Below are positions 1 to 64,000 of a DNA stretch of 64,000 nucleotides, one piece after another (position 1 is the stretch's first letter; each line of letters begins with the position of its first letter). Source of the stretch: Caldilineaceae bacterium (GTDB taxonomy: Bacteria; Chloroflexota; Anaerolineae; Caldilineales; Caldilineaceae). A program made the translations under genes and the position numbers. The stretch covers positions 1 to 64,000 of the forward strand of contig JADLDO010000007.1 in NCBI GenBank assembly GCA_020846635.1, in the 5' to 3' direction. A model generated the notes under the pieces. That model saw nothing but the letters and a program-made list of their open reading frames with translations, ran no database searches and was not told the DNA's origin.

Positions 1-227
1 GGCAACTTAATAGCTGGGCTGATTGCCTACACCTGGCGACCCCTCAAGCCATCGTTGGGCATCCGGCCTGATAACCACCTCGTGCCTGTCGCTATCCTTT
101 AGTTCTCTTACATCGAACTGACGTTAATACAAGTTTCGCCAATAAAAAAAGAGGTTTGACCCGCAGGCCAATCCTCTTCCTTTGCCATTCGCAATCCCTA
201 GATGTAGCCCTAGGGGTTGAAGTGGTC

Positions 228-440
228 TTAGATCTTGCGCACGTGAGCGGCGGCTGGACCCTTAGGACCGTTCTCCAGAGTGAACTCGACGCGGTCGCCT
301 TCACTCAAAGTACGGAAGCCCTGGCTCTCAATCGCGGAGTGGTGGACGAACACATCCTTGCCACCTTCCACGGAGAGGAAGCCAAAACCCTTCTGGTCGC
401 TGAACCACTTCACTGTGCCAGTGAGACGCTGCTGACTCAT
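228..440 (-). CDS. csp: Cold shock protein, CspA family
   Basis: 70-aa ORF with [15 protein letters not shown] and [12 protein letters not shown] motifs. Confidence 0.97.
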
Positions 441-518
441 TGTTGGAAACTCCTTGTTTCTACTTACTACAGATACAGATGTTTGCTACAAAACGTCGTC
501 GTTCCCACAATGAAGCAA

Positions 519-557
519 AAACGCCGTTCAGACCTGAAGGGGTCGAACGGCGTTTTA
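519..557 (-). terminator. Intrinsic terminator-like hairpin upstream of csp
   Basis: AAACGCCGTTC...GAACGGCGTTT inverted repeat with T-run on the minus strand. Confidence 0.7.
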
Positions 558-770
558 CTCACCTTGATCAGAACCTTCAACATCTTGTAGAGATATTCTA
601 CTGCAACATTTGATACATGTCAAATTCGGAAATTGCAAAACTTAACAAGTGTGAGGAAATTCTGACAATCTTTGCTCAGGTGGGTTGGCATCTCTCACCA
701 GCAGCCGCACGTATCACTCTGTTTCTTTCGCATTTTGACAGCGATGTGCGCCGCACGACTTCATGCGGCA

Positions 771-1334
771 TCATCTGGCGACGCGACTGGCATCTGGTGC
801 TTTCCAGCCACTTTCACGCCATGTGTCAGCTTGCCGGCGGATGTCTACCAAGCCTGGCCGCTGCATCATCTGGGTAACAGCACTAGCGCTTGCATCAGGC
901 ACCTGTACGATCACAAGTATGTGGCCGCGCCGCAGCCCCTCGGAGTAGATGTGGGCTTCTTCGTCAGGAATACCTAGATCCACCAGCGCACCGACGATGC
1001 CACCGGTCACTGCGCCAATACCGGCGCCTGTGAGTAGAGCTAGCAGCGGCCCCGCAGCGATGACCGGCCCCACACCTGGGATGACAAGCGCGCCGAGGCT
1101 TACTAGCAGCCCGCCAAGACCACCAATGGCCGCGCCGAGGCCTGCGCCCGCGGCGACGTCGCCGCCATCTGACTCGACATACCGGTCATCCACATAGGCA
1201 GCATACTCGTTATTCGGATCATGAGCAACGACACTAATATCATTGCGACTATAGCCGGCACTGATCAGATCGTTTGCCACAGCGTAAGCTGTCTGGATAT
1301 TGTCGTATGTACCTACTACGGTCTTCATCATCAA
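771..1334 (-). CDS. General stress protein, YflT/17M-like domain with glycine-rich hydrophobic centre
   Basis: MKTVVGTYDNIQTAYAVANDLISAGYSRNDISVVAHD N-terminus typical of heat-induced stress protein YflT-like domains; Gly/Ala-rich membrane-like middle. Confidence 0.75.
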   Translation of the reverse strand: MMMKTVVGTYDNIQTAYAVANDLISAGYSRNDISVVAHDPNNEYAAYVDDRYVESDGGDVAAGAGLGAAIGGLGGLLVSLGALVIPGVGPVIAAGPLLALLTGAGIGAVTGGIVGALVDLGIPDEEAHIYSEGLRRGHILVIVQVPDASASAVTQMMQRPGLVDIRRQADTWRESGWKAPDASRVAR

Positions 1335-1393
1335 TTCCTTTCCTCATGCCTCTTCTATTCATTTGCCTGTTCACAATGTAAGATAGCGCGTAG

Positions 1394-1421
1394 AGGAGCC
1401 GGGCGTCATTGCCTGGCTCCT
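1394..1421. terminator. Hairpin between small membrane protein and stress protein genes
   Basis: AGGAGCCGGGC-gtcatt-GCCTGGCTCCT near-perfect inverted repeat. Confidence 0.4.
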
Positions 1422-1455
1422 ATATCATGTACGCACTTTTTCCGCGGCAAATCTC

Positions 1456-1740
1456 CTAGAAGATCAGTTGCAGCAGGAAATAGACGAGTATGATCAATAC
1501 CACGGCAGCAATGATCCAGGTAAGCATCGAGCCGCTTGACCGAGTCTCGATGGGCGCGCGATCTTCCATCATGGATGCTGATGGACGTAGGGATGGATCG
1601 GTCTTTGCATCTACATCATTATCAAAGACCTCGACGCCACCGACACCTGCCGCACCCATCGTTGTGTTGGGTGTTTCGTTTACTCGCGTCTGACCATCTG
1701 GACGACTGGTTGTTCGTGTACCTTGCACATTTGTAGCCAT
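1456..1740 (-). CDS. Small single-pass membrane protein
   Basis: 94-aa ORF with C-terminal hydrophobic helix MLTWIIAAVVLIILVYFLLQLIF. Confidence 0.6.
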   Translation of the reverse strand: MATNVQGTRTTSRPDGQTRVNETPNTTMGAAGVGGVEVFDNDVDAKTDPSLRPSASMMEDRAPIETRSSGSMLTWIIAAVVLIILVYFLLQLIF

Positions 1741-2126
1741 TCTTCACTCCTTCTTCAGATAGACTATTCTGTCCATCAACCTCTCTATGTTCAGTTTCTG
1801 GCTGTCGTCAAACTTCCATGCTCTCATGAATGGGGGTGATTTCAGCATACCTTGATTGGGCGGGTAGAAACAGGGATAAGGGTATAGAAGCTCTATATAG
1901 GGCGTGGTACATCTCAGGATCGTCAGCGGCTGCACATTAAAGATGCAGGCTGTGTAAGAGAAACCGGACAGTAGTCGTCGCTGGGTGCTTGATCTCTACT
2001 GCGGGTCGCGCTATGCTATTCGGCGATTCTGCGGAAAATTCCTAGTAGATCCGAAGTAATCGTAACTACTTGATGACACGTTGAGTTTGGCTAACGATGG
2101 GACTAAGATTGGGGGCAGGAGCCGCT

Positions 2127-2651
2127 ATGAATGTCGAAGAACTGCGCGCTCGACAAGCGCCACTCAAAGAACAGTATCGCCAGGAGCCGGAGACGGCATT
2201 GATTACGCTCAAGGCACAAGGGCAGATTGGCGCAGGGGTCACTTGTCGTATTGAAACAGGCAGAACATTGGTCGAGGCAGGGCTGCATCCGGCAACGGGC
2301 GGCGATGGGCTTTCGCTCTGTTCGGGTGATCTGCTGCTGGAGGCGTTGGTGGCTTGTGCCGGGGTGACGCTGAATGCAGTGGCAACAGCCATTGAGGTGG
2401 AACTGCGTAGTGGCACAGTGCGCGCTGAGGGCGACCTGGACTTCCGCGGCACACTGGGCATTGACCGGGAAGTGCCCGTCGGTTTTCAGCGCATCCGTCT
2501 CCACTTTGACCTGGATACGGATGCACCCGCCGACAAACTCGCCACCCTCATCCGCCTCACTGAGCGCTATTGCGTCGTCTACCAGACGCTTCGCCAAAGC
2601 CCAGAGATCGTTGTGGGCTATGATGTGATCGGGCGGCAGAACGCCCCCTAA
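2127..2651 (+). CDS. OsmC family protein
   Basis: ORF track 2097-2651; internal ATG at 2127 preferred; GGDGLSLCSGDLLLEALVACAGVTLNAVA resembles the OsmC catalytic Cys region. Confidence 0.85.
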   Translation: MNVEELRARQAPLKEQYRQEPETALITLKAQGQIGAGVTCRIETGRTLVEAGLHPATGGDGLSLCSGDLLLEALVACAGVTLNAVATAIEVELRSGTVRAEGDLDFRGTLGIDREVPVGFQRIRLHFDLDTDAPADKLATLIRLTERYCVVYQTLRQSPEIVVGYDVIGRQNAP

Positions 2652-2854
2652 ACAAAGACCACGCAGCCGCGCGCCTCAAGATCGTGAATCCAGGGGGGCG
2701 GTGCAGCCAGTTTATTCCAGCTCAGATCTAGCTTTTTAAGATTCTCTAGCGCGTGTAGGGTTGGGGGGAGATGGCGCAACTGGTTTGCGCGCAAGTCCAG
2801 GAAGCGCAGCGAGCGCAGGTTGCCCAATGATTCCGGCAGCGTTGCATGGATCAT
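2648..2854 (-). CDS. Short leucine-rich-repeat protein
   Basis: 68 aa: LPESLGNLRSLRFLDLRANQLRHLPPTLHALENLKKLDLSWNKL shows LRR periodicity. Confidence 0.6.
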   Translation of the reverse strand: MIHATLPESLGNLRSLRFLDLRANQLRHLPPTLHALENLKKLDLSWNKLAAPPPWIHDLEARGCVVFV

Positions 2855-2874
2855 TGGCTATCCTACGCTCCCCT

Positions 2875-3762
2875 TTAGGCCCGTACAGGCTGAAAAGCAG
2901 TACGTACGAGAGCCGGATCGAAGGCGGGTGTCTCTACATGTTCGGCAGCGTAGAGATAAACCGCCGCTTTGTAAATGCCGGTGAGCGCGGTCTGGATGAC
3001 GGCAAGCAGGGCAATGAGAATAATGACCAGTGCCAGGAGGACAAGCGCTGCTGTGCCTTGTCCTGCACTTGCCAACGCTACGATGCCAAAGATACCACCG
3101 ATCACAAGCAGGATGAAGGGGATGGCAAAGACTACGCCGATCCCGGCGTTGCCGATGATCTGTTCACCCCAGGTCTTCTTGAGGAGCAGCGTGCTCTCCT
3201 TCAACGCCTCTGGTGCGCCGACCGGACGGCTAACGATAATCGGTACGGCAAGAAAGGACGCAAGGTTCCATGCAAATTCGGTCAAGCCTGCCGCTACACT
3301 ACGTGCTATGTTCCGGTTCCGTTGGTTGCCGCGGATGATAGCCGTGAGAACGCCCACCGTCGCAGACAGGATGGCAAAGACGAAGATCGGGCCAACGTGT
3401 TGATTGGCGATGCGGATTCCATCACCAAAGTTCGGATCGCCCCCGCGCAGCCGAATCAGGGCAGCTCCCACCAAACCACTGCTGAAGTAGGTGACGATGA
3501 AACTGGTGACCAGATAAAAGATAAAGAGGATTACAAATCCACCCACAGTGCCGGTGTTATTGCTCTCATTGCTGAGGGCATTAGCTGCTCCTGGGACAAA
3601 GAGGCCTATCCCTGCTAGGATACCGGTGAGAATGAGTACAGCGATGAAGCTGATGGTAGCAGATAGCACCGGGAAGAAAATGAGCTCCTTATCTGCTAAC
3701 AGGATTCTTGCCGACTCTTTTGCCAGTTGCCAACTACGTGCGAAGCTGCCCATCAGATTCAC
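2875..3762 (-). CDS. DUF6159-like integral membrane protein
   Basis: 295 aa, multiple TM helices; N-terminus SFARSWQLAKESARILLADKELIFFPVLS typical of this family. Confidence 0.75.
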   Translation of the reverse strand: MNLMGSFARSWQLAKESARILLADKELIFFPVLSATISFIAVLILTGILAGIGLFVPGAANALSNESNNTGTVGGFVILFIFYLVTSFIVTYFSSGLVGAALIRLRGGDPNFGDGIRIANQHVGPIFVFAILSATVGVLTAIIRGNQRNRNIARSVAAGLTEFAWNLASFLAVPIIVSRPVGAPEALKESTLLLKKTWGEQIIGNAGIGVVFAIPFILLVIGGIFGIVALASAGQGTAALVLLALVIILIALLAVIQTALTGIYKAAVYLYAAEHVETPAFDPALVRTAFQPVRA

Positions 3763-4049
3763 CCCTTCCGCGTGAATACGCTGTAGAAAACTCCGTTTAT
3801 TCCCTTGATAATTCTTGAGTTGCTGCGCGGCGGTGTAGGCTGGCGCAAGGAACGACGTAGTGATACATTCATACTACACAATCTCTATATTCCAAGTCAA
3901 TGCGCCCTCACAGGCTGGTGTTTCCCTCTGCGTCTCAGTGGCTCTGTGCGAGAAAATTTCTGGGTACGAAGCCGCTGCCCGCGGGCCACACCCCATTTTG
4001 AGCAAGGCCGCTTCTGCTGTATGGTACGCTGTTATGATAGGTCTATTGA

Positions 4050-4673
4050 TTGCTGCGTACCATGAGTTACCCAGAGAAAGTCATCTACATGCTTGCCACA
4101 CCCACCCTGGATCAACTGCTTGAGCGTTCCGCCGCGCTGCATCGCCATCTTTGCCCGCGCCAAGTCCTGGGCGTCCGCATGGGCATGTGGGCGGGGGAGT
4201 TGTTGGCGTTGGAGCTGCCACAGCAAAACAAGCGCCTTTTGACGATTGTCGAAACCGATGGCTGTTTTTGCGATGGGGTGGCGGTGGCAGCGAACTGTTG
4301 GGTCGGGCGGCGCACGATGCGCGTGGAGGATTATGGCAAGGTCGCGGCTACATTTGTGGACACGAAAACGGGCGCGGCGTGGCGCATCGCGCCTCATTCC
4401 GATGCACGCAGCCATGCCACTGCCTACGCTCCTGAAGCGACCAACCGCTGGCAAGCGATGCTCCTCGGCTACCAGCGTATGCCCGACGCCGAACTGCTCA
4501 TCGCCCAGCCTGTCGAACTGGTCACGCCCATTGGCGATCTCGTCAGCCGCGCCGGTGTGCGCGCCCACTGCGCCCGCTGTGGCGAGGAGATCATCAATGC
4601 GCGGGAGGTGCAGGTCGATGGCGAGACATTGTGCCGGGCATGTGCGGGTGATGGGTATTATCGGGGACGTTAG
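4050..4673 (+). CDS. FmdE-like protein (formylmethanofuran dehydrogenase subunit E family) with C-terminal zinc ribbon
   Basis: RHLCPRQVLGVRMGMWA, ETDGCFCDGVAVAANCWVG, and CARCGEE...CRAC. Confidence 0.8.
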   Translation: MLRTMSYPEKVIYMLATPTLDQLLERSAALHRHLCPRQVLGVRMGMWAGELLALELPQQNKRLLTIVETDGCFCDGVAVAANCWVGRRTMRVEDYGKVAATFVDTKTGAAWRIAPHSDARSHATAYAPEATNRWQAMLLGYQRMPDAELLIAQPVELVTPIGDLVSRAGVRAHCARCGEEIINAREVQVDGETLCRACAGDGYYRGR

Positions 4674-4870
4674 TCACTTGGGGTGAGAAGTTGAGGTATT
4701 GACAGAGAATGTTGCTGCAATTTGATCGGCGACTGGCTAATGCAAGCGCTGTGCCGTGGGTGCGCTATTTTGGCAATGCTCAGTAAATAACAAATTTTTG
4801 CGCCAACCTTTGCAGCATTTCTGCAAAGGTTGGCGGATTCACGTAGGGATTGTTTGGTCTGGACCGCAGA

Positions 4871-4904
4871 AACCTTCTCGAAAGCCCGAAGCTTTCGGGA
4901 AGGA
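4871..4904 (-). terminator. Intrinsic terminator for the 4914-7925 gene
   Basis: CCTTCTCGAAAGC-ccgaa-GCTTTCGGGAAGG inverted repeat immediately 3' of the stop codon on the minus strand. Confidence 0.7.
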
Positions 4905-4913
4905 GTGTAGCCG

Positions 4914-7900
4914 TTAGTTGAGTGCGGGTGTGATATCGAGCCAGGTGGTGCCGCCATCGGGTGTGCTGAGAAGGGCGTTGTGCTGGATGCAGTCGAAGGG
5001 GGCTGCGTCGGCGGTGCTCTCCTGTTCGGGCTCTTGCTGAGTAGGCTTGGTTCCGCTGCATAGGCCATGTTCGACAAAGACCCAGCCGTTGCCATTGTCG
5101 AGGAAGGTTGTGGCGGTTGCGCCCATCGCGGCTGCTGATTGCTCTACATTAGTAGTCACTGCGGTCAGGGGCGACCCCTCTGCCGGGTTCCAGCTTGCGC
5201 CACCATCCGTGGTGATCTGTGCCTCTGCATCGCTGGTCATAGAGACCGTCCAGCCTGTTGCGGCGTCTGCGAACTGAACGGGGCTGTTGCCGGGAACGGC
5301 GATCTCTTGCCAGGTTGCGCCACCATCCACCGTTTTGAGCAGGGTATGGATGTCAAAGCTGCTGCTGGAGGCAAGCTTGATCTGTAGAGTGCCATTGTTT
5401 GCATCAAAGAAGTTGAGTTCAACGGCCCCCTGGGTCGAGCCTGGCTCAATGGGGTTAAACTCCGTCAAGGGGCGCAGTTGCCAGGTGCGCCCACCATCCT
5501 CTGTCTGGCCCAGGTAGAGCGGGGAACGACCTTGTGCGTCCGGTTGGGCTGCGCCGACGAGCCAGCCGCGGTTCAGGTCGAGGAAGTTGGCGGCGCGCAT
5601 GTCTAGCGCCATCTCGCTGGGCGTGCGGTTGAGCCAGGTTGTGCCGCCATCGTCCGTCCAGAGGAACTGCCCCTGTGCGATCACCCAGCCGCTAGCCCCT
5701 GTCGAGCCTTCTGCCAGCAGTTGCATGTCTGTAATTTGTACAGGCTGCCACGGCTCCTCTGTTTGATCATTTTCCGCGACTTGCACCCGTGGGTTGCGTC
5801 CAGCCACCCGTCCATCAACGATATTGCTGTCAATATACAGCGTGATGCTGCCCCAGCGTTCATTATGATCGCCCGCATACTGCCTGATGCGCTGGTGATT
5901 GCTCCACAGGCTGTTGTCAATACAGGAGACATCCCACACGGTTGCGTCTGGATTGTAGGCTGGATGGATCCACGCGGCGGGCCAAATCTGGTCAACGGTA
6001 TAGGGCGCAGCCAGCACCCAATCGGTCACATAGGAGGCACACGCCGCCCCATAGGCCCCGGCTTGGTTGCCAAGCTCGTGCAGGCGGCTGGCCCATCCCG
6101 CCATAAAGGACTTCACCGTTTCTCGACATTCGGGGTTATTGGGGTAAGGCTCCATGTCATAATAGATGACAGTGCCGCCCAGCTCTTGACTGGTGAGCCC
6201 TAAATTTCTGGCCGCGGTGGCGGCTTCACCCGCCTCGTAACGTCCTTCGGCAAAGGCGACTTCAGGATTGCTGCTCATGGTGTAGAAATTCTGCGTGGTG
6301 CAAGGCGCTTGCGGCCCGACCCAAGTCGGGATCAGGTTCCAGCCTTGACCGCGCACAGTCGAAACCCAACTGGCGTTGAGATGTTCCTGGTTATGCACTC
6401 GACAGCCGCTATTGCTTCCGCCGATGTAGATGCCAAGCTCATAATAGGGGCTGTTCCCCCACCAGGTTTCCGTCTCGCTTGGATGGGGCAGGAAACAGGT
6501 ATCGAAAGCCTGGCGGTTGCTGACCGTGGTGTCGCTGCGCAGCCAGCGGAATTGTGCCAATGCTCCGCCATCGTGTTCGTAATATTCCACGCGGATCGTG
6601 TGCTGGCCCCCGCTCACCTGGCGCGTTGCCAGATTGGGGGTGGCGGATTGGTCTTGCCAGTTGTTGATGATCTGCTCATTGTCCAGCCAGACGCGCATGC
6701 CGTCGTCGGCGACCGTGACAAAGTTGTAGGCCCCGCTGCTAAAATCAAAAGTGCCTGTCCAGCGGATCGAGAAATCGTCATGGCCGATACCACTGCCCGG
6801 CCCGGAAGTGCCCCAGTTATGATTGAGCGGGGGCTGCTCGCAGCGTATGAAGAGAGGGCTGCCGCTCAATTCCTTGTTGTTGAAGTATTCAGCCTTGAAT
6901 CCACCAGGGCAATTGGCCCCCACCTCTTTTTGAACGCGTACCTGATCGACAAAGGCCCCGCGGTCAGTGATCCTGCCATCGCTGGTAAAGCGGAAGGCAA
7001 TCCAGACAGAGGAATCGCCGCGCAAGTTGCCCACGACGGGGACAGCGCCCAGGTCGAGCGTAACCGGCTTCCAACCGAGCGAATTCCCACTGACGCGCAT
7101 ACCATAGAAATCTGTGCCGTTGGGCGATGCGTACCAGCCGAGGAAGTCATAGTGCATTTCGGAGAGATTCCAATAGCTAAAGTTTAGCTGTGCGCTGGAG
7201 GCATCGCTGAGGTCAAAAGGCCCATAGACCATCCAGGTCTGCAAGTTGTTGGGATAGTTGTAGTATTCGGGGTCAAGACCATTCTGACCGCCATTCGCCA
7301 CCCACGCGCTGCGGACACCGTTATAGGACTTGGCATCATCGTCGTCCCAGAAGTATTCGCCGTTGTTCGTGCCGTCACTGTCAATGACGCGCCAATTCCC
7401 TGTGGGGAAGGCCCCCTCGAAATCTTCGTGCAGCAGGGTCACTGTGCTATCGAGTCTCTCTGGGCTTGCTGTGGCGTCTGCCTCTGTCCCCTTGGGGAGA
7501 GTGGGATCGGGTTGGGCCGGATAAAGCTCCTCACCTGGCGGCGGCGCTGGAAGCAGGCTGCCTCCAGCCGCCTGTGGTGCATCCGCCGGTTCAGCTTTAT
7601 TTTGGCTCTGCGCTTCGGTCTGGTTGAGCCGGACGACGTGAACTTCTAACGTCTCAACCTGCGATCTATCACGGGCCAGGGTAGGCAAGTAGAGGCCAAA
7701 GGGCGCGGCAATGGCGGCGGGCGTTGGGCCTGTGTCCGTGTTCATCTCTGTGTAGGGAGCGCGATCGTCCTGGGCAAGAGATACTTGCGCGCCCCGCGCC
7801 AGAGAAGCAGGGACAGGCGCGGCCAAAGCGCCTGCGCCGCTTGTGAGGATGGACAACGCTACAAGCAAGAGGCTGACCAACTTGTGTACCGGCGCTCTTG

Positions 7901-7925
7901 TCGATCTATGGCTGGAAGGGATCAT
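4914..7925 (-). CDS. Secreted multidomain protein: PA14-like + DUF1906/Rv2525c-like glycoside hydrolase-like + YCF48/BNR-like repeats
   Basis: Signal-like N-terminus; GFKAEYFNNKELSGSPLF...ADDGMRVWLDNEQIINNW (PA14); YELGIYIGGSN...GTVIYYDMEPYP (Rv2525c/GH25-like); DGGTTWLNRTP, DGGRTWQLRPL, DGGATWQEIAV, DGGASWNPAEG repeats. Confidence 0.8.
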   Translation of the reverse strand: MIPSSHRSTRAPVHKLVSLLLVALSILTSGAGALAAPVPASLARGAQVSLAQDDRAPYTEMNTDTGPTPAAIAAPFGLYLPTLARDRSQVETLEVHVVRLNQTEAQSQNKAEPADAPQAAGGSLLPAPPPGEELYPAQPDPTLPKGTEADATASPERLDSTVTLLHEDFEGAFPTGNWRVIDSDGTNNGEYFWDDDDAKSYNGVRSAWVANGGQNGLDPEYYNYPNNLQTWMVYGPFDLSDASSAQLNFSYWNLSEMHYDFLGWYASPNGTDFYGMRVSGNSLGWKPVTLDLGAVPVVGNLRGDSSVWIAFRFTSDGRITDRGAFVDQVRVQKEVGANCPGGFKAEYFNNKELSGSPLFIRCEQPPLNHNWGTSGPGSGIGHDDFSIRWTGTFDFSSGAYNFVTVADDGMRVWLDNEQIINNWQDQSATPNLATRQVSGGQHTIRVEYYEHDGGALAQFRWLRSDTTVSNRQAFDTCFLPHPSETETWWGNSPYYELGIYIGGSNSGCRVHNQEHLNASWVSTVRGQGWNLIPTWVGPQAPCTTQNFYTMSSNPEVAFAEGRYEAGEAATAARNLGLTSQELGGTVIYYDMEPYPNNPECRETVKSFMAGWASRLHELGNQAGAYGAACASYVTDWVLAAPYTVDQIWPAAWIHPAYNPDATVWDVSCIDNSLWSNHQRIRQYAGDHNERWGSITLYIDSNIVDGRVAGRNPRVQVAENDQTEEPWQPVQITDMQLLAEGSTGASGWVIAQGQFLWTDDGGTTWLNRTPSEMALDMRAANFLDLNRGWLVGAAQPDAQGRSPLYLGQTEDGGRTWQLRPLTEFNPIEPGSTQGAVELNFFDANNGTLQIKLASSSSFDIHTLLKTVDGGATWQEIAVPGNSPVQFADAATGWTVSMTSDAEAQITTDGGASWNPAEGSPLTAVTTNVEQSAAAMGATATTFLDNGNGWVFVEHGLCSGTKPTQQEPEQESTADAAPFDCIQHNALLSTPDGGTTWLDITPALN

Positions 7926-8132
7926 TTTGGATCAAGCTCCACCTATGGGAATCAATTTCACTCTGTTTCGTTTGTCCAGCTATCTAGACAACCAGGTACC
8001 AATAGGACGTTATCCCGCGTCGAATGTTCCCTGTGGGTATACGTTTCGGGCTTTGAAATCGGTCCACTTTTGAGGATTGTATTCAGTTGGCACTGGCTGG
8101 GAGTTGCCTGATTGGGGAAGGGTTTGGTGCGA

Positions 8133-11000
8133 TCAAGGGCGTGCGACGCTGGGCAGATAGAGGAGTTCGATACCGAGTTGTCCGCTTGTCTCAGCGGCCC
8201 ATAGCTCGTCGCCATTTACCTCGTCGTACGCGTTGAAATAGAGGGTGCTGCCTACTTTTGCGTGTGCAACACGAGACAATGTCGAATCACCGATATCTGC
8301 GGCAAGCGTCGCGACGAACTGGGTGCCGAGAGCCGTCCCGTCGGTGCGATACAGTAGCACTGCTCCCGTGTCGAAAATCGTGAAGAAGATTTGACCGTTA
8401 TGGGCCATCATGGCGGTCGCCCGTTCAGACCAATGACCAAAACCGATCAGGAGAGGGAATGTACTCTCGTCTGTACCATCGCTTTGCCATATCGTGATGG
8501 ACGGAGGAAGGCCTCCGCCAAAGTTGTTATGATCCATGAGATAGAGGCGATCTCCATCTGCTGCCATCCCGGTCGGCGCTTGCGAAAAATCGGCAGTACC
8601 AAAGAGTGTCGCTAAGAGTTGAGTGCCTCCAACAGTTCCGTCGCTGCCCCACAGATCGATAGGCTGTCCCGATTGCGCATGTGCAACATACAAGCGATCA
8701 CCGGCTACACTATCTCTGGCGATAAAAGAACTGTTTCCCTGGGGGGGAGGAGCAAAGGCTTTGACCTCAAAGGTGCCGTCGGTCGTGCCGTCAGAACGCC
8801 AGTAATGATAGGAGCCATCACTGCCGAGCCATTTCCCATAGACAAGATGGCTGCCCGCGAACAGTGCATAGGCGTGATAGCCAGGAATCCGATATGTTCC
8901 TTCGTGCGTGCCATCACTTCGCCACAGACCACCGCCTCCGGCAAGGCCATAGTTTTGGAAGAATGTCTGATGGGGTGTAGATACAAATCCGATTGACGAG
9001 TAGTCCGCTCCGCCCGTCTCCCAGATGTTGAAATTGAATAGGAGTTCTAACCCATCGTGGCTGTCGTTCAGTCGCCACAGACCCCAATTCACGCCCATTT
9101 TCTGATCTTCCAGCAAAAGAAGTCGATTGTTTGTCACCGTCAGGCTTGCTTGATAGCCGGGCACGTTGTCTACAAGCAGGCGTGTGCCGTCTGCTGTGCC
9201 GTCGCTCTGCCATAGTCCATACCAATGTTCTTCAGGAGTGTAGCGATATCGAGCCAGGAAATAGAGGGTATCGCCCTGTGTGGTAAGCTGCCGGGGCGCT
9301 GTCCATTCATTGTTGAGGGTTCGGTTCGGCAATACAAGTGTTCCCGCCTCTGTGCCATCGGTGCGATAGACATGAGGCCCATTGCGCCCTTCGTCTGCGA
9401 CAAAATAGAGATAGTCGTCACCAGCGGTTAGTTCGGTGGGCGCAAAGGAGACATCCCGATAGGGGGGTAGGAAAACGGGCGGCGGAATGGGCTGCGTATG
9501 GATGTTTTTTACCTGCCAGGTGCCGGAGGGCGTGCCGTCGCTGCGCCACAACTCTGCCCCATCAATACCATCGGTGGCAGGGAAGTAGAGAATTCCATGA
9601 AATGCTCCCCAATCTCCCTGATTGACGATGCCTGCACCGAAGCCAAAGTTAATATCGCTCACGATGTGATATTCATAAGCACCGGCTGCGCTGTCATAGA
9701 TATGAACTTCCCGGTCTGGCCCATGACTACGCGGTGTAAAGAAATGTTTGTTGCCGATGATCGTGTAAGAAGGCTGGAAGAATAGATCCGGGTGGAGAAT
9801 GTCTGTCCCCTCTGGCGTGCCATCACTCACATAAAGCTGCGCATTCGGGCGCGATAGATGGTCAAATGGATAGCGTGTCATCCAGAAATAGATTTTGCTT
9901 TCGTCGTGCATGAATTCGTCCATGTGGGCATAGAAATCAATGCGTTTCACCATGCGCGTGGTTGCAGGCGTGCCATCACTGCGCCATAGCTCCGAGAATG
10001 CAAAAGAATAAGGGGAGAACTGCTCTGGAAAGTAGTAGGTGAAATAGATCTGATCCTGGCCGCTATCGTCCGCAAACGTCAACAGGCGCGTTTGGGTGGC
10101 GGTGATTGGCGGGGTGGTCAGTAGGGGGACGGTTTCTGTAAGTGTGCCGCTGCTGCGCCAAAGCTGGTTGCTCTCGTCACCTGAGACGAAGAAATAGAAG
10201 CGGTCTGCGCTGCTGCTCACCGCACTGGGCCAGCCATCGAGCGTGATCAACGGCTCTAACGTGACATCGCTGTGCATTGCCGAATAGATTGCCGGTGCTT
10301 GACCTGCGAGTTGGGCAACGAGATAGATGAAATTGGGTGTCGCCTGGAGGAAAACAGTGCTCGTCGAGTCTGCGAGCGCACCGGATTGCCAAAGCTGCAG
10401 CGGGGTTGGCGCATCGGGTTGGACGCGCCAGAGGGTCACGCCACTGGCGGGCGCGGCTGCTTCTCCGGTAACATAATAGAGCGTATCGTCGCCACCAACC
10501 GCCTGGGCAAGTATACGCTGACCGGCGGGAATGGCCCCCAACTGGGTTGTGGTGTCGCCATCTGTGCGAAAGAGATATACTCTGTCCTCCTGCTGCGCGA
10601 AAAGATAGAGCCAGCGGCGTCCTGCCTGGTGCGGGAGGTCGCTGCGCTGAAAGCCGGAGAGGTTGATCGCGCGTTGGGTCCCGGCTTCTGTGCCATCGGT
10701 GCGCCATAGCTCCCATCCGGCACCGCTCTCCACTTCTAACTGTTCACTTTCGATGGTGGCAGGGGCGACCATGAAAAAGAGATAGCGCTCAGTGGCGGTG
10801 AAGGATTCGATGGCAGAGGAAGCGTTGGCTTCTAGAAGGGCCTTGCCGCTCAAGCTTTTTACCATTCTCACATCAGCTCCTGCCTGCATTGTGCTTGGCA
10901 GGGTTGATTGGGCAGCAGCCGTGTCGGAGGATGTGATGAAAATGGCGGGTATCGTCAGGAGCAAACAGGTAATGCGGCGAATGATGGCAATGGAGGGCAT
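8133..11000 (-). CDS. Secreted ELWxxDGT-repeat protein
   Basis: 955 aa with about 16 repeats such as WELWRTDGTEAGT, AELWRSDGTPSGT, GLWQSDGTADGT; signal-like N-terminus. Confidence 0.93.
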   Translation of the reverse strand: MPSIAIIRRITCLLLTIPAIFITSSDTAAAQSTLPSTMQAGADVRMVKSLSGKALLEANASSAIESFTATERYLFFMVAPATIESEQLEVESGAGWELWRTDGTEAGTQRAINLSGFQRSDLPHQAGRRWLYLFAQQEDRVYLFRTDGDTTTQLGAIPAGQRILAQAVGGDDTLYYVTGEAAAPASGVTLWRVQPDAPTPLQLWQSGALADSTSTVFLQATPNFIYLVAQLAGQAPAIYSAMHSDVTLEPLITLDGWPSAVSSSADRFYFFVSGDESNQLWRSSGTLTETVPLLTTPPITATQTRLLTFADDSGQDQIYFTYYFPEQFSPYSFAFSELWRSDGTPATTRMVKRIDFYAHMDEFMHDESKIYFWMTRYPFDHLSRPNAQLYVSDGTPEGTDILHPDLFFQPSYTIIGNKHFFTPRSHGPDREVHIYDSAAGAYEYHIVSDINFGFGAGIVNQGDWGAFHGILYFPATDGIDGAELWRSDGTPSGTWQVKNIHTQPIPPPVFLPPYRDVSFAPTELTAGDDYLYFVADEGRNGPHVYRTDGTEAGTLVLPNRTLNNEWTAPRQLTTQGDTLYFLARYRYTPEEHWYGLWQSDGTADGTRLLVDNVPGYQASLTVTNNRLLLLEDQKMGVNWGLWRLNDSHDGLELLFNFNIWETGGADYSSIGFVSTPHQTFFQNYGLAGGGGLWRSDGTHEGTYRIPGYHAYALFAGSHLVYGKWLGSDGSYHYWRSDGTTDGTFEVKAFAPPPQGNSSFIARDSVAGDRLYVAHAQSGQPIDLWGSDGTVGGTQLLATLFGTADFSQAPTGMAADGDRLYLMDHNNFGGGLPPSITIWQSDGTDESTFPLLIGFGHWSERATAMMAHNGQIFFTIFDTGAVLLYRTDGTALGTQFVATLAADIGDSTLSRVAHAKVGSTLYFNAYDEVNGDELWAAETSGQLGIELLYLPSVARP

Positions 11001-11094
11001 AGAAGGGACAGGTTCCTTCTCAAGAGCGACGCGTAATTCACTATGAATTCCAATTATACAATACTATAATCATAAGCATGGAGCAGGGGGAAAT

Positions 11095-11550
11095 ATGCTG
11101 AAAATTCGCGACTTCGCGCCGGCGGATGCGGAGGCAGTCTCCGCGTTGATCCGCCAGACGATGCGGGTGTCCAACAGTAATGACTATCCGTTGGAGCGGC
11201 TACAGCCTTTGATCGATTATTTCTCGCCGGAGAAGGTGCTGCTTTTGAGCGAGGAAAGGCACTGTCTTGTCGCCGAGGTCGATGGGTGCGTCGTTGGCAC
11301 GATTGCACTGGAGGGGACAGAGCTATGCACCTTTTTCATCGCCCCGTCGTATCAAGGGATAGGCATTGGCAGCCAACTGCTGGCCGCGATTGAGGCGGTA
11401 GCTTTGGCGGCGGGGATCGACACAATTCGCATGGATGCAAGCCTTACCGGTGTAGAATTCTACACCAGGCGGGGCTACCGGAGGACAGGGGGTGAATTAG
11501 AGGGAACGGCAGGCGTGCAGGTGGGTATGGAAAAACGGCTTGCGCGCTGA
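11095..11550 (+). CDS. GNAT family N-acetyltransferase
   Basis: MLKIRDFAPADAEAVSALIRQT...FFIAPSYQGIGIGSQLLAAIEAVA. Confidence 0.9.
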   Translation: MLKIRDFAPADAEAVSALIRQTMRVSNSNDYPLERLQPLIDYFSPEKVLLLSEERHCLVAEVDGCVVGTIALEGTELCTFFIAPSYQGIGIGSQLLAAIEAVALAAGIDTIRMDASLTGVEFYTRRGYRRTGGELEGTAGVQVGMEKRLAR

Positions 11551-11555
11551 CCGGG

Positions 11556-11882
11556 CTATGCTTTGGTCAGAATCACCATATAGCGGATGTGTCCATTGCT
11601 GGCGTTGAAAAGACCGTGCAGCTTTTGCGGGTCAATGACCATGACTTCGTTGGTGTGCAGGGGAAAAGTCTCTCCCTCAATCTCGACTGTGCCTTCGCCT
11701 TCCAGCATATAGAATGCCTCGTAGCCGCCGTGACGGTGGGGCGGATGCGAGCGTGTTCCAGGCTCAAGCTCGCTGATATGGACGTGAATCGGTTCGCCTT
11801 CCAAGTCGGCATCAAGCAGGCAGCGCGCCACGCCCTTGACAGACAGCTCGCGTACCGTGACCGCCATCTTTTCTTCCATCAT
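11556..11882 (-). CDS. Cupin domain protein
   Basis: EPGTRSHPPHRHGGYEAFYMLEGEGTVEIEGE...GLFNASNGHIRYMVI; start moved to MMEEK (11882), preceded by AAGGAG. Confidence 0.88.
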   Translation of the reverse strand: MMEEKMAVTVRELSVKGVARCLLDADLEGEPIHVHISELEPGTRSHPPHRHGGYEAFYMLEGEGTVEIEGETFPLHTNEVMVIDPQKLHGLFNASNGHIRYMVILTKA

Positions 11883-11947
11883 TTCTCTCCTTCTGTTTTC
11901 TGCTTTGTTTGGCCCATTGCGTTGGCTCAAACCGACTCTTTTTGCAG

Positions 11948-11984
11948 CCCTCTTGCTCGACGTTCGCAACGTCGAGCAAGAGGG
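11948..11984. terminator. Perfect 17-bp stem hairpin, 3-nt loop
   Basis: CCCTCTTGCTCGACGTT-CGC-AACGTCGAGCAAGAGGG; lies 3' of the minus-strand gene ending at 12002. Confidence 0.8.
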
Positions 11985-12001
11985 TAGGAATTCGTTGTGT
12001 G

Positions 12002-12916
12002 CTACCGGATTGCGTTGTGAGGCGACACAAAACCGGGGATGGCGAGAAGCATAGCGAAGGCGTTTTCAAAGCGATGACCTGCGATCCCGTCCACGGTGGC
12101 AGGCGTCACCACAATCGAACCGGGACGTACGGGGATGACCTGTGTATGTGTGGGATCGCTGTCAGCTTGCGGGTAGATGACGACGCGGCCTGATTCCGGC
12201 TCATCTACGGGCGGCAGACCGTAGACGGCGCGGGGCAGCACCAGCGCGGTTTCGCTGTGATTCACCATCTCGCCATCCCCCACGGTAACCGGCCCGTGAT
12301 AATGGGGCTGTGGACGCGGATCGCGATCCACGCGCATGTCCAGCGTGTGTTCATTGACACGGTTGACGCCGCGCTTGTTCGGCGCATCGGCGAGGGCGCG
12401 CACAGGTGGCAGCGCCTCGCGGCGAAAAGCGCCCGGATAGGCCGCGCATCCCCCTGGACGGTCGCCTAAGTGGCGCAGAAAGGCCACAGCGGGAGAGGGG
12501 TAGGCAGTGGCTTCGCTCTCCACCAGAAAACAGGTCGCTTTGCCCGACACGTTGAGCGGCTGGGCGCTGTCTACGCAAAGCACGTCACCAGGCCAAAGCG
12601 CTTCTTGCACAGCCGCGGTCGCTTCGGCCCACTGCGGCTCCTCAAGCGGTTGGTATGGCCCGCCAGGGGGGATGCCGCGGACGCGATGACCGGGCGCGAG
12701 GCTGACGCGTGCGTCTGTCGCGTCCATGATGAAGTAATAGCGCCGGCGACCCGGCTGTGCTGCCAGGCCGGTTTCTCCTTGCCAGCTAGTAGCGGCAAAG
12801 CCATATGCATGTCCGTGGATCGCCTGCAACGTTTTGCAGACCGCATCCATCGAGCTAGCGTCGGCGATGTGACCGACGGCAATCGAAATCTGTTCTTTGG
12901 ATGTTGAAAGGGCCAT
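12002..12916 (-). CDS. Conserved hypothetical protein, possible cupin-like fold
   Basis: ORF track 12002-12937; MALSTSK start at 12916; no confident family match from sequence. Confidence 0.7.
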   Translation of the reverse strand: MALSTSKEQISIAVGHIADASSMDAVCKTLQAIHGHAYGFAATSWQGETGLAAQPGRRRYYFIMDATDARVSLAPGHRVRGIPPGGPYQPLEEPQWAEATAAVQEALWPGDVLCVDSAQPLNVSGKATCFLVESEATAYPSPAVAFLRHLGDRPGGCAAYPGAFRREALPPVRALADAPNKRGVNRVNEHTLDMRVDRDPRPQPHYHGPVTVGDGEMVNHSETALVLPRAVYGLPPVDEPESGRVVIYPQADSDPTHTQVIPVRPGSIVVTPATVDGIAGHRFENAFAMLLAIPGFVSPHNAIR

Positions 12917-12943
12917 TGCGTAGCTCCTTGTGGTCAATCTGTC

Positions 12944-14350
12944 TTAGGCGCGCGCTCTTTGGCTGCCAACTCTCTCGTTCAGCAGACCCATCTTGTCGCT
13001 GTAGGTGTAGTGAGCAGCCATCTCTTCATGACCTGGCATTTGCAGCAGATCATCGAGTACCTCGACGGCTTGATCATACGAACTCGTCTGGGGACTGTCA
13101 AGGACGTTCCACAGCAGCATCGAGCGGTCGCCACTCTTGAAGGCGTGCAACTCTCGCTCCATGTCCAGCCATTCGGGCAAAATCTGCTCATAGAGGATCT
13201 TGGGTGGCAGCGAACCGACATGGATCGGTTGGATGCCCTTCTTGTTGACGATGGCAGGAACCTCGACCACCACATTGTCGGGTACTCCTTCGAGCGCGCC
13301 GCGGTTGGGCACGTTCACCTGGAATTGCCCCTCGTTGTCGTTGACCAGCCCGTCGATGATCGGAACCTGCTGCTCGCGTGTCTTGTCAGCGCCAAAGGCT
13401 TCGACCAGGCTGGCCTTCGGATCGTTGGCGATCTCAGTCATCTGTGCGATGCGTTTTTCGAGGTTCTCCACAAAGAAGGGGCGCGCCAATTCGGTATCAG
13501 GGCCACCCCACGGTTCGCCAAACCAATGTTTCTTGGTCTGAAGATCGGTGTGATACCACCAGCCGCCGCGGCGCGGGGTGTCGCCAATCGGCATCAGGCC
13601 AAACATCTGGTATTGGTGGATGGTGCCGCGCGACATTTGGATGTCATGAGTACGCTTAGCAACGTGCGTGCGCCAATATTCTTCGCCCTGCGTCTGAATC
13701 CACTCATCCAGCAGCGGGTAGGCATCCTGCCCCTTGTAATAGAAGTGGGTGAGCCAGATGTTGTGGTTGAGGCCGGGAGCTTGCCAGGTCAGATCCTCTG
13801 GGTTGCTCATATCTAGCCCCAACACCTCGGCAATTGTATAGACCCCATAATGACCGTGGCAGAGGCCGCAGACTTTGATACTCGTCTCGCGCGTCATGAG
13901 GGTGCAGCCTTCATAGACTGGGTTGCCCGACTGGATCAACCAGGCGTCGGGGCAGACCTCCTCCATCGCGTGCGCTACGTCGAGCATCAAACGCAGTTGG
14001 TAGAAGCCGCCCAGGTTTGTGCCGCCGTAGTAGTAGCCATGTTTGGCACTCACCTCGCGCATGGCGCGCTGGTGGTGATGGCTCTTGACCGCTGCTGTGC
14101 TGATCACAAAATCGGCGTCGGTGAGCGAGGTATAGAGGTCGGTTGTGTTCTCAATCTTGAGATCCTGGCCCAATTCATTGCTATAACGAGAGGCCAGTTT
14201 GCCGATCATATCCAGCCGTTCTGCGTTGATGTCCATGAAGTGGACCATGCTGCCCGCCAGGCTGGGGGTGAGGCAGATGTCCTTCACAAGGCCAAGCGAA
14301 AACTGGGCGCTGCCTGCGCCGATGACCGCAATCTTGATGGGTGTAGCCAT
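12944..14350 (-). CDS. Glycoside hydrolase family 4 (NAD-dependent alpha-glycosidase)
   Basis: IAVIGAGSAQFSLGLVKDIC Rossmann start, IQSGNPVYEGCTL, CHGHYG metal-site motif. Confidence 0.9.
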   Translation of the reverse strand: MATPIKIAVIGAGSAQFSLGLVKDICLTPSLAGSMVHFMDINAERLDMIGKLASRYSNELGQDLKIENTTDLYTSLTDADFVISTAAVKSHHHQRAMREVSAKHGYYYGGTNLGGFYQLRLMLDVAHAMEEVCPDAWLIQSGNPVYEGCTLMTRETSIKVCGLCHGHYGVYTIAEVLGLDMSNPEDLTWQAPGLNHNIWLTHFYYKGQDAYPLLDEWIQTQGEEYWRTHVAKRTHDIQMSRGTIHQYQMFGLMPIGDTPRRGGWWYHTDLQTKKHWFGEPWGGPDTELARPFFVENLEKRIAQMTEIANDPKASLVEAFGADKTREQQVPIIDGLVNDNEGQFQVNVPNRGALEGVPDNVVVEVPAIVNKKGIQPIHVGSLPPKILYEQILPEWLDMERELHAFKSGDRSMLLWNVLDSPQTSSYDQAVEVLDDLLQMPGHEEMAAHYTYSDKMGLLNERVGSQRARA

Positions 14351-14435
14351 AGGAATCCTTCGTTTCTAGCTTGTCTGGTCTTGTTTGTCTAGTTGTGTTT
14401 GTCCTATTACTCGTTGACTCCCCACAAGGCATTCA

Positions 14436-17120
14436 TTACGCTTGCTCATTGAGGGCAAAGTTAAGGCGCATCTGTTGGTCTTGGAACTGGATGATCATTT
14501 CTTCTGCGGGCAATTCCGCTTGGCAGTAGGGATTGTCATAGTGGCGGAAATCGCTCGTCTGCTGCGCGCTGCCATCGACGAGCAGAGGACCCTCCCAAGA
14601 AAAGGCAAGGCTCTCACCACGCAGTGACTGGAGATTGACTGACAGGTCGGCAAATTGGGGCGCATGGGCCAGGCACGCATTGATAAAGTCGGCGAAAGAG
14701 CCATCCTCTGACTGGCGACCCATCTGGCAGATCCAGATGTTTTGCAGCCCCGGTGAGCGAATCTCGCGATAGGCCCAGGGGCCGCGTTCAAGCAGTTGTA
14801 AGCCGTTGGCAGCGGTCAGCGCGATATAGCCATCCCCCTTACGACCAAAGGCCCAACCCTCGCGCATTGCGAACTCGTCAAAGGCTTCGGTGGGGAAATA
14901 GGCATGGGTGAAGCCCATCCAATCATCGGGCGGCAGATGGTAGATGCCGATCAAGGTCTCTTTCCACTGTACCACGCGCGGCAAAACGCCGTTGCCACTC
15001 CAGAAATTGGGGCGCAGGTGGTTCTCGTCATGGACGCAGACGGGGTGATTGACAAAGACCACGGCATCGGGGCTTAGGGTCGCCTGCCAGATGTGCTGCT
15101 GCATACCTTGCTCGCCGGGCCGGTAATCCTGTGCCGAACTAAGCATATAGTCTGGAGTCTTGTAGGTAACTTTGTTGATCTCCCACTCGCCCGTTTCGCG
15201 GTCGCACCATTCTTCGCGCTGACCGGCATGACGTTCGCGGTTCCATAGCTGTTGGGGCTGATCCAGGGCAATGGCTGCAATGATCGGGGGCAACTCATAG
15301 GATTGCGCGCAGGCAAGACTGACGCTCCCGGTGATGCGATCATTCAACACGCCCTGTCCCCAGAGCAAACGGCTAGTGCCCGCAGTCCGTTCGTCACGTC
15401 CACTCAAGATCAGCGAGGTGTAGGAACGACCATGCGTGGAGCCAAAGACTCCCTTAAAGGAGTTAAGGGCCATTGTGAAACTAAGTTTGTCCAAGACCAC
15501 AGCCGCCATTTCAGCCACCGTGTCATCTTGGGCCAGGTCGGCAAGATGCGCCAGCGCCAATACATCTTCGTTGAAGTAGCAGTTGGAATCCCACTCCATA
15601 AAGCCGCCGGTGGCACGCTTGCGTAACCAGGACAAGGCTCTCTGTTCACCCATCGCCCGATGCCAGATGCCCAACTGCCCGGCATTGGAAAAATGGGCAT
15701 GGGGGAGCAGTTGTCCTGCCAACAGTTGGCAAGTGTGGAATAGAATCTGATGGTTTTCCGTCCAGTAGCACATGGCATCATCGCCCGGCTCATCCATCCA
15801 ATACTTGAAGCCTCGCACACACTCGACCAGGGGCGCTTTCAAGGCTTCAGGAAAGTTGGGATCATTGCCATAACGCAGGAGCGCGCCCAGCAATCCCACC
15901 ATATCAAAATCCGAGCAGTCAACGCGCCGGTTGATGCGTTCGACCGAATGTAGCACCGCGTCTACGCGCACTTTTTTCCACTCACCGAGCGCCATCCGTG
16001 CGATCTGCGAATAGAGATCGATGTCACGCTGGGCGGCATGGCGCAGCGTTTCCATGCGCCGTTCTTCAGGTGTTCTAAGTGGTGTGCTAGGTGAAGTACC
16101 GGCGGGCGTCTCTGCATACTTGCCGTTGTAGACATACAGAGGCAGGTGGCGCGTCACTCGCATTTGGTCCAGGTAGTACTCGTTGGGGGTGGGCATCAAT
16201 ACGGCTTCATAAGGGCCATCGGGCAGTTGATAGACCGGGCCGAAATTGACCCTTGAGCCACCGCTTACATCGGGCTGGGCTTCGGCATAGATACGGCCTG
16301 TGGGCGACTGGAGGCGAACCGTGATCTTGTCCGACAGCTTCATGTCATCCGGCCAATAGATCGGCAGCTCATCTTGGCGATGGTAGACGCTGCGCTTGAG
16401 ATAGGCTTGATCGAAGATTTTCTCCAGCTTTTCACGTCGCGCGAGCGGCGCGAGGGTCGTGGGGAGGCGAAGCTGCGCCCAGGAGTCTGCTGCTTCTGCC
16501 GGGGGCGGCTCGATGTGCAGCGCCATCAGAAAGGGACAGGCGCGCGCGGCCACGACCTCAAAACGGATCAGCAGTTCGTTTTCCCCCTTGTGCAAGGTGG
16601 GCAGGAAGCGCCTGCTTTGGGGACGCTGGAGCGCGTGATGCTCCTGACGGTGGGCGTGCTTGCCGTTGATCCAGAGGTCGGCAGGGCCATTGGTGGTCAA
16701 GGTCATCGCCACGGAATTGAGCGTGGGCACGACGACTTTTACATAGGCCCAGGCATACAGATAATGACAGGTGTGGTAGAAGCCGGACAAGTTGACGTAA
16801 TGATCGTCACCACAGTGGGCAACCTGCCAGGTGAGGGCATGGCTGTTGCCCCTTGGATCTTCCACGTGAAATGTGCGACCTTCGGCAGGGTCTAGCTCTA
16901 CATCTGCCTGATTGCGATAGTAGGCGCGTGCAATCTGCGCCTTGAAATCCACACCTTGATAGCGATCTAAATCATTGACCGGGGTTTTGATGGGGCCCGC
17001 AACAAGCCATGAATGGATGTAGCCCCCCTGGAGTTCGTATGAGAGTTCTCCAAGCGCTTCATCACTTGTCTCTGGCCCAAGTTCATCGGGGGTCTGGACT
17101 TTCTCACTCATAGAGTACAC
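14436..17120 (-). CDS. Large uncharacterised protein (894 aa), probably carbohydrate-related by context
   Basis: Long ORF starting inside the 3' end of the ABC ATPase gene; no family recognised with confidence. Confidence 0.75.
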   Translation of the reverse strand: MYSMSEKVQTPDELGPETSDEALGELSYELQGGYIHSWLVAGPIKTPVNDLDRYQGVDFKAQIARAYYRNQADVELDPAEGRTFHVEDPRGNSHALTWQVAHCGDDHYVNLSGFYHTCHYLYAWAYVKVVVPTLNSVAMTLTTNGPADLWINGKHAHRQEHHALQRPQSRRFLPTLHKGENELLIRFEVVAARACPFLMALHIEPPPAEAADSWAQLRLPTTLAPLARREKLEKIFDQAYLKRSVYHRQDELPIYWPDDMKLSDKITVRLQSPTGRIYAEAQPDVSGGSRVNFGPVYQLPDGPYEAVLMPTPNEYYLDQMRVTRHLPLYVYNGKYAETPAGTSPSTPLRTPEERRMETLRHAAQRDIDLYSQIARMALGEWKKVRVDAVLHSVERINRRVDCSDFDMVGLLGALLRYGNDPNFPEALKAPLVECVRGFKYWMDEPGDDAMCYWTENHQILFHTCQLLAGQLLPHAHFSNAGQLGIWHRAMGEQRALSWLRKRATGGFMEWDSNCYFNEDVLALAHLADLAQDDTVAEMAAVVLDKLSFTMALNSFKGVFGSTHGRSYTSLILSGRDERTAGTSRLLWGQGVLNDRITGSVSLACAQSYELPPIIAAIALDQPQQLWNRERHAGQREEWCDRETGEWEINKVTYKTPDYMLSSAQDYRPGEQGMQQHIWQATLSPDAVVFVNHPVCVHDENHLRPNFWSGNGVLPRVVQWKETLIGIYHLPPDDWMGFTHAYFPTEAFDEFAMREGWAFGRKGDGYIALTAANGLQLLERGPWAYREIRSPGLQNIWICQMGRQSEDGSFADFINACLAHAPQFADLSVNLQSLRGESLAFSWEGPLLVDGSAQQTSDFRHYDNPYCQAELPAEEMIIQFQDQQMRLNFALNEQA

Positions 17121-18207
17121 ACCTCACCTTATGCCCAGCTTCCACTTCGAGAAAGGGCGGGGCTTTTTTGTCGCACACACCGGCAATTGCCTTGCGACAG
17201 CGTGGATGGAAGGGGCAGCCGGAGGGGATCGAGTAGGGATCGGGTACGGAGCCGCGGATGGCGGTTAGGCGGCTGCTGACGCCGCGCGCCGATTTGCGAC
17301 CCAAACGGGGAATCGAGCGCAAGAGCGCTTGGGTGTAGGGATGCTTCGGATCATAGAAGATCGAATCTACGTCAGCGACCTCTACCACCTGTCCCAAGTA
17401 CATCACCACCACATAATCCACCATCTGCGCGATGACGCCGAGGTCGTGGGTGATGAAGATGATCGCCATGCCAAACTCGCGCTGGAGTTCTCCCAACAGC
17501 GACAAAATTTGTGCCTGTGTTGTCACATCAAGGGCCGTGGTCGGTTCGTCGGCAATGAGCAGTGCCGGTTGGCACGAAAGCGCCATGGCAATCATAGCAC
17601 GCTGGCGCATACCACCGCTTAATTGATAGGGATAGCGATCCAGCATGCGTTCCGGCTGTGGCATATTGACCTTTGTCAGCATCGCAATCGCCTGTTTGCG
17701 CGCCTCTTCTTCGGAAATGTCCTGGTGCAGCCGGATCGCTTCAAGAATTTGGTTGCCGATGGTATGTACGGGACTCAGCGAGGTCATCGGCTCTTGGAAG
17801 ATCATGGAGATTTCGCCGCCACGAATGGAACGAATCTGCGCGCCTCTGGGGTCTAGGTTGGCGAGATCGATCACCTGTTCCATCTGGGATGTGGGCGCGC
17901 TGTCGCGGCCATTGGGCTGTTGGTGAAAGAGGATTTGGCCTTCCACAATCTTGCCGGGAGGTGGCACAATGCGCAGGATCGAGCGCGCCATGACGGATTT
18001 CCCGCAACCGCTCTCACCCACGATCCCGACCGTTTGGCCGCGCAGTACGGTGAAATCCACGCCGTCTACTGCCTGCACCGTCCCTTGATCAAGAAAGAAG
18101 TGGGTCTTTAGGTTCTTGACTTCCAACAGCGGCTCACTTTGGCCGTGGGTCAGCCATGCGGGCTGTGTGCGTGAAGCAACCGGTGTCGCCGGTGTGTTGA
18201 TAGACAT
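17104..18207 (-). CDS. ABC transporter ATP-binding protein, OppD/DppD type
   Basis: [11 protein letters not shown] Walker A, LSGGMRQRAMIAMALSCQPALLIADEPTTALD, C-terminal GCPFHPRC oligopeptide extension. Confidence 0.95.
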   Translation of the reverse strand: MSINTPATPVASRTQPAWLTHGQSEPLLEVKNLKTHFFLDQGTVQAVDGVDFTVLRGQTVGIVGESGCGKSVMARSILRIVPPPGKIVEGQILFHQQPNGRDSAPTSQMEQVIDLANLDPRGAQIRSIRGGEISMIFQEPMTSLSPVHTIGNQILEAIRLHQDISEEEARKQAIAMLTKVNMPQPERMLDRYPYQLSGGMRQRAMIAMALSCQPALLIADEPTTALDVTTQAQILSLLGELQREFGMAIIFITHDLGVIAQMVDYVVVMYLGQVVEVADVDSIFYDPKHPYTQALLRSIPRLGRKSARGVSSRLTAIRGSVPDPYSIPSGCPFHPRCRKAIAGVCDKKAPPFLEVEAGHKVRCVLYE

Positions 18208-18218
18208 GCAGCAGGCTC

Positions 18219-19412
18219 CTACTTGGCGTATGGATCGGCGGCATCACGGATGCCATCACCCAAGAAATTAAAGGCCAGTACAGTGATGATGACAGCTAGC
18301 CCCGGCAGCAGCACCCACGGCGCGAGCGCCACTGAGCGCAGATTCTGTGCCTCTTGCAACAGAACGCCCCAACTTAGGGCGGGCGCACGCAGCCCCAGAC
18401 CGATAAAACTCAACCCGGTTTCTGCCAGAATGATGGCGGGAACTGCTAAGGTCAGGCTGGCGATGATGTGGCTGAGGAAGGAGGGCATCATGTGGCGCAA
18501 GATGATACGCATTTCGCTCGACCCGGACAAGCGCGCGGCCATCACAAAGTCTTCTTCGCGCATACTGAGGAAACGACCGCGCACGACGCGTGCAAGGCCC
18601 GTCCAGCCGATCAGCGAGAGCAGGAGCGTGATGCCAAAGTAGAGGCGCACAACCGACCAATCCGTCGGCAGCGCCGCGGCCAGCCCCATGATCAGCGGGA
18701 TTTCGGGAATGGAGCGGACGAACTCAATGGAACGCTGGATGATGTTGTCGGCAATGCCGCCGTAATAGCCGGAGATTCCGCCCAGCACAATGCCCAGCAC
18801 CAGGCTAACCACGACGCTCACCAGCCCAATGGTCAAAGAAATACGCGCGCCGTGACACATGCGCGAGAAGACATCACGCCCTAGCCTGTCGGCCCCCATC
18901 AGGAAAATCCCTTGCTCCTCCCGGTCTACGTCCAGGCCAAAGAGGTGGGTGTTGCTTTCCCAGATTCCCCAAAACTTATACTCCGGCCCCTCGACAAAGA
19001 AGCGGATGGGATAGATGAGTGAACGATCCTCGGTATAGATGCTGCGTAATGTTTCGGGATCACGGGTTCGATCCATGCGATAGACAAAGGGGCGGCGCAA
19101 ATTGCCCTGGTCATCCATGATATGAATCGCGGTCGGTGGCGCCAACTTATAGCGAGCAAAGGTGTTCTCAGGGTCATAGGGCGCTACAAATTCGGCAAAG
19201 ACAGCAACGAAATAGAGAAGGATGACGAGCACCGCACTGATGACAGCCATGCGATGGCGCAAAAAGCGCCACCACATCAGTTGCCCATAGGAGGCAACAT
19301 CCACCTTTTTGTCACTGCCGGCAGATGCGTCTTCGGCCCAATTTTCTTCTTCCGGCAGCGCATCCTCATAGGAGGCGTCGTCATACCATCGTTTTTGAAT
19401 CGATGATTCCAT
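18219..19412 (-). CDS. ABC transporter permease, OppC/DppC type
   Basis: HLFGLDVDREEQGIFLMGADRLGRDVFSRMCHGARISLTIG. Confidence 0.93.
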   Translation of the reverse strand: MESSIQKRWYDDASYEDALPEEENWAEDASAGSDKKVDVASYGQLMWWRFLRHRMAVISAVLVILLYFVAVFAEFVAPYDPENTFARYKLAPPTAIHIMDDQGNLRRPFVYRMDRTRDPETLRSIYTEDRSLIYPIRFFVEGPEYKFWGIWESNTHLFGLDVDREEQGIFLMGADRLGRDVFSRMCHGARISLTIGLVSVVVSLVLGIVLGGISGYYGGIADNIIQRSIEFVRSIPEIPLIMGLAAALPTDWSVVRLYFGITLLLSLIGWTGLARVVRGRFLSMREEDFVMAARLSGSSEMRIILRHMMPSFLSHIIASLTLAVPAIILAETGLSFIGLGLRAPALSWGVLLQEAQNLRSVALAPWVLLPGLAVIITVLAFNFLGDGIRDAADPYAK

Positions 19413-19475
19413 TTGGTCTCTTTCCCTCCGCGTTTCTCCGGTAGATTCTCTGCTCGTTTCTCGGTGGGACAGGAG

Positions 19476-20462
19476 CTATGTAAGCCGGATACGCGGATCG
19501 ACAATCGCTAACAGGATATCAGAAATCAAGGTGCCGATCACCGTCAACGTGCTTAAAAGCAAGATAAAGCTGCCCGCCAGATACATATCTTGTGATGTTA
19601 AGGCGCGCAGTAGCATCGGGCCTGTCGTTTGCAGGCTCAGCACAATCGACACCAGCGTTGTTCCAGAGATTAACGTCGCCAATGACCAACCCACTGTGCT
19701 GAAGAAAGGATTTAATGCCACGCGCACCGGATATTTCCAGATCAGATTGCCTTCCTTCATCCCTTTTGCCCGCGCTGTCTCGACATAGGGTTTATTCAAC
19801 TCGTCGAGTAGATTGGCGCGCGTAATGCGGATATTGCCCGCGATGCTGCCAATCGAGACAATGATCAGCGGCATCCAGAGATGTTTAAGCATATCAACTA
19901 CCTTAGCCCAGTTCCAGGGGGCCAACATATATTCTTCTGAAAAAAGCCCTCCGACATTCATGCCAAAATAGGACTGGGCCATAAACATCACAACCAGGGC
20001 CAGGAGAAAGCCCGGTGTGCCTAGACCAATAAAGCTGAACGCAGTCATTGCGTAATCCCAAAATGAGTATTGGCGGGTCGCCGAATAGACCCCGATTGGG
20101 ATGGCGACGATCCAACTCACAAGAAGCGCAGTGCCGGAGATGACCACGGTCAAGGCAAGGCGCTCCCAAATCAGATCGCGCACAGGCTTGCGCCATTCTA
20201 ATGACTGGCCCCAGTCGCCGCGCAAGAGAATACCGGAGATCCATTTACCATATTGCACATAAAAGGGTTGATCCAGTCCATAGCGGTCGCGCAGCGCCTG
20301 TAGCTGGGCGACATCCACGTTATCACCCATCTCGCGCAGTTGCGCTGCATACGATGTCAGGAAATCCCCCGGCGGCAACTGGATGATCAGGAACGAAAGC
20401 AGGGAAATGGCAAAGAGCGTCGGGATCATCATGAGCACGCGACGGAGAATGTATTGCAACAT
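19476..20462 (-). CDS. ABC transporter permease, OppB/DppB type
   Basis: MLQYILRRVLMMIPTLFAISLLSFLIIQLPPGD; YVETARAKGMKE EAA-like loop. Confidence 0.95.
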   Translation of the reverse strand: MLQYILRRVLMMIPTLFAISLLSFLIIQLPPGDFLTSYAAQLREMGDNVDVAQLQALRDRYGLDQPFYVQYGKWISGILLRGDWGQSLEWRKPVRDLIWERLALTVVISGTALLVSWIVAIPIGVYSATRQYSFWDYAMTAFSFIGLGTPGFLLALVVMFMAQSYFGMNVGGLFSEEYMLAPWNWAKVVDMLKHLWMPLIIVSIGSIAGNIRITRANLLDELNKPYVETARAKGMKEGNLIWKYPVRVALNPFFSTVGWSLATLISGTTLVSIVLSLQTTGPMLLRALTSQDMYLAGSFILLLSTLTVIGTLISDILLAIVDPRIRLT

Positions 20463-20517
20463 GGAAGGCTACCTCCCCAAATTTAGGATCTCACGTTACG
20501 CATACAGCCTATGTAGA

Positions 20518-20535
20518 GACGCAATCTATTGCGTC
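20518..20535. repeat. Short palindrome GACGCAATCTATTGCGTC
   Basis: Perfect 8-bp inverted repeat within 'gtagagacgcaatctattgcgtc'. Confidence 0.6.
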
Positions 20536-20574
20536 CGTACAGGCGAGCAGGTGCGTAACATCTGTATAGAAGGA

Positions 20575-20608
20575 GCTTTTGGCGCAGGCGAAACCTTGCG
20601 CCAAAAGC
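20575..20608 (-). terminator. Intercistronic hairpin 3' of the substrate-binding protein gene
   Basis: GCTTTTGGCGCA...TGCGCCAAAAGC perfect 12-bp stem between SBP and permease genes. Confidence 0.7.
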
Positions 20609-20633
20609 CCTCATCCGCAGCACAAACAGTTCG

Positions 20634-22664
20634 CTAGACGTGATTCTCCGGGTCTTCCCAGAAGTAAGTCTCGGTATTGAGCAGATGCTCGTCGCCGGTG
20701 ACATCATCAATCGGGAAGCCAGGCAAGTAGTTGCGTACGCCGTTCTTGACGATCACCGGAGCCGGTGACTCGCCCAAGTAGCCGATCATGGGCAATTCCT
20801 CTGCCCAAATATCGAGAATCTGGGTGAACATTTCGTTCTGGGTGGTCGGGTCGGGTTCCTGCGCCAGTTCATCCCAAATGCGCCAGAGTTCCCAGATCCA
20901 GTGACCCTCCGGCGGTTCCTCGGCGGCGGGGTCAGTTGGGTCGAGGCGATAGTAACTCCACGCTGGACACCAGGGGCGATCCGGTTGGGTGCCGATGAAG
21001 ATAATCGGCGCAGCAAGCGGCAAGACGGTACGGTCGCCACCCCACCAAGCCGCCTCAATTTCGTTGGCCTGATAGTGCTCGGTATAGAGCGCGCGTTCCA
21101 ACGCTTTGTAGGTTGCCGTAATGCCGATGTCTGCAAGATAGCGGATCACCTGCTGCACAGCATCTTCATCGTTGGAGCCCGCCATCGCGGTGCCTTCGAT
21201 GTTGAAGCTGATCGGTTCGCCGCTTCCATCGTTCCAGACGCGCAAGCCATCTGCGCCCAGTTCATAGCCGGCGGCGTCGAGCAGCGCACCCGCCTGCTCT
21301 GGATCATACTCAATGTATGCATCGGAAAGTTTGGGATAGTAGTTGGGTGAGGTACTCAGCGGGCTGTACTGGCGCGGTGTCAGCAGACCGTCAAAGACCA
21401 ATTCGTTGATGGCCTCGCGGTCCACAGCCAATGAGAAGGCAATGCGCACGTCACGGTTTTGGAAGAACTCACGCAGCCGTTCATTCTTGGTCGTCTGGTT
21501 CAACTGCAAGGCCTGATGGCCGGATGCAGCGCCCAAAACAACCTGGTAGTCGCCGTCTACTTCGCTCTCCTTAAAGAGCGTGAAGTTACCAATGGAGACA
21601 TGGCGGGCCTGGAAATCGATCTCGCCGTTGATGATCCAGAGGTTAAAGACATCATCTTGCTCAAAGAGCCGGTGATTGACGGTATCGACATAGGGCAGTT
21701 GATTCCCCTCTGCGTCTACCGCAAAGAAGTAAGGATTGCGCTCCATGAGGAAAAGCTCGGAGGACAACTGGTTCTTGGCGATCCATGGGCCTATGCTCGG
21801 CCTGTCTGGGTTCAAATACCAGTTGTTGCGATCGATATAGAGCTGTACCCAGGACTCAAAGCCTGCTTCCTTTATTTGGGCTGCCAAGCCATCGGCATCG
21901 TCGGTCAACTCCTGGTGGAACTGCGCCATATAGTGACCTGGGACATACAGACCCTCGTTGCCGTTGTCGCCAGGGCTCACACGCCCCATCTCATAGATAA
22001 AGAGCGGCTTCGGGTCGACGAAGGTCATCTTGTACGTAACATCATCAACGACCTCCAATTGCACAACGTCGCGGTCAGGGCCAGTCGAATATTTGGCGGG
22101 TGGAGAGGGGGTCAGATCGACGTTTAGCAACTCGTTGTCATACCACCACTGGATATTGGCTGTGGTAAAGGGTTCGCCATCAGACCACTTCATTCCTTCG
22201 CGCAGATGGAAGGTCCACTCGCGCCCATCGTCGCTCAACTCCCATGACTCGGCAAGCCGCGGGCGCATCGACAATTTTGGGTCATACCAGGCAATTGAAC
22301 GATCCTGGAGTTTGGTGGGCCCCCAGCGATCCGAGACGCCCTTGAAACCGCGGCGGAAGGTGCCACCGTAGTTGCCAATTGATTCCTGCACTTCCATCAC
22401 CAGCGGATTGCTGGGCAAGCGTTCGTCTACGGGCGGCAGCGAGCCGCTTGCTACCAGATCTGCCAGCATGGGTGCTTCGTTGAAGGTGGTCGGCGGCGCG
22501 GCGGGCGCGGCTGGAGCAGCAGCGGCAGGTGCAGCCGCGGCGGGCGCTTCCGCCGCAGGGGCCTCTGCTGCTGGTGCGCCGCCGCAGGCTGCAACGACCG
22601 CACCGGCTGTTGCCAGTGCCGATAGCTGCATAAACTGGCGGCGGGAAACCTCTCGTTTTACCAT
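20634..22664 (-). CDS. ABC transporter substrate-binding protein, family 5, TAT lipoprotein
   Basis: RRQFMQLSALATAGAVVAACGG twin-arginine/lipobox, Ala-Pro linker, PRLAESWELSDDGREWTFHLREGMKWSDGEPFTT; start 22664 with AAAGGAGG upstream. Confidence 0.95.
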   Translation of the reverse strand: MVKREVSRRQFMQLSALATAGAVVAACGGAPAAEAPAAEAPAAAAPAAAAPAAPAAPPTTFNEAPMLADLVASGSLPPVDERLPSNPLVMEVQESIGNYGGTFRRGFKGVSDRWGPTKLQDRSIAWYDPKLSMRPRLAESWELSDDGREWTFHLREGMKWSDGEPFTTANIQWWYDNELLNVDLTPSPPAKYSTGPDRDVVQLEVVDDVTYKMTFVDPKPLFIYEMGRVSPGDNGNEGLYVPGHYMAQFHQELTDDADGLAAQIKEAGFESWVQLYIDRNNWYLNPDRPSIGPWIAKNQLSSELFLMERNPYFFAVDAEGNQLPYVDTVNHRLFEQDDVFNLWIINGEIDFQARHVSIGNFTLFKESEVDGDYQVVLGAASGHQALQLNQTTKNERLREFFQNRDVRIAFSLAVDREAINELVFDGLLTPRQYSPLSTSPNYYPKLSDAYIEYDPEQAGALLDAAGYELGADGLRVWNDGSGEPISFNIEGTAMAGSNDEDAVQQVIRYLADIGITATYKALERALYTEHYQANEIEAAWWGGDRTVLPLAAPIIFIGTQPDRPWCPAWSYYRLDPTDPAAEEPPEGHWIWELWRIWDELAQEPDPTTQNEMFTQILDIWAEELPMIGYLGESPAPVIVKNGVRNYLPGFPIDDVTGDEHLLNTETYFWEDPENHV

Positions 22665-22727
22665 GAATGTCCTCCTTTTGGGTTCCTCTGTACGAGTTCC
22701 TTGCACAAACTAGGTACGCAGCATACT

Positions 22728-24506
22728 TTATGCAGACGTTGTCTCTGCCGCCAACCAGGGGGAGAAGGGAAGCTTCTGTTCATTCAAATGGCTGGCGTAG
22801 AGAAAACGAAATACATCGCTCACATAGAACTGTGGATAGGGCTTATCCGGGAGGGTGTTGAGGAAATGGCCCTCGACCAGTTCTGCCATGTGGTCATCCA
22901 TACCCGATTCCACTTCATAATCAAAGTAGATTGCCAGGTCTTTGTCCGGCTCTTCAATGATGCGCTTGACGTTGTACGATTGCGGGAAACGATGCGCCGG
23001 TGAATCGCGCTCCATCAAAAATGTGCCCAATGCGGCTGAATGTACATACTCTTTGTGTGCATAGAGGAAATTCACTGTCTGCTGGGCATCGGCGATGCTC
23101 TCGCCAGGGAAGCCGAAGAAAAGGAACGTATGATTCCAGATGCCCGCGCCCGCGCTCTCACGCAGAATACGGCTCATATGCTCAAGTTCAGTCCCCTTCA
23201 CCATCAGGTCGATGATCGGCTGTGATGCGCTTTCCAGCCCAAAGAGGATCATCCGGCAGCCGCCCCGCTGCATCTGCTCCAACAGTTCGCGCGTGAATAC
23301 TTTCTCGAAGCGCGCACAGCCGCCCCAATGCAGTTCCAGGTTACGCTGTGGGAGGATGGCTGAGAGATTCTTGAGGTTGCGGGGAGTCACTGCCTCATCG
23401 GAAAAGAAGATATGGCGCACACCGTAGCGTTCGTGCAATGCCTGCATCTGATCGGCGAGTTGTTCGGCGCGCAGTTGGCTAAAGGTTTCCGATTCGCCAT
23501 AGCCGACGTTGCAGAAGGCGCACTTGCCAAAATAGCAGCCGCGCGCTGTCATCAAAGGCAAGACCAGGCGCGGGGCCAGGTAGCGATCCAGCGGCAAGCC
23601 ATCGAAATCGGGCAGCGGTAGATTGCTGATCTTCTCCGGCACTTTGCGCGCGGTGACGCGGATTTGGTCATCCTTGCGATAGATGAGATTGGGGACATCA
23701 TCCAGTTCGCCGCGCCCGTCGAGCGCCTCTGCCAGGTGCAGCAGCGGAACCTCGCCATCAAAGATCACGGCGCTGTCAATCAGTTGGAAGATGGCGGGCG
23801 TCTTGGCGATCTGTTCGCGCAACATGCTGACATGGGGGCCGCCGACCGTCACATGGCACTGCCGCCCACTCTCTTTGGCGCTCTCTTTGACGAGGTGGGC
23901 GAGGGTCATGGCTGCTAACATCTGCGGCATGGAGGGGATCGAAATGCCGACAATGTCGGGCGCTTCCCGCTCAATCTCCGGCAGGATTGTGCGCCGGTAG
24001 AGGTCAATGAACATATTGTGGCGCGTATCACGCACCCCCTGGAGCAGACTGCGGCTGCTGTCCACCGGGATTGCCGCCTGATAGCTCTGGAGATGGAGTG
24101 TCGCCGGATAGTAGGGCAGGGATGCGATCTCGAGGCACGCGGCCACGGTCTGGAATGCGCGCAGACCGACCGGCCCATCAAAGAAAGCCTCCGAGCGAAT
24201 CACCCGCTTGGCCTGTTCCACTTGGTTTGCCAGCAGCGGCCCCTGCTGCAATGCCCAACGCACTCGCTCGGCAGGCGGGCTGCCGGGTGCATGATGCCCT
24301 TCAGGTCGCCCCGAAAATTGGTCGCGCAGGCGCACAACACTTTCGCGCAGATATTGTTGGGTCAGAAGGGTGTCAAAGAGTTCGAGGTTCAAATCCCGCT
24401 GAATGACGGAGACGCCGTGGGCGCGTAAATAGGCGGTCAGCGTAGGCAGCGCCAAGTGGGGCATGGTTGGCGTCCAGTTGGGTGGAGCACAAAGCATGAC
24501 TTTCAT
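22728..24506 (-). CDS. Radical SAM protein with N-terminal B12-binding-like domain
   Basis: MTARGCYFGKCAFCNVGYGES cluster motif, HIFFSDEAVTPRNL, LFGLESAS, FFGFPGES; SD AAAGGAGG upstream. Confidence 0.92.
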   Translation of the reverse strand: MKVMLCAPPNWTPTMPHLALPTLTAYLRAHGVSVIQRDLNLELFDTLLTQQYLRESVVRLRDQFSGRPEGHHAPGSPPAERVRWALQQGPLLANQVEQAKRVIRSEAFFDGPVGLRAFQTVAACLEIASLPYYPATLHLQSYQAAIPVDSSRSLLQGVRDTRHNMFIDLYRRTILPEIEREAPDIVGISIPSMPQMLAAMTLAHLVKESAKESGRQCHVTVGGPHVSMLREQIAKTPAIFQLIDSAVIFDGEVPLLHLAEALDGRGELDDVPNLIYRKDDQIRVTARKVPEKISNLPLPDFDGLPLDRYLAPRLVLPLMTARGCYFGKCAFCNVGYGESETFSQLRAEQLADQMQALHERYGVRHIFFSDEAVTPRNLKNLSAILPQRNLELHWGGCARFEKVFTRELLEQMQRGGCRMILFGLESASQPIIDLMVKGTELEHMSRILRESAGAGIWNHTFLFFGFPGESIADAQQTVNFLYAHKEYVHSAALGTFLMERDSPAHRFPQSYNVKRIIEEPDKDLAIYFDYEVESGMDDHMAELVEGHFLNTLPDKPYPQFYVSDVFRFLYASHLNEQKLPFSPWLAAETTSA

Positions 24507-24541
24507 CGCTGATCCTCCTTTCTATGCAAATTAGAACCAAA

Positions 24542-25633
24542 TTAGAGCGTTGCTACACCCGTCAGTTGCAGCGTCTCGGCGTAGTGGCAGCGCACGAAGT
24601 GACCGGGCTTGAGTTCGCGCAGTTCCGGTGTCTCGTTGACACATTGCTTGCCATCGTTATAGGCACAGCGCGGATGGAAATAACAGCCCGATGGCGGGTT
24701 CGCCGGGTCTGCCACATCGCCGGGGAGAACGATGGGCGCGCGTTTGGCGCGCGGATCGGGCTGTGGCACTGCCGATAGCAGCGCCTCAGTATAGGGGTGC
24801 AGTGGGTTCAGAAATAGTTCTTCTGTCGAGGCGCTTTCCACCAACTGGCCCACATACATCACGGCGACGCGGTCGCTGATATGTTCGACGACGCTGAGGT
24901 CGTGGGCAATGAAAAGATAGGTGAGGCCGAATCGCTGCTGGAGGTCTTGCAGGAGGTTGAGAATCTGAGCTTGTACCGACACATCGAGCGCGGAAACCGG
25001 CTCATCCAACACAATCAATTGTGGGTTGAGCGCAAGTGCGCGTGCAATGCCGATGCGCTGGCGTTGTCCACCGCTAAAGGCGTGGGGATAGCGGTTCATA
25101 TATTCGGGGCGCAGACCGACCACGCGCAGAAGTTTGGCGACTCTATCTTCCAGTTCCTTGCCCTGGGCAATCTTGTTGACCAGCAGTGGTTCACCTACGT
25201 TCTGGAGCAAGGTCATGCGCGGGTTCAGCGAGGAGTAGGGGTCTTGAAAGACCATCTGCATGTTGCGGCGCAAGGGCTTGAGCTGGCGAGCCTCCAGCGC
25301 GGCAACATCAATGCGCCCCATGCTCTGGTCGTCAAACCAGATATGACCAGATGAGGGATCAATGGCACGCATGATGACGCGCCCCGTGGTCGTCTTGCCA
25401 CAACCGCTCTCTCCCACCAGCCCCAGCGTCTCGCCATGCTGCACATTGAAATTGACACCATCTACCGCTTTGACGTGTCCGACCGTTCTGGAAAAGAAGC
25501 CCCGCTTGATGGGGAAATGCTTCTTAAGCCCCTGGACTTCCAGGAGGGGGGTCTTGCCGTTGGTGGCAGGCTTGACCTGTTGATCCTGCGGTACATTCGC
25601 GCCCGCAACCCTTAATCCGTCTCCACTCGTCAA
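24542..25633 (-). CDS. ABC transporter ATP-binding protein, OppF/DppF type
   Basis: [54 protein letters not shown]-terminal GCYFHPRC. Confidence 0.95.
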
Positions 25634-25657
25634 CTCATCCCTCCCAGCTTTGTTGAA

Positions 25658-26032
25658 TCAGGAAAATCTAATCAAAAAACGGATTGCAAAGATAACGGCA
25701 ACCACAATTGCCTGTGACGCGGCTAGGTAGGCAATATTGCGCCACAAACGACCTCGTTCAACAGCCACGCGTAGATAGTGTTCCATCCACATGAGGGCAA
25801 TGAACCAGCCGAGGCCCAGCACAAAGATGGACCAGCGATCAAAGCCGCGCACTTGCCAGGGACTAAGGCCGGCAACGATCATCAACTCGACAATCAATGC
25901 TCGGATTTCCAACATCAGCCATAGACCACTGGCGGTAAAAGCTAGCCAAAAGAGAAAATAAATGGCATAGGCGAGGATCTTCTTCCACAAACTGCCCTTT
26001 GTGCCATCTTTCGGGGCATCGTCTAGAAACAT
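25658..26032 (-). CDS. Small multi-pass membrane protein
   Basis: 124 aa with several hydrophobic segments; first gene of the minus-strand ABC/rSAM locus. Confidence 0.6.
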   Translation of the reverse strand: MFLDDAPKDGTKGSLWKKILAYAIYFLFWLAFTASGLWLMLEIRALIVELMIVAGLSPWQVRGFDRWSIFVLGLGWFIALMWMEHYLRVAVERGRLWRNIAYLAASQAIVVAVIFAIRFLIRFS

Positions 26033-26558
26033 AGAAATCCATTCAAACTCAAACAGCGGCTCGGATTTGCCGTCTCTCCGCTCGGATCCGGCAGGCTCAG
26101 CGTTGAGTGCAAGCCACCAATCAACTCACCTCGAAGATGCCCAAAATAGGCAGTCTTGTGCTTGAGATAAAGAGAATCCTTGCCCAGAACCAGCGGCTCT
26201 GAGCCTATGCAGAGGAATCGGCGCAACCGTATACGCCTATGGAATTTGTCGAGAAATATCGCTTGACTGGTAAAACGTTTTGAAAAGTCAGGAAAAAGGT
26301 AACACGGCCTTAAAATAGGGGGTTCCATTCAGCCGTGAAATCAGATCCTAGTCACAATTCTATTCGCTGCCCAACGAATTCTTTGGGGAGAACGATGTCT
26401 TGTGCTGTGAATCAACAGCGCAACTCGTCGTTTTGGCAGCGCTTACGAATCGCCTCAAGGAAAGTATGCGTGATTTTATAGAAGGCGCATCGAGTTGTCA
26501 AACCGCAATCCTCGCTGCCCATCCTCTTGGCAGAGACACTATAATTAGCAGGAACGAG

Positions 26559-27620
26559 CTAGTTTGCCCTTGTTTCGACTTCGGGCATGCGTGTACTGCG
26601 CCGCACTTTGACGATTTCGGCCATGACTGCCAGCGCAATCTCCTCCGGCGTTTGGGCGTCGATCCTGAGGCCAATCGGGGCATGGATGCGCTCGATTTCG
26701 TGGTCTTGGAAGCCCTCTGCGCGCAGCCGCTCGACGCGCGCATGATGCGTTTTGCGGCTGCCCAGCGCGCCGATATAGAAGACGGGACTACGCAGCACCC
26801 TCTTGAGCGCGGGGTCATCGATCTTGGGATCATGGGTCAGGAGGGCAACGGCCATATTCCGATTGGGGGGAAGCTGGGCGAATGCATCTTCGGGCCAAGC
26901 GCGCAGCAGTTGATCGACGTGGGGAAAGCGTTCGACGTTGCCAAAAGCGTGACGCGGGTCTACGATCACTGTGCGATAGCCCTGGGTCTTGGCGAGGGTT
27001 GCCAGCACAATGGCGATATGCACGCCGCCGATCATGACCAGGGTCGGCGGGGGCAGCAGCGTGTCAATAAAGAGTTCAATGCCCTGATCGGCAAGCGTGA
27101 CCTGTGTACCTTTGCCCGCCTGAATGGCCTCGTGGGCAAGTTCGGCTGCGGCTGCGTCCACAGCGTCATCAATGCTGCCCAACCACCCTCCTCGACCACT
27201 CTCCACCAAGAGTTTGCGACCCAATAGGGCGCTTGGGCCTGCAATCACGGTGACTACTGCGCCCGCGCGCCGATCAGCAATCAACCCGGCGACAGCCTCA
27301 AAGAGTGTCCTGTCCAGCGGCTCTACAAAAATGTCGATATTGCCGCCACAGGCCAGCCCCACTTCCCAACTGGTCTCGTCGGCGATGCCAAAGTGCAGCA
27401 GTTTGGGCTCTCCCGACTTGAGAACGGCGAACGCTTCCTCGGCTACAGCGCCTTCGACACAGCCGCCGCTGACCGAGCCGGCGAGCTGCCCACCCGCTGT
27501 AATCGCCATCTTGGCCCCGGCCTTGCGCGGCGACGATCCCCAGGTTTGCACGACGGTTGCCAGCGCCACCGTCTCTCCCTGTTTGCGCCAGCGTTGGAGG
27601 TCGGCTAGGACTTCTTCCAT
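26559..27620 (-). CDS. XdhC/CoxF-family molybdoenzyme maturation protein
   Basis: VALATVVQTWGSSPRKAGAKMAITAGGQLAGSVSGGCVEGAV; DPRHAFGNVERFPHVD; ALGSRKTHHARVERL. Confidence 0.93.
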   Translation of the reverse strand: MEEVLADLQRWRKQGETVALATVVQTWGSSPRKAGAKMAITAGGQLAGSVSGGCVEGAVAEEAFAVLKSGEPKLLHFGIADETSWEVGLACGGNIDIFVEPLDRTLFEAVAGLIADRRAGAVVTVIAGPSALLGRKLLVESGRGGWLGSIDDAVDAAAAELAHEAIQAGKGTQVTLADQGIELFIDTLLPPPTLVMIGGVHIAIVLATLAKTQGYRTVIVDPRHAFGNVERFPHVDQLLRAWPEDAFAQLPPNRNMAVALLTHDPKIDDPALKRVLRSPVFYIGALGSRKTHHARVERLRAEGFQDHEIERIHAPIGLRIDAQTPEEIALAVMAEIVKVRRSTRMPEVETRAN

Positions 27621-28915
27621 TTGCTTCCTCGTCCCTTGATAAATGCCGCGCCCGTCAAATGAGCCGGTCTGCCCGGCAGGTGATCTTCGTTTAGGTGGCG
27701 GAGATGCGCCGCCAATGCTTCGAGGCTGGCAAGATTATGCATCGGCAGAAAGTCATCAATCGAGCCCAATGCAGCCTGCATGCCGCGCGTCAATGGCTGA
27801 TACTGCTCCGAGCCAAGCAGCGGGTTGAGCCAGATGAGCCGGTGACACAGCCTGTGCAGGCGCGCCATCTCCTCATGCAATAAGAGAGGGTCGCCCCGGT
27901 CCCAACCGTCGCTGATGAGCAGCACCACCGGGCCACCGCGCAGCACCCGTCGCGCCCATTGGTAGTTAAAGGTCTTGACAGCTTCACCGATACGCGTGCC
28001 GCCGGACCAATCCTGCACAGCATCGGTTACCTCTTGCAGTGCCTCGTCTATATCTTTGTGGCGCAATTGGCGCGTTACATAGGTTAGCCTTGTGCCAAAG
28101 ACAAAGACCTCCACCCGCTGTCGCAGCCCATGCTTTAGCCCATAGAGGAATTGGAGCAGCGGGCGCGTATACTGCTGCATCGAGCCGCTGATGTCGGCCA
28201 GCACAACCAGAGGGCGCAATTTGATCTTGGGCGTGCTGTATGACCACTTCAGGATTTCGCTGCCATAGCGCAAGTTTTGGCGCATGCTGCGGCGAACGTC
28301 GAGCAACCCCGCACGCCCAGGCAGATAGCGGCGCGTCCGCCGCTGCCCCAATTCCCAGACCACTTCGGCCATCATGCGTTTGACCGCGGCGAGTTCTGCC
28401 GGTGTCAGATCGGCGAAATCCTTATGGCGCAGCGCCTCGCGTTCGCTGTAGGTTTGGGTCAGTTCTACGACTTCCTGCCACTCATCGTCGCTCTCTGGTT
28501 CGGGGAGTGCTTCTTCCTCTTGCGCTGGCTGTGGCGGGATGACCAACTGCTCTTGTAAAGGCGGCTCTTGCTCTGCTTCTTCAAACAATCCATCCAAGTC
28601 CATGCCGCTGCCTTCGTCATGCGGCTTGCGCCAAAAGAGATTGAAGGCAGCGTCAAACAGGGGCAAATCTTGCTTGCGCTTGACCAAGAAGGTACGCAGC
28701 GTGTGATAGAAGTCGGATTTACGAGCCATCGAAACCTGGGCGAGCGCCGCCTGTACCTCGATCATCCGCCCTGGATTCACCTCAAGCCCAAGCTCATGCA
28801 AAATACGGCTAAAGAGGAGCAGGTTATGCAGCAGCGCGGCCTTTGGTGGCTCTCCATTAGCCGCCTGTCCACTTGGCACTTGTCTATCTGTTGCAATGAG
28901 GGGATCTTCGTACAA
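27605..28915 (-). CDS. VWA domain CoxE-like protein
   Basis: LVVLADISGSMQQYTRPLLQFLY (MIDAS), HDEGSGMD; operon context with MoxR ATPase. Confidence 0.9.
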   Translation of the reverse strand: MYEDPLIATDRQVPSGQAANGEPPKAALLHNLLLFSRILHELGLEVNPGRMIEVQAALAQVSMARKSDFYHTLRTFLVKRKQDLPLFDAAFNLFWRKPHDEGSGMDLDGLFEEAEQEPPLQEQLVIPPQPAQEEEALPEPESDDEWQEVVELTQTYSEREALRHKDFADLTPAELAAVKRMMAEVVWELGQRRTRRYLPGRAGLLDVRRSMRQNLRYGSEILKWSYSTPKIKLRPLVVLADISGSMQQYTRPLLQFLYGLKHGLRQRVEVFVFGTRLTYVTRQLRHKDIDEALQEVTDAVQDWSGGTRIGEAVKTFNYQWARRVLRGGPVVLLISDGWDRGDPLLLHEEMARLHRLCHRLIWLNPLLGSEQYQPLTRGMQAALGSIDDFLPMHNLASLEALAAHLRHLNEDHLPGRPAHLTGAAFIKGRGSKWKKS

Positions 28916-28924
28916 GTCGTAACC

Positions 28925-29809
28925 TTATCTATTCACCGCACGATTGTAGACGGGTCTCAAGATTTCATTCCTGACCTTGTGAACGTCGTCTTTGTACTTC
29001 AGAATGACGCCCAGCGTTTCCTCTACAATGGACTCATCGAGCGCGGTCTGATTCAGGGCGACCAGCGCCGTGGTCCAGTCGATGGTTTCGGCGACACCGG
29101 GCAGTTTGTAGAGATCCTGCGTGCGTAGTTCCTGGATAAAGGCCGTTACCTGGTGCGCCAGGTTGGCGGCGGCATCCGGCACTTTGGTATGCACGATCTC
29201 AAGCTCTTTCTGGAAGCTCGGATAATCGATCCAGGAATAGAGGCAGCGCCTCTTGAGTGCATCATGCAGTTCGCGCGTGCGATTGGATGTGAGGATGATT
29301 ACAGGGCGGTTGACGGCTCTGATCGTGCCGATTTCGGGTACGGAGATCTGAAAGTCGGAGAGAAGTTCGAGTAAGAAAGCCTCAAATTCCTCGTCGCTGC
29401 GGTCAACCTCGTCGATCAGGAGGACACAGGGCTTCTCCCGGCTCTCTTCGATGGCGCGCAGCAAGGGCCGGCGCAGCAAGAAACGCTCATCAAAGAGTTC
29501 GTTCTCGTCAAAGGGTGCATGCTGTGCTTCCAGCGAGCGTATGTGCATGATCTGGCGGGCATAGTTCCACTCGTAGACAGCCTGACTGACATCGAGCCCT
29601 TCGTAGCATTGCAGGCGGATCAACTCTGTATCGAGCAGATTGGCAACGACTTTGGCGACTTCAGTTTTGCCGACGCCCGGTTCGCCCTCCAGGAGCAGCG
29701 GGCGTTGCAGTTTGAGCGCCAAAAAGACCGATGTGGCGAGCCCACGGTCAGCGATGTAAGCCTGCGCCTGCAACGCGGCTTGCAACGAATCGATTGAGTC
29801 CAGCAGCAT
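28925..29809 (-). CDS. MoxR-family AAA ATPase, CoxD-like
   Basis: RPLLLEGEPGVGKTEVAKVVA, PCVLLIDEVDRSDEEFEAFLLELLSDFQ, ILTSNRTRELHDALKRRC. Confidence 0.95.
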   Translation of the reverse strand: MLLDSIDSLQAALQAQAYIADRGLATSVFLALKLQRPLLLEGEPGVGKTEVAKVVANLLDTELIRLQCYEGLDVSQAVYEWNYARQIMHIRSLEAQHAPFDENELFDERFLLRRPLLRAIEESREKPCVLLIDEVDRSDEEFEAFLLELLSDFQISVPEIGTIRAVNRPVIILTSNRTRELHDALKRRCLYSWIDYPSFQKELEIVHTKVPDAAANLAHQVTAFIQELRTQDLYKLPGVAETIDWTTALVALNQTALDESIVEETLGVILKYKDDVHKVRNEILRPVYNRAVNR

Positions 29810-29836
29810 GAAATTTCCTTAAGAGCTAGGCGATTT

Positions 29837-30238
29837 TCATTCAACGATCTTCCAGAAAGAGTTCTTATGAGTGATCTTGTCGCCCTGGAACTCGTAATGG
29901 TCACATCCCCAAACATCGACCCGAACACCTGCCGTTGTCGTGCCGGTCAGGTTCCATTCGGAGACACCGTGATTGCCGGAAACCCAATGGCGGTCTTGGC
30001 CGTAATGCACGTCGGGAATTCCTGCGAAGCGACTGGCCAATGCCTCGCGCACCTGAGCTTTGCCGGTATAGCGTTGGCCCCAGGGGTGGGGACCGCGCGG
30101 CATTTCGAGTGTACATTCTTCGGCAAAGAAGGAGATGACAGCATTCAGATCATGATGGTTGAATGCTTCCAAGAGTCGTTTTAAGATCTCTAGCCTCGAA
30201 CCCTCACTTGCCACTTCATTCTCTTGTCCGTTTTCCAT
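29837..30238 (-). CDS. SnoaL/NTF2-like nuclear transport factor-fold protein
   Basis: LEAFNHHDLNAVISFFAEECTLEMPRGPHPWGQRYTGKAQVREALASRFAGIPD. Confidence 0.85.
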   Translation of the reverse strand: MENGQENEVASEGSRLEILKRLLEAFNHHDLNAVISFFAEECTLEMPRGPHPWGQRYTGKAQVREALASRFAGIPDVHYGQDRHWVSGNHGVSEWNLTGTTTAGVRVDVWGCDHYEFQGDKITHKNSFWKIVE

Positions 30239-30331
30239 ATTATCTCCCTCTTTGCCTGGAGTCCCAATCGTTAGCAGGGTGCTTAAGCACTCGTATGCGC
30301 TGTACGTGCTGGATGCGCGCCTTTCTCAATT

Positions 30332-30360
30332 GGGCCGCAGATCAGCGCGATCTGCGGCCC
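30332..30360. terminator. Perfect 12-bp stem hairpin 3' of coxM
   Basis: GGGCCGCAGATC-agcgc-GATCTGCGGCCC. Confidence 0.6.
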
Positions 30361-30385
30361 AGTCTACCTATGTTGAAAAGGCTGC

Positions 30386-31276
30386 TTATCCAGCGCGCTG
30401 AATGGCGTCGCGCAGGGCGCGTGCAACCAGCACGGGAGCCATGCTGCGGCGGTAGTCGGCGCTGGCGTGAATGTCGCCCAGGATTTGATCGCCCAAGTCA
30501 TTGTCCACGGCTGCGGCTGCGGCTTCAATCACCTCGTCGTTCAATGCGTTGCCGGTGAGCGCGGCCTCGACCGAAGGGGCTTTGGTGGCGTTGGGGGTCA
30601 GCCCACCCACAGCCACACTCGCATAGGTGCAGACGCCTCCCGCAAGGGTGACGACCGCGGCAGCACCCACCATCGCATAGCGCGAGGCCGGGTTGATCAG
30701 CTTGGCATAGGCCGACCCTGTGCCCTCTTGTTCGAGCGGGACATCCACCGCAATGAGGATTTCATCCTCCTCCAACGCCGTGGCGAAGAAGCCGGTGAAG
30801 AACTCCTCGGCTGCAATGGCTTGTGTCGTTCGCTCTCCATGCCCACTGCCATTGCCGGTGGAACGCGGCCCGGTGATTTGGATGGTGGCATTGAGCGCCA
30901 GCAGAACCGTTGGCAGGTCGGAGGCCGGATCGGCATGGGCGATGTTGCCGCCCACTGTCCCGCGGTTGCGTACCTGGGGGTCGCCGATCAGCCCGGCTGC
31001 CTCGGTTAACGCTTTGGGCAGCACTTTGGACGTTTCAAGGGCCACATGCGGCGTCAATGCACCGATGCGCACGCTGTCGTTGTCTGTGGAGATGCCGCGC
31101 AGTTCACCGATCCGGCCAATGTCGATCAGTGTCCCTGGATCGGACAAACGCATCTTCATGAGCGGGAGCAGGCTGTGACCACCAGCCAGCAGCTTGGCCC
31201 CTTGATGCTCTTGCAGGAGCGCCAATGCTTCGTCAACCGACGCGGCGCGGTAATAATTAAACCTGGGTGGATACAT
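30386..31276 (-). CDS. Molybdenum hydroxylase FAD-binding subunit (CoxM-like)
   Basis: PPRFNYYRAASVDEALALLQEHQGAKLLAGGHSLLPLMKMRLS...RNRGTVGGNIAHADPASDLP. Confidence 0.95.
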   Translation of the reverse strand: MYPPRFNYYRAASVDEALALLQEHQGAKLLAGGHSLLPLMKMRLSDPGTLIDIGRIGELRGISTDNDSVRIGALTPHVALETSKVLPKALTEAAGLIGDPQVRNRGTVGGNIAHADPASDLPTVLLALNATIQITGPRSTGNGSGHGERTTQAIAAEEFFTGFFATALEEDEILIAVDVPLEQEGTGSAYAKLINPASRYAMVGAAAVVTLAGGVCTYASVAVGGLTPNATKAPSVEAALTGNALNDEVIEAAAAAVDNDLGDQILGDIHASADYRRSMAPVLVARALRDAIQRAG

Positions 31277-33672
31277 TATGCCCCTCCTCCATTGTGATTG
31301 CCGCTATTATGCCCGTTGCTGTGGCCCGCAGATTGAATGGCATTGTAGAGCTTCTCCGCGGTCAGTGGCATATCAATATGACGCAGGCCCAGGGGGGCTA
31401 GCGCATCCATGACAGCATTGGCGACGGTGATGGTCGAGACGATGGTGCCCATTTCGCCCGCGCCCTTGACACCCAGCGGATTGGAGGGCGAAGGTGTCTC
31501 GATACGCCCGACATTGATCGTGGGGAAGGCATCCGCACGCGGCAGCGCATAGTCCATCATCGTGCCGCTCAGAAGCTGCCCCTCATCGTCATAGACAGCA
31601 CTCTCCCAGAGCGCTTGACCGACACCCTGCGCGATGCCACCCACGATCTGCCCTTCGACAATCATGGGGTTGATCACCTTGCCCACGTCGTCTACTGCGC
31701 TGTAGTGCGTAAGCTCGACATGCCCCATCTGCCGGTCAATTTCGACCACGGCAATATGCGCGCTGGAGGGGAAGGTAAAGTTGGCGGGATCGAAGAAGGT
31801 AGTTTCTTCAAGACCTGGCTCCATGCCGTCGGGGAGTTCATGCGCGGTCAAGGTTGCCACGGCAATGTCGGCGAAGTTCTTGGCCCGGTCGGGTGAACCT
31901 TGCACGTAAATTTTGCCATTGCCGGCATCATAGACCATGTCCTCAACCGCTGCCTCAAGCTGGTGCGCTGCAATCTTCATCACCTTATCACGGACTTTTT
32001 CGGCGCTGCGCAGCACCGCAGTGCCACCGACCGCCGCGCTGCGACTGCCATAGGAGCCGAGACCGAAGGGTGTGCGCCCGGTATCGCCATGAATAACTTC
32101 AATGTCTTCGAGCGGGATGCCAAGCGTTCCGGCTACGATTTGGGCAAAGGTAGTTTCGTGGCCTTGTCCATGCGCGTGTGATCCGGTCATGACCGATACC
32201 TTGCCGGTTGGGTGGACACGTACCACGCTGCTTTCCCACAGACCGACGCCAGACCCCAGCCCGATCACAACTTTTGAAGGCCCCAGGCCAGAGGCTTCGA
32301 TGCAGCCACTGACGCCCACGCCGACGAGACGGCCCTCGCTGCGCGCGGCTTCGCGCTGCTGCACCAAGCTTTGATAGCCGGAAAGCTCGACCAGCTTGTC
32401 AAACATCTTGTCATAGTCGCCGCTGTCATAGAGCAGCGCCACAGGCGTCTGGTAGGGGAATTCGTCCGGCTGGATGAAGTTCTTGCGCCGCAGTTCGATG
32501 GGGTCCATCTTCAGGTCACGGGCCGCAATGTCAACCAGGCGTTCCACGACATAGGCGGCTTCCGGGCGTCCGGCCCCACGATAGGCGTCCACGGGTACGG
32601 TGTTTGTCATCGTGCCGTAGCTCTCGCCGAAGATGACCGGAAGTTTGTACAGCCCGGACAGGAGCGTGATATAGAGCGCGGTTGGGATCAAGGGGGCAAA
32701 GGTCGATAAGTAGGCCCCCATGTTGGCATAGGTGGTAACATCCAGCCCCAGGAAGGTTCCGTCGTTGCGTACTGCCAGCTTACAAGTCGTCACATGATCG
32801 CGCCCGTGTGCGTCGGAAATATAAGCCTCGCTGCGCGACGCCACCCATTTGGCTGGGCGGCCTGTCTGCTTGGCGATGAAGGGGACGATCACCTCTTCGG
32901 GATAGTGGAAAATTTTGCTGCCAAAGCCCCCGCCTACGTCGGGCGAGATGACACGCAATTTGTTTTCGGGGATGCCCAACGTGACCGCGCTCAAGAGAAA
33001 GCGGATAATATGCGGGTTCTGGCTGGTGGTCCAGACGGTCATCTCCTCCGAGAAGTCACTCCACTGGGCGACACAGGCGCGTGGTTCCATTGCATTGGCG
33101 ATCAATCGTTGGTTGACCAACTCAAGCTCGACGACATGATCCGCCTCGGCCAGTACCTTGTCGATCTCCGCGCGCTCGCCGATTGCCCAGTGAAAACTGA
33201 CGTTGTCGGGAATCTCATCATGCAGTTGGGGCGCGCCCGCCTCGGCAGCTTTTTTGGCATTGGTGACCACAGGCAGAGGCTCATAATCTACCTCGATCAA
33301 TTCCAGTGCGTCAAAAGCTGTGTAGGGGTCTTCGGCAACGACTACGGCGACGCCATCACCGACATAGCGCACCCTGTCAACCGCCAGCGCATAGTGGGGA
33401 GCTGTCTTAATGCCGGGGGGATTAAAGCCGCAAGGCAGCGATCCCATGCCGCCATCGACTAGATCCTGCCCGGTGTAGAGCGCAATCACCCCTTTGAGCG
33501 CCACGGCAGCATTGGCGTTGATACCCCTAATATGAGCATGGGCATAGGGGCTGCGCTTGATGGCGACATAGACCATACCCGGCAATTGCAGATTGGCAAC
33601 ATAGCGACCTTTGCCCTGCAGAAAGCGCGGGTCTTCGACTCGTTTGATGCTTTCACCTATGCTCGCTGCCAT
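31276..33672 (-). CDS. Molybdenum hydroxylase large subunit, form II CoxL-like
   Basis: [55 protein letters not shown]; start set to MAASIGES at 33672. Confidence 0.95.
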
Positions 33673-34151
33673 TGTTTGTCTCCTGACTCGCTCTGCATCG
33701 CTTGCGCGGCTGCCTGCACCGCCTTGACAATGTTTTGATAGCCCGTACAGCGGCAGATGTTGCCTTCCAGACCGTGGCGAATCTCTTCTTCGGAGATTGC
33801 GCCGTTCTGCTCGGCGAGCTTCACCGCGGCCATGATCATGCCCGATGTGCAAAAGCCACACTGCAAACCGTGGTTGTCCCAAAATGCCTGCTGTATGGGA
33901 TGCAGCGTGCCATTTGTGGCGATACCTTCAATGGTGGTGACTTCGCTGCCATCGGCCTGAACGGCCAAAGCGGTACATGACTTGATCGCTTGCCCGTCCA
34001 GATGGACGGTACATGCGCCGCATTGCGAGGTGTCACAGCCGACATTGGTGCCGGTCAAACCCAACTCGTCGCGTAGGAAATCGACCAATAACAGGCGCGG
34101 CTCTACATCGCGTGTAGAGCTCTTGCCATTGACAGTCACTGTTACTTGCAT
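33657..34151 (-). CDS. Molybdenum hydroxylase 2Fe-2S subunit (CoxS-like)
   Basis: [48 protein letters not shown]; start set to [10 protein letters not shown]. Confidence 0.96.
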
Positions 34152-34364
34152 AGGACGAACTCCTTTGGTGGTAAGGCTCTGGGGAGACAGATTTGAATTT
34201 TCGGCAATAGGCTTTGTGAACGTCAATTCCTTTCCACAACTTGAACAAAGTAGCCTGAACGAACAGGTGATATGTTAACTGACGTTGCGCTGTAGCCCTG
34301 GGCGGCCTCGCTGCGGTACATCAGCTAAAAAGATTCCGCCAGAAGCAAAGTAGGAGGCAGGCGC

Positions 34365-35129
34365 TTACTCGATCCGCCGGGCCACACGCCGTGCGATCAC
34401 GTTGGCCCACCAATTGAGATAGAGATGGATGACGAGGAATCCAAGCCCAGCCAGCACCCATTTCTGTTTGTCGGCGGGCACGAATTCGTCAAAGAGTTCT
34501 TTGGCAATGCTGGAGGCAAACTGGAACGTCGAGGCGGATGTCGTTTCCGACCCTGATGGCACAGCACTTGCAGAAAAGGGTAGGCGTGGTTCAGATGCCG
34601 TCTTCGACGCTGCGCTCTCAACTGGAGCAGAGGGGGGAGCCTCATCCGCCACAGGTGGTGCGGCTTCGGGGGGCGCGGCTTGTGGATTCTGAACCGCCTC
34701 GATCTGTTTTTCCAGGTTTTCCAAGCTTTGCTTGGTAATGGCGCGCGCCGATGTATCCATCAGTCGTTGACCGATGCTGGCAATCTTGCCGCTGACCCTG
34801 GCTTCACCTGCATAGTGCATGATGGTCTTGCCCTCAACAGCCTCTAGGCGCACGTCTCCTTCCCCGTCCACGATGCCCGCCGGGCCTTTCCCCTGGACTT
34901 GCATCCGGTAGCTCTCCGGCGGATTCAGGTTGGCGAGGGTGACTTTGCCCTGAAAGAGGCCCTGCACCGGGCCGACCTGGATCTTCATCTTGCCCTCATA
35001 TTCGCCCTCGCCGACCTTCTCCAATGCCTGACAGTTGGGCATGACCTTTGCCAGCACAACCGGGTCGAGGAGCATGTTCCAGACAAGCTCCTGGGGAGCG
35101 TCAAATTCGTAAGTGCCCTCAATGTTCAT
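34365..35129 (-). CDS. CoxG/SRPBCC family protein with C-terminal membrane segment
   Basis: MNIEGTYEFDAPQELVWNMLLDPVVLAKVMPNCQALEKVGEGEYEGKMKIQVGPVQGLFQG. Confidence 0.93.
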   Translation of the reverse strand: MNIEGTYEFDAPQELVWNMLLDPVVLAKVMPNCQALEKVGEGEYEGKMKIQVGPVQGLFQGKVTLANLNPPESYRMQVQGKGPAGIVDGEGDVRLEAVEGKTIMHYAGEARVSGKIASIGQRLMDTSARAITKQSLENLEKQIEAVQNPQAAPPEAAPPVADEAPPSAPVESAASKTASEPRLPFSASAVPSGSETTSASTFQFASSIAKELFDEFVPADKQKWVLAGLGFLVIHLYLNWWANVIARRVARRIE

Positions 35130-35261
35130 TCAAATCTCCTGGGGTAACGCGTCCAAGCACGAGAAGTAAGCCGGCCATAGAAATGGCTGCGCAATTCTGC
35201 CGCTCGATGCAGCGAGTTCATGCCTGGGGCCGATTTCTACATTGCTTCAGAATGTCCCGTG

Positions 35262-35293
35262 GTATCGGTAACAAGAAGTATCGGTAACAAGAA
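35262..35293. repeat. Perfect tandem duplication, 16-bp unit x2
   Basis: GTATCGGTAACAAGAA GTATCGGTAACAAGAA. Confidence 0.95.
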
Positions 35294-35478
35294 TAGGTTT
35301 GATGAAGTTGGTTAATAGGTGGTGAGATTATTCTACAACAGACCTTTTGGACTTGGCAATGCCGTGGAAAGGGGCAAGGTCAGGGGACTGAGTGACGACG
35401 GTTGCAACCATGCTTTCGCTGTGCTACGATTTGTTCGCACCTGTAGGGGCTAAAATGAAATGACCAGGAGGACACCCG

Positions 35479-36063
35479 ATGGGAAAAGTTATCTTTGATG
35501 TCAGTATGTCCCTGGATGGTTTTATTACCGGCGCAAACCCTCGCCCGGAAGAAGGGTGGGGAGGATTGGGTGAGGGTGGTAAGCGATTGCATGACTGGGG
35601 ATTTGAAAGCGCTGATCCTCGCAACCGCGAAATTATAGCAGGATGGGCGACCATCGGCGCGGTACTTGTTGGTCGAACCACCTATGACCTCTCCATACTC
35701 AATTGGGGAGCAGACGGGCCAACCGGTCCTGCTCGGACACCAACGGTCGTCGTTTCGCACAGTGTACCCCAGGACGTACCCCTGGGTGGTGTGTACACTT
35801 TTGTGAATGGGGTTGAAGCCGCATTTGAAACAGCGCAAAAATTGGCAGGAGGTCAGGATATATCAACGACAGGCGCAAACGTTGCACAGCAACTCATCAC
35901 ACTCGGCCTCGTTGACGAAATCTCGATCCACCTCGTCCCCGTGTTGTTTGGCAGCGGCACGCGCTTGTTCGAGGGCCTGGACAGCGAACATGTCCCGCTT
36001 GAAACGATCGAAGTGATTGAAACTGCTGAGGCGATCCACCTGCGATTCCGCGTCGTGAAATAA
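35479..36063 (+). CDS. Dihydrofolate reductase-like (RibD C-terminal domain) family protein
   Basis: GKVIFDVSMSLDGFITGANPRPEEGWG...GQDISTTGANVAQQLITLGLVDEISIHLVPVLFGSGTRLFEGL. Confidence 0.93.
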   Translation: MGKVIFDVSMSLDGFITGANPRPEEGWGGLGEGGKRLHDWGFESADPRNREIIAGWATIGAVLVGRTTYDLSILNWGADGPTGPARTPTVVVSHSVPQDVPLGGVYTFVNGVEAAFETAQKLAGGQDISTTGANVAQQLITLGLVDEISIHLVPVLFGSGTRLFEGLDSEHVPLETIEVIETAEAIHLRFRVVK

Positions 36064-36081
36064 CCGTCGTGTTCCTTTCTG

Positions 36082-37926
36082 CTACACTCCCTCCTTCCTT
36101 TCCCCACTGCCCGCGCGCCGCTCATCAATAAATTCCAATGATTGGTGGCGGAAATAGGTGTTGTAGAGATCGGCATAGTGACCGCCGCGGGCGAGCAGTT
36201 GCTCATGGCTGCCTTCTTCAATGACGCGCCCGTGGTCCAGCACCAGGATACGGTCTGCGGCTTTGACCGTGGAGAGGCGATGGGCGATGACGATGGAGGT
36301 GCGCTTGTGCAGGATCAGATCGAGCGCGGCCTGAATTTGTGATTCGGTAAAGGGGTCAACGCTGGCGGTTGCTTCATCCAAAATGAAGATGGCAGGGTTG
36401 AGCGCCAACATGCGCGCCAATACCACCAACTGCCGCTGCCCCATGCTGAGACGGCTTCCCCGTTCGCCCACATCGGTCTGCAAACCTTCGGGCAAGGTTT
36501 CCATCCAGTCGCCATGTCCAATCTGGCGGGCGATTGTCTCCACGGCTTCGTCGCTCATCTCGGGGCGGGCGTAGCGAATGTTATCTGCTACGCTGCCCGC
36601 AAAGAGGAAGGGGCTTTGCGAGACAATTCCCAAGTGCTGGCGATAGCTGCGTAGGTCGAGGTCGCGAATATCGCGGTTGTCAATCAGCAGTTGCCCGGCT
36701 TGGAACTCGTAATAGCGGGTGACGAGTTTGGCGATGCTCGATTTGCCCGCGCCTGTATGCCCCACCAGTGCCACGCTTTCGCCCGGGCGGATATGCAAGT
36801 TGAAATTTTGGAGAACCGGCTCATCGGCGCTGTAGCCAAAGTCCACCTGCTCAAAGCGAATATCGCCGCGCAGTTCCTTGACAGGCGTGCTGCCGGTCTG
36901 GATGACCACCGGCTCGGCATCAATCAGCGCAAAGACGCGTTCGGTGGCGCTCAATGCCCCCTGGAATTGGCTCCAGAAGGCCGAGAGGTTGAGCATGGGA
37001 AACCAGAAGCGGTCAACACTGTTGATAAAGAGAAACCAGGCCCCGGCGTTGATGGTTTGGGTGTAGACGCTCACCCCGCCAAAATAGAGCAGGGAGGCGG
37101 TTCCCAAGCCGCTAAAGAAGGTCAATGTGGGAAAGAGGCTGCTCAAGACCATGCCGCGGCGCACCATGATGGCATAGCTGCGCCCGTTGACCTCAAGGAA
37201 TTCGTCATAGATGCCTTGCTCACGGCGAAAATTTTTGGCGACAGAAATGCCGGTGACAGCCTCTTGGATGCTGACGTTGACATCGGCAATGGCCTGTTGG
37301 CTGCTGCGTGTAATTTGTCGCACCCAGTCTCTAAAGCGCGCGGCAATGATGAAACCGACAGGAGCAAGGAAACAAAGCACCAGGGTAAGCTTCCAGTCGA
37401 TCTGGAGCAGATAGACCAGCAGAATGATTACCAGCAGGAGTTGCGTGATCAGATCGGTCACCAAGACGGCGACACGCCCAAACTCGTCGGTATCGCTGGT
37501 CACGCGGCTGACAATGCGCCCCGACTGGTATTTGTCGAAAAAGCTGAGATCATGGTTCATCACCGCGTTAAAGGCATCTTGGCGCATCGCCAGGATGACA
37601 TCCCCGATCAGTTTGCCCGTTTCAACGCGCCGCGCCCAGTTGACCACCCAGGTGAGGACGCCCAGGGCCAGGACGATCACAACCAGGATCGTGGTGATGG
37701 TTGTGGCGTTTGCCGGACTATCCACCAGAACCTCGACGCCGCGCGCGACCACAATGGGCAGCGCCACGCCAAAGAGCGACATCAGCGTCACCATCAGCGA
37801 AATCAACATCAGCCTGCCCGCCCACGGTCGGAAGTAATAGGCGATGCGCCGTACCAATTCACGGTTGGGGTACTCTCGGTCATAAGCTTCTTGTGTTAGA
37901 CCTGCGCGAAGGAGTCCCATATGCAA
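36082..37926 (-). CDS. ABC exporter, fused permease/ATPase (MsbA-like)
   Basis: VALVGHTGAGKSSIAKLVTRYYEFQ, LSMGQRQLVVLARMLALNPAIFILDEATASVDPFTE. Confidence 0.95.
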   Translation of the reverse strand: MHMGLLRAGLTQEAYDREYPNRELVRRIAYYFRPWAGRLMLISLMVTLMSLFGVALPIVVARGVEVLVDSPANATTITTILVVIVLALGVLTWVVNWARRVETGKLIGDVILAMRQDAFNAVMNHDLSFFDKYQSGRIVSRVTSDTDEFGRVAVLVTDLITQLLLVIILLVYLLQIDWKLTLVLCFLAPVGFIIAARFRDWVRQITRSSQQAIADVNVSIQEAVTGISVAKNFRREQGIYDEFLEVNGRSYAIMVRRGMVLSSLFPTLTFFSGLGTASLLYFGGVSVYTQTINAGAWFLFINSVDRFWFPMLNLSAFWSQFQGALSATERVFALIDAEPVVIQTGSTPVKELRGDIRFEQVDFGYSADEPVLQNFNLHIRPGESVALVGHTGAGKSSIAKLVTRYYEFQAGQLLIDNRDIRDLDLRSYRQHLGIVSQSPFLFAGSVADNIRYARPEMSDEAVETIARQIGHGDWMETLPEGLQTDVGERGSRLSMGQRQLVVLARMLALNPAIFILDEATASVDPFTESQIQAALDLILHKRTSIVIAHRLSTVKAADRILVLDHGRVIEEGSHEQLLARGGHYADLYNTYFRHQSLEFIDERRAGSGERKEGV

Positions 37927-38033
37927 TCGACTTTCTAGGGGAGATGCTTGCTTTCATAGCCGCCAACTACTACAATCATCGCACGGATGGCAGATTCGAC
38001 AAAGAAGCGAAGGATGAGGGAGAGGGATGAAGG

Positions 38034-39404
38034 ATGAAAGAGGTACATAGAAAGGAGAGGTTGTTGTCTGAGCGAATCAAAGCCTTTTTGGAGGGGTCGG
38101 GCCGACTGCGCTTGATCTGGTTGATTATGGGTGCGCTGTTGTTGGCGGGTTGTGGTTCGCCTGCTCCAACGGCAACGCCCGCGCCGGTCGCTACTGCGAG
38201 TCAAACGGCTGCACCTACAGAAGCGCCTAGTGAGGCGAATTTGCTGCCCACTGTGACCGCGCCCGTAGCGGCAGCACCCACGGCAGAGCGGGTCGCCGCA
38301 CCGACCTTTGACCCCGCCCAAACCCAGGTCGTTTTGCAGCCTGTATACGAAGGATTTGATCGCCCTGTCTTTGTCACTCACGCCAACGATGGCAGTGGCA
38401 GGATTTTTGTGGTAGAGAAGCAAGGATCGATCCGGATCGTGCGCGGGGGCGTGGTGGAGCCGGAGCGGTTCCTCACGATTCGCGATCGCGTTACCTCCTC
38501 CGGCAATGAGCAAGGATTGTTGGGGCTGGCCTTTGCTCCTAATTTCGGCGAAAGCGGCTATTTCTTTGTCAATTATACCGATGTGGCAGGCGACACGGTG
38601 ATCTCCCGCTTCCAGGTGGACGCGGCGAATCCTGATGTGGCGGATCCCAACAGTGAGTTTCTGGTCTTGCACTTTGACCAGCCCGCCCGCAACCACAATG
38701 GCGGTATGCTCGCCTTTGGCCCCGACGGCTATCTCTGGATTGGTACAGGTGATGGCGGCGGCGCGAATGATACCTATGGCAACGGCCAAAATCCCAATAC
38801 CTTCTTGGGCAAAATGCTGCGGCTCGATGTGACCAGCGATCCGGGTGTTGCCTATCGGATTCCGCCGGATAACCCTTGGGTCGATGCGGACTGGAGCGGC
38901 GTGGACGTGTTGGATGAAGTCTGGGCTGTGGGGCTGCGTAATCCGTGGCGCTATAGCTTTGACCGCGCAACGGGCGACCTGTGGATTGCCGATGTGGGAC
39001 AGAATGTCTATGAGGAAGTGAATTATACCGTGGCGGGCAATCCAGGAGGATTGAACTACGGGTGGCCCATTATGGAAGGACTCCATTGTTTCCAGGGAGG
39101 CAATTGCGACCAGACGGGCTTGGAGCTTCCCGTGGTTGAATATGACCACGCCAATGGCTGTTCGATCACGGGTGGCTATGTCTATCGGGGCAGCCTGTTT
39201 CCTGACCTAGCCGGTGTCTATATCTTTGCCGACTATTGCAGCGGCTTGGTTTGGGCCACCACGCGCGGTTCCGATGATGTGTGGAACACGACGATGGTCT
39301 TTGAATCAGGTGCGCTAATCAGTTCGTTTGGCGAGGATGAGGCAGGCGAACTGTACGCGACGGATTTGAACAGCGGGGTTGTCTATCAGGTCATGGCGCA
39401 GTAG
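38034..39404 (+). CDS. PQQ-dependent sugar (glucose/sorbosone) dehydrogenase-like lipoprotein
   Basis: LLLAGCGSP lipobox; GFDRPVFVTHANDGSGRIFVVEKQGSIRIV; NHNGGMLAFGPDGYLWIGTGDGGGANDTYGNGQNPNTFLGKMLRLDV. Confidence 0.95.
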   Translation: MKEVHRKERLLSERIKAFLEGSGRLRLIWLIMGALLLAGCGSPAPTATPAPVATASQTAAPTEAPSEANLLPTVTAPVAAAPTAERVAAPTFDPAQTQVVLQPVYEGFDRPVFVTHANDGSGRIFVVEKQGSIRIVRGGVVEPERFLTIRDRVTSSGNEQGLLGLAFAPNFGESGYFFVNYTDVAGDTVISRFQVDAANPDVADPNSEFLVLHFDQPARNHNGGMLAFGPDGYLWIGTGDGGGANDTYGNGQNPNTFLGKMLRLDVTSDPGVAYRIPPDNPWVDADWSGVDVLDEVWAVGLRNPWRYSFDRATGDLWIADVGQNVYEEVNYTVAGNPGGLNYGWPIMEGLHCFQGGNCDQTGLELPVVEYDHANGCSITGGYVYRGSLFPDLAGVYIFADYCSGLVWATTRGSDDVWNTTMVFESGALISSFGEDEAGELYATDLNSGVVYQVMAQ

Positions 39405-39428
39405 GATTCACCAAGTCGTCCATGAAAA

Positions 39429-39459
39429 ACCTCTCGGAGGCTCAGAAGCCTCCGAGAGG
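39429..39459 (-). terminator. Strong hairpin with minus-strand T-run
   Basis: CTCTCGGAGGCT-cag-AAGCCTCCGAGAG preceded on plus by AAAAA. Confidence 0.75.
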
Positions 39460-39506
39460 GTGGTATACAGGATTTTGGCTTAAATCATTCCTGTATCGTA
39501 TCGGTC

Positions 39507-39630
39507 GCCGGAGGCTAAAGCCATCCGGCTAGCAAACAACGCCCCCTGAAGGAGGCTTACCGCTAGGCGACCCTAGCCCCGTTCAGGGGGCGTCGTTCTG
39601 TAGCCCTGCGGCTTTAGCCCTGGGCGGCCT
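39507..39630. repeat. Composite nested palindromic intergenic element
   Basis: GCCGGAGGCTAAAGCCATCCGGC hairpin; AACAACGCCCCCTGAA / TTCAGGGGGCGTCGTT arms enclosing GCTAGG-cgac-CCTAGC; GGCTAAAGCC paired with GGCTTTAGCC. Confidence 0.8.
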
Positions 39631-39647
39631 GCGATACATATCTTCAA

Positions 39648-40055
39648 TCACCAATCTTCAACCAGTTCTTCTCGTTCGCCGACCACTGTGAAATGACGTT
39701 CGTAGGGTGCTTGGGGCAGCCAGCCGCCGTTGGCGGGGGTGGGCTGATGAGCGCCGAAGCCTTGTGGCCCCGTTACCAGAATGATGGGCGGCTGTTGGGG
39801 GAAGTAGGGCGCATTCCACCCATTCATGGACAAGGCAGACGCCTGCCGCTCGCCTCGTGTCGATTCATCCCCGCGCTTTTCAACAGGGCGCTGCCGTCCC
39901 CCTGCCATCACCAGGAGCGCAGTAGGCACACCCGCCATCACACCAAAGAGAACACCGACTGCCATACTCAGCGCATCAGGACTCAAGGCCTCGCCAATGC
40001 GCCATCCCGCAGTTGCCACAAAAACCAATAGCGCCAATCCTAACCACCGTTTCAT
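39648..40055 (-). CDS. Small membrane protein of unknown function
   Basis: 135 aa, two N-terminal hydrophobic segments, adjacent to FtsK-like gene. Confidence 0.65.
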   Translation of the reverse strand: MKRWLGLALLVFVATAGWRIGEALSPDALSMAVGVLFGVMAGVPTALLVMAGGRQRPVEKRGDESTRGERQASALSMNGWNAPYFPQQPPIILVTGPQGFGAHQPTPANGGWLPQAPYERHFTVVGEREELVEDW

Positions 40056-40097
40056 CGCTCCCCTCCCTCAATCCACCGACTGTTTCTGACTGCCAAC

Positions 40098-41111
40098 TTA
40101 GGATGATTTCTGTGTTTGCGCCATGACCACGGGTAAATCTTCTGGGCCGAACCAGGCCGCCTGGAAACGCAGCGCATCGCCGCGGGCAATGAGCAGAAAA
40201 TCGCCCTTGCCCTCCAATTTCTCTGCGCCACTATCGCGCATCCCTGTGGCATAGCGCGCTTCGTCGCGGCTTGCCACGGCTCCCACCAACCGTACAGGGA
40301 AGTTGGCCTTCATCGCGCCACCGATGAGCGCAGCGGTGGGCTTTTGTGTACAGGCGACCAAATGAATACCCGCCTCACGTCCGCGCTGTGCTAGACGGTT
40401 GATCAGCCCTTCGACCGCTTTGCCACCTGTTTGCAGCAGATCTGCTAGCTCGTCAATGGCGACGATGAGTAGCGGCGTGCGCTGGTTGGCATGGTCGCGG
40501 CGTTCCATCTCTGCCACGACTTGCGCCAAGCAGGTCGCGCCTTCGTCGGGCGTTGCCACCACTTTGCCCTGCACATGGGGCAGTTTGGCAAGCGGGCCAA
40601 AGCCGCGTCCCTTCGGGTCGATGAGGATCATCTGTAACGCCGAGGGCGCATTGAAGTAGGCCAGCGAGGCAAGCAGCGTACGCGCCAGCGCGGTTTTGCC
40701 GCTGCCGGTTGTGCCTGCGATCAGGATATGCACGACATCGGGTGAGGGCAAGCGCAGCAGCAGCGGTGCGCCAGTCGTTTCTACCCCCAGAATAGCCGTG
40801 GCTGCGGGGGCTTCAATCTCCTGGCACAAGGGCATGAGCTTAATCGGCGCTGTGTTGCGCCGCGGGACTTCCACGTTGATCTTGCCATTTGAGCGGTAGA
40901 CGCGCGCCTCGCGGCTGTTGAGCGCCAGCGCGATCTCTTCCGATAAGCCGGTGATTTTGTTGACCTTAACGCCGACCGGTGTCAGCAAGTGAAATTGCAG
41001 CAGGCGTGGGGTCACGGTGGCCCCCTCCACGCGCACCTGCAGCCGGTGGCGCGTCAAGACGGTTTCGATGCGGTTGCACATTTCATTGAGAGATGCTCGT
41101 GAAAGCGCCAT
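40098..41111 (-). CDS. FtsK/SpoIIIE-like ATPase
   Basis: [85 protein letters not shown]. Confidence 0.92.
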
Positions 41112-41299
41112 CGCGGTGTCGCTCCTTTCCTGGCTTCGAACCCTTAGCGGCTCGCTTGCCGTTCTGCTCTCTATTCTATTAGAACTTTTGTTCTATTGTC
41201 AAGACTCAAAATGAGAGCATTGTGATACGGAGGGATCAACAAAGGCAAAACGGTGTGGTATATTGGCGTTCAAACCGTACTGCACACGAACAAATAAGG

Positions 41300-41333
41300 G
41301 CCACCCGTCTCCTGTAGGGAACAGGCGGATGGC
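41300..41333 (+). promoter_or_regulatory. Leader hairpin upstream of SDR gene
   Basis: gccacccgtctcctgt...acaggcggatggc imperfect inverted repeat 40 nt before the start codon. Confidence 0.3.
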
Positions 41334-41372
41334 TCCGACCGAATAGAACCCACAAACGATGGAGCCTTAGTC

Positions 41373-42209
41373 ATGAGTCCTGAGAAGCAACTGAAGGATC
41401 AAGTCGTGATTGTCACAGGTGCGGGCAGCGGCATTGGTCGTGGCATTGCCCTGCGCTTTGCTGAGGAAGGGGCCGCAGTGGTTGTGGCAGAAGTGAACCG
41501 CAGCCAGGGTGAGGCAGTCGCCCAAGAGTGTGAGCAGGCAGGGGGGCGCGCCCTGTTTGTACGGACGGATGTGTCGAAGGCGGCAGATTGTCGCGCCCTG
41601 GTGCAGCAGAGCGTGGAGGCCTTTGGGCATGTCGATACGCTGGTCAATAATGCCGGTGTGAACTTTGTCAAGCCGACGCTGGAGATGGATGAGGCCGATT
41701 GGGATCGGGTGATCGATGTGGACTTGAAGGGGACGTTCCTGTGCAGCCGTTATGCGTTGGAGGCGATGGTGCCGCAGCGGGCGGGCAACATCATCAACAT
41801 TGCCAGCGTACACACGTTGGCAACGCTGCCCGAAGCCGCGCCCTATGCCGCGGCCAAAGGCGGCGTTGAGATGATGACCAAGTCGATGGCGATTGAGTTT
41901 GCGCCCCACGGCATCCGCGTCAATGCCGTCAGCCCCGGCTTGACTGACACGCAGATTTGGGCCGATATTCAAGAGGCTGCCGCCGATGTCGAGGCGGCGC
42001 GCCAGCATTGGTATGACAATATCCCCATGCGCCGGGTGCAAAGCCCGCGCGAGGTGGCGAATGTGGTGCTGTTCCTGGCTTCGGATGCGGCAAGCTATAT
42101 CACAGGGGCCAATATCTTCACCGATGGCGGCATGACCGCGCAGTTGATCAACCAGGCTCGCTATGCCAGCAAGGCGCTGGAGGGCCAGATCCGCGGCGAC
42201 GTTGAGTAA
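41373..42209 (+). CDS. Short-chain dehydrogenase/reductase
   Basis: VVIVTGAGSGIGRGIALRFAEEGA, NNAGV, YAAAKGGVEMMTKSMAIEFAPHGIRVNAVSPG. Confidence 0.96.
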   Translation: MSPEKQLKDQVVIVTGAGSGIGRGIALRFAEEGAAVVVAEVNRSQGEAVAQECEQAGGRALFVRTDVSKAADCRALVQQSVEAFGHVDTLVNNAGVNFVKPTLEMDEADWDRVIDVDLKGTFLCSRYALEAMVPQRAGNIINIASVHTLATLPEAAPYAAAKGGVEMMTKSMAIEFAPHGIRVNAVSPGLTDTQIWADIQEAAADVEAARQHWYDNIPMRRVQSPREVANVVLFLASDAASYITGANIFTDGGMTAQLINQARYASKALEGQIRGDVE

Positions 42210-42227
42210 CATTCTCCCCCTCCGTGT

Positions 42228-42286
42228 CTCAGCGTCTTTGGGCGAGCAAACGTCTGAATCTCGCCCAGAGACGCAGGGACGCTGAG
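42228..42286. repeat. Intergenic inverted repeat, 'CTCAGCGTC...GACGCTGAG' type
   Basis: Outer arms CTCAGCGTC/GACGCTGAG and inner arms GGGCGAG/CTCGCCC. Confidence 0.8.
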
Positions 42287-42337
42287 AAGAGAGTGCTAAG
42301 AGAAATCATAAGGGAGCAAGCGAACGAGGAGATTCTT

Positions 42338-43198
42338 ATGCCCAACTTCCCGATTGTCGATACCCATTTGCATTTGTGGGACACCGGTTATCTGCGTTAT
42401 CCGTGGCTGGATGATATTCCGCTGTTGAACAAGCCCTATTTGTTGTCCGACTACAACCGCGCGACTGGCCCGGTGGAAGTGGGCAAGATGGTCTTTCTGC
42501 AATGCGAATGTGAGCCGTCTCAATTCATGCAGGAGGCCAATTGGGTGACAGAATTGGCATCGATTGACCCGCGCATCGAGGGCATTGTGCCCTGGGCTCC
42601 CTTAGAATTGGGCGACGGGGCGCGCGTGCATCTGGAGGCATTGGCGCAGAATCCGCTGATTAAGGGGGTGCGTCGCATTATCCAATTTGAAGCCGACCCG
42701 GAGTTCTGCCTGCGACCTGATTTTGTGCGCGGGGTGCAAGCGCTGCCGGAGTATGGTTTGAGCTTTGATATTTGCATCCACGAAGGACAGTTGGCGAACA
42801 CGATCAAGATGGTGGCGCAATGTCCCGATGTGCAATTTATCCTGGATCACATTGGCAAGCCGCAGATCAAGAATCATCTGATGGAGCCGTGGCGTACGGA
42901 TCTGCGCCGCTTGGCAGAGTTCCCCAATGTCTGGTGCAAGATGTCGGGGCTTGTTACGGAGGCTGACCACCAGCAGTGGACGCCCGCCGATCTGCGCCCC
43001 TACATTGACCATGTGCTGGCTACCTTTGGCTTTGACCGTGTGATGTTCGGCGGCGACTGGCCTGTGGCCTATCAAGCCACAGAATACCCGCGTTGGGTCA
43101 GTACGCTGGAAGAGGCTGTGGCGGGTTCTTCCGAGCGTGAGTTGCGCGCGCTCTTCCGCGACAATGCCATTGCCTTCTACCGGCTGCCTGCTGAATAG
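42338..43198 (+). CDS. Amidohydrolase family protein (COG3618-like lactonase)
   Basis: ORF track 42224-43198; start at MPNFPIVDTHLHLWD; HxH motif, HIGKPQIK, MFGGDWPV. Confidence 0.92.
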   Translation: MPNFPIVDTHLHLWDTGYLRYPWLDDIPLLNKPYLLSDYNRATGPVEVGKMVFLQCECEPSQFMQEANWVTELASIDPRIEGIVPWAPLELGDGARVHLEALAQNPLIKGVRRIIQFEADPEFCLRPDFVRGVQALPEYGLSFDICIHEGQLANTIKMVAQCPDVQFILDHIGKPQIKNHLMEPWRTDLRRLAEFPNVWCKMSGLVTEADHQQWTPADLRPYIDHVLATFGFDRVMFGGDWPVAYQATEYPRWVSTLEEAVAGSSERELRALFRDNAIAFYRLPAE

Positions 43199-43200
43199 AT

Positions 43201-44403
43201 ATGGACTTGCGATCCGGCCATCCTTACTGGCTTTTGAAGAATGGGTTGATGGATGCCTATCCCGCCCTAGAGAATGACGTTGACGCTGAAGTGGTGGTCT
43301 TGGGCGCAGGGATTACGGGCGCGCTTGTCACCTATCAGTTGGCGCAGCGGGGCGTGGATGTGGTGGTGTTAGACAAGCGCGAAGTGGCCTGGGGCAGCAC
43401 CAGCGCCAGCACCGGGCTGCTCCAGTATGAGATTGACACCAATCTCTATGAACTAGCGGCATTGGTGGGGGAGGCCAATGCAGTGCGCGCCTACCGGCTG
43501 GGTGTGGAGGCGATTGATGCCCTGGAGCAAGTGGCGCGGGAAGTGGGGGTACATTGCCACTTCAAGCGACAACCGAGTATCTATGCGGCGCGGCGACGGA
43601 AGGATGTGGCGATCCTGGAAAAAGAGTTTGCGGCGCGCCAGGCGTCTGGGCTGCGCGTGCGTTATTTGCAGGAGGAGCAGCTTTGCGAGGAGTTTGGGGT
43701 CAAGGCGCGAGCCGCTATCGTTTCAGAGGATGCCGCCCAAATAGACCCATACCTTATGGCGCACCATCTTTTCGCCGAGAGTGTGAAGCGGGGGGCGCGG
43801 GTCTATGCGCGTACGGAAGTAACCAAGATCTCGAGTGAGGAGAAGGGTGTGCGCCTTGCCACGGATCGCGAGACAGAGGTGCGTGCGCAGAAACTGGTCT
43901 TTGCGACCGGCTATGAAACGCAGAAATACCTCCAAGAGCATGTGGCAGATCTGCACTCGACCTATGCGCTGGTAACGGAACCAATCACGGAGAAAACAGG
44001 TTGGGTCAACCATCTGCTGTGGGAGGCAGCGCGCCCCTACTTCTATCTGCGTACAACGCAAGAGGGCCGTTTGATCATGGGGGGCGAGGATGAATCCTTT
44101 CGTAATCCTGAAGCGCGTGACCGGCTGATCGCTCGCAAAAGTGCAAAGCTGCTCAAGGCGTTTGCCGGTTTCTATCCCGGTCGGGCCGTGCCGGAGGTTG
44201 CCTTTGCCTGGGCAGGTACGTTTGGCGAAACGAAAGATGGTTTGGCCTATATCGGCGTCAGCCCCGAAGTTCCTCACGCCTATTTTGCGCTCGGCTATGG
44301 CGGCAATGGCATTACCTACAGCATGATTGCCGCGCGCATCATCGCCGATCTTTATCAAGGCAACCCCAACCCCGACGCGCAGTTGTTCCGCTTTGGACGA
44401 TAG
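43201..44403 (+). CDS. FAD-dependent oxidoreductase (DAO family)
   Basis: DAEVVVLGAGITGALVTYQLAQRGVDVVVLDKREVAWGSTSASTGLLQYE; C-terminal GYGGNGITYSMIAARIIADL. Confidence 0.95.
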   Translation: MDLRSGHPYWLLKNGLMDAYPALENDVDAEVVVLGAGITGALVTYQLAQRGVDVVVLDKREVAWGSTSASTGLLQYEIDTNLYELAALVGEANAVRAYRLGVEAIDALEQVAREVGVHCHFKRQPSIYAARRRKDVAILEKEFAARQASGLRVRYLQEEQLCEEFGVKARAAIVSEDAAQIDPYLMAHHLFAESVKRGARVYARTEVTKISSEEKGVRLATDRETEVRAQKLVFATGYETQKYLQEHVADLHSTYALVTEPITEKTGWVNHLLWEAARPYFYLRTTQEGRLIMGGEDESFRNPEARDRLIARKSAKLLKAFAGFYPGRAVPEVAFAWAGTFGETKDGLAYIGVSPEVPHAYFALGYGGNGITYSMIAARIIADLYQGNPNPDAQLFRFGR

Positions 44404-44431
44404 GGGAAAAGAGAATTTCCCAGTTGCTCTC

Positions 44432-45805
44432 CTATCGCACCAGCCGCCGGAAGGGTTCCTTTTTGATGTCGGCGACGAGATATTTGTCAAGGTCGCCTTC
44501 GTCGAGGGCGCGGCGGATGAGGTGACAGGCAGCGGTCGCTGCGCTTTGGGTGCGGGCAATCTCCTCCTCACCGTGGGCAAGGGTGGCTTTGAAGCTGACG
44601 AGGGTGTGGATGCCGTGGCGCGCCATCTCTTGGATAAAGAGGGTGTTGACCTTGCGCCGATCCACCCCGTCGGGCAGGGTGAGTGAGAAGTAGGGGTTGG
44701 CGGCAATACCGCTGCATGAGCCTTGCAGCCCGGCATCGGCAATGGCGCTGTTGAGCGCGGCGCGCAGGGCTTCGCCCACCTGCTGCAAATAGGCCACGCC
44801 GTTGCGCCGTTTGAGTTCGCGGATGGTGGTCAGCGCGGCAATCAAGCCAATGTTGTCACTCCAATAGGAGCTTGAGATAAACATGGTGCGCGCGGCCTCC
44901 ATGACGGCGCGCTTGCCCACGACCGCGCCCATTGGGTAGCCGTTGGACATGGCCTTTGCCACGACGGTCATGTCGGGGATCACGCCTGTGACTTCCTGCA
45001 TCCCGCCCAGGGCTGGACGCCAGCCGCAGGAAACCTCATCGAAGATCAACACCACATCATGCGCTTGGGTCAGACGGCGCACTTCCTCCAGATAGCCTTG
45101 CGGGGGTAGCTCCGAACGGGCCGGTTCCATCATCACCGCTGCCACCTGGCCGCGATGCTCCGCCAGAAGCTGCGCCAACCCGGCGGCGTCGCCATAGGCA
45201 AAGGGGATGACCGTTCCTGCCAGGGCGCGGGGAACGCCAATCGGCTCAATGCCCGCAAAGGGATATTCGCCGCTCTCCGGGTCAACGCCAAAATTGGCGG
45301 CTTGATACCAGTCATGCCAGCCATGATAGCCGCAAAAGAGAATGATGTCGCGTCCCGTTGCGCCGCGGGCGATGCGCGCCGCCACCGCACACGCCTCGCC
45401 ACCCCCTTTGGTATAGCGCACCATCTCGGCACTGGGGATGGTGGCGATCAACTCCTCGGCTAGCTCGATCTCCAAGGGGCTGTTGAGGGTGTAGATGCTG
45501 CCGCGGTCGATCTGCTCCTTGACCGCGCCATCCACTACGTCGTCGGCATGGCCCAGGATGATCGCGCCCACGGCGTTAACCCAGTCGATGTACTCGTTCT
45601 CATCCACATCGAGAAAGCGCGCGCCTTTGGCCCGTTGCGCATAGATGGGGCTGACGCCATTGGCAAATTGGTCGGCGCGACGGCTGATCAGTTGGGTCCA
45701 ACCAGGGATCAACTCGCCTGCGCGCTGGTAGAGTGCGTTGGAGTGGTCAATGGATGGAAAGGCAGGACTAGAGACGGTGGGGCTGGCTGTTTTGTCGGCA
45801 GGCAT
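44432..45805 (-). CDS. Class III aminotransferase, HemL (glutamate-1-semialdehyde aminomutase)-like
   Basis: IPGWTQLISRRADQF, GYHGWHDWY, LIFDEVSCGWR, VVAKAMSNGYPMGAVVG PLP-lysine region. Confidence 0.93.
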   Translation of the reverse strand: MPADKTASPTVSSPAFPSIDHSNALYQRAGELIPGWTQLISRRADQFANGVSPIYAQRAKGARFLDVDENEYIDWVNAVGAIILGHADDVVDGAVKEQIDRGSIYTLNSPLEIELAEELIATIPSAEMVRYTKGGGEACAVAARIARGATGRDIILFCGYHGWHDWYQAANFGVDPESGEYPFAGIEPIGVPRALAGTVIPFAYGDAAGLAQLLAEHRGQVAAVMMEPARSELPPQGYLEEVRRLTQAHDVVLIFDEVSCGWRPALGGMQEVTGVIPDMTVVAKAMSNGYPMGAVVGKRAVMEAARTMFISSSYWSDNIGLIAALTTIRELKRRNGVAYLQQVGEALRAALNSAIADAGLQGSCSGIAANPYFSLTLPDGVDRRKVNTLFIQEMARHGIHTLVSFKATLAHGEEEIARTQSAATAACHLIRRALDEGDLDKYLVADIKKEPFRRLVR

Positions 45806-46090
45806 AGAGTGGTGGCTCCTGGCTAGGACATGGTGTAGAGGCGTGGCAAGGCGAGTAGTTGATGCTAAGATACTTACTTTACAGTGTGTTGAATGGCGAT
45901 AGGTACATTGTACGAGGAAAGGTGAGGAGGAGCAATGTTGGGTCTATCCCAGGAAATAGGCGAATTTTTGCCACAGGGGATGGCGTGTTCTGTCATGCCT
46001 GCACCCCAGAGAGACCCCTACGGGGTGACAGCAGGGCAAGCGGCATGACAGACCGCACACCTATTTCTCAAAACTTGGGATGCACCCGTC

Positions 46091-47386
46091 TCATTCAAGC
46101 ATGCGATCGTCCAGTCCATATTCATGCACAAGATGGGCATTCCAAGCATCCAAAAACTCTGATACCGAATCGCCAAAGACGGTGGGGATGATCTCCTCCC
46201 ACGCGCCATAGCGAACGAGGCCAAGCAGCAGGTCGGGCACGCGATCGCGCCCATAGTGATCGACGACAAAGGTCATAAAGGATTCGGCAGCGAGATAGCG
46301 CAGGATCACTTCTTCGCGCGTGGGGCGCACAGTGGTGCGTAGGTCGGTGATATGGCTGAAGCCGATGGGCAGGAACTCCGGTGCAGCCTCGCGCAACACG
46401 GCGCTGGCCTCCACATGCCAGGGTGAAGATTGTTCTAGAATATCGTCGCGCAGCCAACCGCGCAGCCCCCACACCAGGATAGGCCAACGATAAAGATAGC
46501 GCACTGTCATGTTGGGCGCGGCGTCGCGAATGGCGCGATAGGTAAACCAGCCCATGACTTCATAGGCAAAATACTCGCTGTCGCTTTGGCTTTCGGGAAT
46601 CTGGGCCAGGAGAGGCGACGTTACTTCGAATTCGGGCATGGTAGAGGACCAACGCGTAATCGGGCGGGGAAGGACTTTGATTACCTGTATATCGTCGGGC
46701 GGGTTTGGCAGCCCCAGCGTGCGATACATCTCCACATAGGCCGCTTCGAGCTTGGGCGCTGCTGCCTCGACCGCGGGCGCGTCAAGCTCATAGTAGATAA
46801 AGTGCAAATGCCGGGTCGTTAATTCGTGCGTATCGCCCCAATGGCCGGCGGGTGGCACTGTACGCAGCCAACGCTGGTTGACGCGGCGATAGAAACGTTC
46901 TTCGCGATAGGGGTTGGTCTGCCACCACTCAAAGGCAGGCTGCTGTGTGATGACCGTGGCTTGCATAAAGCCACCGGTTTCACGGACATAGAGCAATTTC
47001 GCTTCATAGTCCGGCTGGCTCTCTACCCCGGCGCGCCAATAATCTCGCCACTCATCCACCCATCCATCATCGAGGTTGGGGTCAATCAGGCTCTCATAGA
47101 GACGGCGATCCCGGCGCTGCCAAGCCTCATTCTCCAGTGACAACGTGAAGTTGATGCCCTTTTGCGCCTCGCGCCGCTCACGTTCGCTGTGGCTGATCCC
47201 CGTGGCTGACGCAGCGGCGATGACGACCAGGAGAAGGGCCAAGCCACGCAGCACACGTATGGCGATGATCTGCTCGACGCTGCTCGGATTAGCTGGACGA
47301 CCCGCGCTGTCGGCATCCAGTGCGCGCCAGAAATCCACCCTGCTTTCTTCCAAGACCCACTCAAAGGTGATCCGCTGCTGTGCCAT
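46091..47386 (-). CDS. Uncharacterised membrane-anchored protein, possibly a degenerate gluzincin (peptidase_MA-like) fold
   Basis: ORF track 46091-47479; MAQQRITFEW start at 47386; TM helix IRVLRGLALLLVVIAAASATG; C-terminal YLAAESFMTFVVDHYGRDRVPDLLLGLVRYGAWEEIIPTVFGDSVSEFLDAWNAHL. Confidence 0.65.
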   Translation of the reverse strand: MAQQRITFEWVLEESRVDFWRALDADSAGRPANPSSVEQIIAIRVLRGLALLLVVIAAASATGISHSERERREAQKGINFTLSLENEAWQRRDRRLYESLIDPNLDDGWVDEWRDYWRAGVESQPDYEAKLLYVRETGGFMQATVITQQPAFEWWQTNPYREERFYRRVNQRWLRTVPPAGHWGDTHELTTRHLHFIYYELDAPAVEAAAPKLEAAYVEMYRTLGLPNPPDDIQVIKVLPRPITRWSSTMPEFEVTSPLLAQIPESQSDSEYFAYEVMGWFTYRAIRDAAPNMTVRYLYRWPILVWGLRGWLRDDILEQSSPWHVEASAVLREAAPEFLPIGFSHITDLRTTVRPTREEVILRYLAAESFMTFVVDHYGRDRVPDLLLGLVRYGAWEEIIPTVFGDSVSEFLDAWNAHLVHEYGLDDRMLE

Positions 47387-47745
47387 GAGGCCTGCTCCTG
47401 TGGGCACGACCATGCAGCAAGGGGCGCATGGTGATCCGCACTGTCGCAATCTGCACTGTGACCATCTGTCCTGTAACAACCTGAATCGAGGTCGGGGTCT
47501 GCGCTGGCCTGACGCTTAGAATGACGGTTTACAAAATCGGATGCTGTGCGCCACGTTCCATTGTCCCAACGAACAATGGTAGCTTTCGAGGTATATCTTC
47601 GAACGCACCTATTTTAATCGCTATATCGTCATGATCACAAGAGCTAACCTTCAAGATAAAAGTCCTGGTTGCCTACATCAAATTCATGTGGGTTAGCGTG
47701 ATCTTCGTCGTTCCCCCGTGGTTCTGCGAAAGGAAAAAATTGAAT

Positions 47746-48558
47746 ATGTCTAGGATGGCACAATTTCGTCTCAGTATAGGGGCGATCCTCATTGTAATGC
47801 TAGGGTTCGCCTGGATTCCTCAAGCCGTGAGCGCGTCCGAAGGGGAGCCGCAGGACGGCCCGTCGGGTCCAACTGCGTCCCAATATGGGCCTGGTAATGG
47901 TTACGATGATGGGTACAGCGGTGATCGCAATAGTGACTACAACAATGACTATGGTAATGATTACGGTGGTGGGTACAACGATGAGCGCAGTAGCGACTAC
48001 AACAACGAGCGCGACGGTGGGTACAGCGATGAATACAATGGCGGGTACAACAACGAGCGCGATGGTGGGTACAATGGCGTAAATAGTCGATCCGGTGTCT
48101 GTTCGTCTATTCATACAGTGGGGCTTGGGGAAAATCTCTCTAGGATCGCTGAGCAATATGGGGTGAGTGTAGATGATTTGGCATCGGAGAATCATCTGGA
48201 CGATACGAATCTCATCTATGAAAATCAAGCGCTTTGCATCCCGATCTATGGATCCGGCCCTTCTTCCGGCAGCCGAAACGACGGATACAACAGCCCGGAT
48301 CGCTCTGGCGGATACGACAATCAGGACAACGGGTATGGCAATCAGGGCGGCTATGGGCGACCCGGTGAGAGCTATGACCCAAGCCTTCGCTACGGCGACC
48401 AAAGCAATGGCTATGGCGAGCAGAGCAATGGTTATGGCGAGCAGAGCAATCGCTATGGCGACCAGGGCAACAGCTATGGAAACCAAAGCAATAGCTATGG
48501 CGATCGGGACAATGGCGATGAGCTACAGCCAGGCCAATCGCGCTGGAGTTCGGACTAA
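47746..48558 (+). CDS. Secreted LysM protein with flanking Y/G/N/D/Q-rich low-complexity repeats
   Basis: Signal peptide-like N-terminus; HTVGLGENLSRIAEQYGVSVDDLASENHLDDTNLIYENQALCIP LysM; DGGYN and YGEQSNG repeats. Confidence 0.88.
   Translation: MSRMAQFRLSIGAILIVMLGFAWIPQAVSASEGEPQDGPSGPTASQYGPGNGYDDGYSGDRNSDYNNDYGNDYGGGYNDERSSDYNNERDGGYSDEYNGGYNNERDGGYNGVNSRSGVCSSIHTVGLGENLSRIAEQYGVSVDDLASENHLDDTNLIYENQALCIPIYGSGPSSGSRNDGYNSPDRSGGYDNQDNGYGNQGGYGRPGESYDPSLRYGDQSNGYGEQSNGYGEQSNRYGDQGNSYGNQSNSYGDRDNGDELQPGQSRWSSD
48391..48516 (+). repeat. 21-bp tandem repeat, 6 copies, encoding YG(D/E/N)Q(S/G)N(G/S/R)
   Basis: YGDQSNG YGEQSNG YGEQSNR YGDQGNS YGNQSNS YGDRDNG. Confidence 0.9.
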
Positions 48559-48651
48559 GGCATCGCTGCCGAAATTCCTCTGCTGCGAATAAAACAGTCA
48601 TTTGAGGATCACCGGCTGGTGCCAACCGGCGCAGCCACACAAAGCCTACTC

Positions 48652-48690
48652 AAAAAAGAGACCTTTCCAGGTTGGAAGGTCTCTTTTTGT
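48652..48690 (+). terminator. Intrinsic terminator of LysM gene
   Basis: AAAAAGAGACCTTTCCAGGTTGGAAGGTCTCTTTTTG. Confidence 0.85.
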
Positions 48691-48742
48691 TTGAATTGAA
48701 ACTGCGGTCGCCGCTGTCGATTGTTGGCGGGTGATGTGTCAG

Positions 48743-49744
48743 CTAGGCACTGGCGACCTCACCCTCGCGCATCCTGTGTGCGGCTTCCCAGCCGATGAGC
48801 GCGCGTTTGCGTGTGGCTCCCCAGCGATAGTCACTCACAAGCCCACCCTGGCGAATCACGCGGTGGCAGGGAATCAGGTAGGCGACGGAGTTGGCCCCGA
48901 TCGCGCTGCCCACAGCGCGCATGGCCTTTGGGCTCTCGATGGCGCGCGCAATATCCGCATAGGTGCAGACAGCACCCAGTGGGAGGCGCAGCAGGGCTTC
49001 CCAGACTTTGATCTGGAAGTTAGTGCCTTTGACCAGGATACGCAAGGGGGGCAGATCGTTGTCTTGCCCGGTCGCTGGCCCATTCTCCTGGGTAGTAGGC
49101 TGGGGCGCAAAAATGCGCTCGATCAGCGGCGCAGTTGCGTCGGGGTCAACTGTAATGGTCGCGGCCTTCCAACTCTTGTGAAGCTCGTCGATTGCCTGTT
49201 CCCACGAATGATCGGGGTCAAGGAAATTGAGCGCCACGATGCCGCGCGGGGTCGTGGCAAGCAAGCAGTCGCCAAAGGGGGTGCTGTGCCGCCCCACGCT
49301 GATTTTGAGTCCGGCCCCCTGGCTTTTGTACTCGCCGGGAGTCACCGCTTCCAGTGTGACAAAAAGGTCATGCAGCCGCCCCGGCCCAGAGAGTCCCGCA
49401 TCATAGGCCGCATCCAGAACGCTTTGCGCGGCCAACAGGCTCGCCTTCGCATAATCTACGGTCAAGAATTGGAGAAAGCGTTTGGGGCTGATGCCCGCCC
49501 AACGGCTAAAGACACGCTGGAGGTGGAAGGGGCTTATATTCAGCCGCACCGCTAGATCGTCGAGGCTGGGCTGTTCTTGAAAGTTCTGGCCCAGATAGTG
49601 GATCGCTTGGGCAACCAGCGCATAGTCTGTCGATTCGGTCTGTCTTGCGTCCAGCATATCGGCGGATCGTATTTCAGTCGGGATTGTTCGTAAATTCACC
49701 ACGTTTCTCCTGATCTCTCCTCGTACTCTCCTTGTATCCATCAT
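48743..49744 (-). CDS. Ada-like bifunctional AraC-type regulator/methylated-DNA-protein cysteine methyltransferase
   Basis: LDDLAVRLNISPFHLQRVFSRWAGISPKRFLQFL HTH; AVGSAIGANSVAYLIPCHRVIRQGG active site. Confidence 0.94.
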   Translation of the reverse strand: MMDTRRVRGEIRRNVVNLRTIPTEIRSADMLDARQTESTDYALVAQAIHYLGQNFQEQPSLDDLAVRLNISPFHLQRVFSRWAGISPKRFLQFLTVDYAKASLLAAQSVLDAAYDAGLSGPGRLHDLFVTLEAVTPGEYKSQGAGLKISVGRHSTPFGDCLLATTPRGIVALNFLDPDHSWEQAIDELHKSWKAATITVDPDATAPLIERIFAPQPTTQENGPATGQDNDLPPLRILVKGTNFQIKVWEALLRLPLGAVCTYADIARAIESPKAMRAVGSAIGANSVAYLIPCHRVIRQGGLVSDYRWGATRKRALIGWEAAHRMREGEVASA

Positions 49745-49906
49745 ACCTCAATGGGTCCATTGTAGACCATGCCGCGGGTGATTGCCACCCGATTCTTGCG
49801 CGTCGCCTTGCGCCTGGTTTATGCTGGTGCTACTTCCATACGTACGGATACAATTCACCATGTAGTGTCACCATTCACTATCACCATGTACCCTAAAGGA
49901 TTCACT

Positions 49907-51007
49907 ATGTCTGACGTCCTTCCCATGATTCAGAATATTCCAATTTTTGACGGTCACAACGATACACTGCTCGCTCTGCACTCGCCTGCGTTTAGTGACG
50001 GTCATGTGCGCGGCTTTTTTGAGGCGAGCGAGTACGGTCATATTGACCTGCCGCGGGCGCGGGCGGGCGGTATGGGAGGTGGCTTCTTTGCCATCTTCAC
50101 CCCGTCTCCCCGTCATCACGACGCGCCCATGCCAGGGGTCACAGGCAGCGCGCCCAGCGCGAGCTACGCCATTCCCATTGCGGCGGAGGTTGACCAGACT
50201 ACCGCGCTCAAGCTGACCGTGGACCTTGCTGCCACTCTTTTCCGGCTGGAGCGGGAAGGACAGGGCGCGCTCAAGGTAGTACGCAACGTTGCGGAGATGG
50301 CGCACTGTTTGGCGGATGGTACCTTTGCGATGATCTTCCACATTGAAGGGGCTGAAGCGATTGACCCCGAACTCAATGCGCTGGAGGTACTCTATCAGGC
50401 GGGGCTGCGTTCTTTGGGGATTACCTGGAGCCGTCCCAATATCTTTGCCTCCGGCGTGCCCTTTGCCTTCCCCTCGTCGCCCGACACCGGGCCTGGTCTC
50501 ACCGATGCAGGCAAGGCATTGGTACGCGCGTGCAACGAACTGGGCATCTTGATCGATCTTTCGCATCTCAATGAAAAGGGCTTTTGGGATGTGGCAAAGC
50601 TTTCTTTGGCGCCGCTGGTGGCAACGCACTCCGGCGCACACGCGCTCTGTGCCTCGGCGCGCAATCTCACCGATCGCCAGCTAGACGCGATCCGCGACTC
50701 GGATGGGATCGTGGGGGTGAACTTTCATGTAGGTTTCTTGCGTGAAGATGGCAAACGAGACGCAGCGACAACGCCGCTGACCGAGATCGTGCGTCACCTC
50801 GACTACATGGTGGAGCGCATGGGCATTGACCATGTAGCGCTGGGGTCAGATTTTGACGGTGCGACGATGCCGGGGGACCTGCGCGACGTGGCGGGGCTGC
50901 CCAAGTTGATGGAAGCATTGGCCGCGGCGGGCTATGATGAGTCATCGCAGCGGCAGATTGCCTATGGCAACTGGCTGCGCGTCTTGGGGAAGATTTGGAA
51001 AGCATAG
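49907..51007 (+). CDS. Membrane dipeptidase, peptidase M19 family
   Basis: ORF track from 49769; MSDVLPMIQNIPIFDGHNDTLLAL, FHIEGAEAI, GILIDLSHLNEKGFWDV, LGSDFDGATMPGDL. Confidence 0.94.
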   Translation: MSDVLPMIQNIPIFDGHNDTLLALHSPAFSDGHVRGFFEASEYGHIDLPRARAGGMGGGFFAIFTPSPRHHDAPMPGVTGSAPSASYAIPIAAEVDQTTALKLTVDLAATLFRLEREGQGALKVVRNVAEMAHCLADGTFAMIFHIEGAEAIDPELNALEVLYQAGLRSLGITWSRPNIFASGVPFAFPSSPDTGPGLTDAGKALVRACNELGILIDLSHLNEKGFWDVAKLSLAPLVATHSGAHALCASARNLTDRQLDAIRDSDGIVGVNFHVGFLREDGKRDAATTPLTEIVRHLDYMVERMGIDHVALGSDFDGATMPGDLRDVAGLPKLMEALAAAGYDESSQRQIAYGNWLRVLGKIWKA

Positions 51008-51083
51008 AGAATTCCACGCAGAGTCGCAGAGGAGAGAGTTTCTTTTACAGAACTATGGTTTTCTGGACAGGTTTTAGATTGGC

Positions 51084-51578
51084 ATGATGAACAAACAACC
51101 CAATAGTGATAACTGCTTTATCTGTGGCGTTCAGAATGTGGCGGGCGCACAGGTTGCCTTTTATGAAGTGGCTGCGGAGGATGGCACGCCGGAACTCTTG
51201 GCGCGCTTCACGGGTCGCGAGGTCCATCAAGGCTATCCGGGGCGCATGCATGGCGGGGTAGCATCGGGCATCCTGGATGAGGTGATGTCGCGCTGTATCG
51301 CCTATGGTGAGGACGCGCTCAATCCGCCTGTGTGGGGGGTGACGGTCGAGATGGCGCTGCGCTATCATGCGCCGGTTCCGCTGGGCGTGGAGTTGAGCGC
51401 ACGCGGGCGGATCACGCGTGACCGCAGCCGCACTGCCGAGGCCAGCGCCGAGATCTATTTGCCCGATGGTACGGTGGCAGTCAGCGCCACAGGCAAATTT
51501 ATCAAGCTGCCGCTGGATCAGATTGCCGAAGGGGCGACGGATGCCCTGGGCTGGCAAGTCTACGCGGACGCGCCGTAG
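51084..51578 (+). CDS. Hotdog-fold thioesterase (PaaI-like)
   Basis: HQGYPGRMHGGVASGILDEVMSRC, GVTVEMALRYHAPVPLGVELSARGRI. Confidence 0.92.
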   Translation: MMNKQPNSDNCFICGVQNVAGAQVAFYEVAAEDGTPELLARFTGREVHQGYPGRMHGGVASGILDEVMSRCIAYGEDALNPPVWGVTVEMALRYHAPVPLGVELSARGRITRDRSRTAEASAEIYLPDGTVAVSATGKFIKLPLDQIAEGATDALGWQVYADAP

Positions 51579-51600
51579 GCAAGGCGGCGGCAAATGGTGG

Positions 51601-51762
51601 GTGACGGGTGGCCCTGTGACGGATGTGAAGCAGTGCAAAAAAGGCGGCTGGCAAGAAATGGGCTTCAAGAATCAGGGCGAATGTGTGGCATACTATGCTA
51701 GAGAGTTCACCCCTTCCGGTTTTGGATGGAGTCTCGATTGGAATGACCGTGATGGTCGCTAG
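51601..51762 (+). CDS. Small 53-aa protein with QCKKGGWxxxGFKNQGECV motif
   Basis: GTG-start in-frame sub-ORF of the 51418-51762 ORF: MTGGPVTDVKQCKKGGWQEMGFKNQGECVAYYAREFTPSGFGWSLDWNDRDGR. Confidence 0.45.
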   Translation: MTGGPVTDVKQCKKGGWQEMGFKNQGECVAYYAREFTPSGFGWSLDWNDRDGR

Positions 51763-51841
51763 GATGGCGATAGACGTTAGGCCCGCAGCAAAGTTTGAAT
51801 CCACCTCACTCCCTTTTGCCTAGAATGGAAGCCGCAACCCC

Positions 51842-52999
51842 ATGTCCGCACTTACCTTTACCAAGTTTCGTGTTTGGCAAGTCGTCGTTCCTGCCCGCCA
51901 GGACATTATTACTGCCCCACCCACCAAAGGCTTTCTCTATCGGGATAACCTGAGTTGGCCCGAAGTCCCTGTCCATTTGATCGAAGGTACGACTTCAGAG
52001 GGCTTTACCGCAGTGGGTGAGGCCGACCGCGGTACGCCACAGGCGACCGTCGAGGCGACCCTGCGCGATCTGCTGGGGCGCAATTTGCTCGAAATGTCTC
52101 CCGCCACGGTGTGGATGGTGCCGCGTGAGGCGAGTGTCCTGCCCTTGAGCTATCCAACCTGGTCATGGCAAGCGGCAGAGGGCAAGCACTATTTTACGCT
52201 CGAATCGCTCTGGTTCGATGCCGTGGGCAAGGCGTCGGGGCTGCCCGCACACCGGCTGATGGGCGGCGCGGTGCGCGATGTGGTGGCTGCCGATTTTTGG
52301 GCCAACCGGCCCGCCACGGCGACATTGGGCGCGCTGGTGAAGGAAGCACAGGAGCGCGGGCTGCGCGGCATCAAGATGAAGTGCGACAGCACCGGCGACA
52401 TGGTCAAGGCGGTCTTGGCAGTGGCTCCCGATGTCTCCCCGGATTTTCGCTTTACCATCGACCCGATGTATGCATGGCGCTCGATGCGCGAGAGTGCGCG
52501 CTTTTTTGAGCAGCTTGCCAAGCTTGAACAGCCGGTGCAGATCGAAGACCCCTTCCCGGTCACGGTCGAAGACGACTGGCGGCGCGCCCGCGAAATTGGC
52601 CCGATGACCATTATCTGCCACCCGCGCGGCTCAACCTTGTTCCGCCATGCCTTGCGTGAGGAACTTGCCGACGGCTATAACTTGGGGGGTGGTTCAGCCA
52701 TCGAGTTTATTCAGATGGCGCAGATTGCCGAGTTTGCCTCTAAGGATTGTTGGCATGGCAGCTCGATTGAGATGGGCGTCTTGCAGCATTTGCGGCTGCA
52801 CGCCTCTGCCTGTGCGCGCAACTGCCTCCTTGCCAGCGACCTGTGCAGCGAGTGGGTGCGCGAGCATACGCTGGTCAAACAGCGCATGGAGTATCGCGAT
52901 GGCGGCGCGGTCGTGCCCAACCACCCAGGGCTGGGCGTGGAGTTGGATCACGAGGTCATCCAGAAGTACGCGCGTAAGGAGTTTGAGATCGCGGCGTAG
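51842..52999 (+). CDS. Enolase superfamily (mandelate racemase/muconate lactonizing-like) protein
   Basis: GLRGIKMKCDSTGDMVKAV, FTIDPMYAW, QIEDPFP, HGSSIEMGVLQHL. Confidence 0.85.
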   Translation: MSALTFTKFRVWQVVVPARQDIITAPPTKGFLYRDNLSWPEVPVHLIEGTTSEGFTAVGEADRGTPQATVEATLRDLLGRNLLEMSPATVWMVPREASVLPLSYPTWSWQAAEGKHYFTLESLWFDAVGKASGLPAHRLMGGAVRDVVAADFWANRPATATLGALVKEAQERGLRGIKMKCDSTGDMVKAVLAVAPDVSPDFRFTIDPMYAWRSMRESARFFEQLAKLEQPVQIEDPFPVTVEDDWRRAREIGPMTIICHPRGSTLFRHALREELADGYNLGGGSAIEFIQMAQIAEFASKDCWHGSSIEMGVLQHLRLHASACARNCLLASDLCSEWVREHTLVKQRMEYRDGGAVVPNHPGLGVELDHEVIQKYARKEFEIAA

Positions 53000-53012
53000 G
53001 GCCGGGAGGAGA

Positions 53013-53057
53013 GTGACGATTGAGGGACACTCACACGGAGTGTCCCTCAATCGTCAC
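53013..53057. terminator. Perfect 20-bp stem bidirectional terminator-like hairpin
   Basis: GTGACGATTGAGGGACACTC-ACACG-GAGTGTCCCTCAATCGTCAC between convergent genes. Confidence 0.85.
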
Positions 53058-53072
53058 TGCGGTTTCACCCTG

Positions 53073-53666
53073 CTACCCTTCGCCCACAAACTGCGGATAG
53101 ATCGCCTTGTAGCCCAGGGCTTCGGCAAGTGAGCCAAGCGTCGCCGCCAATAAGTCTTGCACCCAGCTTGGCAGCTTGGCATCATAGCCACCATACTTGT
53201 TTAAGGTCTTGAGGGTGGCGGCTAGTTGCAATGGATCTTTCAGCTCTCCATGCGAATTGACTTTGCCTTCGCGAGCCAGTCCCGCAATCGTCGCAAAGAC
53301 ACCAAGCACATCTTGTACGGCTTGCGCGTTGGGCCGCTCAAACTGATCGAACTGCCGGTAGACGAGAGTTGTCTCCCCGGCGTTCCAGGGATGAATGTGA
53401 GGCTGGCGCGGCTGCATGATAATCGTATCGCCCGCGCTTGCCGTTTTCTCAACGCCGTCAAGCTTATATAATGCTGTGCCGGAGATGATCTCAAAGGTCT
53501 CCGTCCACGTAAGATGCATATGTTCGGGAATCTCCGGTGAGGCATGGGGAACGCTGTGATGCTCCAGCAGCCAGCCATTCCCGTTCGTCTCAGCATCGCT
53601 CTTAAGCACAATGGTACGCCCCTTCGTGATCGGGTTCTCGAAGGTAAAGCCGGCTTGGATCATCAT
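53073..53666 (-). CDS. Cupin domain protein
   Basis: HSVPHASPEIPEHMHLTWTETFEIISGTALYKLDGVEKTASAGDTIIMQPRQPHIHPWNAG; start moved to MMIQAGF. Confidence 0.88.
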   Translation of the reverse strand: MMIQAGFTFENPITKGRTIVLKSDAETNGNGWLLEHHSVPHASPEIPEHMHLTWTETFEIISGTALYKLDGVEKTASAGDTIIMQPRQPHIHPWNAGETTLVYRQFDQFERPNAQAVQDVLGVFATIAGLAREGKVNSHGELKDPLQLAATLKTLNKYGGYDAKLPSWVQDLLAATLGSLAEALGYKAIYPQFVGEG

Positions 53667-53731
53667 CTCCTCTTTTCGGGGTAAAGATTTCCAGGGATAA
53701 ATCAGGACGAAAGATGTGTTGTCATCGTCTC

Positions 53732-54709
53732 CTATCGCGTCAACTGCTCCATCACCCAGCTTGCACGCGCGCCGGATTCGCCGGTGCTGGGGCATTGGCC
53801 GCGGCCTAGAAGCTGATCGACGACAGTCTGGATAAGAGGCTGTTGTACGTGGGCGGGCATGGTGAACTGTTTTTCTTCGGTCTGTCCCTGGCGCACGACC
53901 ACCACTGGCCTATCGAGGTCAAAACAGGCAAACTGGATGCGCCCCTTGTCGCCAATGAGTTCGATCTGGTCGCGCTGCTCATGCGCATCGACTGTGAAAG
54001 ACCAGACCCCTGTCCCTTGCACACCCGAAGCAAAGCGGAAGGTTCCGGTCACAATATCCTCAGCGGCATAGAGGCCCGCTTGGTTGCCCGTCATCCCCTC
54101 TGCCTCAGTGATGGGGCCTAACAGATAATCTAAGATGTCGAGCTCATGGCTGGCGAGATCAAAGAAGAAGCCGCCGCCGGAAAGCTCCGGCGTGATTCGC
54201 CACGGCAGGTTTTGCGCGTCATAGACCACTGGCTTGGCGGCTTGAAGGAGATTGACCGTGACTGCGCGCACTGCGCCGATTGCCCCGGCGTCGAGCAGTT
54301 CTTTGACGTAGACAAACTGCGGCAGGCGTCTGCGGTAGTAGGCGACGAAGAGCGGCACGCCCGCCTGGTTGCAGGCGTCGAGCATCTCACTGCACTCGGC
54401 ATAGGTGCGCGCCATTGGCTTTTCGACATAGACAGGTTTGCCCGCCGCAGCCACGCGCTTTGTGTATTCGGCATGGGTGTTGGGCAGGGTGGCAATATAG
54501 ACGGCATTGACCTCTGGATCGTGAATGATGGCGTCGGCATCATCGCTCCATTTGGCGACACCATGACGCGCGGCGTAATCTTTCGCCTTCTCGCCGTTGC
54601 GCCGCATGACCGCCACCAGCGACGATCCCTGCGCCTTTTGCAAGCCAGGGCCGCTCTTGACCTCCGTGACATCACCGCATCCGATGATTCCCCATCGTAC
54701 AACGTCCAT
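53732..54709 (-). CDS. Gfo/Idh/MocA family oxidoreductase
   Basis: VVRWGIIGCGDVTEVKSGPGLQKA, PNTHAEYTKRVAAAGKPVYVEKPMA. Confidence 0.95.
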   Translation of the reverse strand: MDVVRWGIIGCGDVTEVKSGPGLQKAQGSSLVAVMRRNGEKAKDYAARHGVAKWSDDADAIIHDPEVNAVYIATLPNTHAEYTKRVAAAGKPVYVEKPMARTYAECSEMLDACNQAGVPLFVAYYRRRLPQFVYVKELLDAGAIGAVRAVTVNLLQAAKPVVYDAQNLPWRITPELSGGGFFFDLASHELDILDYLLGPITEAEGMTGNQAGLYAAEDIVTGTFRFASGVQGTGVWSFTVDAHEQRDQIELIGDKGRIQFACFDLDRPVVVVRQGQTEEKQFTMPAHVQQPLIQTVVDQLLGRGQCPSTGESGARASWVMEQLTR

Positions 54710-54799
54710 CTTACTTGATCCTTTTTGGGTGGGCCTTTGGATTGAACTGCATCCTCTGGGTGCAGCCGGTTTTTGTCAATTGAAATGATGAATGGGAAA

Positions 54800-54850
54800 A
54801 CCCCCCCGGAGGCTCAGAACGGGAGCCCTTTGGGCGCGGGAGGGTGTAGG
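54800..54850 (-). terminator. Hairpin with minus-strand T-run downstream of enolase-superfamily gene
   Basis: aaaacccccccggaggctcagaacgggagccctttgggcgcgggagggtg; approximate arms. Confidence 0.5.
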
Positions 54851-54858
54851 ATGGTGAT

Positions 54859-56037
54859 TTATCGCTCAAGGGTGATGGCGTAGTGGCCTTCGATGTAGGG
54901 GAATTGCTCTTCCAGATTCGGAGCCAGGTCAACGCCAAGACCGGGCTGGTCGGGCAGATGCAGCCAGCCATCGACAATGGCGGGTGGCTCGGCGAGGATG
55001 CCCCATTGCAGCGGGCCTTGAATGAGGCATAGCTCCACGACATTGTGATGGCGGCTTGTGTCGCCCTTTGCGCGGTGCTGCACCGGCAGCGCGGCGATGG
55101 CCTGGGCATGGGCCATGCACATCAGGCCGTTGTGCCACGAATGGGGGACAAGGTCCACACCATAGCGATTTGCCACTTCGGCGATACGCAGCAGTTCGGT
55201 GATTCCGCAGATGCCCGCATCGGGTTGGACGATGTCGTAGGCTTTCTTTTCAAGATAGGGACGGAACTGCTCGACCGTATGAAAGGTTTCGCCGCCGCTG
55301 ATCGGCATCTCCACCGCGGCGCAGAGACGCGCATAGCCATCGATATTCTCGCGGGCGATGGGCTCCTCGAACCAGGCAAAGCCCAGACGATCCAGCTCTT
55401 TGGCAATCGTCAGAGCCTCCTCCTCGCTCCAGCGCAGGCCCCCATCCAGCATTAATTCCATCCGGCCATCGACAGCCTGGGCCAGTTCGCGCACAAAGCC
55501 GAGGAAATGGTCAAGGGTAATGCCGTCCCAACTCCAGTCGGTGCCGGGCCGAAATTTGAGCGCGCGATAGCCCTGGTCGATATACTCCAATGCCTCGTCG
55601 ATCAGTTGCTCCGGGCGGCTTCGCCAGTCAAAGCGGCAGCCGCTGGAGGCATAGAGACGCACTTGACCGGCGGCGTTGGGGTTGATCAACTTGGCGACGG
55701 ATTGGCCTTGAATCTTGCCGCGCAGGTCCCACAAGGCACAGTCAATGCCCGCGACCGCTGCATCGTGGGGGCGTGTGCGCCCATTGGGATGGGGCATGAT
55801 GGTGGGATCGGTGGGGTCTTTGCCGATCAGGTCGGGGGCGAGGAAATCCACCCATTCGCGGATCAACAGGGGCCAACCATAGGCGCTGGCTTCACCGATG
55901 CCTGTCACCCCTTCATCTGTGTGGATGACGACAATGGCGCAGTCGGCTTTGATGGTGCGGAAGCGAGATGTGAACCACTGGCGTTCCGGCTCATGCGGGC
56001 GCGACAGTGCGATCGTTTCGAGCTTTGTGATCTTCAT
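54859..56037 (-). CDS. Enolase superfamily sugar-acid dehydratase-like protein
   Basis: YRALKFRPGTDWSWDGIT, LMLDGGLRWSEEEAL, FAWFEEPI, SGGETFHTVEQF, VDLVPHSWHNGL. Confidence 0.93.
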   Translation of the reverse strand: MKITKLETIALSRPHEPERQWFTSRFRTIKADCAIVVIHTDEGVTGIGEASAYGWPLLIREWVDFLAPDLIGKDPTDPTIMPHPNGRTRPHDAAVAGIDCALWDLRGKIQGQSVAKLINPNAAGQVRLYASSGCRFDWRSRPEQLIDEALEYIDQGYRALKFRPGTDWSWDGITLDHFLGFVRELAQAVDGRMELMLDGGLRWSEEEALTIAKELDRLGFAWFEEPIARENIDGYARLCAAVEMPISGGETFHTVEQFRPYLEKKAYDIVQPDAGICGITELLRIAEVANRYGVDLVPHSWHNGLMCMAHAQAIAALPVQHRAKGDTSRHHNVVELCLIQGPLQWGILAEPPAIVDGWLHLPDQPGLGVDLAPNLEEQFPYIEGHYAITLER

Positions 56038-56047
56038 GGCGGGGTTT

Positions 56048-56956
56048 TTAGCCTTTCAAGCCACTCATGACAATACCACTGATAAAGTAACGTTGGGCGA
56101 CGAAGAAAATGATGATCGCCGGCAGCGTGAAAACCACCGACGAGGCCATCAGCAGATGATCGCGCGGTTCGCCTTGCTCCATCGGGACAACGCGGAACCA
56201 GGTGAGGCCGAGCGGGAGGGTGAAATTTGGGGCTGTGTTCAGATAGATAAGGGGTTCGATAAAGTTATTCCAACTCGCCAGGAAGCTAAAGATGGCGACG
56301 GTGCTGAGCGCCGGTTTGGAGAGCGGCAGGATGATGCGCCAAAAGACGGTAAACGAACTGGCTCCGTCAATGTAGGCGGCTTCATCGAAATCTTGCGGAA
56401 TGGTCATGAAGAACTGGCGCAGTAGGAAGATGTTAAAGGCGCTGCCCCCGAAAAAGGCAGGTACGATTAAGGGTGTCAACGTGTCGATCCAGCCAAGTGT
56501 CTTGAAGATCAGGAAGCGGGGGATGATCGTGACATAAATGGGCAGCATCATCGTACTCAGGAGCACAACAAAGAGAAAGCCACGCCCCGCGAACTGGAAG
56601 CGAGAGAAGCCATAGGCAACTGCCGCCGCAGCCAGCACTTCTGCCAGAATATTGAAGATCGCCACGTAGACACTGTTGACCGTCCACTGTGCGAAGGGTA
56701 CAACCTGCCAGATGGTGAGAAAGTTCTCCGGCTGCCAATTCCGGGGGAGGAACGAGGGCGGAAAGATATAAAGCTCCTGGCTTGGCTTGAAGGCACTGGA
56801 CAAGGTCCAGACAAACGGCAGCATAAAGACGGCTGCCAGCGCAATGGTGAGCAGATATAGCCCCACTGTTTGTATGATCTTCATCCAGAAAGGCCACCGG
56901 CTGTATGTGATCGTGCGCTCGGCCAGCATAGGACTTGTTTCATTCAGACTTCCCAT
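56048..56956 (-). CDS. ABC sugar transporter permease (MalG-type)
   Basis: EAAYIDGASSFTVFWRIILPLSKPAL EAA motif. Confidence 0.94.
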   Translation of the reverse strand: MGSLNETSPMLAERTITYSRWPFWMKIIQTVGLYLLTIALAAVFMLPFVWTLSSAFKPSQELYIFPPSFLPRNWQPENFLTIWQVVPFAQWTVNSVYVAIFNILAEVLAAAAVAYGFSRFQFAGRGFLFVVLLSTMMLPIYVTIIPRFLIFKTLGWIDTLTPLIVPAFFGGSAFNIFLLRQFFMTIPQDFDEAAYIDGASSFTVFWRIILPLSKPALSTVAIFSFLASWNNFIEPLIYLNTAPNFTLPLGLTWFRVVPMEQGEPRDHLLMASSVVFTLPAIIIFFVAQRYFISGIVMSGLKG

Positions 56957-56985
56957 AAGTCACTCCTTCTATTCACCCTATTTGC

Positions 56986-57924
56986 CTAGCTGCCTGCATA
57001 ATAGACCCACTTGTCCGAGAGGCGCATCTGAATGATTGTAAAGACCAGGAGTATGACGAAGAGGATGAGGGAGAGCGTTGACGCATAGCCCATGTCGAAA
57101 TACTCGAAAGCATTGGTATAGATATGGAGCGCGAAGAACCAGGTGGCGCGGCCAGGGCCACCGCGCGTGGTGACATAGGCCGTGGTAAAGACCTGGAGCG
57201 CGCCGATGATGCCCAGTACCAAATTGAAGAAGATCGCCGGGGAGATCATGGGGATGGTGATATAGCGGAACTTGGCCCAGTCGCCTGCGCCATCGATCAC
57301 CGCGGCTTCATAGAGTTCTTGCGGCACACCCTGTAGACCTGCCAGGAAAATGATCATGCGCCCGCCACCGATGCTGGTCCACAAGGTGATGATGACGATC
57401 GAGGGCATGGCCCAGCGCGAAGAACCCAACCAGGGCGGGCCATCGATGCCCACCAACGAGAGCAGGTAGTTGAGCAGCCCTACTTCCGGGTGCAAGATCC
57501 AGATCCAGAGGATGGCAGCAGCGACCAGCGGCGTTAGGGAAGGAAGAAAGAAGAAGGTGCGAAACCACGTTTCGCCGCGCAGCCGTTGGTTGAGCAAGAT
57601 CGCCAGCAGCAGTGACCCCAGCAAGCCGAGGGGCACGCTCGCCAACATAAAGTAGAAGGTAATAGCGAGGGAACTCCAAAAGAGATTGTCTTGGGTGAAG
57701 GCGTAGCGATAGTTTTCCAGCCCAATCCAGCGGGCGTCGTTGATGACCCGATAATTGGTAAAGCTGAAGCCGAGTGAAGCGAGCATGGGGCCGAAGGTAA
57801 AGAACAGAAAGCCCAACAGCCAGGGGGATATCCAGAGATAGCCAAGTAGATTTTGACGCAAGGTTCGGCGGGACAATTTGCGCCGGCTGGCTGGTGGGGA
57901 CGCAATTGTCGTAGTCATGAGCAT
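56986..57924 (-). CDS. ABC sugar transporter permease (MalF-type)
   Basis: LYEAAVIDGAGDWAKFRYITIPMISPAIFF EAA motif; start moved to MLMTTTIASPP. Confidence 0.93.
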   Translation of the reverse strand: MLMTTTIASPPASRRKLSRRTLRQNLLGYLWISPWLLGFLFFTFGPMLASLGFSFTNYRVINDARWIGLENYRYAFTQDNLFWSSLAITFYFMLASVPLGLLGSLLLAILLNQRLRGETWFRTFFFLPSLTPLVAAAILWIWILHPEVGLLNYLLSLVGIDGPPWLGSSRWAMPSIVIITLWTSIGGGRMIIFLAGLQGVPQELYEAAVIDGAGDWAKFRYITIPMISPAIFFNLVLGIIGALQVFTTAYVTTRGGPGRATWFFALHIYTNAFEYFDMGYASTLSLILFVILLVFTIIQMRLSDKWVYYAGS

Positions 57925-58035
57925 TCCTCCGCTGCAAGAATGAGCTGTTTGCGAGGTCTTTACAGAGACCCGCAGGAACCGGGTTCTCGACATGAGCCTG
58001 GTTCCTGCGGGGCGAGCGAGTCCTTTGCGCGAGGA

Positions 58036-59385
58036 TTATTCGCGGGGTTTATCTAGGAATTCTTGGAAAGTCTGTGACGCCTGCTCGAAAAATGCGTCAT
58101 CCGGCTGTGCGTCGCCCACCCAAAGCGGGTCGAAGATGGCCCTGACGGTGGTCTGCATTTCCTGCTTGCGTAGGTTAGCAGGGTTAATGTGAGCAGCCGC
58201 TTCGGCAGTGGACTGGCCCAAGAGGACGAGGTGCGGGTTTTCGGTGATCCGTGGGTCTTCATAGACATCGGGTCGTGCCGCAAGCCCAATCTCCAGACCG
58301 ATTCCCACACCCGCTTCGAAATCGGTTAAATATTTGCAGAACTCATAGGCGAGATCCTTGTTTTCAGACTGGGCCGTGACAGCCTCGCCATCGACATTCA
58401 GATGCCCGCCGCGCACACCTGCCGGCCCCTTCGCCATGAGGATCATATCCCAGGCAAATGCATCCTCGACCACATTCTTGATGCTCAGGTTCCAGCCGCC
58501 GCTTTGGAAGCTGGCGAGCGTCTGTGCCAGGAACATCTGCTGGAGGCCGCCCCCGCCTGCGCTTTGCTGCGGCATCTGTTGTGGCGTCGGTGCTGCATTG
58601 GTGTCATAAAAGAGGCTATGCACCCAGCGAACCCCCTCTTTCACGCTGTCACTGTCAATCAGCGAGGTGGTTCCATCTTCGGAAAGCAGCTCGCCCCCAT
58701 AAGGCAGCGTGTGAATTCGGGTCGCGTCGTAGTCACCTGTTGCCGGCAGATAGCCAAAACGATCATCCGTTGTCAACGACACGGCTATATCCAAGAGGTC
58801 GTTCAGCGTCCAATCTTGGCCGGGGATTTCGATCCCTTCCGCTTCGAGAAGGTCGCGATTGAAGAAGAAGCAGTCATGCGTGGCATGAGCGAGTTCCGGC
58901 AGAGCCAGCACGCTTCCGTCGAGGCTGAGGGCCTCCACCGCGCGTGGGTAGTACTCGTCCAGGGTGAAGCCTGTGTTATCGGCTGAGATCAGATCATCCA
59001 GCGGGGCAAGTGCATTGTTCTGGGCCAGGAATTGGAAGGAGCCACTGCCGATTGCCAGCCAAGTTGCATCACCAATCAGGCCGGATGCGACCAGTGACAC
59101 AATCTTGGGGCCATACTCGGCGGAACCCGCCGGAAATTCCTCTACCACGATTTTTGTACCCGGATGTGCTTCTTCAAAAGCCGCGATCCGTTCGGCATAG
59201 ACCTGCCACCCGCCAAGACGGTGGTGCCAGCGCACTTCGGTTGCCGCTTGATCTGCTGTTTCGCCGCCGCTTGAGGCTGATTGCGGGCCAATCTGTGGCG
59301 CAGCGCAGGCTGCCAGCGTTAGGCCGAGGGTTGACAAGGCGGTCGTCTTTAAGAAAGCGCGACGGCTCAATCCGTTTCTGCTCAT
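58036..59385 (-). CDS. ABC sugar transporter substrate-binding protein (family 1), TAT lipoprotein
   Basis: SRRAFLKTTALSTLGLTLAACAAPQ; EVRWHHRLGGWQVYAERIAAFEEAHPGTKIVVEEFP. Confidence 0.94.
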   Translation of the reverse strand: MSRNGLSRRAFLKTTALSTLGLTLAACAAPQIGPQSASSGGETADQAATEVRWHHRLGGWQVYAERIAAFEEAHPGTKIVVEEFPAGSAEYGPKIVSLVASGLIGDATWLAIGSGSFQFLAQNNALAPLDDLISADNTGFTLDEYYPRAVEALSLDGSVLALPELAHATHDCFFFNRDLLEAEGIEIPGQDWTLNDLLDIAVSLTTDDRFGYLPATGDYDATRIHTLPYGGELLSEDGTTSLIDSDSVKEGVRWVHSLFYDTNAAPTPQQMPQQSAGGGGLQQMFLAQTLASFQSGGWNLSIKNVVEDAFAWDMILMAKGPAGVRGGHLNVDGEAVTAQSENKDLAYEFCKYLTDFEAGVGIGLEIGLAARPDVYEDPRITENPHLVLLGQSTAEAAAHINPANLRKQEMQTTVRAIFDPLWVGDAQPDDAFFEQASQTFQEFLDKPRE

Positions 59386-59581
59386 TTCTGCCTCCCAAAG
59401 TGATCTGCATGTTGAAATCTTATGAAGAATCAGACATATCCCCGGCCTTCATTTCATAGGCAAGCCTCCTTTCTCCAACCCGTGTGATCGTTGGCGGCGA
59501 TTTTGGCAATGGTTAAACTTGGGAGTGTGGGCTGTTGTGCCAATGGCGATTGCTGCCGGCTGGGTATGGAAACGGGAATAG

Positions 59582-59618
59582 GGTCTACTCGTACACGGTC
59601 TATTGGTACACAGTAGAC
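59582..59618. promoter_or_regulatory. Candidate operator: imperfect tandem repeat plus flanking inverted repeat
   Basis: GGTCTACTCGTACAC GGTCTATTGGTACAC (13/15) followed by AGTAGAC, the reverse complement of GTCTACT; upstream of the sugar ABC genes. Confidence 0.4.
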
Positions 59619-59724
59619 GCGATGCATGGGTTCGATGATTCGTTCAATCTAAGAGGTGTCTAAGGAGATAATATACACTTTTGCTGTAAAGCGCAAACGG
59701 TTTTTTGACCCTAGGGGGAGGAAT

Positions 59725-61806
59725 CTAGGGTGTGATCTCCGTCGGCCAGGTGAAGCGGAAGGTGGCACCTTCACCGGGGTTGGATTGCACCTCAATCGTA
59801 CCGCCGCGGCTCTCGATCAGCTTCTTTGCCAACGCCAGCCCAATGCCGCTGCCTTCTACTTGGTCGCGCGGCTGCAAGGTCTGAAACATTTCAAAGATAC
59901 GCCGGTGAAAGCGGGGCTCGATGCCAGGGCCATTGTCACTCACCACAAACTCGACAAAGTTGTCGTGAAACTGGGCGCTGATCTCGACCTTGCCCTCGGC
60001 TGGGTTGTGGTGATGTTTAATGGCGTTGTCGATGAGACTGCGAAAGACAGATTCGAGCGGGATGCGCTCAACAGTCAAGGGCGGCAGGGCCGCGGGGATG
60101 CGCACCACAAAACCGCGCGGCGGCGTCAGGATCTCGACCACATTCTGAATCAGAGCGGTCGTCTCTACTGGCTCTGGCTTGTGGCGCTGGCGTCCTGCCC
60201 GCGAGTAGGCCAACAGATCGTTCAGCAGCATGTCCATGCGACTCACGCGCCCGTGCAGCTTGGCGAGATGCTCCTGAGAAGCGGGCGGCAGTAACTCCCC
60301 TGCGTCCTCACTGATCCAAGTGGCGAGTTGGCCGATGCCACGTAGGGGGGCTTTGAGGTCATGCGAGGCGACGTAGGCAAATTGATCAAGTTCGCGGTTG
60401 CTGCGTTCAAGCTCGGCTGTGCGCTCATCGACGCGCTGTTCCAGCGTAGCGTTCAGTTGCCGCAGCGCATCCTCCGCTTGTTTGCGTTGGATGGCATGGG
60501 CGACATCGCTTGCGATGGTCTGCGCCCACTGGACTTCCTCTTCGGCAAAGGGGTGGGGTTCGTTGTAATACAACATGAATTTGCCCAGCAGCTTCCCTTG
60601 ATCAACCAGGGGAATGTAGGCAACGGCCTGAATCCCTTCCGCAAGATTGGCTTGCTGGAGCGACCCCAAGTTTTCCGCCTGCGCGACATCGGGAATTAGG
60701 ACAGGCTGCGGATGCGCTTGATTGATGACCCAGAGCGAGTGCCCTTCTATCTGTTGGCGATAGCTTTCCGAAAGCCCATGCGCCGCCTGAAAATGCATGA
60801 CCCCCTCGGCGTCGGTGAGCAGGATGGCTGCGCGATCCACATGGAGCACGCGCTTGAGGGCGACCAGGGCTTGTTCATAGGTTCGTTCGAGCGGTGCTAC
60901 ACGGTTCATGTCCTGACGTAAAAGATAAAGCGTATGCAGGCGATCCTCGACCTGCTTGCGCTCCGTCACATCGCGCATTGTCCCTGTGAGACGACTTGGA
61001 CGATCTTGCTCATCTTTTTCGACAAGGCCATGCACTTCGAGCCAATGAATCGAGCCATCCGGCCATCGTATCCGGTATTCATAGTGAAAGGGCTCTGCCG
61101 TTGTGATGGCGTTGTTCACACTCTGTTCCACTCTGGCACGATCTTCAGGATGTACCACGGTAAGCCAATCCGCCAGCGTCAAGTTATTACTCTGGACTTG
61201 GGTAATGGCGTGATAGAGCGGAGAGAAGTAGGATTCGCCCGTACGCAGATCGTGGTCGAAGATGCCAATTTTACCCGCTTCGGTGGCGAGGCGCAGACGC
61301 TCCTCGGATATACGCAGGGCGTTTTCTGCCTGCTTGCGCCGTGTGACATCCTCAAAGACATTGATCGCACCGATCAGGCTGCCCGAATGGTCATAGAGCG
61401 GGTCGATATTGACCGAAGCAAGCACCATCGTGCCATCGGGCCGCAGAATATGAATTTCTTCGTTGCGCGTACCCCGTCCTGTGCGAACCGCGATGCCCAT
61501 GGGACATTCTTCGTGAGGTAAAAGCGAGCCGTCGGGCCGGTAGATGCGAAAGGAGCCACAGTAGCGATCTTCTGGATCGTGCAGCTTGGGGTGCCGCCCC
61601 CAAAGCTGCGCTGCACGCTGGTTATAGTAGGTGATCAATCCCTCGCTGTCACAAACGAAGACGGCGGTTGGCATGACTTCTACCAGCGTCCGTATCTGCT
61701 GTTCGTTGAGTTTGTCTGCTCGTTCTGCCTGTGTGTGCAGCGTCTCGCCTGCGTCTTGTAGCTTCTGCCCCATCTTCCACTCCTCTGTAACTACCAACAC
61801 TTTCAA
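59725..61806 (-). CDS. PAS/PAS/GAF sensor histidine kinase
   Basis: LVEVMPTAVFVCDSEGLITYYNQRAAQLWG PAS; GAF-like VDRAAILLTDAEGVMHFQAAHG; FAYVASHDLKAPLRGIGQLA H-box; VVSDNGPGIEPRFH...GSGIGLALAKKLIESRGG. Confidence 0.94.
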   Translation of the reverse strand: MKVLVVTEEWKMGQKLQDAGETLHTQAERADKLNEQQIRTLVEVMPTAVFVCDSEGLITYYNQRAAQLWGRHPKLHDPEDRYCGSFRIYRPDGSLLPHEECPMGIAVRTGRGTRNEEIHILRPDGTMVLASVNIDPLYDHSGSLIGAINVFEDVTRRKQAENALRISEERLRLATEAGKIGIFDHDLRTGESYFSPLYHAITQVQSNNLTLADWLTVVHPEDRARVEQSVNNAITTAEPFHYEYRIRWPDGSIHWLEVHGLVEKDEQDRPSRLTGTMRDVTERKQVEDRLHTLYLLRQDMNRVAPLERTYEQALVALKRVLHVDRAAILLTDAEGVMHFQAAHGLSESYRQQIEGHSLWVINQAHPQPVLIPDVAQAENLGSLQQANLAEGIQAVAYIPLVDQGKLLGKFMLYYNEPHPFAEEEVQWAQTIASDVAHAIQRKQAEDALRQLNATLEQRVDERTAELERSNRELDQFAYVASHDLKAPLRGIGQLATWISEDAGELLPPASQEHLAKLHGRVSRMDMLLNDLLAYSRAGRQRHKPEPVETTALIQNVVEILTPPRGFVVRIPAALPPLTVERIPLESVFRSLIDNAIKHHHNPAEGKVEISAQFHDNFVEFVVSDNGPGIEPRFHRRIFEMFQTLQPRDQVEGSGIGLALAKKLIESRGGTIEVQSNPGEGATFRFTWPTEITP

Positions 61807-61876
61807 TAGCCCGTATCATATCATATTGATTAATGGGTTCGACGTAGGCAAACCCGCATTGAAGCGGGGGCAACGA

Positions 61877-61910
61877 AAAAGCGCCGCAACCCGCAGGCTC
61901 CGGCGCTTTT
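61877..61910 (-). terminator. Intrinsic terminator of the subtilase gene
   Basis: AAAAGCGCCG...CGGCGCTTTT, 20 bp after the stop codon on the minus strand. Confidence 0.75.
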
Positions 61911-61930
61911 CTCAACTTCTTACTGCAACG

Positions 61931-64000
61931 TTAGGGATTCTTATAGATGCCCGGCAGGATCAGCTGCGGCGTGGGTTCGTTGGGCGAATTCTCGCTGCAA
62001 TTCTCGTCTACCACAATGGTATGTGTACCGATTGTGACGTTGCCATAGGTGTCTGTAACCTCTGCGCGCACGTCATAGGTGCTGCATTTGGCATAGACGT
62101 GGCTGATTTCAGGCGTGGTCTGTGAAGGGCTGTAGGGCGTGCCGTCGCCAAAGTCCCAGCGATAGCTGACCGCTTCGCCCTCTGCCAGCGTTGCTGTGAG
62201 CATCGTCAGCAAGCTCCCATTCTGCGGGGTCGTGTCGCTGATGATCGCTGTGGATGGGTTGGCCCAAGTCCAGTCCAGCAGCGTCCCCAACAGTTCGGAA
62301 CGGGTGGTCGGCGTCACGTTCAACGAAGCATTGAAGGTGTTGCTCATCCCTTCCAGCCCGAAGGTTGTGTAGGCAGTGCGCCCCAGGTAGGTGATGCCGG
62401 GATTCTCCAGTGACGGCTGCTCGCGCTTCACCAGGGCTACAGTGCCGTCCGCCAAGTTGTGAATCCCTGGATAGTAGAGGACTGGCACACTGCCAAAGTC
62501 ATCGCCACCTGCGGGGGCCTCTGGGACACCATAGAGCTCGTTATCGACTTCGTCGATGTAGGGTTGGTTGATGAGGGCCTCAAGTTCGATCTGGTCGCGC
62601 ACTTCCCCACCGGGGTTAGCGGTGGTATGAACATTGATATAGAGGTTGCCCGCAAATAGATCCGTGATCTCGTTCGTGGTGAGGCTCGGCGTGACCACAC
62701 CCGACAGGGTCAGACTGTCTGTGACAAAGACAGGTAAGGTTAGGCCCGCAATATCCGCCAGATCGCGAATGACGGGGCCTGCAACGCCAGGCGCGCCGGT
62801 GTGAATGTGCGCGCCGGTGACGGTGATGGGCGTGGTGTCGGTTGGCATCACCGTGACGGAGAACTCCAGGCGGTTGGCGTCTCGATCATAATAGAGGAAA
62901 AAGTCGCCGCTTGTGTCTGTGTTTACGGGGGGTGTCTCCTCATCGCCGGAAAGCTCTCCTTCGGCGATATAGGCGCGTGTTTTGGTGAGATCAACGGCTA
63001 GATCCTGGAATACCTGCGGCGCATCGTTGGCAGGCAGGATGAGTGTGGTGGGCGTCTGCTCGTCAGTAACGCTGTCTTGGAGCCAGTTGGCGCCCAGGTT
63101 CGCCCCATAGAAGAAAGGCCCTGACCCGCCGTTGATTGCATCCGCATTGAGCGTTGCAGCCAGGTCTTGACCCATGGCGATCAGCGCGCCGCCATTGTTG
63201 AGATATTCCGTTAGCCGGTCGGTTTCCTCAATGCTGAAGCCGGCTGCTGTCACATAATTGTCGCCCGTGAAGTAGAGGATCGCTTTGTAGGCGAGCAGTG
63301 TCGTGGGGTCCGGCAGATTCTCAAGATCATAGTTGACAACTTCGTAGGTATAGCCTAGCTCCTCCAGCGCATTTGTGTAATACCAGAGGTAATCAGAGTT
63401 GAAGTAGCCTACGAGTGGCCCTACATCACTGAAATCGTTGTCGAGAATCAGCACATCCGCCAGCGCAGTCGCATGGGTGGCGCGCGCCCAGGCGGGCATG
63501 TGCGCGTCGTGCGTTGGCCCGTCGAGCAGGATATAGCCCTGGTTCTCGCCCAGTCCTTGACCCGTCGCCGAATTGAAGGTCACGCTGATCGTCTTGGTTT
63601 CGCCCGGTGCGAGACTGAGCGAGGCAGGTTCGACCGTGAAGCCGGGCAGGCTCGTCGTCTGTGTGAAGCCGTCGCCGGTGTAGAGCGTGCTGAGGTTATA
63701 GGTTTCGGCGGCGTTGGCGACGCTGGTCACCATCACGCCAATCGTCTGCTGCGTGCCGGTGGGCACCAGTCCGAAGCTGAGGCTCGGCGGATCCAGGATG
63801 ACGCCTGGATCAATGACGTGGGTCAAATCCAGGCGACCCGCGCCCATGTCGAGCGGCTGCGCCGGGGTTGTGCCATCTGCCAGGTAGATGTCCATATACT
63901 TGGAGGTAGACATCAAGGCAGACTTGACGTAGGCGGGCGACCAGTTGGGATGCGCTTGCAGCACCAATGCCGCAGCGCCAGCGACATGGGGGGAGGCCAT
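61931..64000 (-). CDS. S8 family (subtilisin-like) serine peptidase, C-terminal part, with CHRD and PKD domains; truncated by window end
   Basis: MASPHVAGAAALVLQAHPNWSPAYVKSALMSTS (catalytic Ser region); LSGDEETPPVNTDTSG...HIHTGAPGVAGPV...INVHTTANPGGEVRDQIE (CHRD); YRWDFGDGTPYSPSQTTPEISHVY (PKD). Confidence 0.93.
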   Translation of the reverse strand: MASPHVAGAAALVLQAHPNWSPAYVKSALMSTSKYMDIYLADGTTPAQPLDMGAGRLDLTHVIDPGVILDPPSLSFGLVPTGTQQTIGVMVTSVANAAETYNLSTLYTGDGFTQTTSLPGFTVEPASLSLAPGETKTISVTFNSATGQGLGENQGYILLDGPTHDAHMPAWARATHATALADVLILDNDFSDVGPLVGYFNSDYLWYYTNALEELGYTYEVVNYDLENLPDPTTLLAYKAILYFTGDNYVTAAGFSIEETDRLTEYLNNGGALIAMGQDLAATLNADAINGGSGPFFYGANLGANWLQDSVTDEQTPTTLILPANDAPQVFQDLAVDLTKTRAYIAEGELSGDEETPPVNTDTSGDFFLYYDRDANRLEFSVTVMPTDTTPITVTGAHIHTGAPGVAGPVIRDLADIAGLTLPVFVTDSLTLSGVVTPSLTTNEITDLFAGNLYINVHTTANPGGEVRDQIELEALINQPYIDEVDNELYGVPEAPAGGDDFGSVPVLYYPGIHNLADGTVALVKREQPSLENPGITYLGRTAYTTFGLEGMSNTFNASLNVTPTTRSELLGTLLDWTWANPSTAIISDTTPQNGSLLTMLTATLAEGEAVSYRWDFGDGTPYSPSQTTPEISHVYAKCSTYDVRAEVTDTYGNVTIGTHTIVVDENCSENSPNEPTPQLILPGIYKNP

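Follow-up and report, generated by a model that had tools for sequence, protein, structure and literature searches.

Wall anchoring of exported proteins through a LysM domain is established for the family. A LysM on its own is a poor binder, but regains binding when it is multimerised artificially (PMC4004799). A crystal structure shows LysM dimerisation bridged by the glycan, and most of the glycan contacts of P60 from T. thermophilus are made by the main chain (PMC4356369). In the spore coat protein SafA of Bacillus subtilis, a region of the protein builds a layer on the peptidoglycan, and the self-assembled form is then cross-linked (PMC6490927). LysM is also listed among the Pfam domains of bacterial proteins with prion-like domains, which on average contain N 30%, Q 21%, S 11% and G 11%; enrichment in Gly, Ser and Tyr is present in the wider prion-like class as well (PMC4606120). 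In the Chloroflexota, filamentous members are the backbone of activated-sludge flocs, and the mechanism of surface adhesion is described as unclear (PMC10746286).

Here, we analyse a gene for a single-LysM protein in a stretch of 64,000 nucleotides of DNA (the window). Its features, all reported on the + strand, are as follows.

47746..48558, +: complete gene, 270 aa, for a secreted protein with one LysM and two low-complexity regions rich in Tyr and Gly (ORF, Pfam, composition)
47746..47835, +: predicted signal peptide, residues 1-30, MSRMAQFRLSIGAILIVMLGFAWIPQAVSA followed by SEG, ending in QAVSA (read from the sequence)
47836..48099, +: N-terminal disordered region, 88 aa, residues 31-118 (composition, pLDDT)
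47892..48056, +: direct repeats in the DNA, 60 and 48 nt apart, encoding the N-terminal YN/GGY pattern (repeat detection)
48100..48243, +: LysM domain, with Cys119 and Cys164 at either side, CSSIHTV...QALCIP (Pfam PF01476, PDB matches)
48244..48555, +: C-terminal disordered region, 104 aa, residues 167-270 (composition, pLDDT)
48391..48516, +: six 21-bp (7-aa) units, YGDQSNG YGEQSNG YGEQSNR YGDQGNS YGNQSNS YGDRDNG (repeat detection, translation)
48653..48688, +: terminator-like hairpin between the gene and the ada/ogt-like gene, A-run on its left and T-run on its right (terminator scan)

The frame runs from the ATG at 47746 to the stop codon at 48556-48558, exactly as in the preliminary description, which presented the product as a secreted LysM domain sandwiched between prion-like repeat domains. 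A further in-frame ATG lies upstream at 47686; the signal peptide follows directly from the 47746 start. Secretion is backed by the layout of this predicted signal peptide (an Arg, then a hydrophobic core, then a cleavage motif of small residues), and the LysM placed between two low-complexity regions is borne out by flank composition and by the sole Pfam match of the protein (residues 123-166, 48.8 bits against a cut-off of 20.9). The part of that description that does not hold is 'prion-like' in the N/Q sense, which we take up below. The mature protein (240 residues) contains 26 Tyr, 13 Arg, 41 Asp+Glu and no Lys, with a pI of about 4.05 and a GRAVY of -1.5.

On either side lie genes on the opposite strand. 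The divergent neighbour (46091-47479, -) is named gluzincin-like by eye, its product having no Pfam match; some relatives have several matches to its family, as many as 12 in one genome (G006). The convergent neighbour is an ada/ogt-like gene (48743-49744, -), in which an AraC-type HTH is fused to a 6-O-methylguanine-DNA methyltransferase domain, the Pfam result lacking the Ada metal-binding domain. With an A-run on its left and a T-run on its right, the hairpin between the two could terminate both the LysM gene and this neighbour. Among the adjacent genes, ORFs and Pfam gave none suggesting secretion, cross-linking or regulation. Elsewhere in the window, the protein encoded at 8133-11000 (-), 955 aa long, begins with a signal-like segment and contains many LWRSDGT-type repeats.

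The LysM domain scores 51.2 bits in a genome-wide LysM scan. When the mature sequence was given to AlphaFold2 without other input, the LysM block reached a pLDDT of about 61-78, and both flanks fell below 50 (35-39 for most of the stretch in the N-terminal blocks). The predicted fold is beta-alpha-alpha-beta (E88-95 H101-108 H112-118 E131-137, mature numbering). Its closest solved folds are GlcNAc-binding LysMs such as 4uz3, the P60 LysM of T. thermophilus in co-crystal with chitohexaose (TM-score by target 0.80, with Foldseek E-values >0.001 for a query that is mainly disordered); the closest by sequence are LytE, CEBiP and P60. The claim of peptidoglycan anchoring is thereby backed by both the domain and its predicted fold. 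At the positions of the P60 side-chain contacts (PMC4356369), the alignment places Asn for Thr26, Asn for Phe50 and Tyr for Gln53. The same bracketing Cys pair is present in 20 distinct LysM domains from many relatives; a subtype clamped by a putative disulfide thus seems to be common in the group.

The N-terminal region contains G 23%, N 15%, D 14% and Y 14%, has a net charge of -13 and, once past the first gap, spaces its Tyr residues 4 or 8 apart; the string GYDDGYSGDRNSDYNND... quoted from it in the preliminary description matches the protein letter for letter. Repeat periods of 24/48/60 bp were detected in its DNA over 47892-48074. The C-terminal region contains G 22%, S 16%, Y 12%, N 12%, D 11% and Q 9%, with a net charge of -8, and a 21-bp DNA period was detected at about 48376-48503 (5.5-6.1 copies), Tyr being 6-7 residues apart in the array. 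Six repeats of the form YG(D/E/N)Q(S/G)N had been claimed here; five of the six units fit YG[DEN]Q[SG]N, and the sixth is the degenerate YGDRDNG. In the richest 80-residue stretch, Y/G/N/D/Q make up 72.5%; none of the 20 other window proteins compared exceeds 47%, so the composition is not due to chance. Alignment of the N- and C-terminal tails is no better than with shuffled sequences, and we reject a simple duplication of one from the other. We found no match to GG.G.D in the protein, which speaks against RTX calcium-binding repeats (GGxGxD nonapeptides), and EF-hand-like metal motifs were likewise looked for and are not present.

Regular Tyr spacing, together with substitutions among the six C-terminal units, points to selection acting on the peptide. 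Differences among these units number 24/10/39 at codon positions 1/2/3. The annotated frame has a pN/pS of 0.29, and the remaining five range from 0.57 to 1.48; with few and related units, this is a tendency and no formal test. Because of this third-position bias and the lowest pN/pS in the annotated frame, the repeat appears to be kept as a peptide, beyond a repeat of the DNA. The N-terminal repeat pair differs at 0/6/3 of these positions, without third-position bias, and the selection argument therefore rests on the C-terminal array. The other + frames and an opposite-strand frame were rejected as coding, since selection sits in the annotated frame. The latter (47800-48486, -; 228 aa, stop-free and A/I/V/L-rich) stays open because of the TAY/GGN/AAY/GAY codons of the gene, and might be taken for a membrane protein in annotation.

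How widespread is this architecture? The host genome (6.85 Mb, 79 contigs) holds 50 LysM matches. Outside it, the best match in 61 genomes searched comes from one congener, Chloroflexi bacterium CFX7 J3 (G001:C1037, QEUY01000244.1), the one real homologue found. Like the window protein, it has a signal peptide, a Cys-clamped LysM and a C-terminal Tyr/Gly/Asn/Asp tandem repeat, and in both a DP-containing segment lies between repeats. It differs in having no N-terminal Tyr/Gly region, in other neighbour genes and in its repeat, (DNGYGR)n with a 6-aa period rather than 7, as far as its C end, lost at a contig edge, can be read. When the two tails were aligned, 5 of 1000 shuffles equalled or beat the alignment. 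With the same make-up at another period, repeat units turn over between these proteins while the Tyr/Gly/Asn/Asp make-up is kept, as judged from their sequences.

Synteny with a second congener (G002) extends over the M19 dipeptidase, ada/ogt-like, gluzincin-like and aminotransferase genes, but there the gap that holds the LysM gene (1263 bp in the window) is 279 bp long and empty. Thus, the gene was gained in the window lineage or lost in G002, and since a close relative lacks it at this site, it is probably dispensable. No inverted repeats of a mobile element surround it, so transport by such an element was rejected, and no homologous intergenic sequence marking the junction is left, which makes insertion and loss indistinguishable.

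Broader scans agree on a narrow distribution. Among 396 genomes of the class (a sample that left out CFX7), the tandem pattern NGYG-x2/3-NGYG occurs in this gene and one other, in G111 (intervening codons Phe-Phe-Lys by eye), which we read as chance. In a looser scan of 46 genomes of the family, the pattern stands beside a LysM solely in the window genome and CFX7. A tblastn search of a plasmid collection and a whole-protein scan of a GTDB genome collection gave no matches; a protein search with the tails retrieved just the protein itself, perhaps through composition correction, and is weak evidence of absence. A tree of 18 LysM domains groups the window protein with the CFX7 homologue at weak support (83/25). 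Across 73 LysM reading frames, the highest Tyr/Gly/Asn/Gln/Asp content is that of the window protein and the CFX7 homologue, followed by L126, from another family of the class, with a Trp/Tyr/Gly/Asp linker, and by a paralogue (C41) with an Asn/Gln/Tyr/Pro linker. Aromatic-glycine flanks beside a LysM thus seem to have arisen more than once in the class. In L126 (G082:C56:157500-159700), the linker, which also contains Lys (GGHDKGWDNGYNKPNWNGGYEHAGWDGGWDKKADYNYG), joins two LysMs. The paralogue, from the same genome as the window (L080 about 4811-5239, G000:C41:205104 region), has the genome's best LysM score, a signal peptide and a Cys-clamped LysM at its C end, after an Asn/Gln/Pro/His/Tyr-rich linker (SGYGNQGRAYDPG...NHNHHNNNNR). 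A clamped LysM in G002 (L070 about 1171-1356, G002:C296) lies in a 62-aa frame without a signal peptide, perhaps through a frameshift or assembly error in a MAG. Altogether, the window protein is real, unusual, lineage-restricted within the sampled genomes and of a known general kind.

What could such a protein do? Its signal peptide would export it, and the Cys-clamped LysM would dock onto the glycan chains of the wall, export and peptidoglycan anchoring being what these two elements predict. The lysine-free, acidic, disordered flanks, with regular Tyr in G/S/N/D contexts, probably then stick to one another or to neighbours. Because a lone LysM binds weakly, such weak multivalent contacts would add avidity to the array, and the product would be a thin proteinaceous coat or cell-cell adhesive. 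We infer that multimerisation falls to the tails and that a coat or adhesive layer results, a matrix or adhesive protein being the most likely inference, probably a lineage-specific one. For the whole explanation (a solitary gene encoding an exported, fast-evolving, peptidoglycan-anchored surface protein whose self-associating tails lend avidity to a single LysM), we see about an even chance. In its favour count a LysM well above the cut-off with a predicted fold near GlcNAc-binding LysMs, flanks of low pLDDT, the Tyr spacing, the pN/pS in the repeats and the tail make-up kept in CFX7 despite its 6-aa period. Against it count the net charges of the tails, which oppose self-association at low salt, the Asn/Asn/Tyr at P60 contact positions, the absence of the gene at the same site in G002, and that the tails could be mere spacer or brush. 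Acidic tails suggest that salt or divalent cations would matter.

Other explanations have to be weighed against this coat or adhesive. An N/Q-rich prion-like region is one with at least 30 Q+N in 80 residues. In the window protein the maximum is 19, Q+N comes to 17% in the N-terminal and 20% in the C-terminal region, and PAPA scores (from our own implementation of its weights) are -0.14, -0.07 and, for the full mature protein, 0.015, all below the cut-off of 0.05. With N 12-15% and Q 2-9%, it also falls well short of the average N 30% and Q 21% of bacterial prion-like domains, to whose LysM proteins it is alike in placing a polar low-complexity region beside a cell-wall domain (PMC4606120). 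On N/Q criteria, 'prion' is the wrong label. A prion-like or functional-amyloid adhesin, the original suggestion, fits the Asn/Gln/Gly/Ser/Tyr content, the repeats and the occurrence of LysM beside prion-like domains, but given these figures and strongly acidic, Gly-rich tails without a hydrophobic stretch, we consider it highly improbable. Tyr-driven self-association of the Gly/Ser/Tyr type is another matter and may still take place in the tails, since Gly/Ser/Tyr enrichment occurs in the wider class (PMC4606120). Carried further, FUS-like Tyr spacing in Gly/Ser/Asn contexts on both sides of the LysM might form a wall-tethered extracellular condensate, whose phase separation outside the wall would switch the LysM from weak to tight binding while the period drifts quickly and the Tyr pattern is kept; we regard this as distinctly unlikely.

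The main rival, somewhat unlikely in our judgement, is a passive acidic brush, in which the tails of a wall-bound LysM serve as hydrophilic, unstructured spacers or as a hydration coat and do not self-associate. A pI of about 4, zero Lys, the GRAVY and the predicted disorder all suit it, as do the Pro/Thr-rich, acidic and His/Asn/Gln-rich linkers of other LysM proteins of the class, whose variety suggests that many linkers are interchangeable. Yet if the tails were a neutral spacer, neither Tyr at fixed distances nor purifying selection in the repeat would be needed, nor a make-up kept in the homologue although the period changes. Tails joined by dityrosine or other oxidative Tyr bonds into an insoluble wall layer would account for so many Tyr, and the architecture is like that of SafA-type coat scaffolds, which self-assemble and are then cross-linked (PMC6490927); Gln-Lys links of the protein with itself by transglutaminase are impossible, as it is Lys-free. 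Neither a peroxidase nor an oxidase is evident next to the gene (ORFs and Pfam), and we rate such a cross-linked coat as very unlikely. An enzyme-free LysM protein might also protect peptidoglycan against LysM hydrolases of the same cell or set their binding sites, as the many LysM matches in the genome and the missing catalytic domain would allow; this leaves the repeat tails unexplained and has no genetic link to a hydrolase, and we find it highly doubtful.

If the protein is indeed wall-anchored and self-associating, it is a concrete adhesion or matrix candidate for the phylum Chloroflexota. It is also a compact natural test of the idea that, for binding to the wall, disordered multivalent tails might stand in for several LysM modules.

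Among known systems, the aggregation-promoting factor of Lactobacillus (Apf; L. fermentum SEP, PMC4004799) is likewise a LysM-anchored surface protein, linked by name to aggregation. It comes from a different phylum. Any similarity of its non-LysM part to the window protein is putative. SafA/C30 of the B. subtilis spore coat shares the combination of a LysM anchor with a non-enzymatic region that self-associates (here presumably), a likeness of architecture (PMC6490927). In SafA, the LysM lies in the N-terminal localisation region and the protein has a sporulation role with SpoVID and Tgl (PMC6490927), whereas the window protein carries its LysM centrally (residues 119-166), with a signal peptide and 88 further residues ahead of it. 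Closest in kind are secreted single-LysM (PF01476) proteins of the Chloroflexota (G000:C41:205104, G001:C113, G002:C296), which also have one Cys-bracketed LysM, no enzyme domain and a low-complexity neighbour; the export signal is common to all but the short G002:C296 frame, where it is not visible. The linkers of these paralogues are short, Asn/Gln/Pro/His-rich or with Arg/Lys, and confined to the N side, whereas long acidic Tyr/Gly tails flank the LysM of the window protein on both sides.
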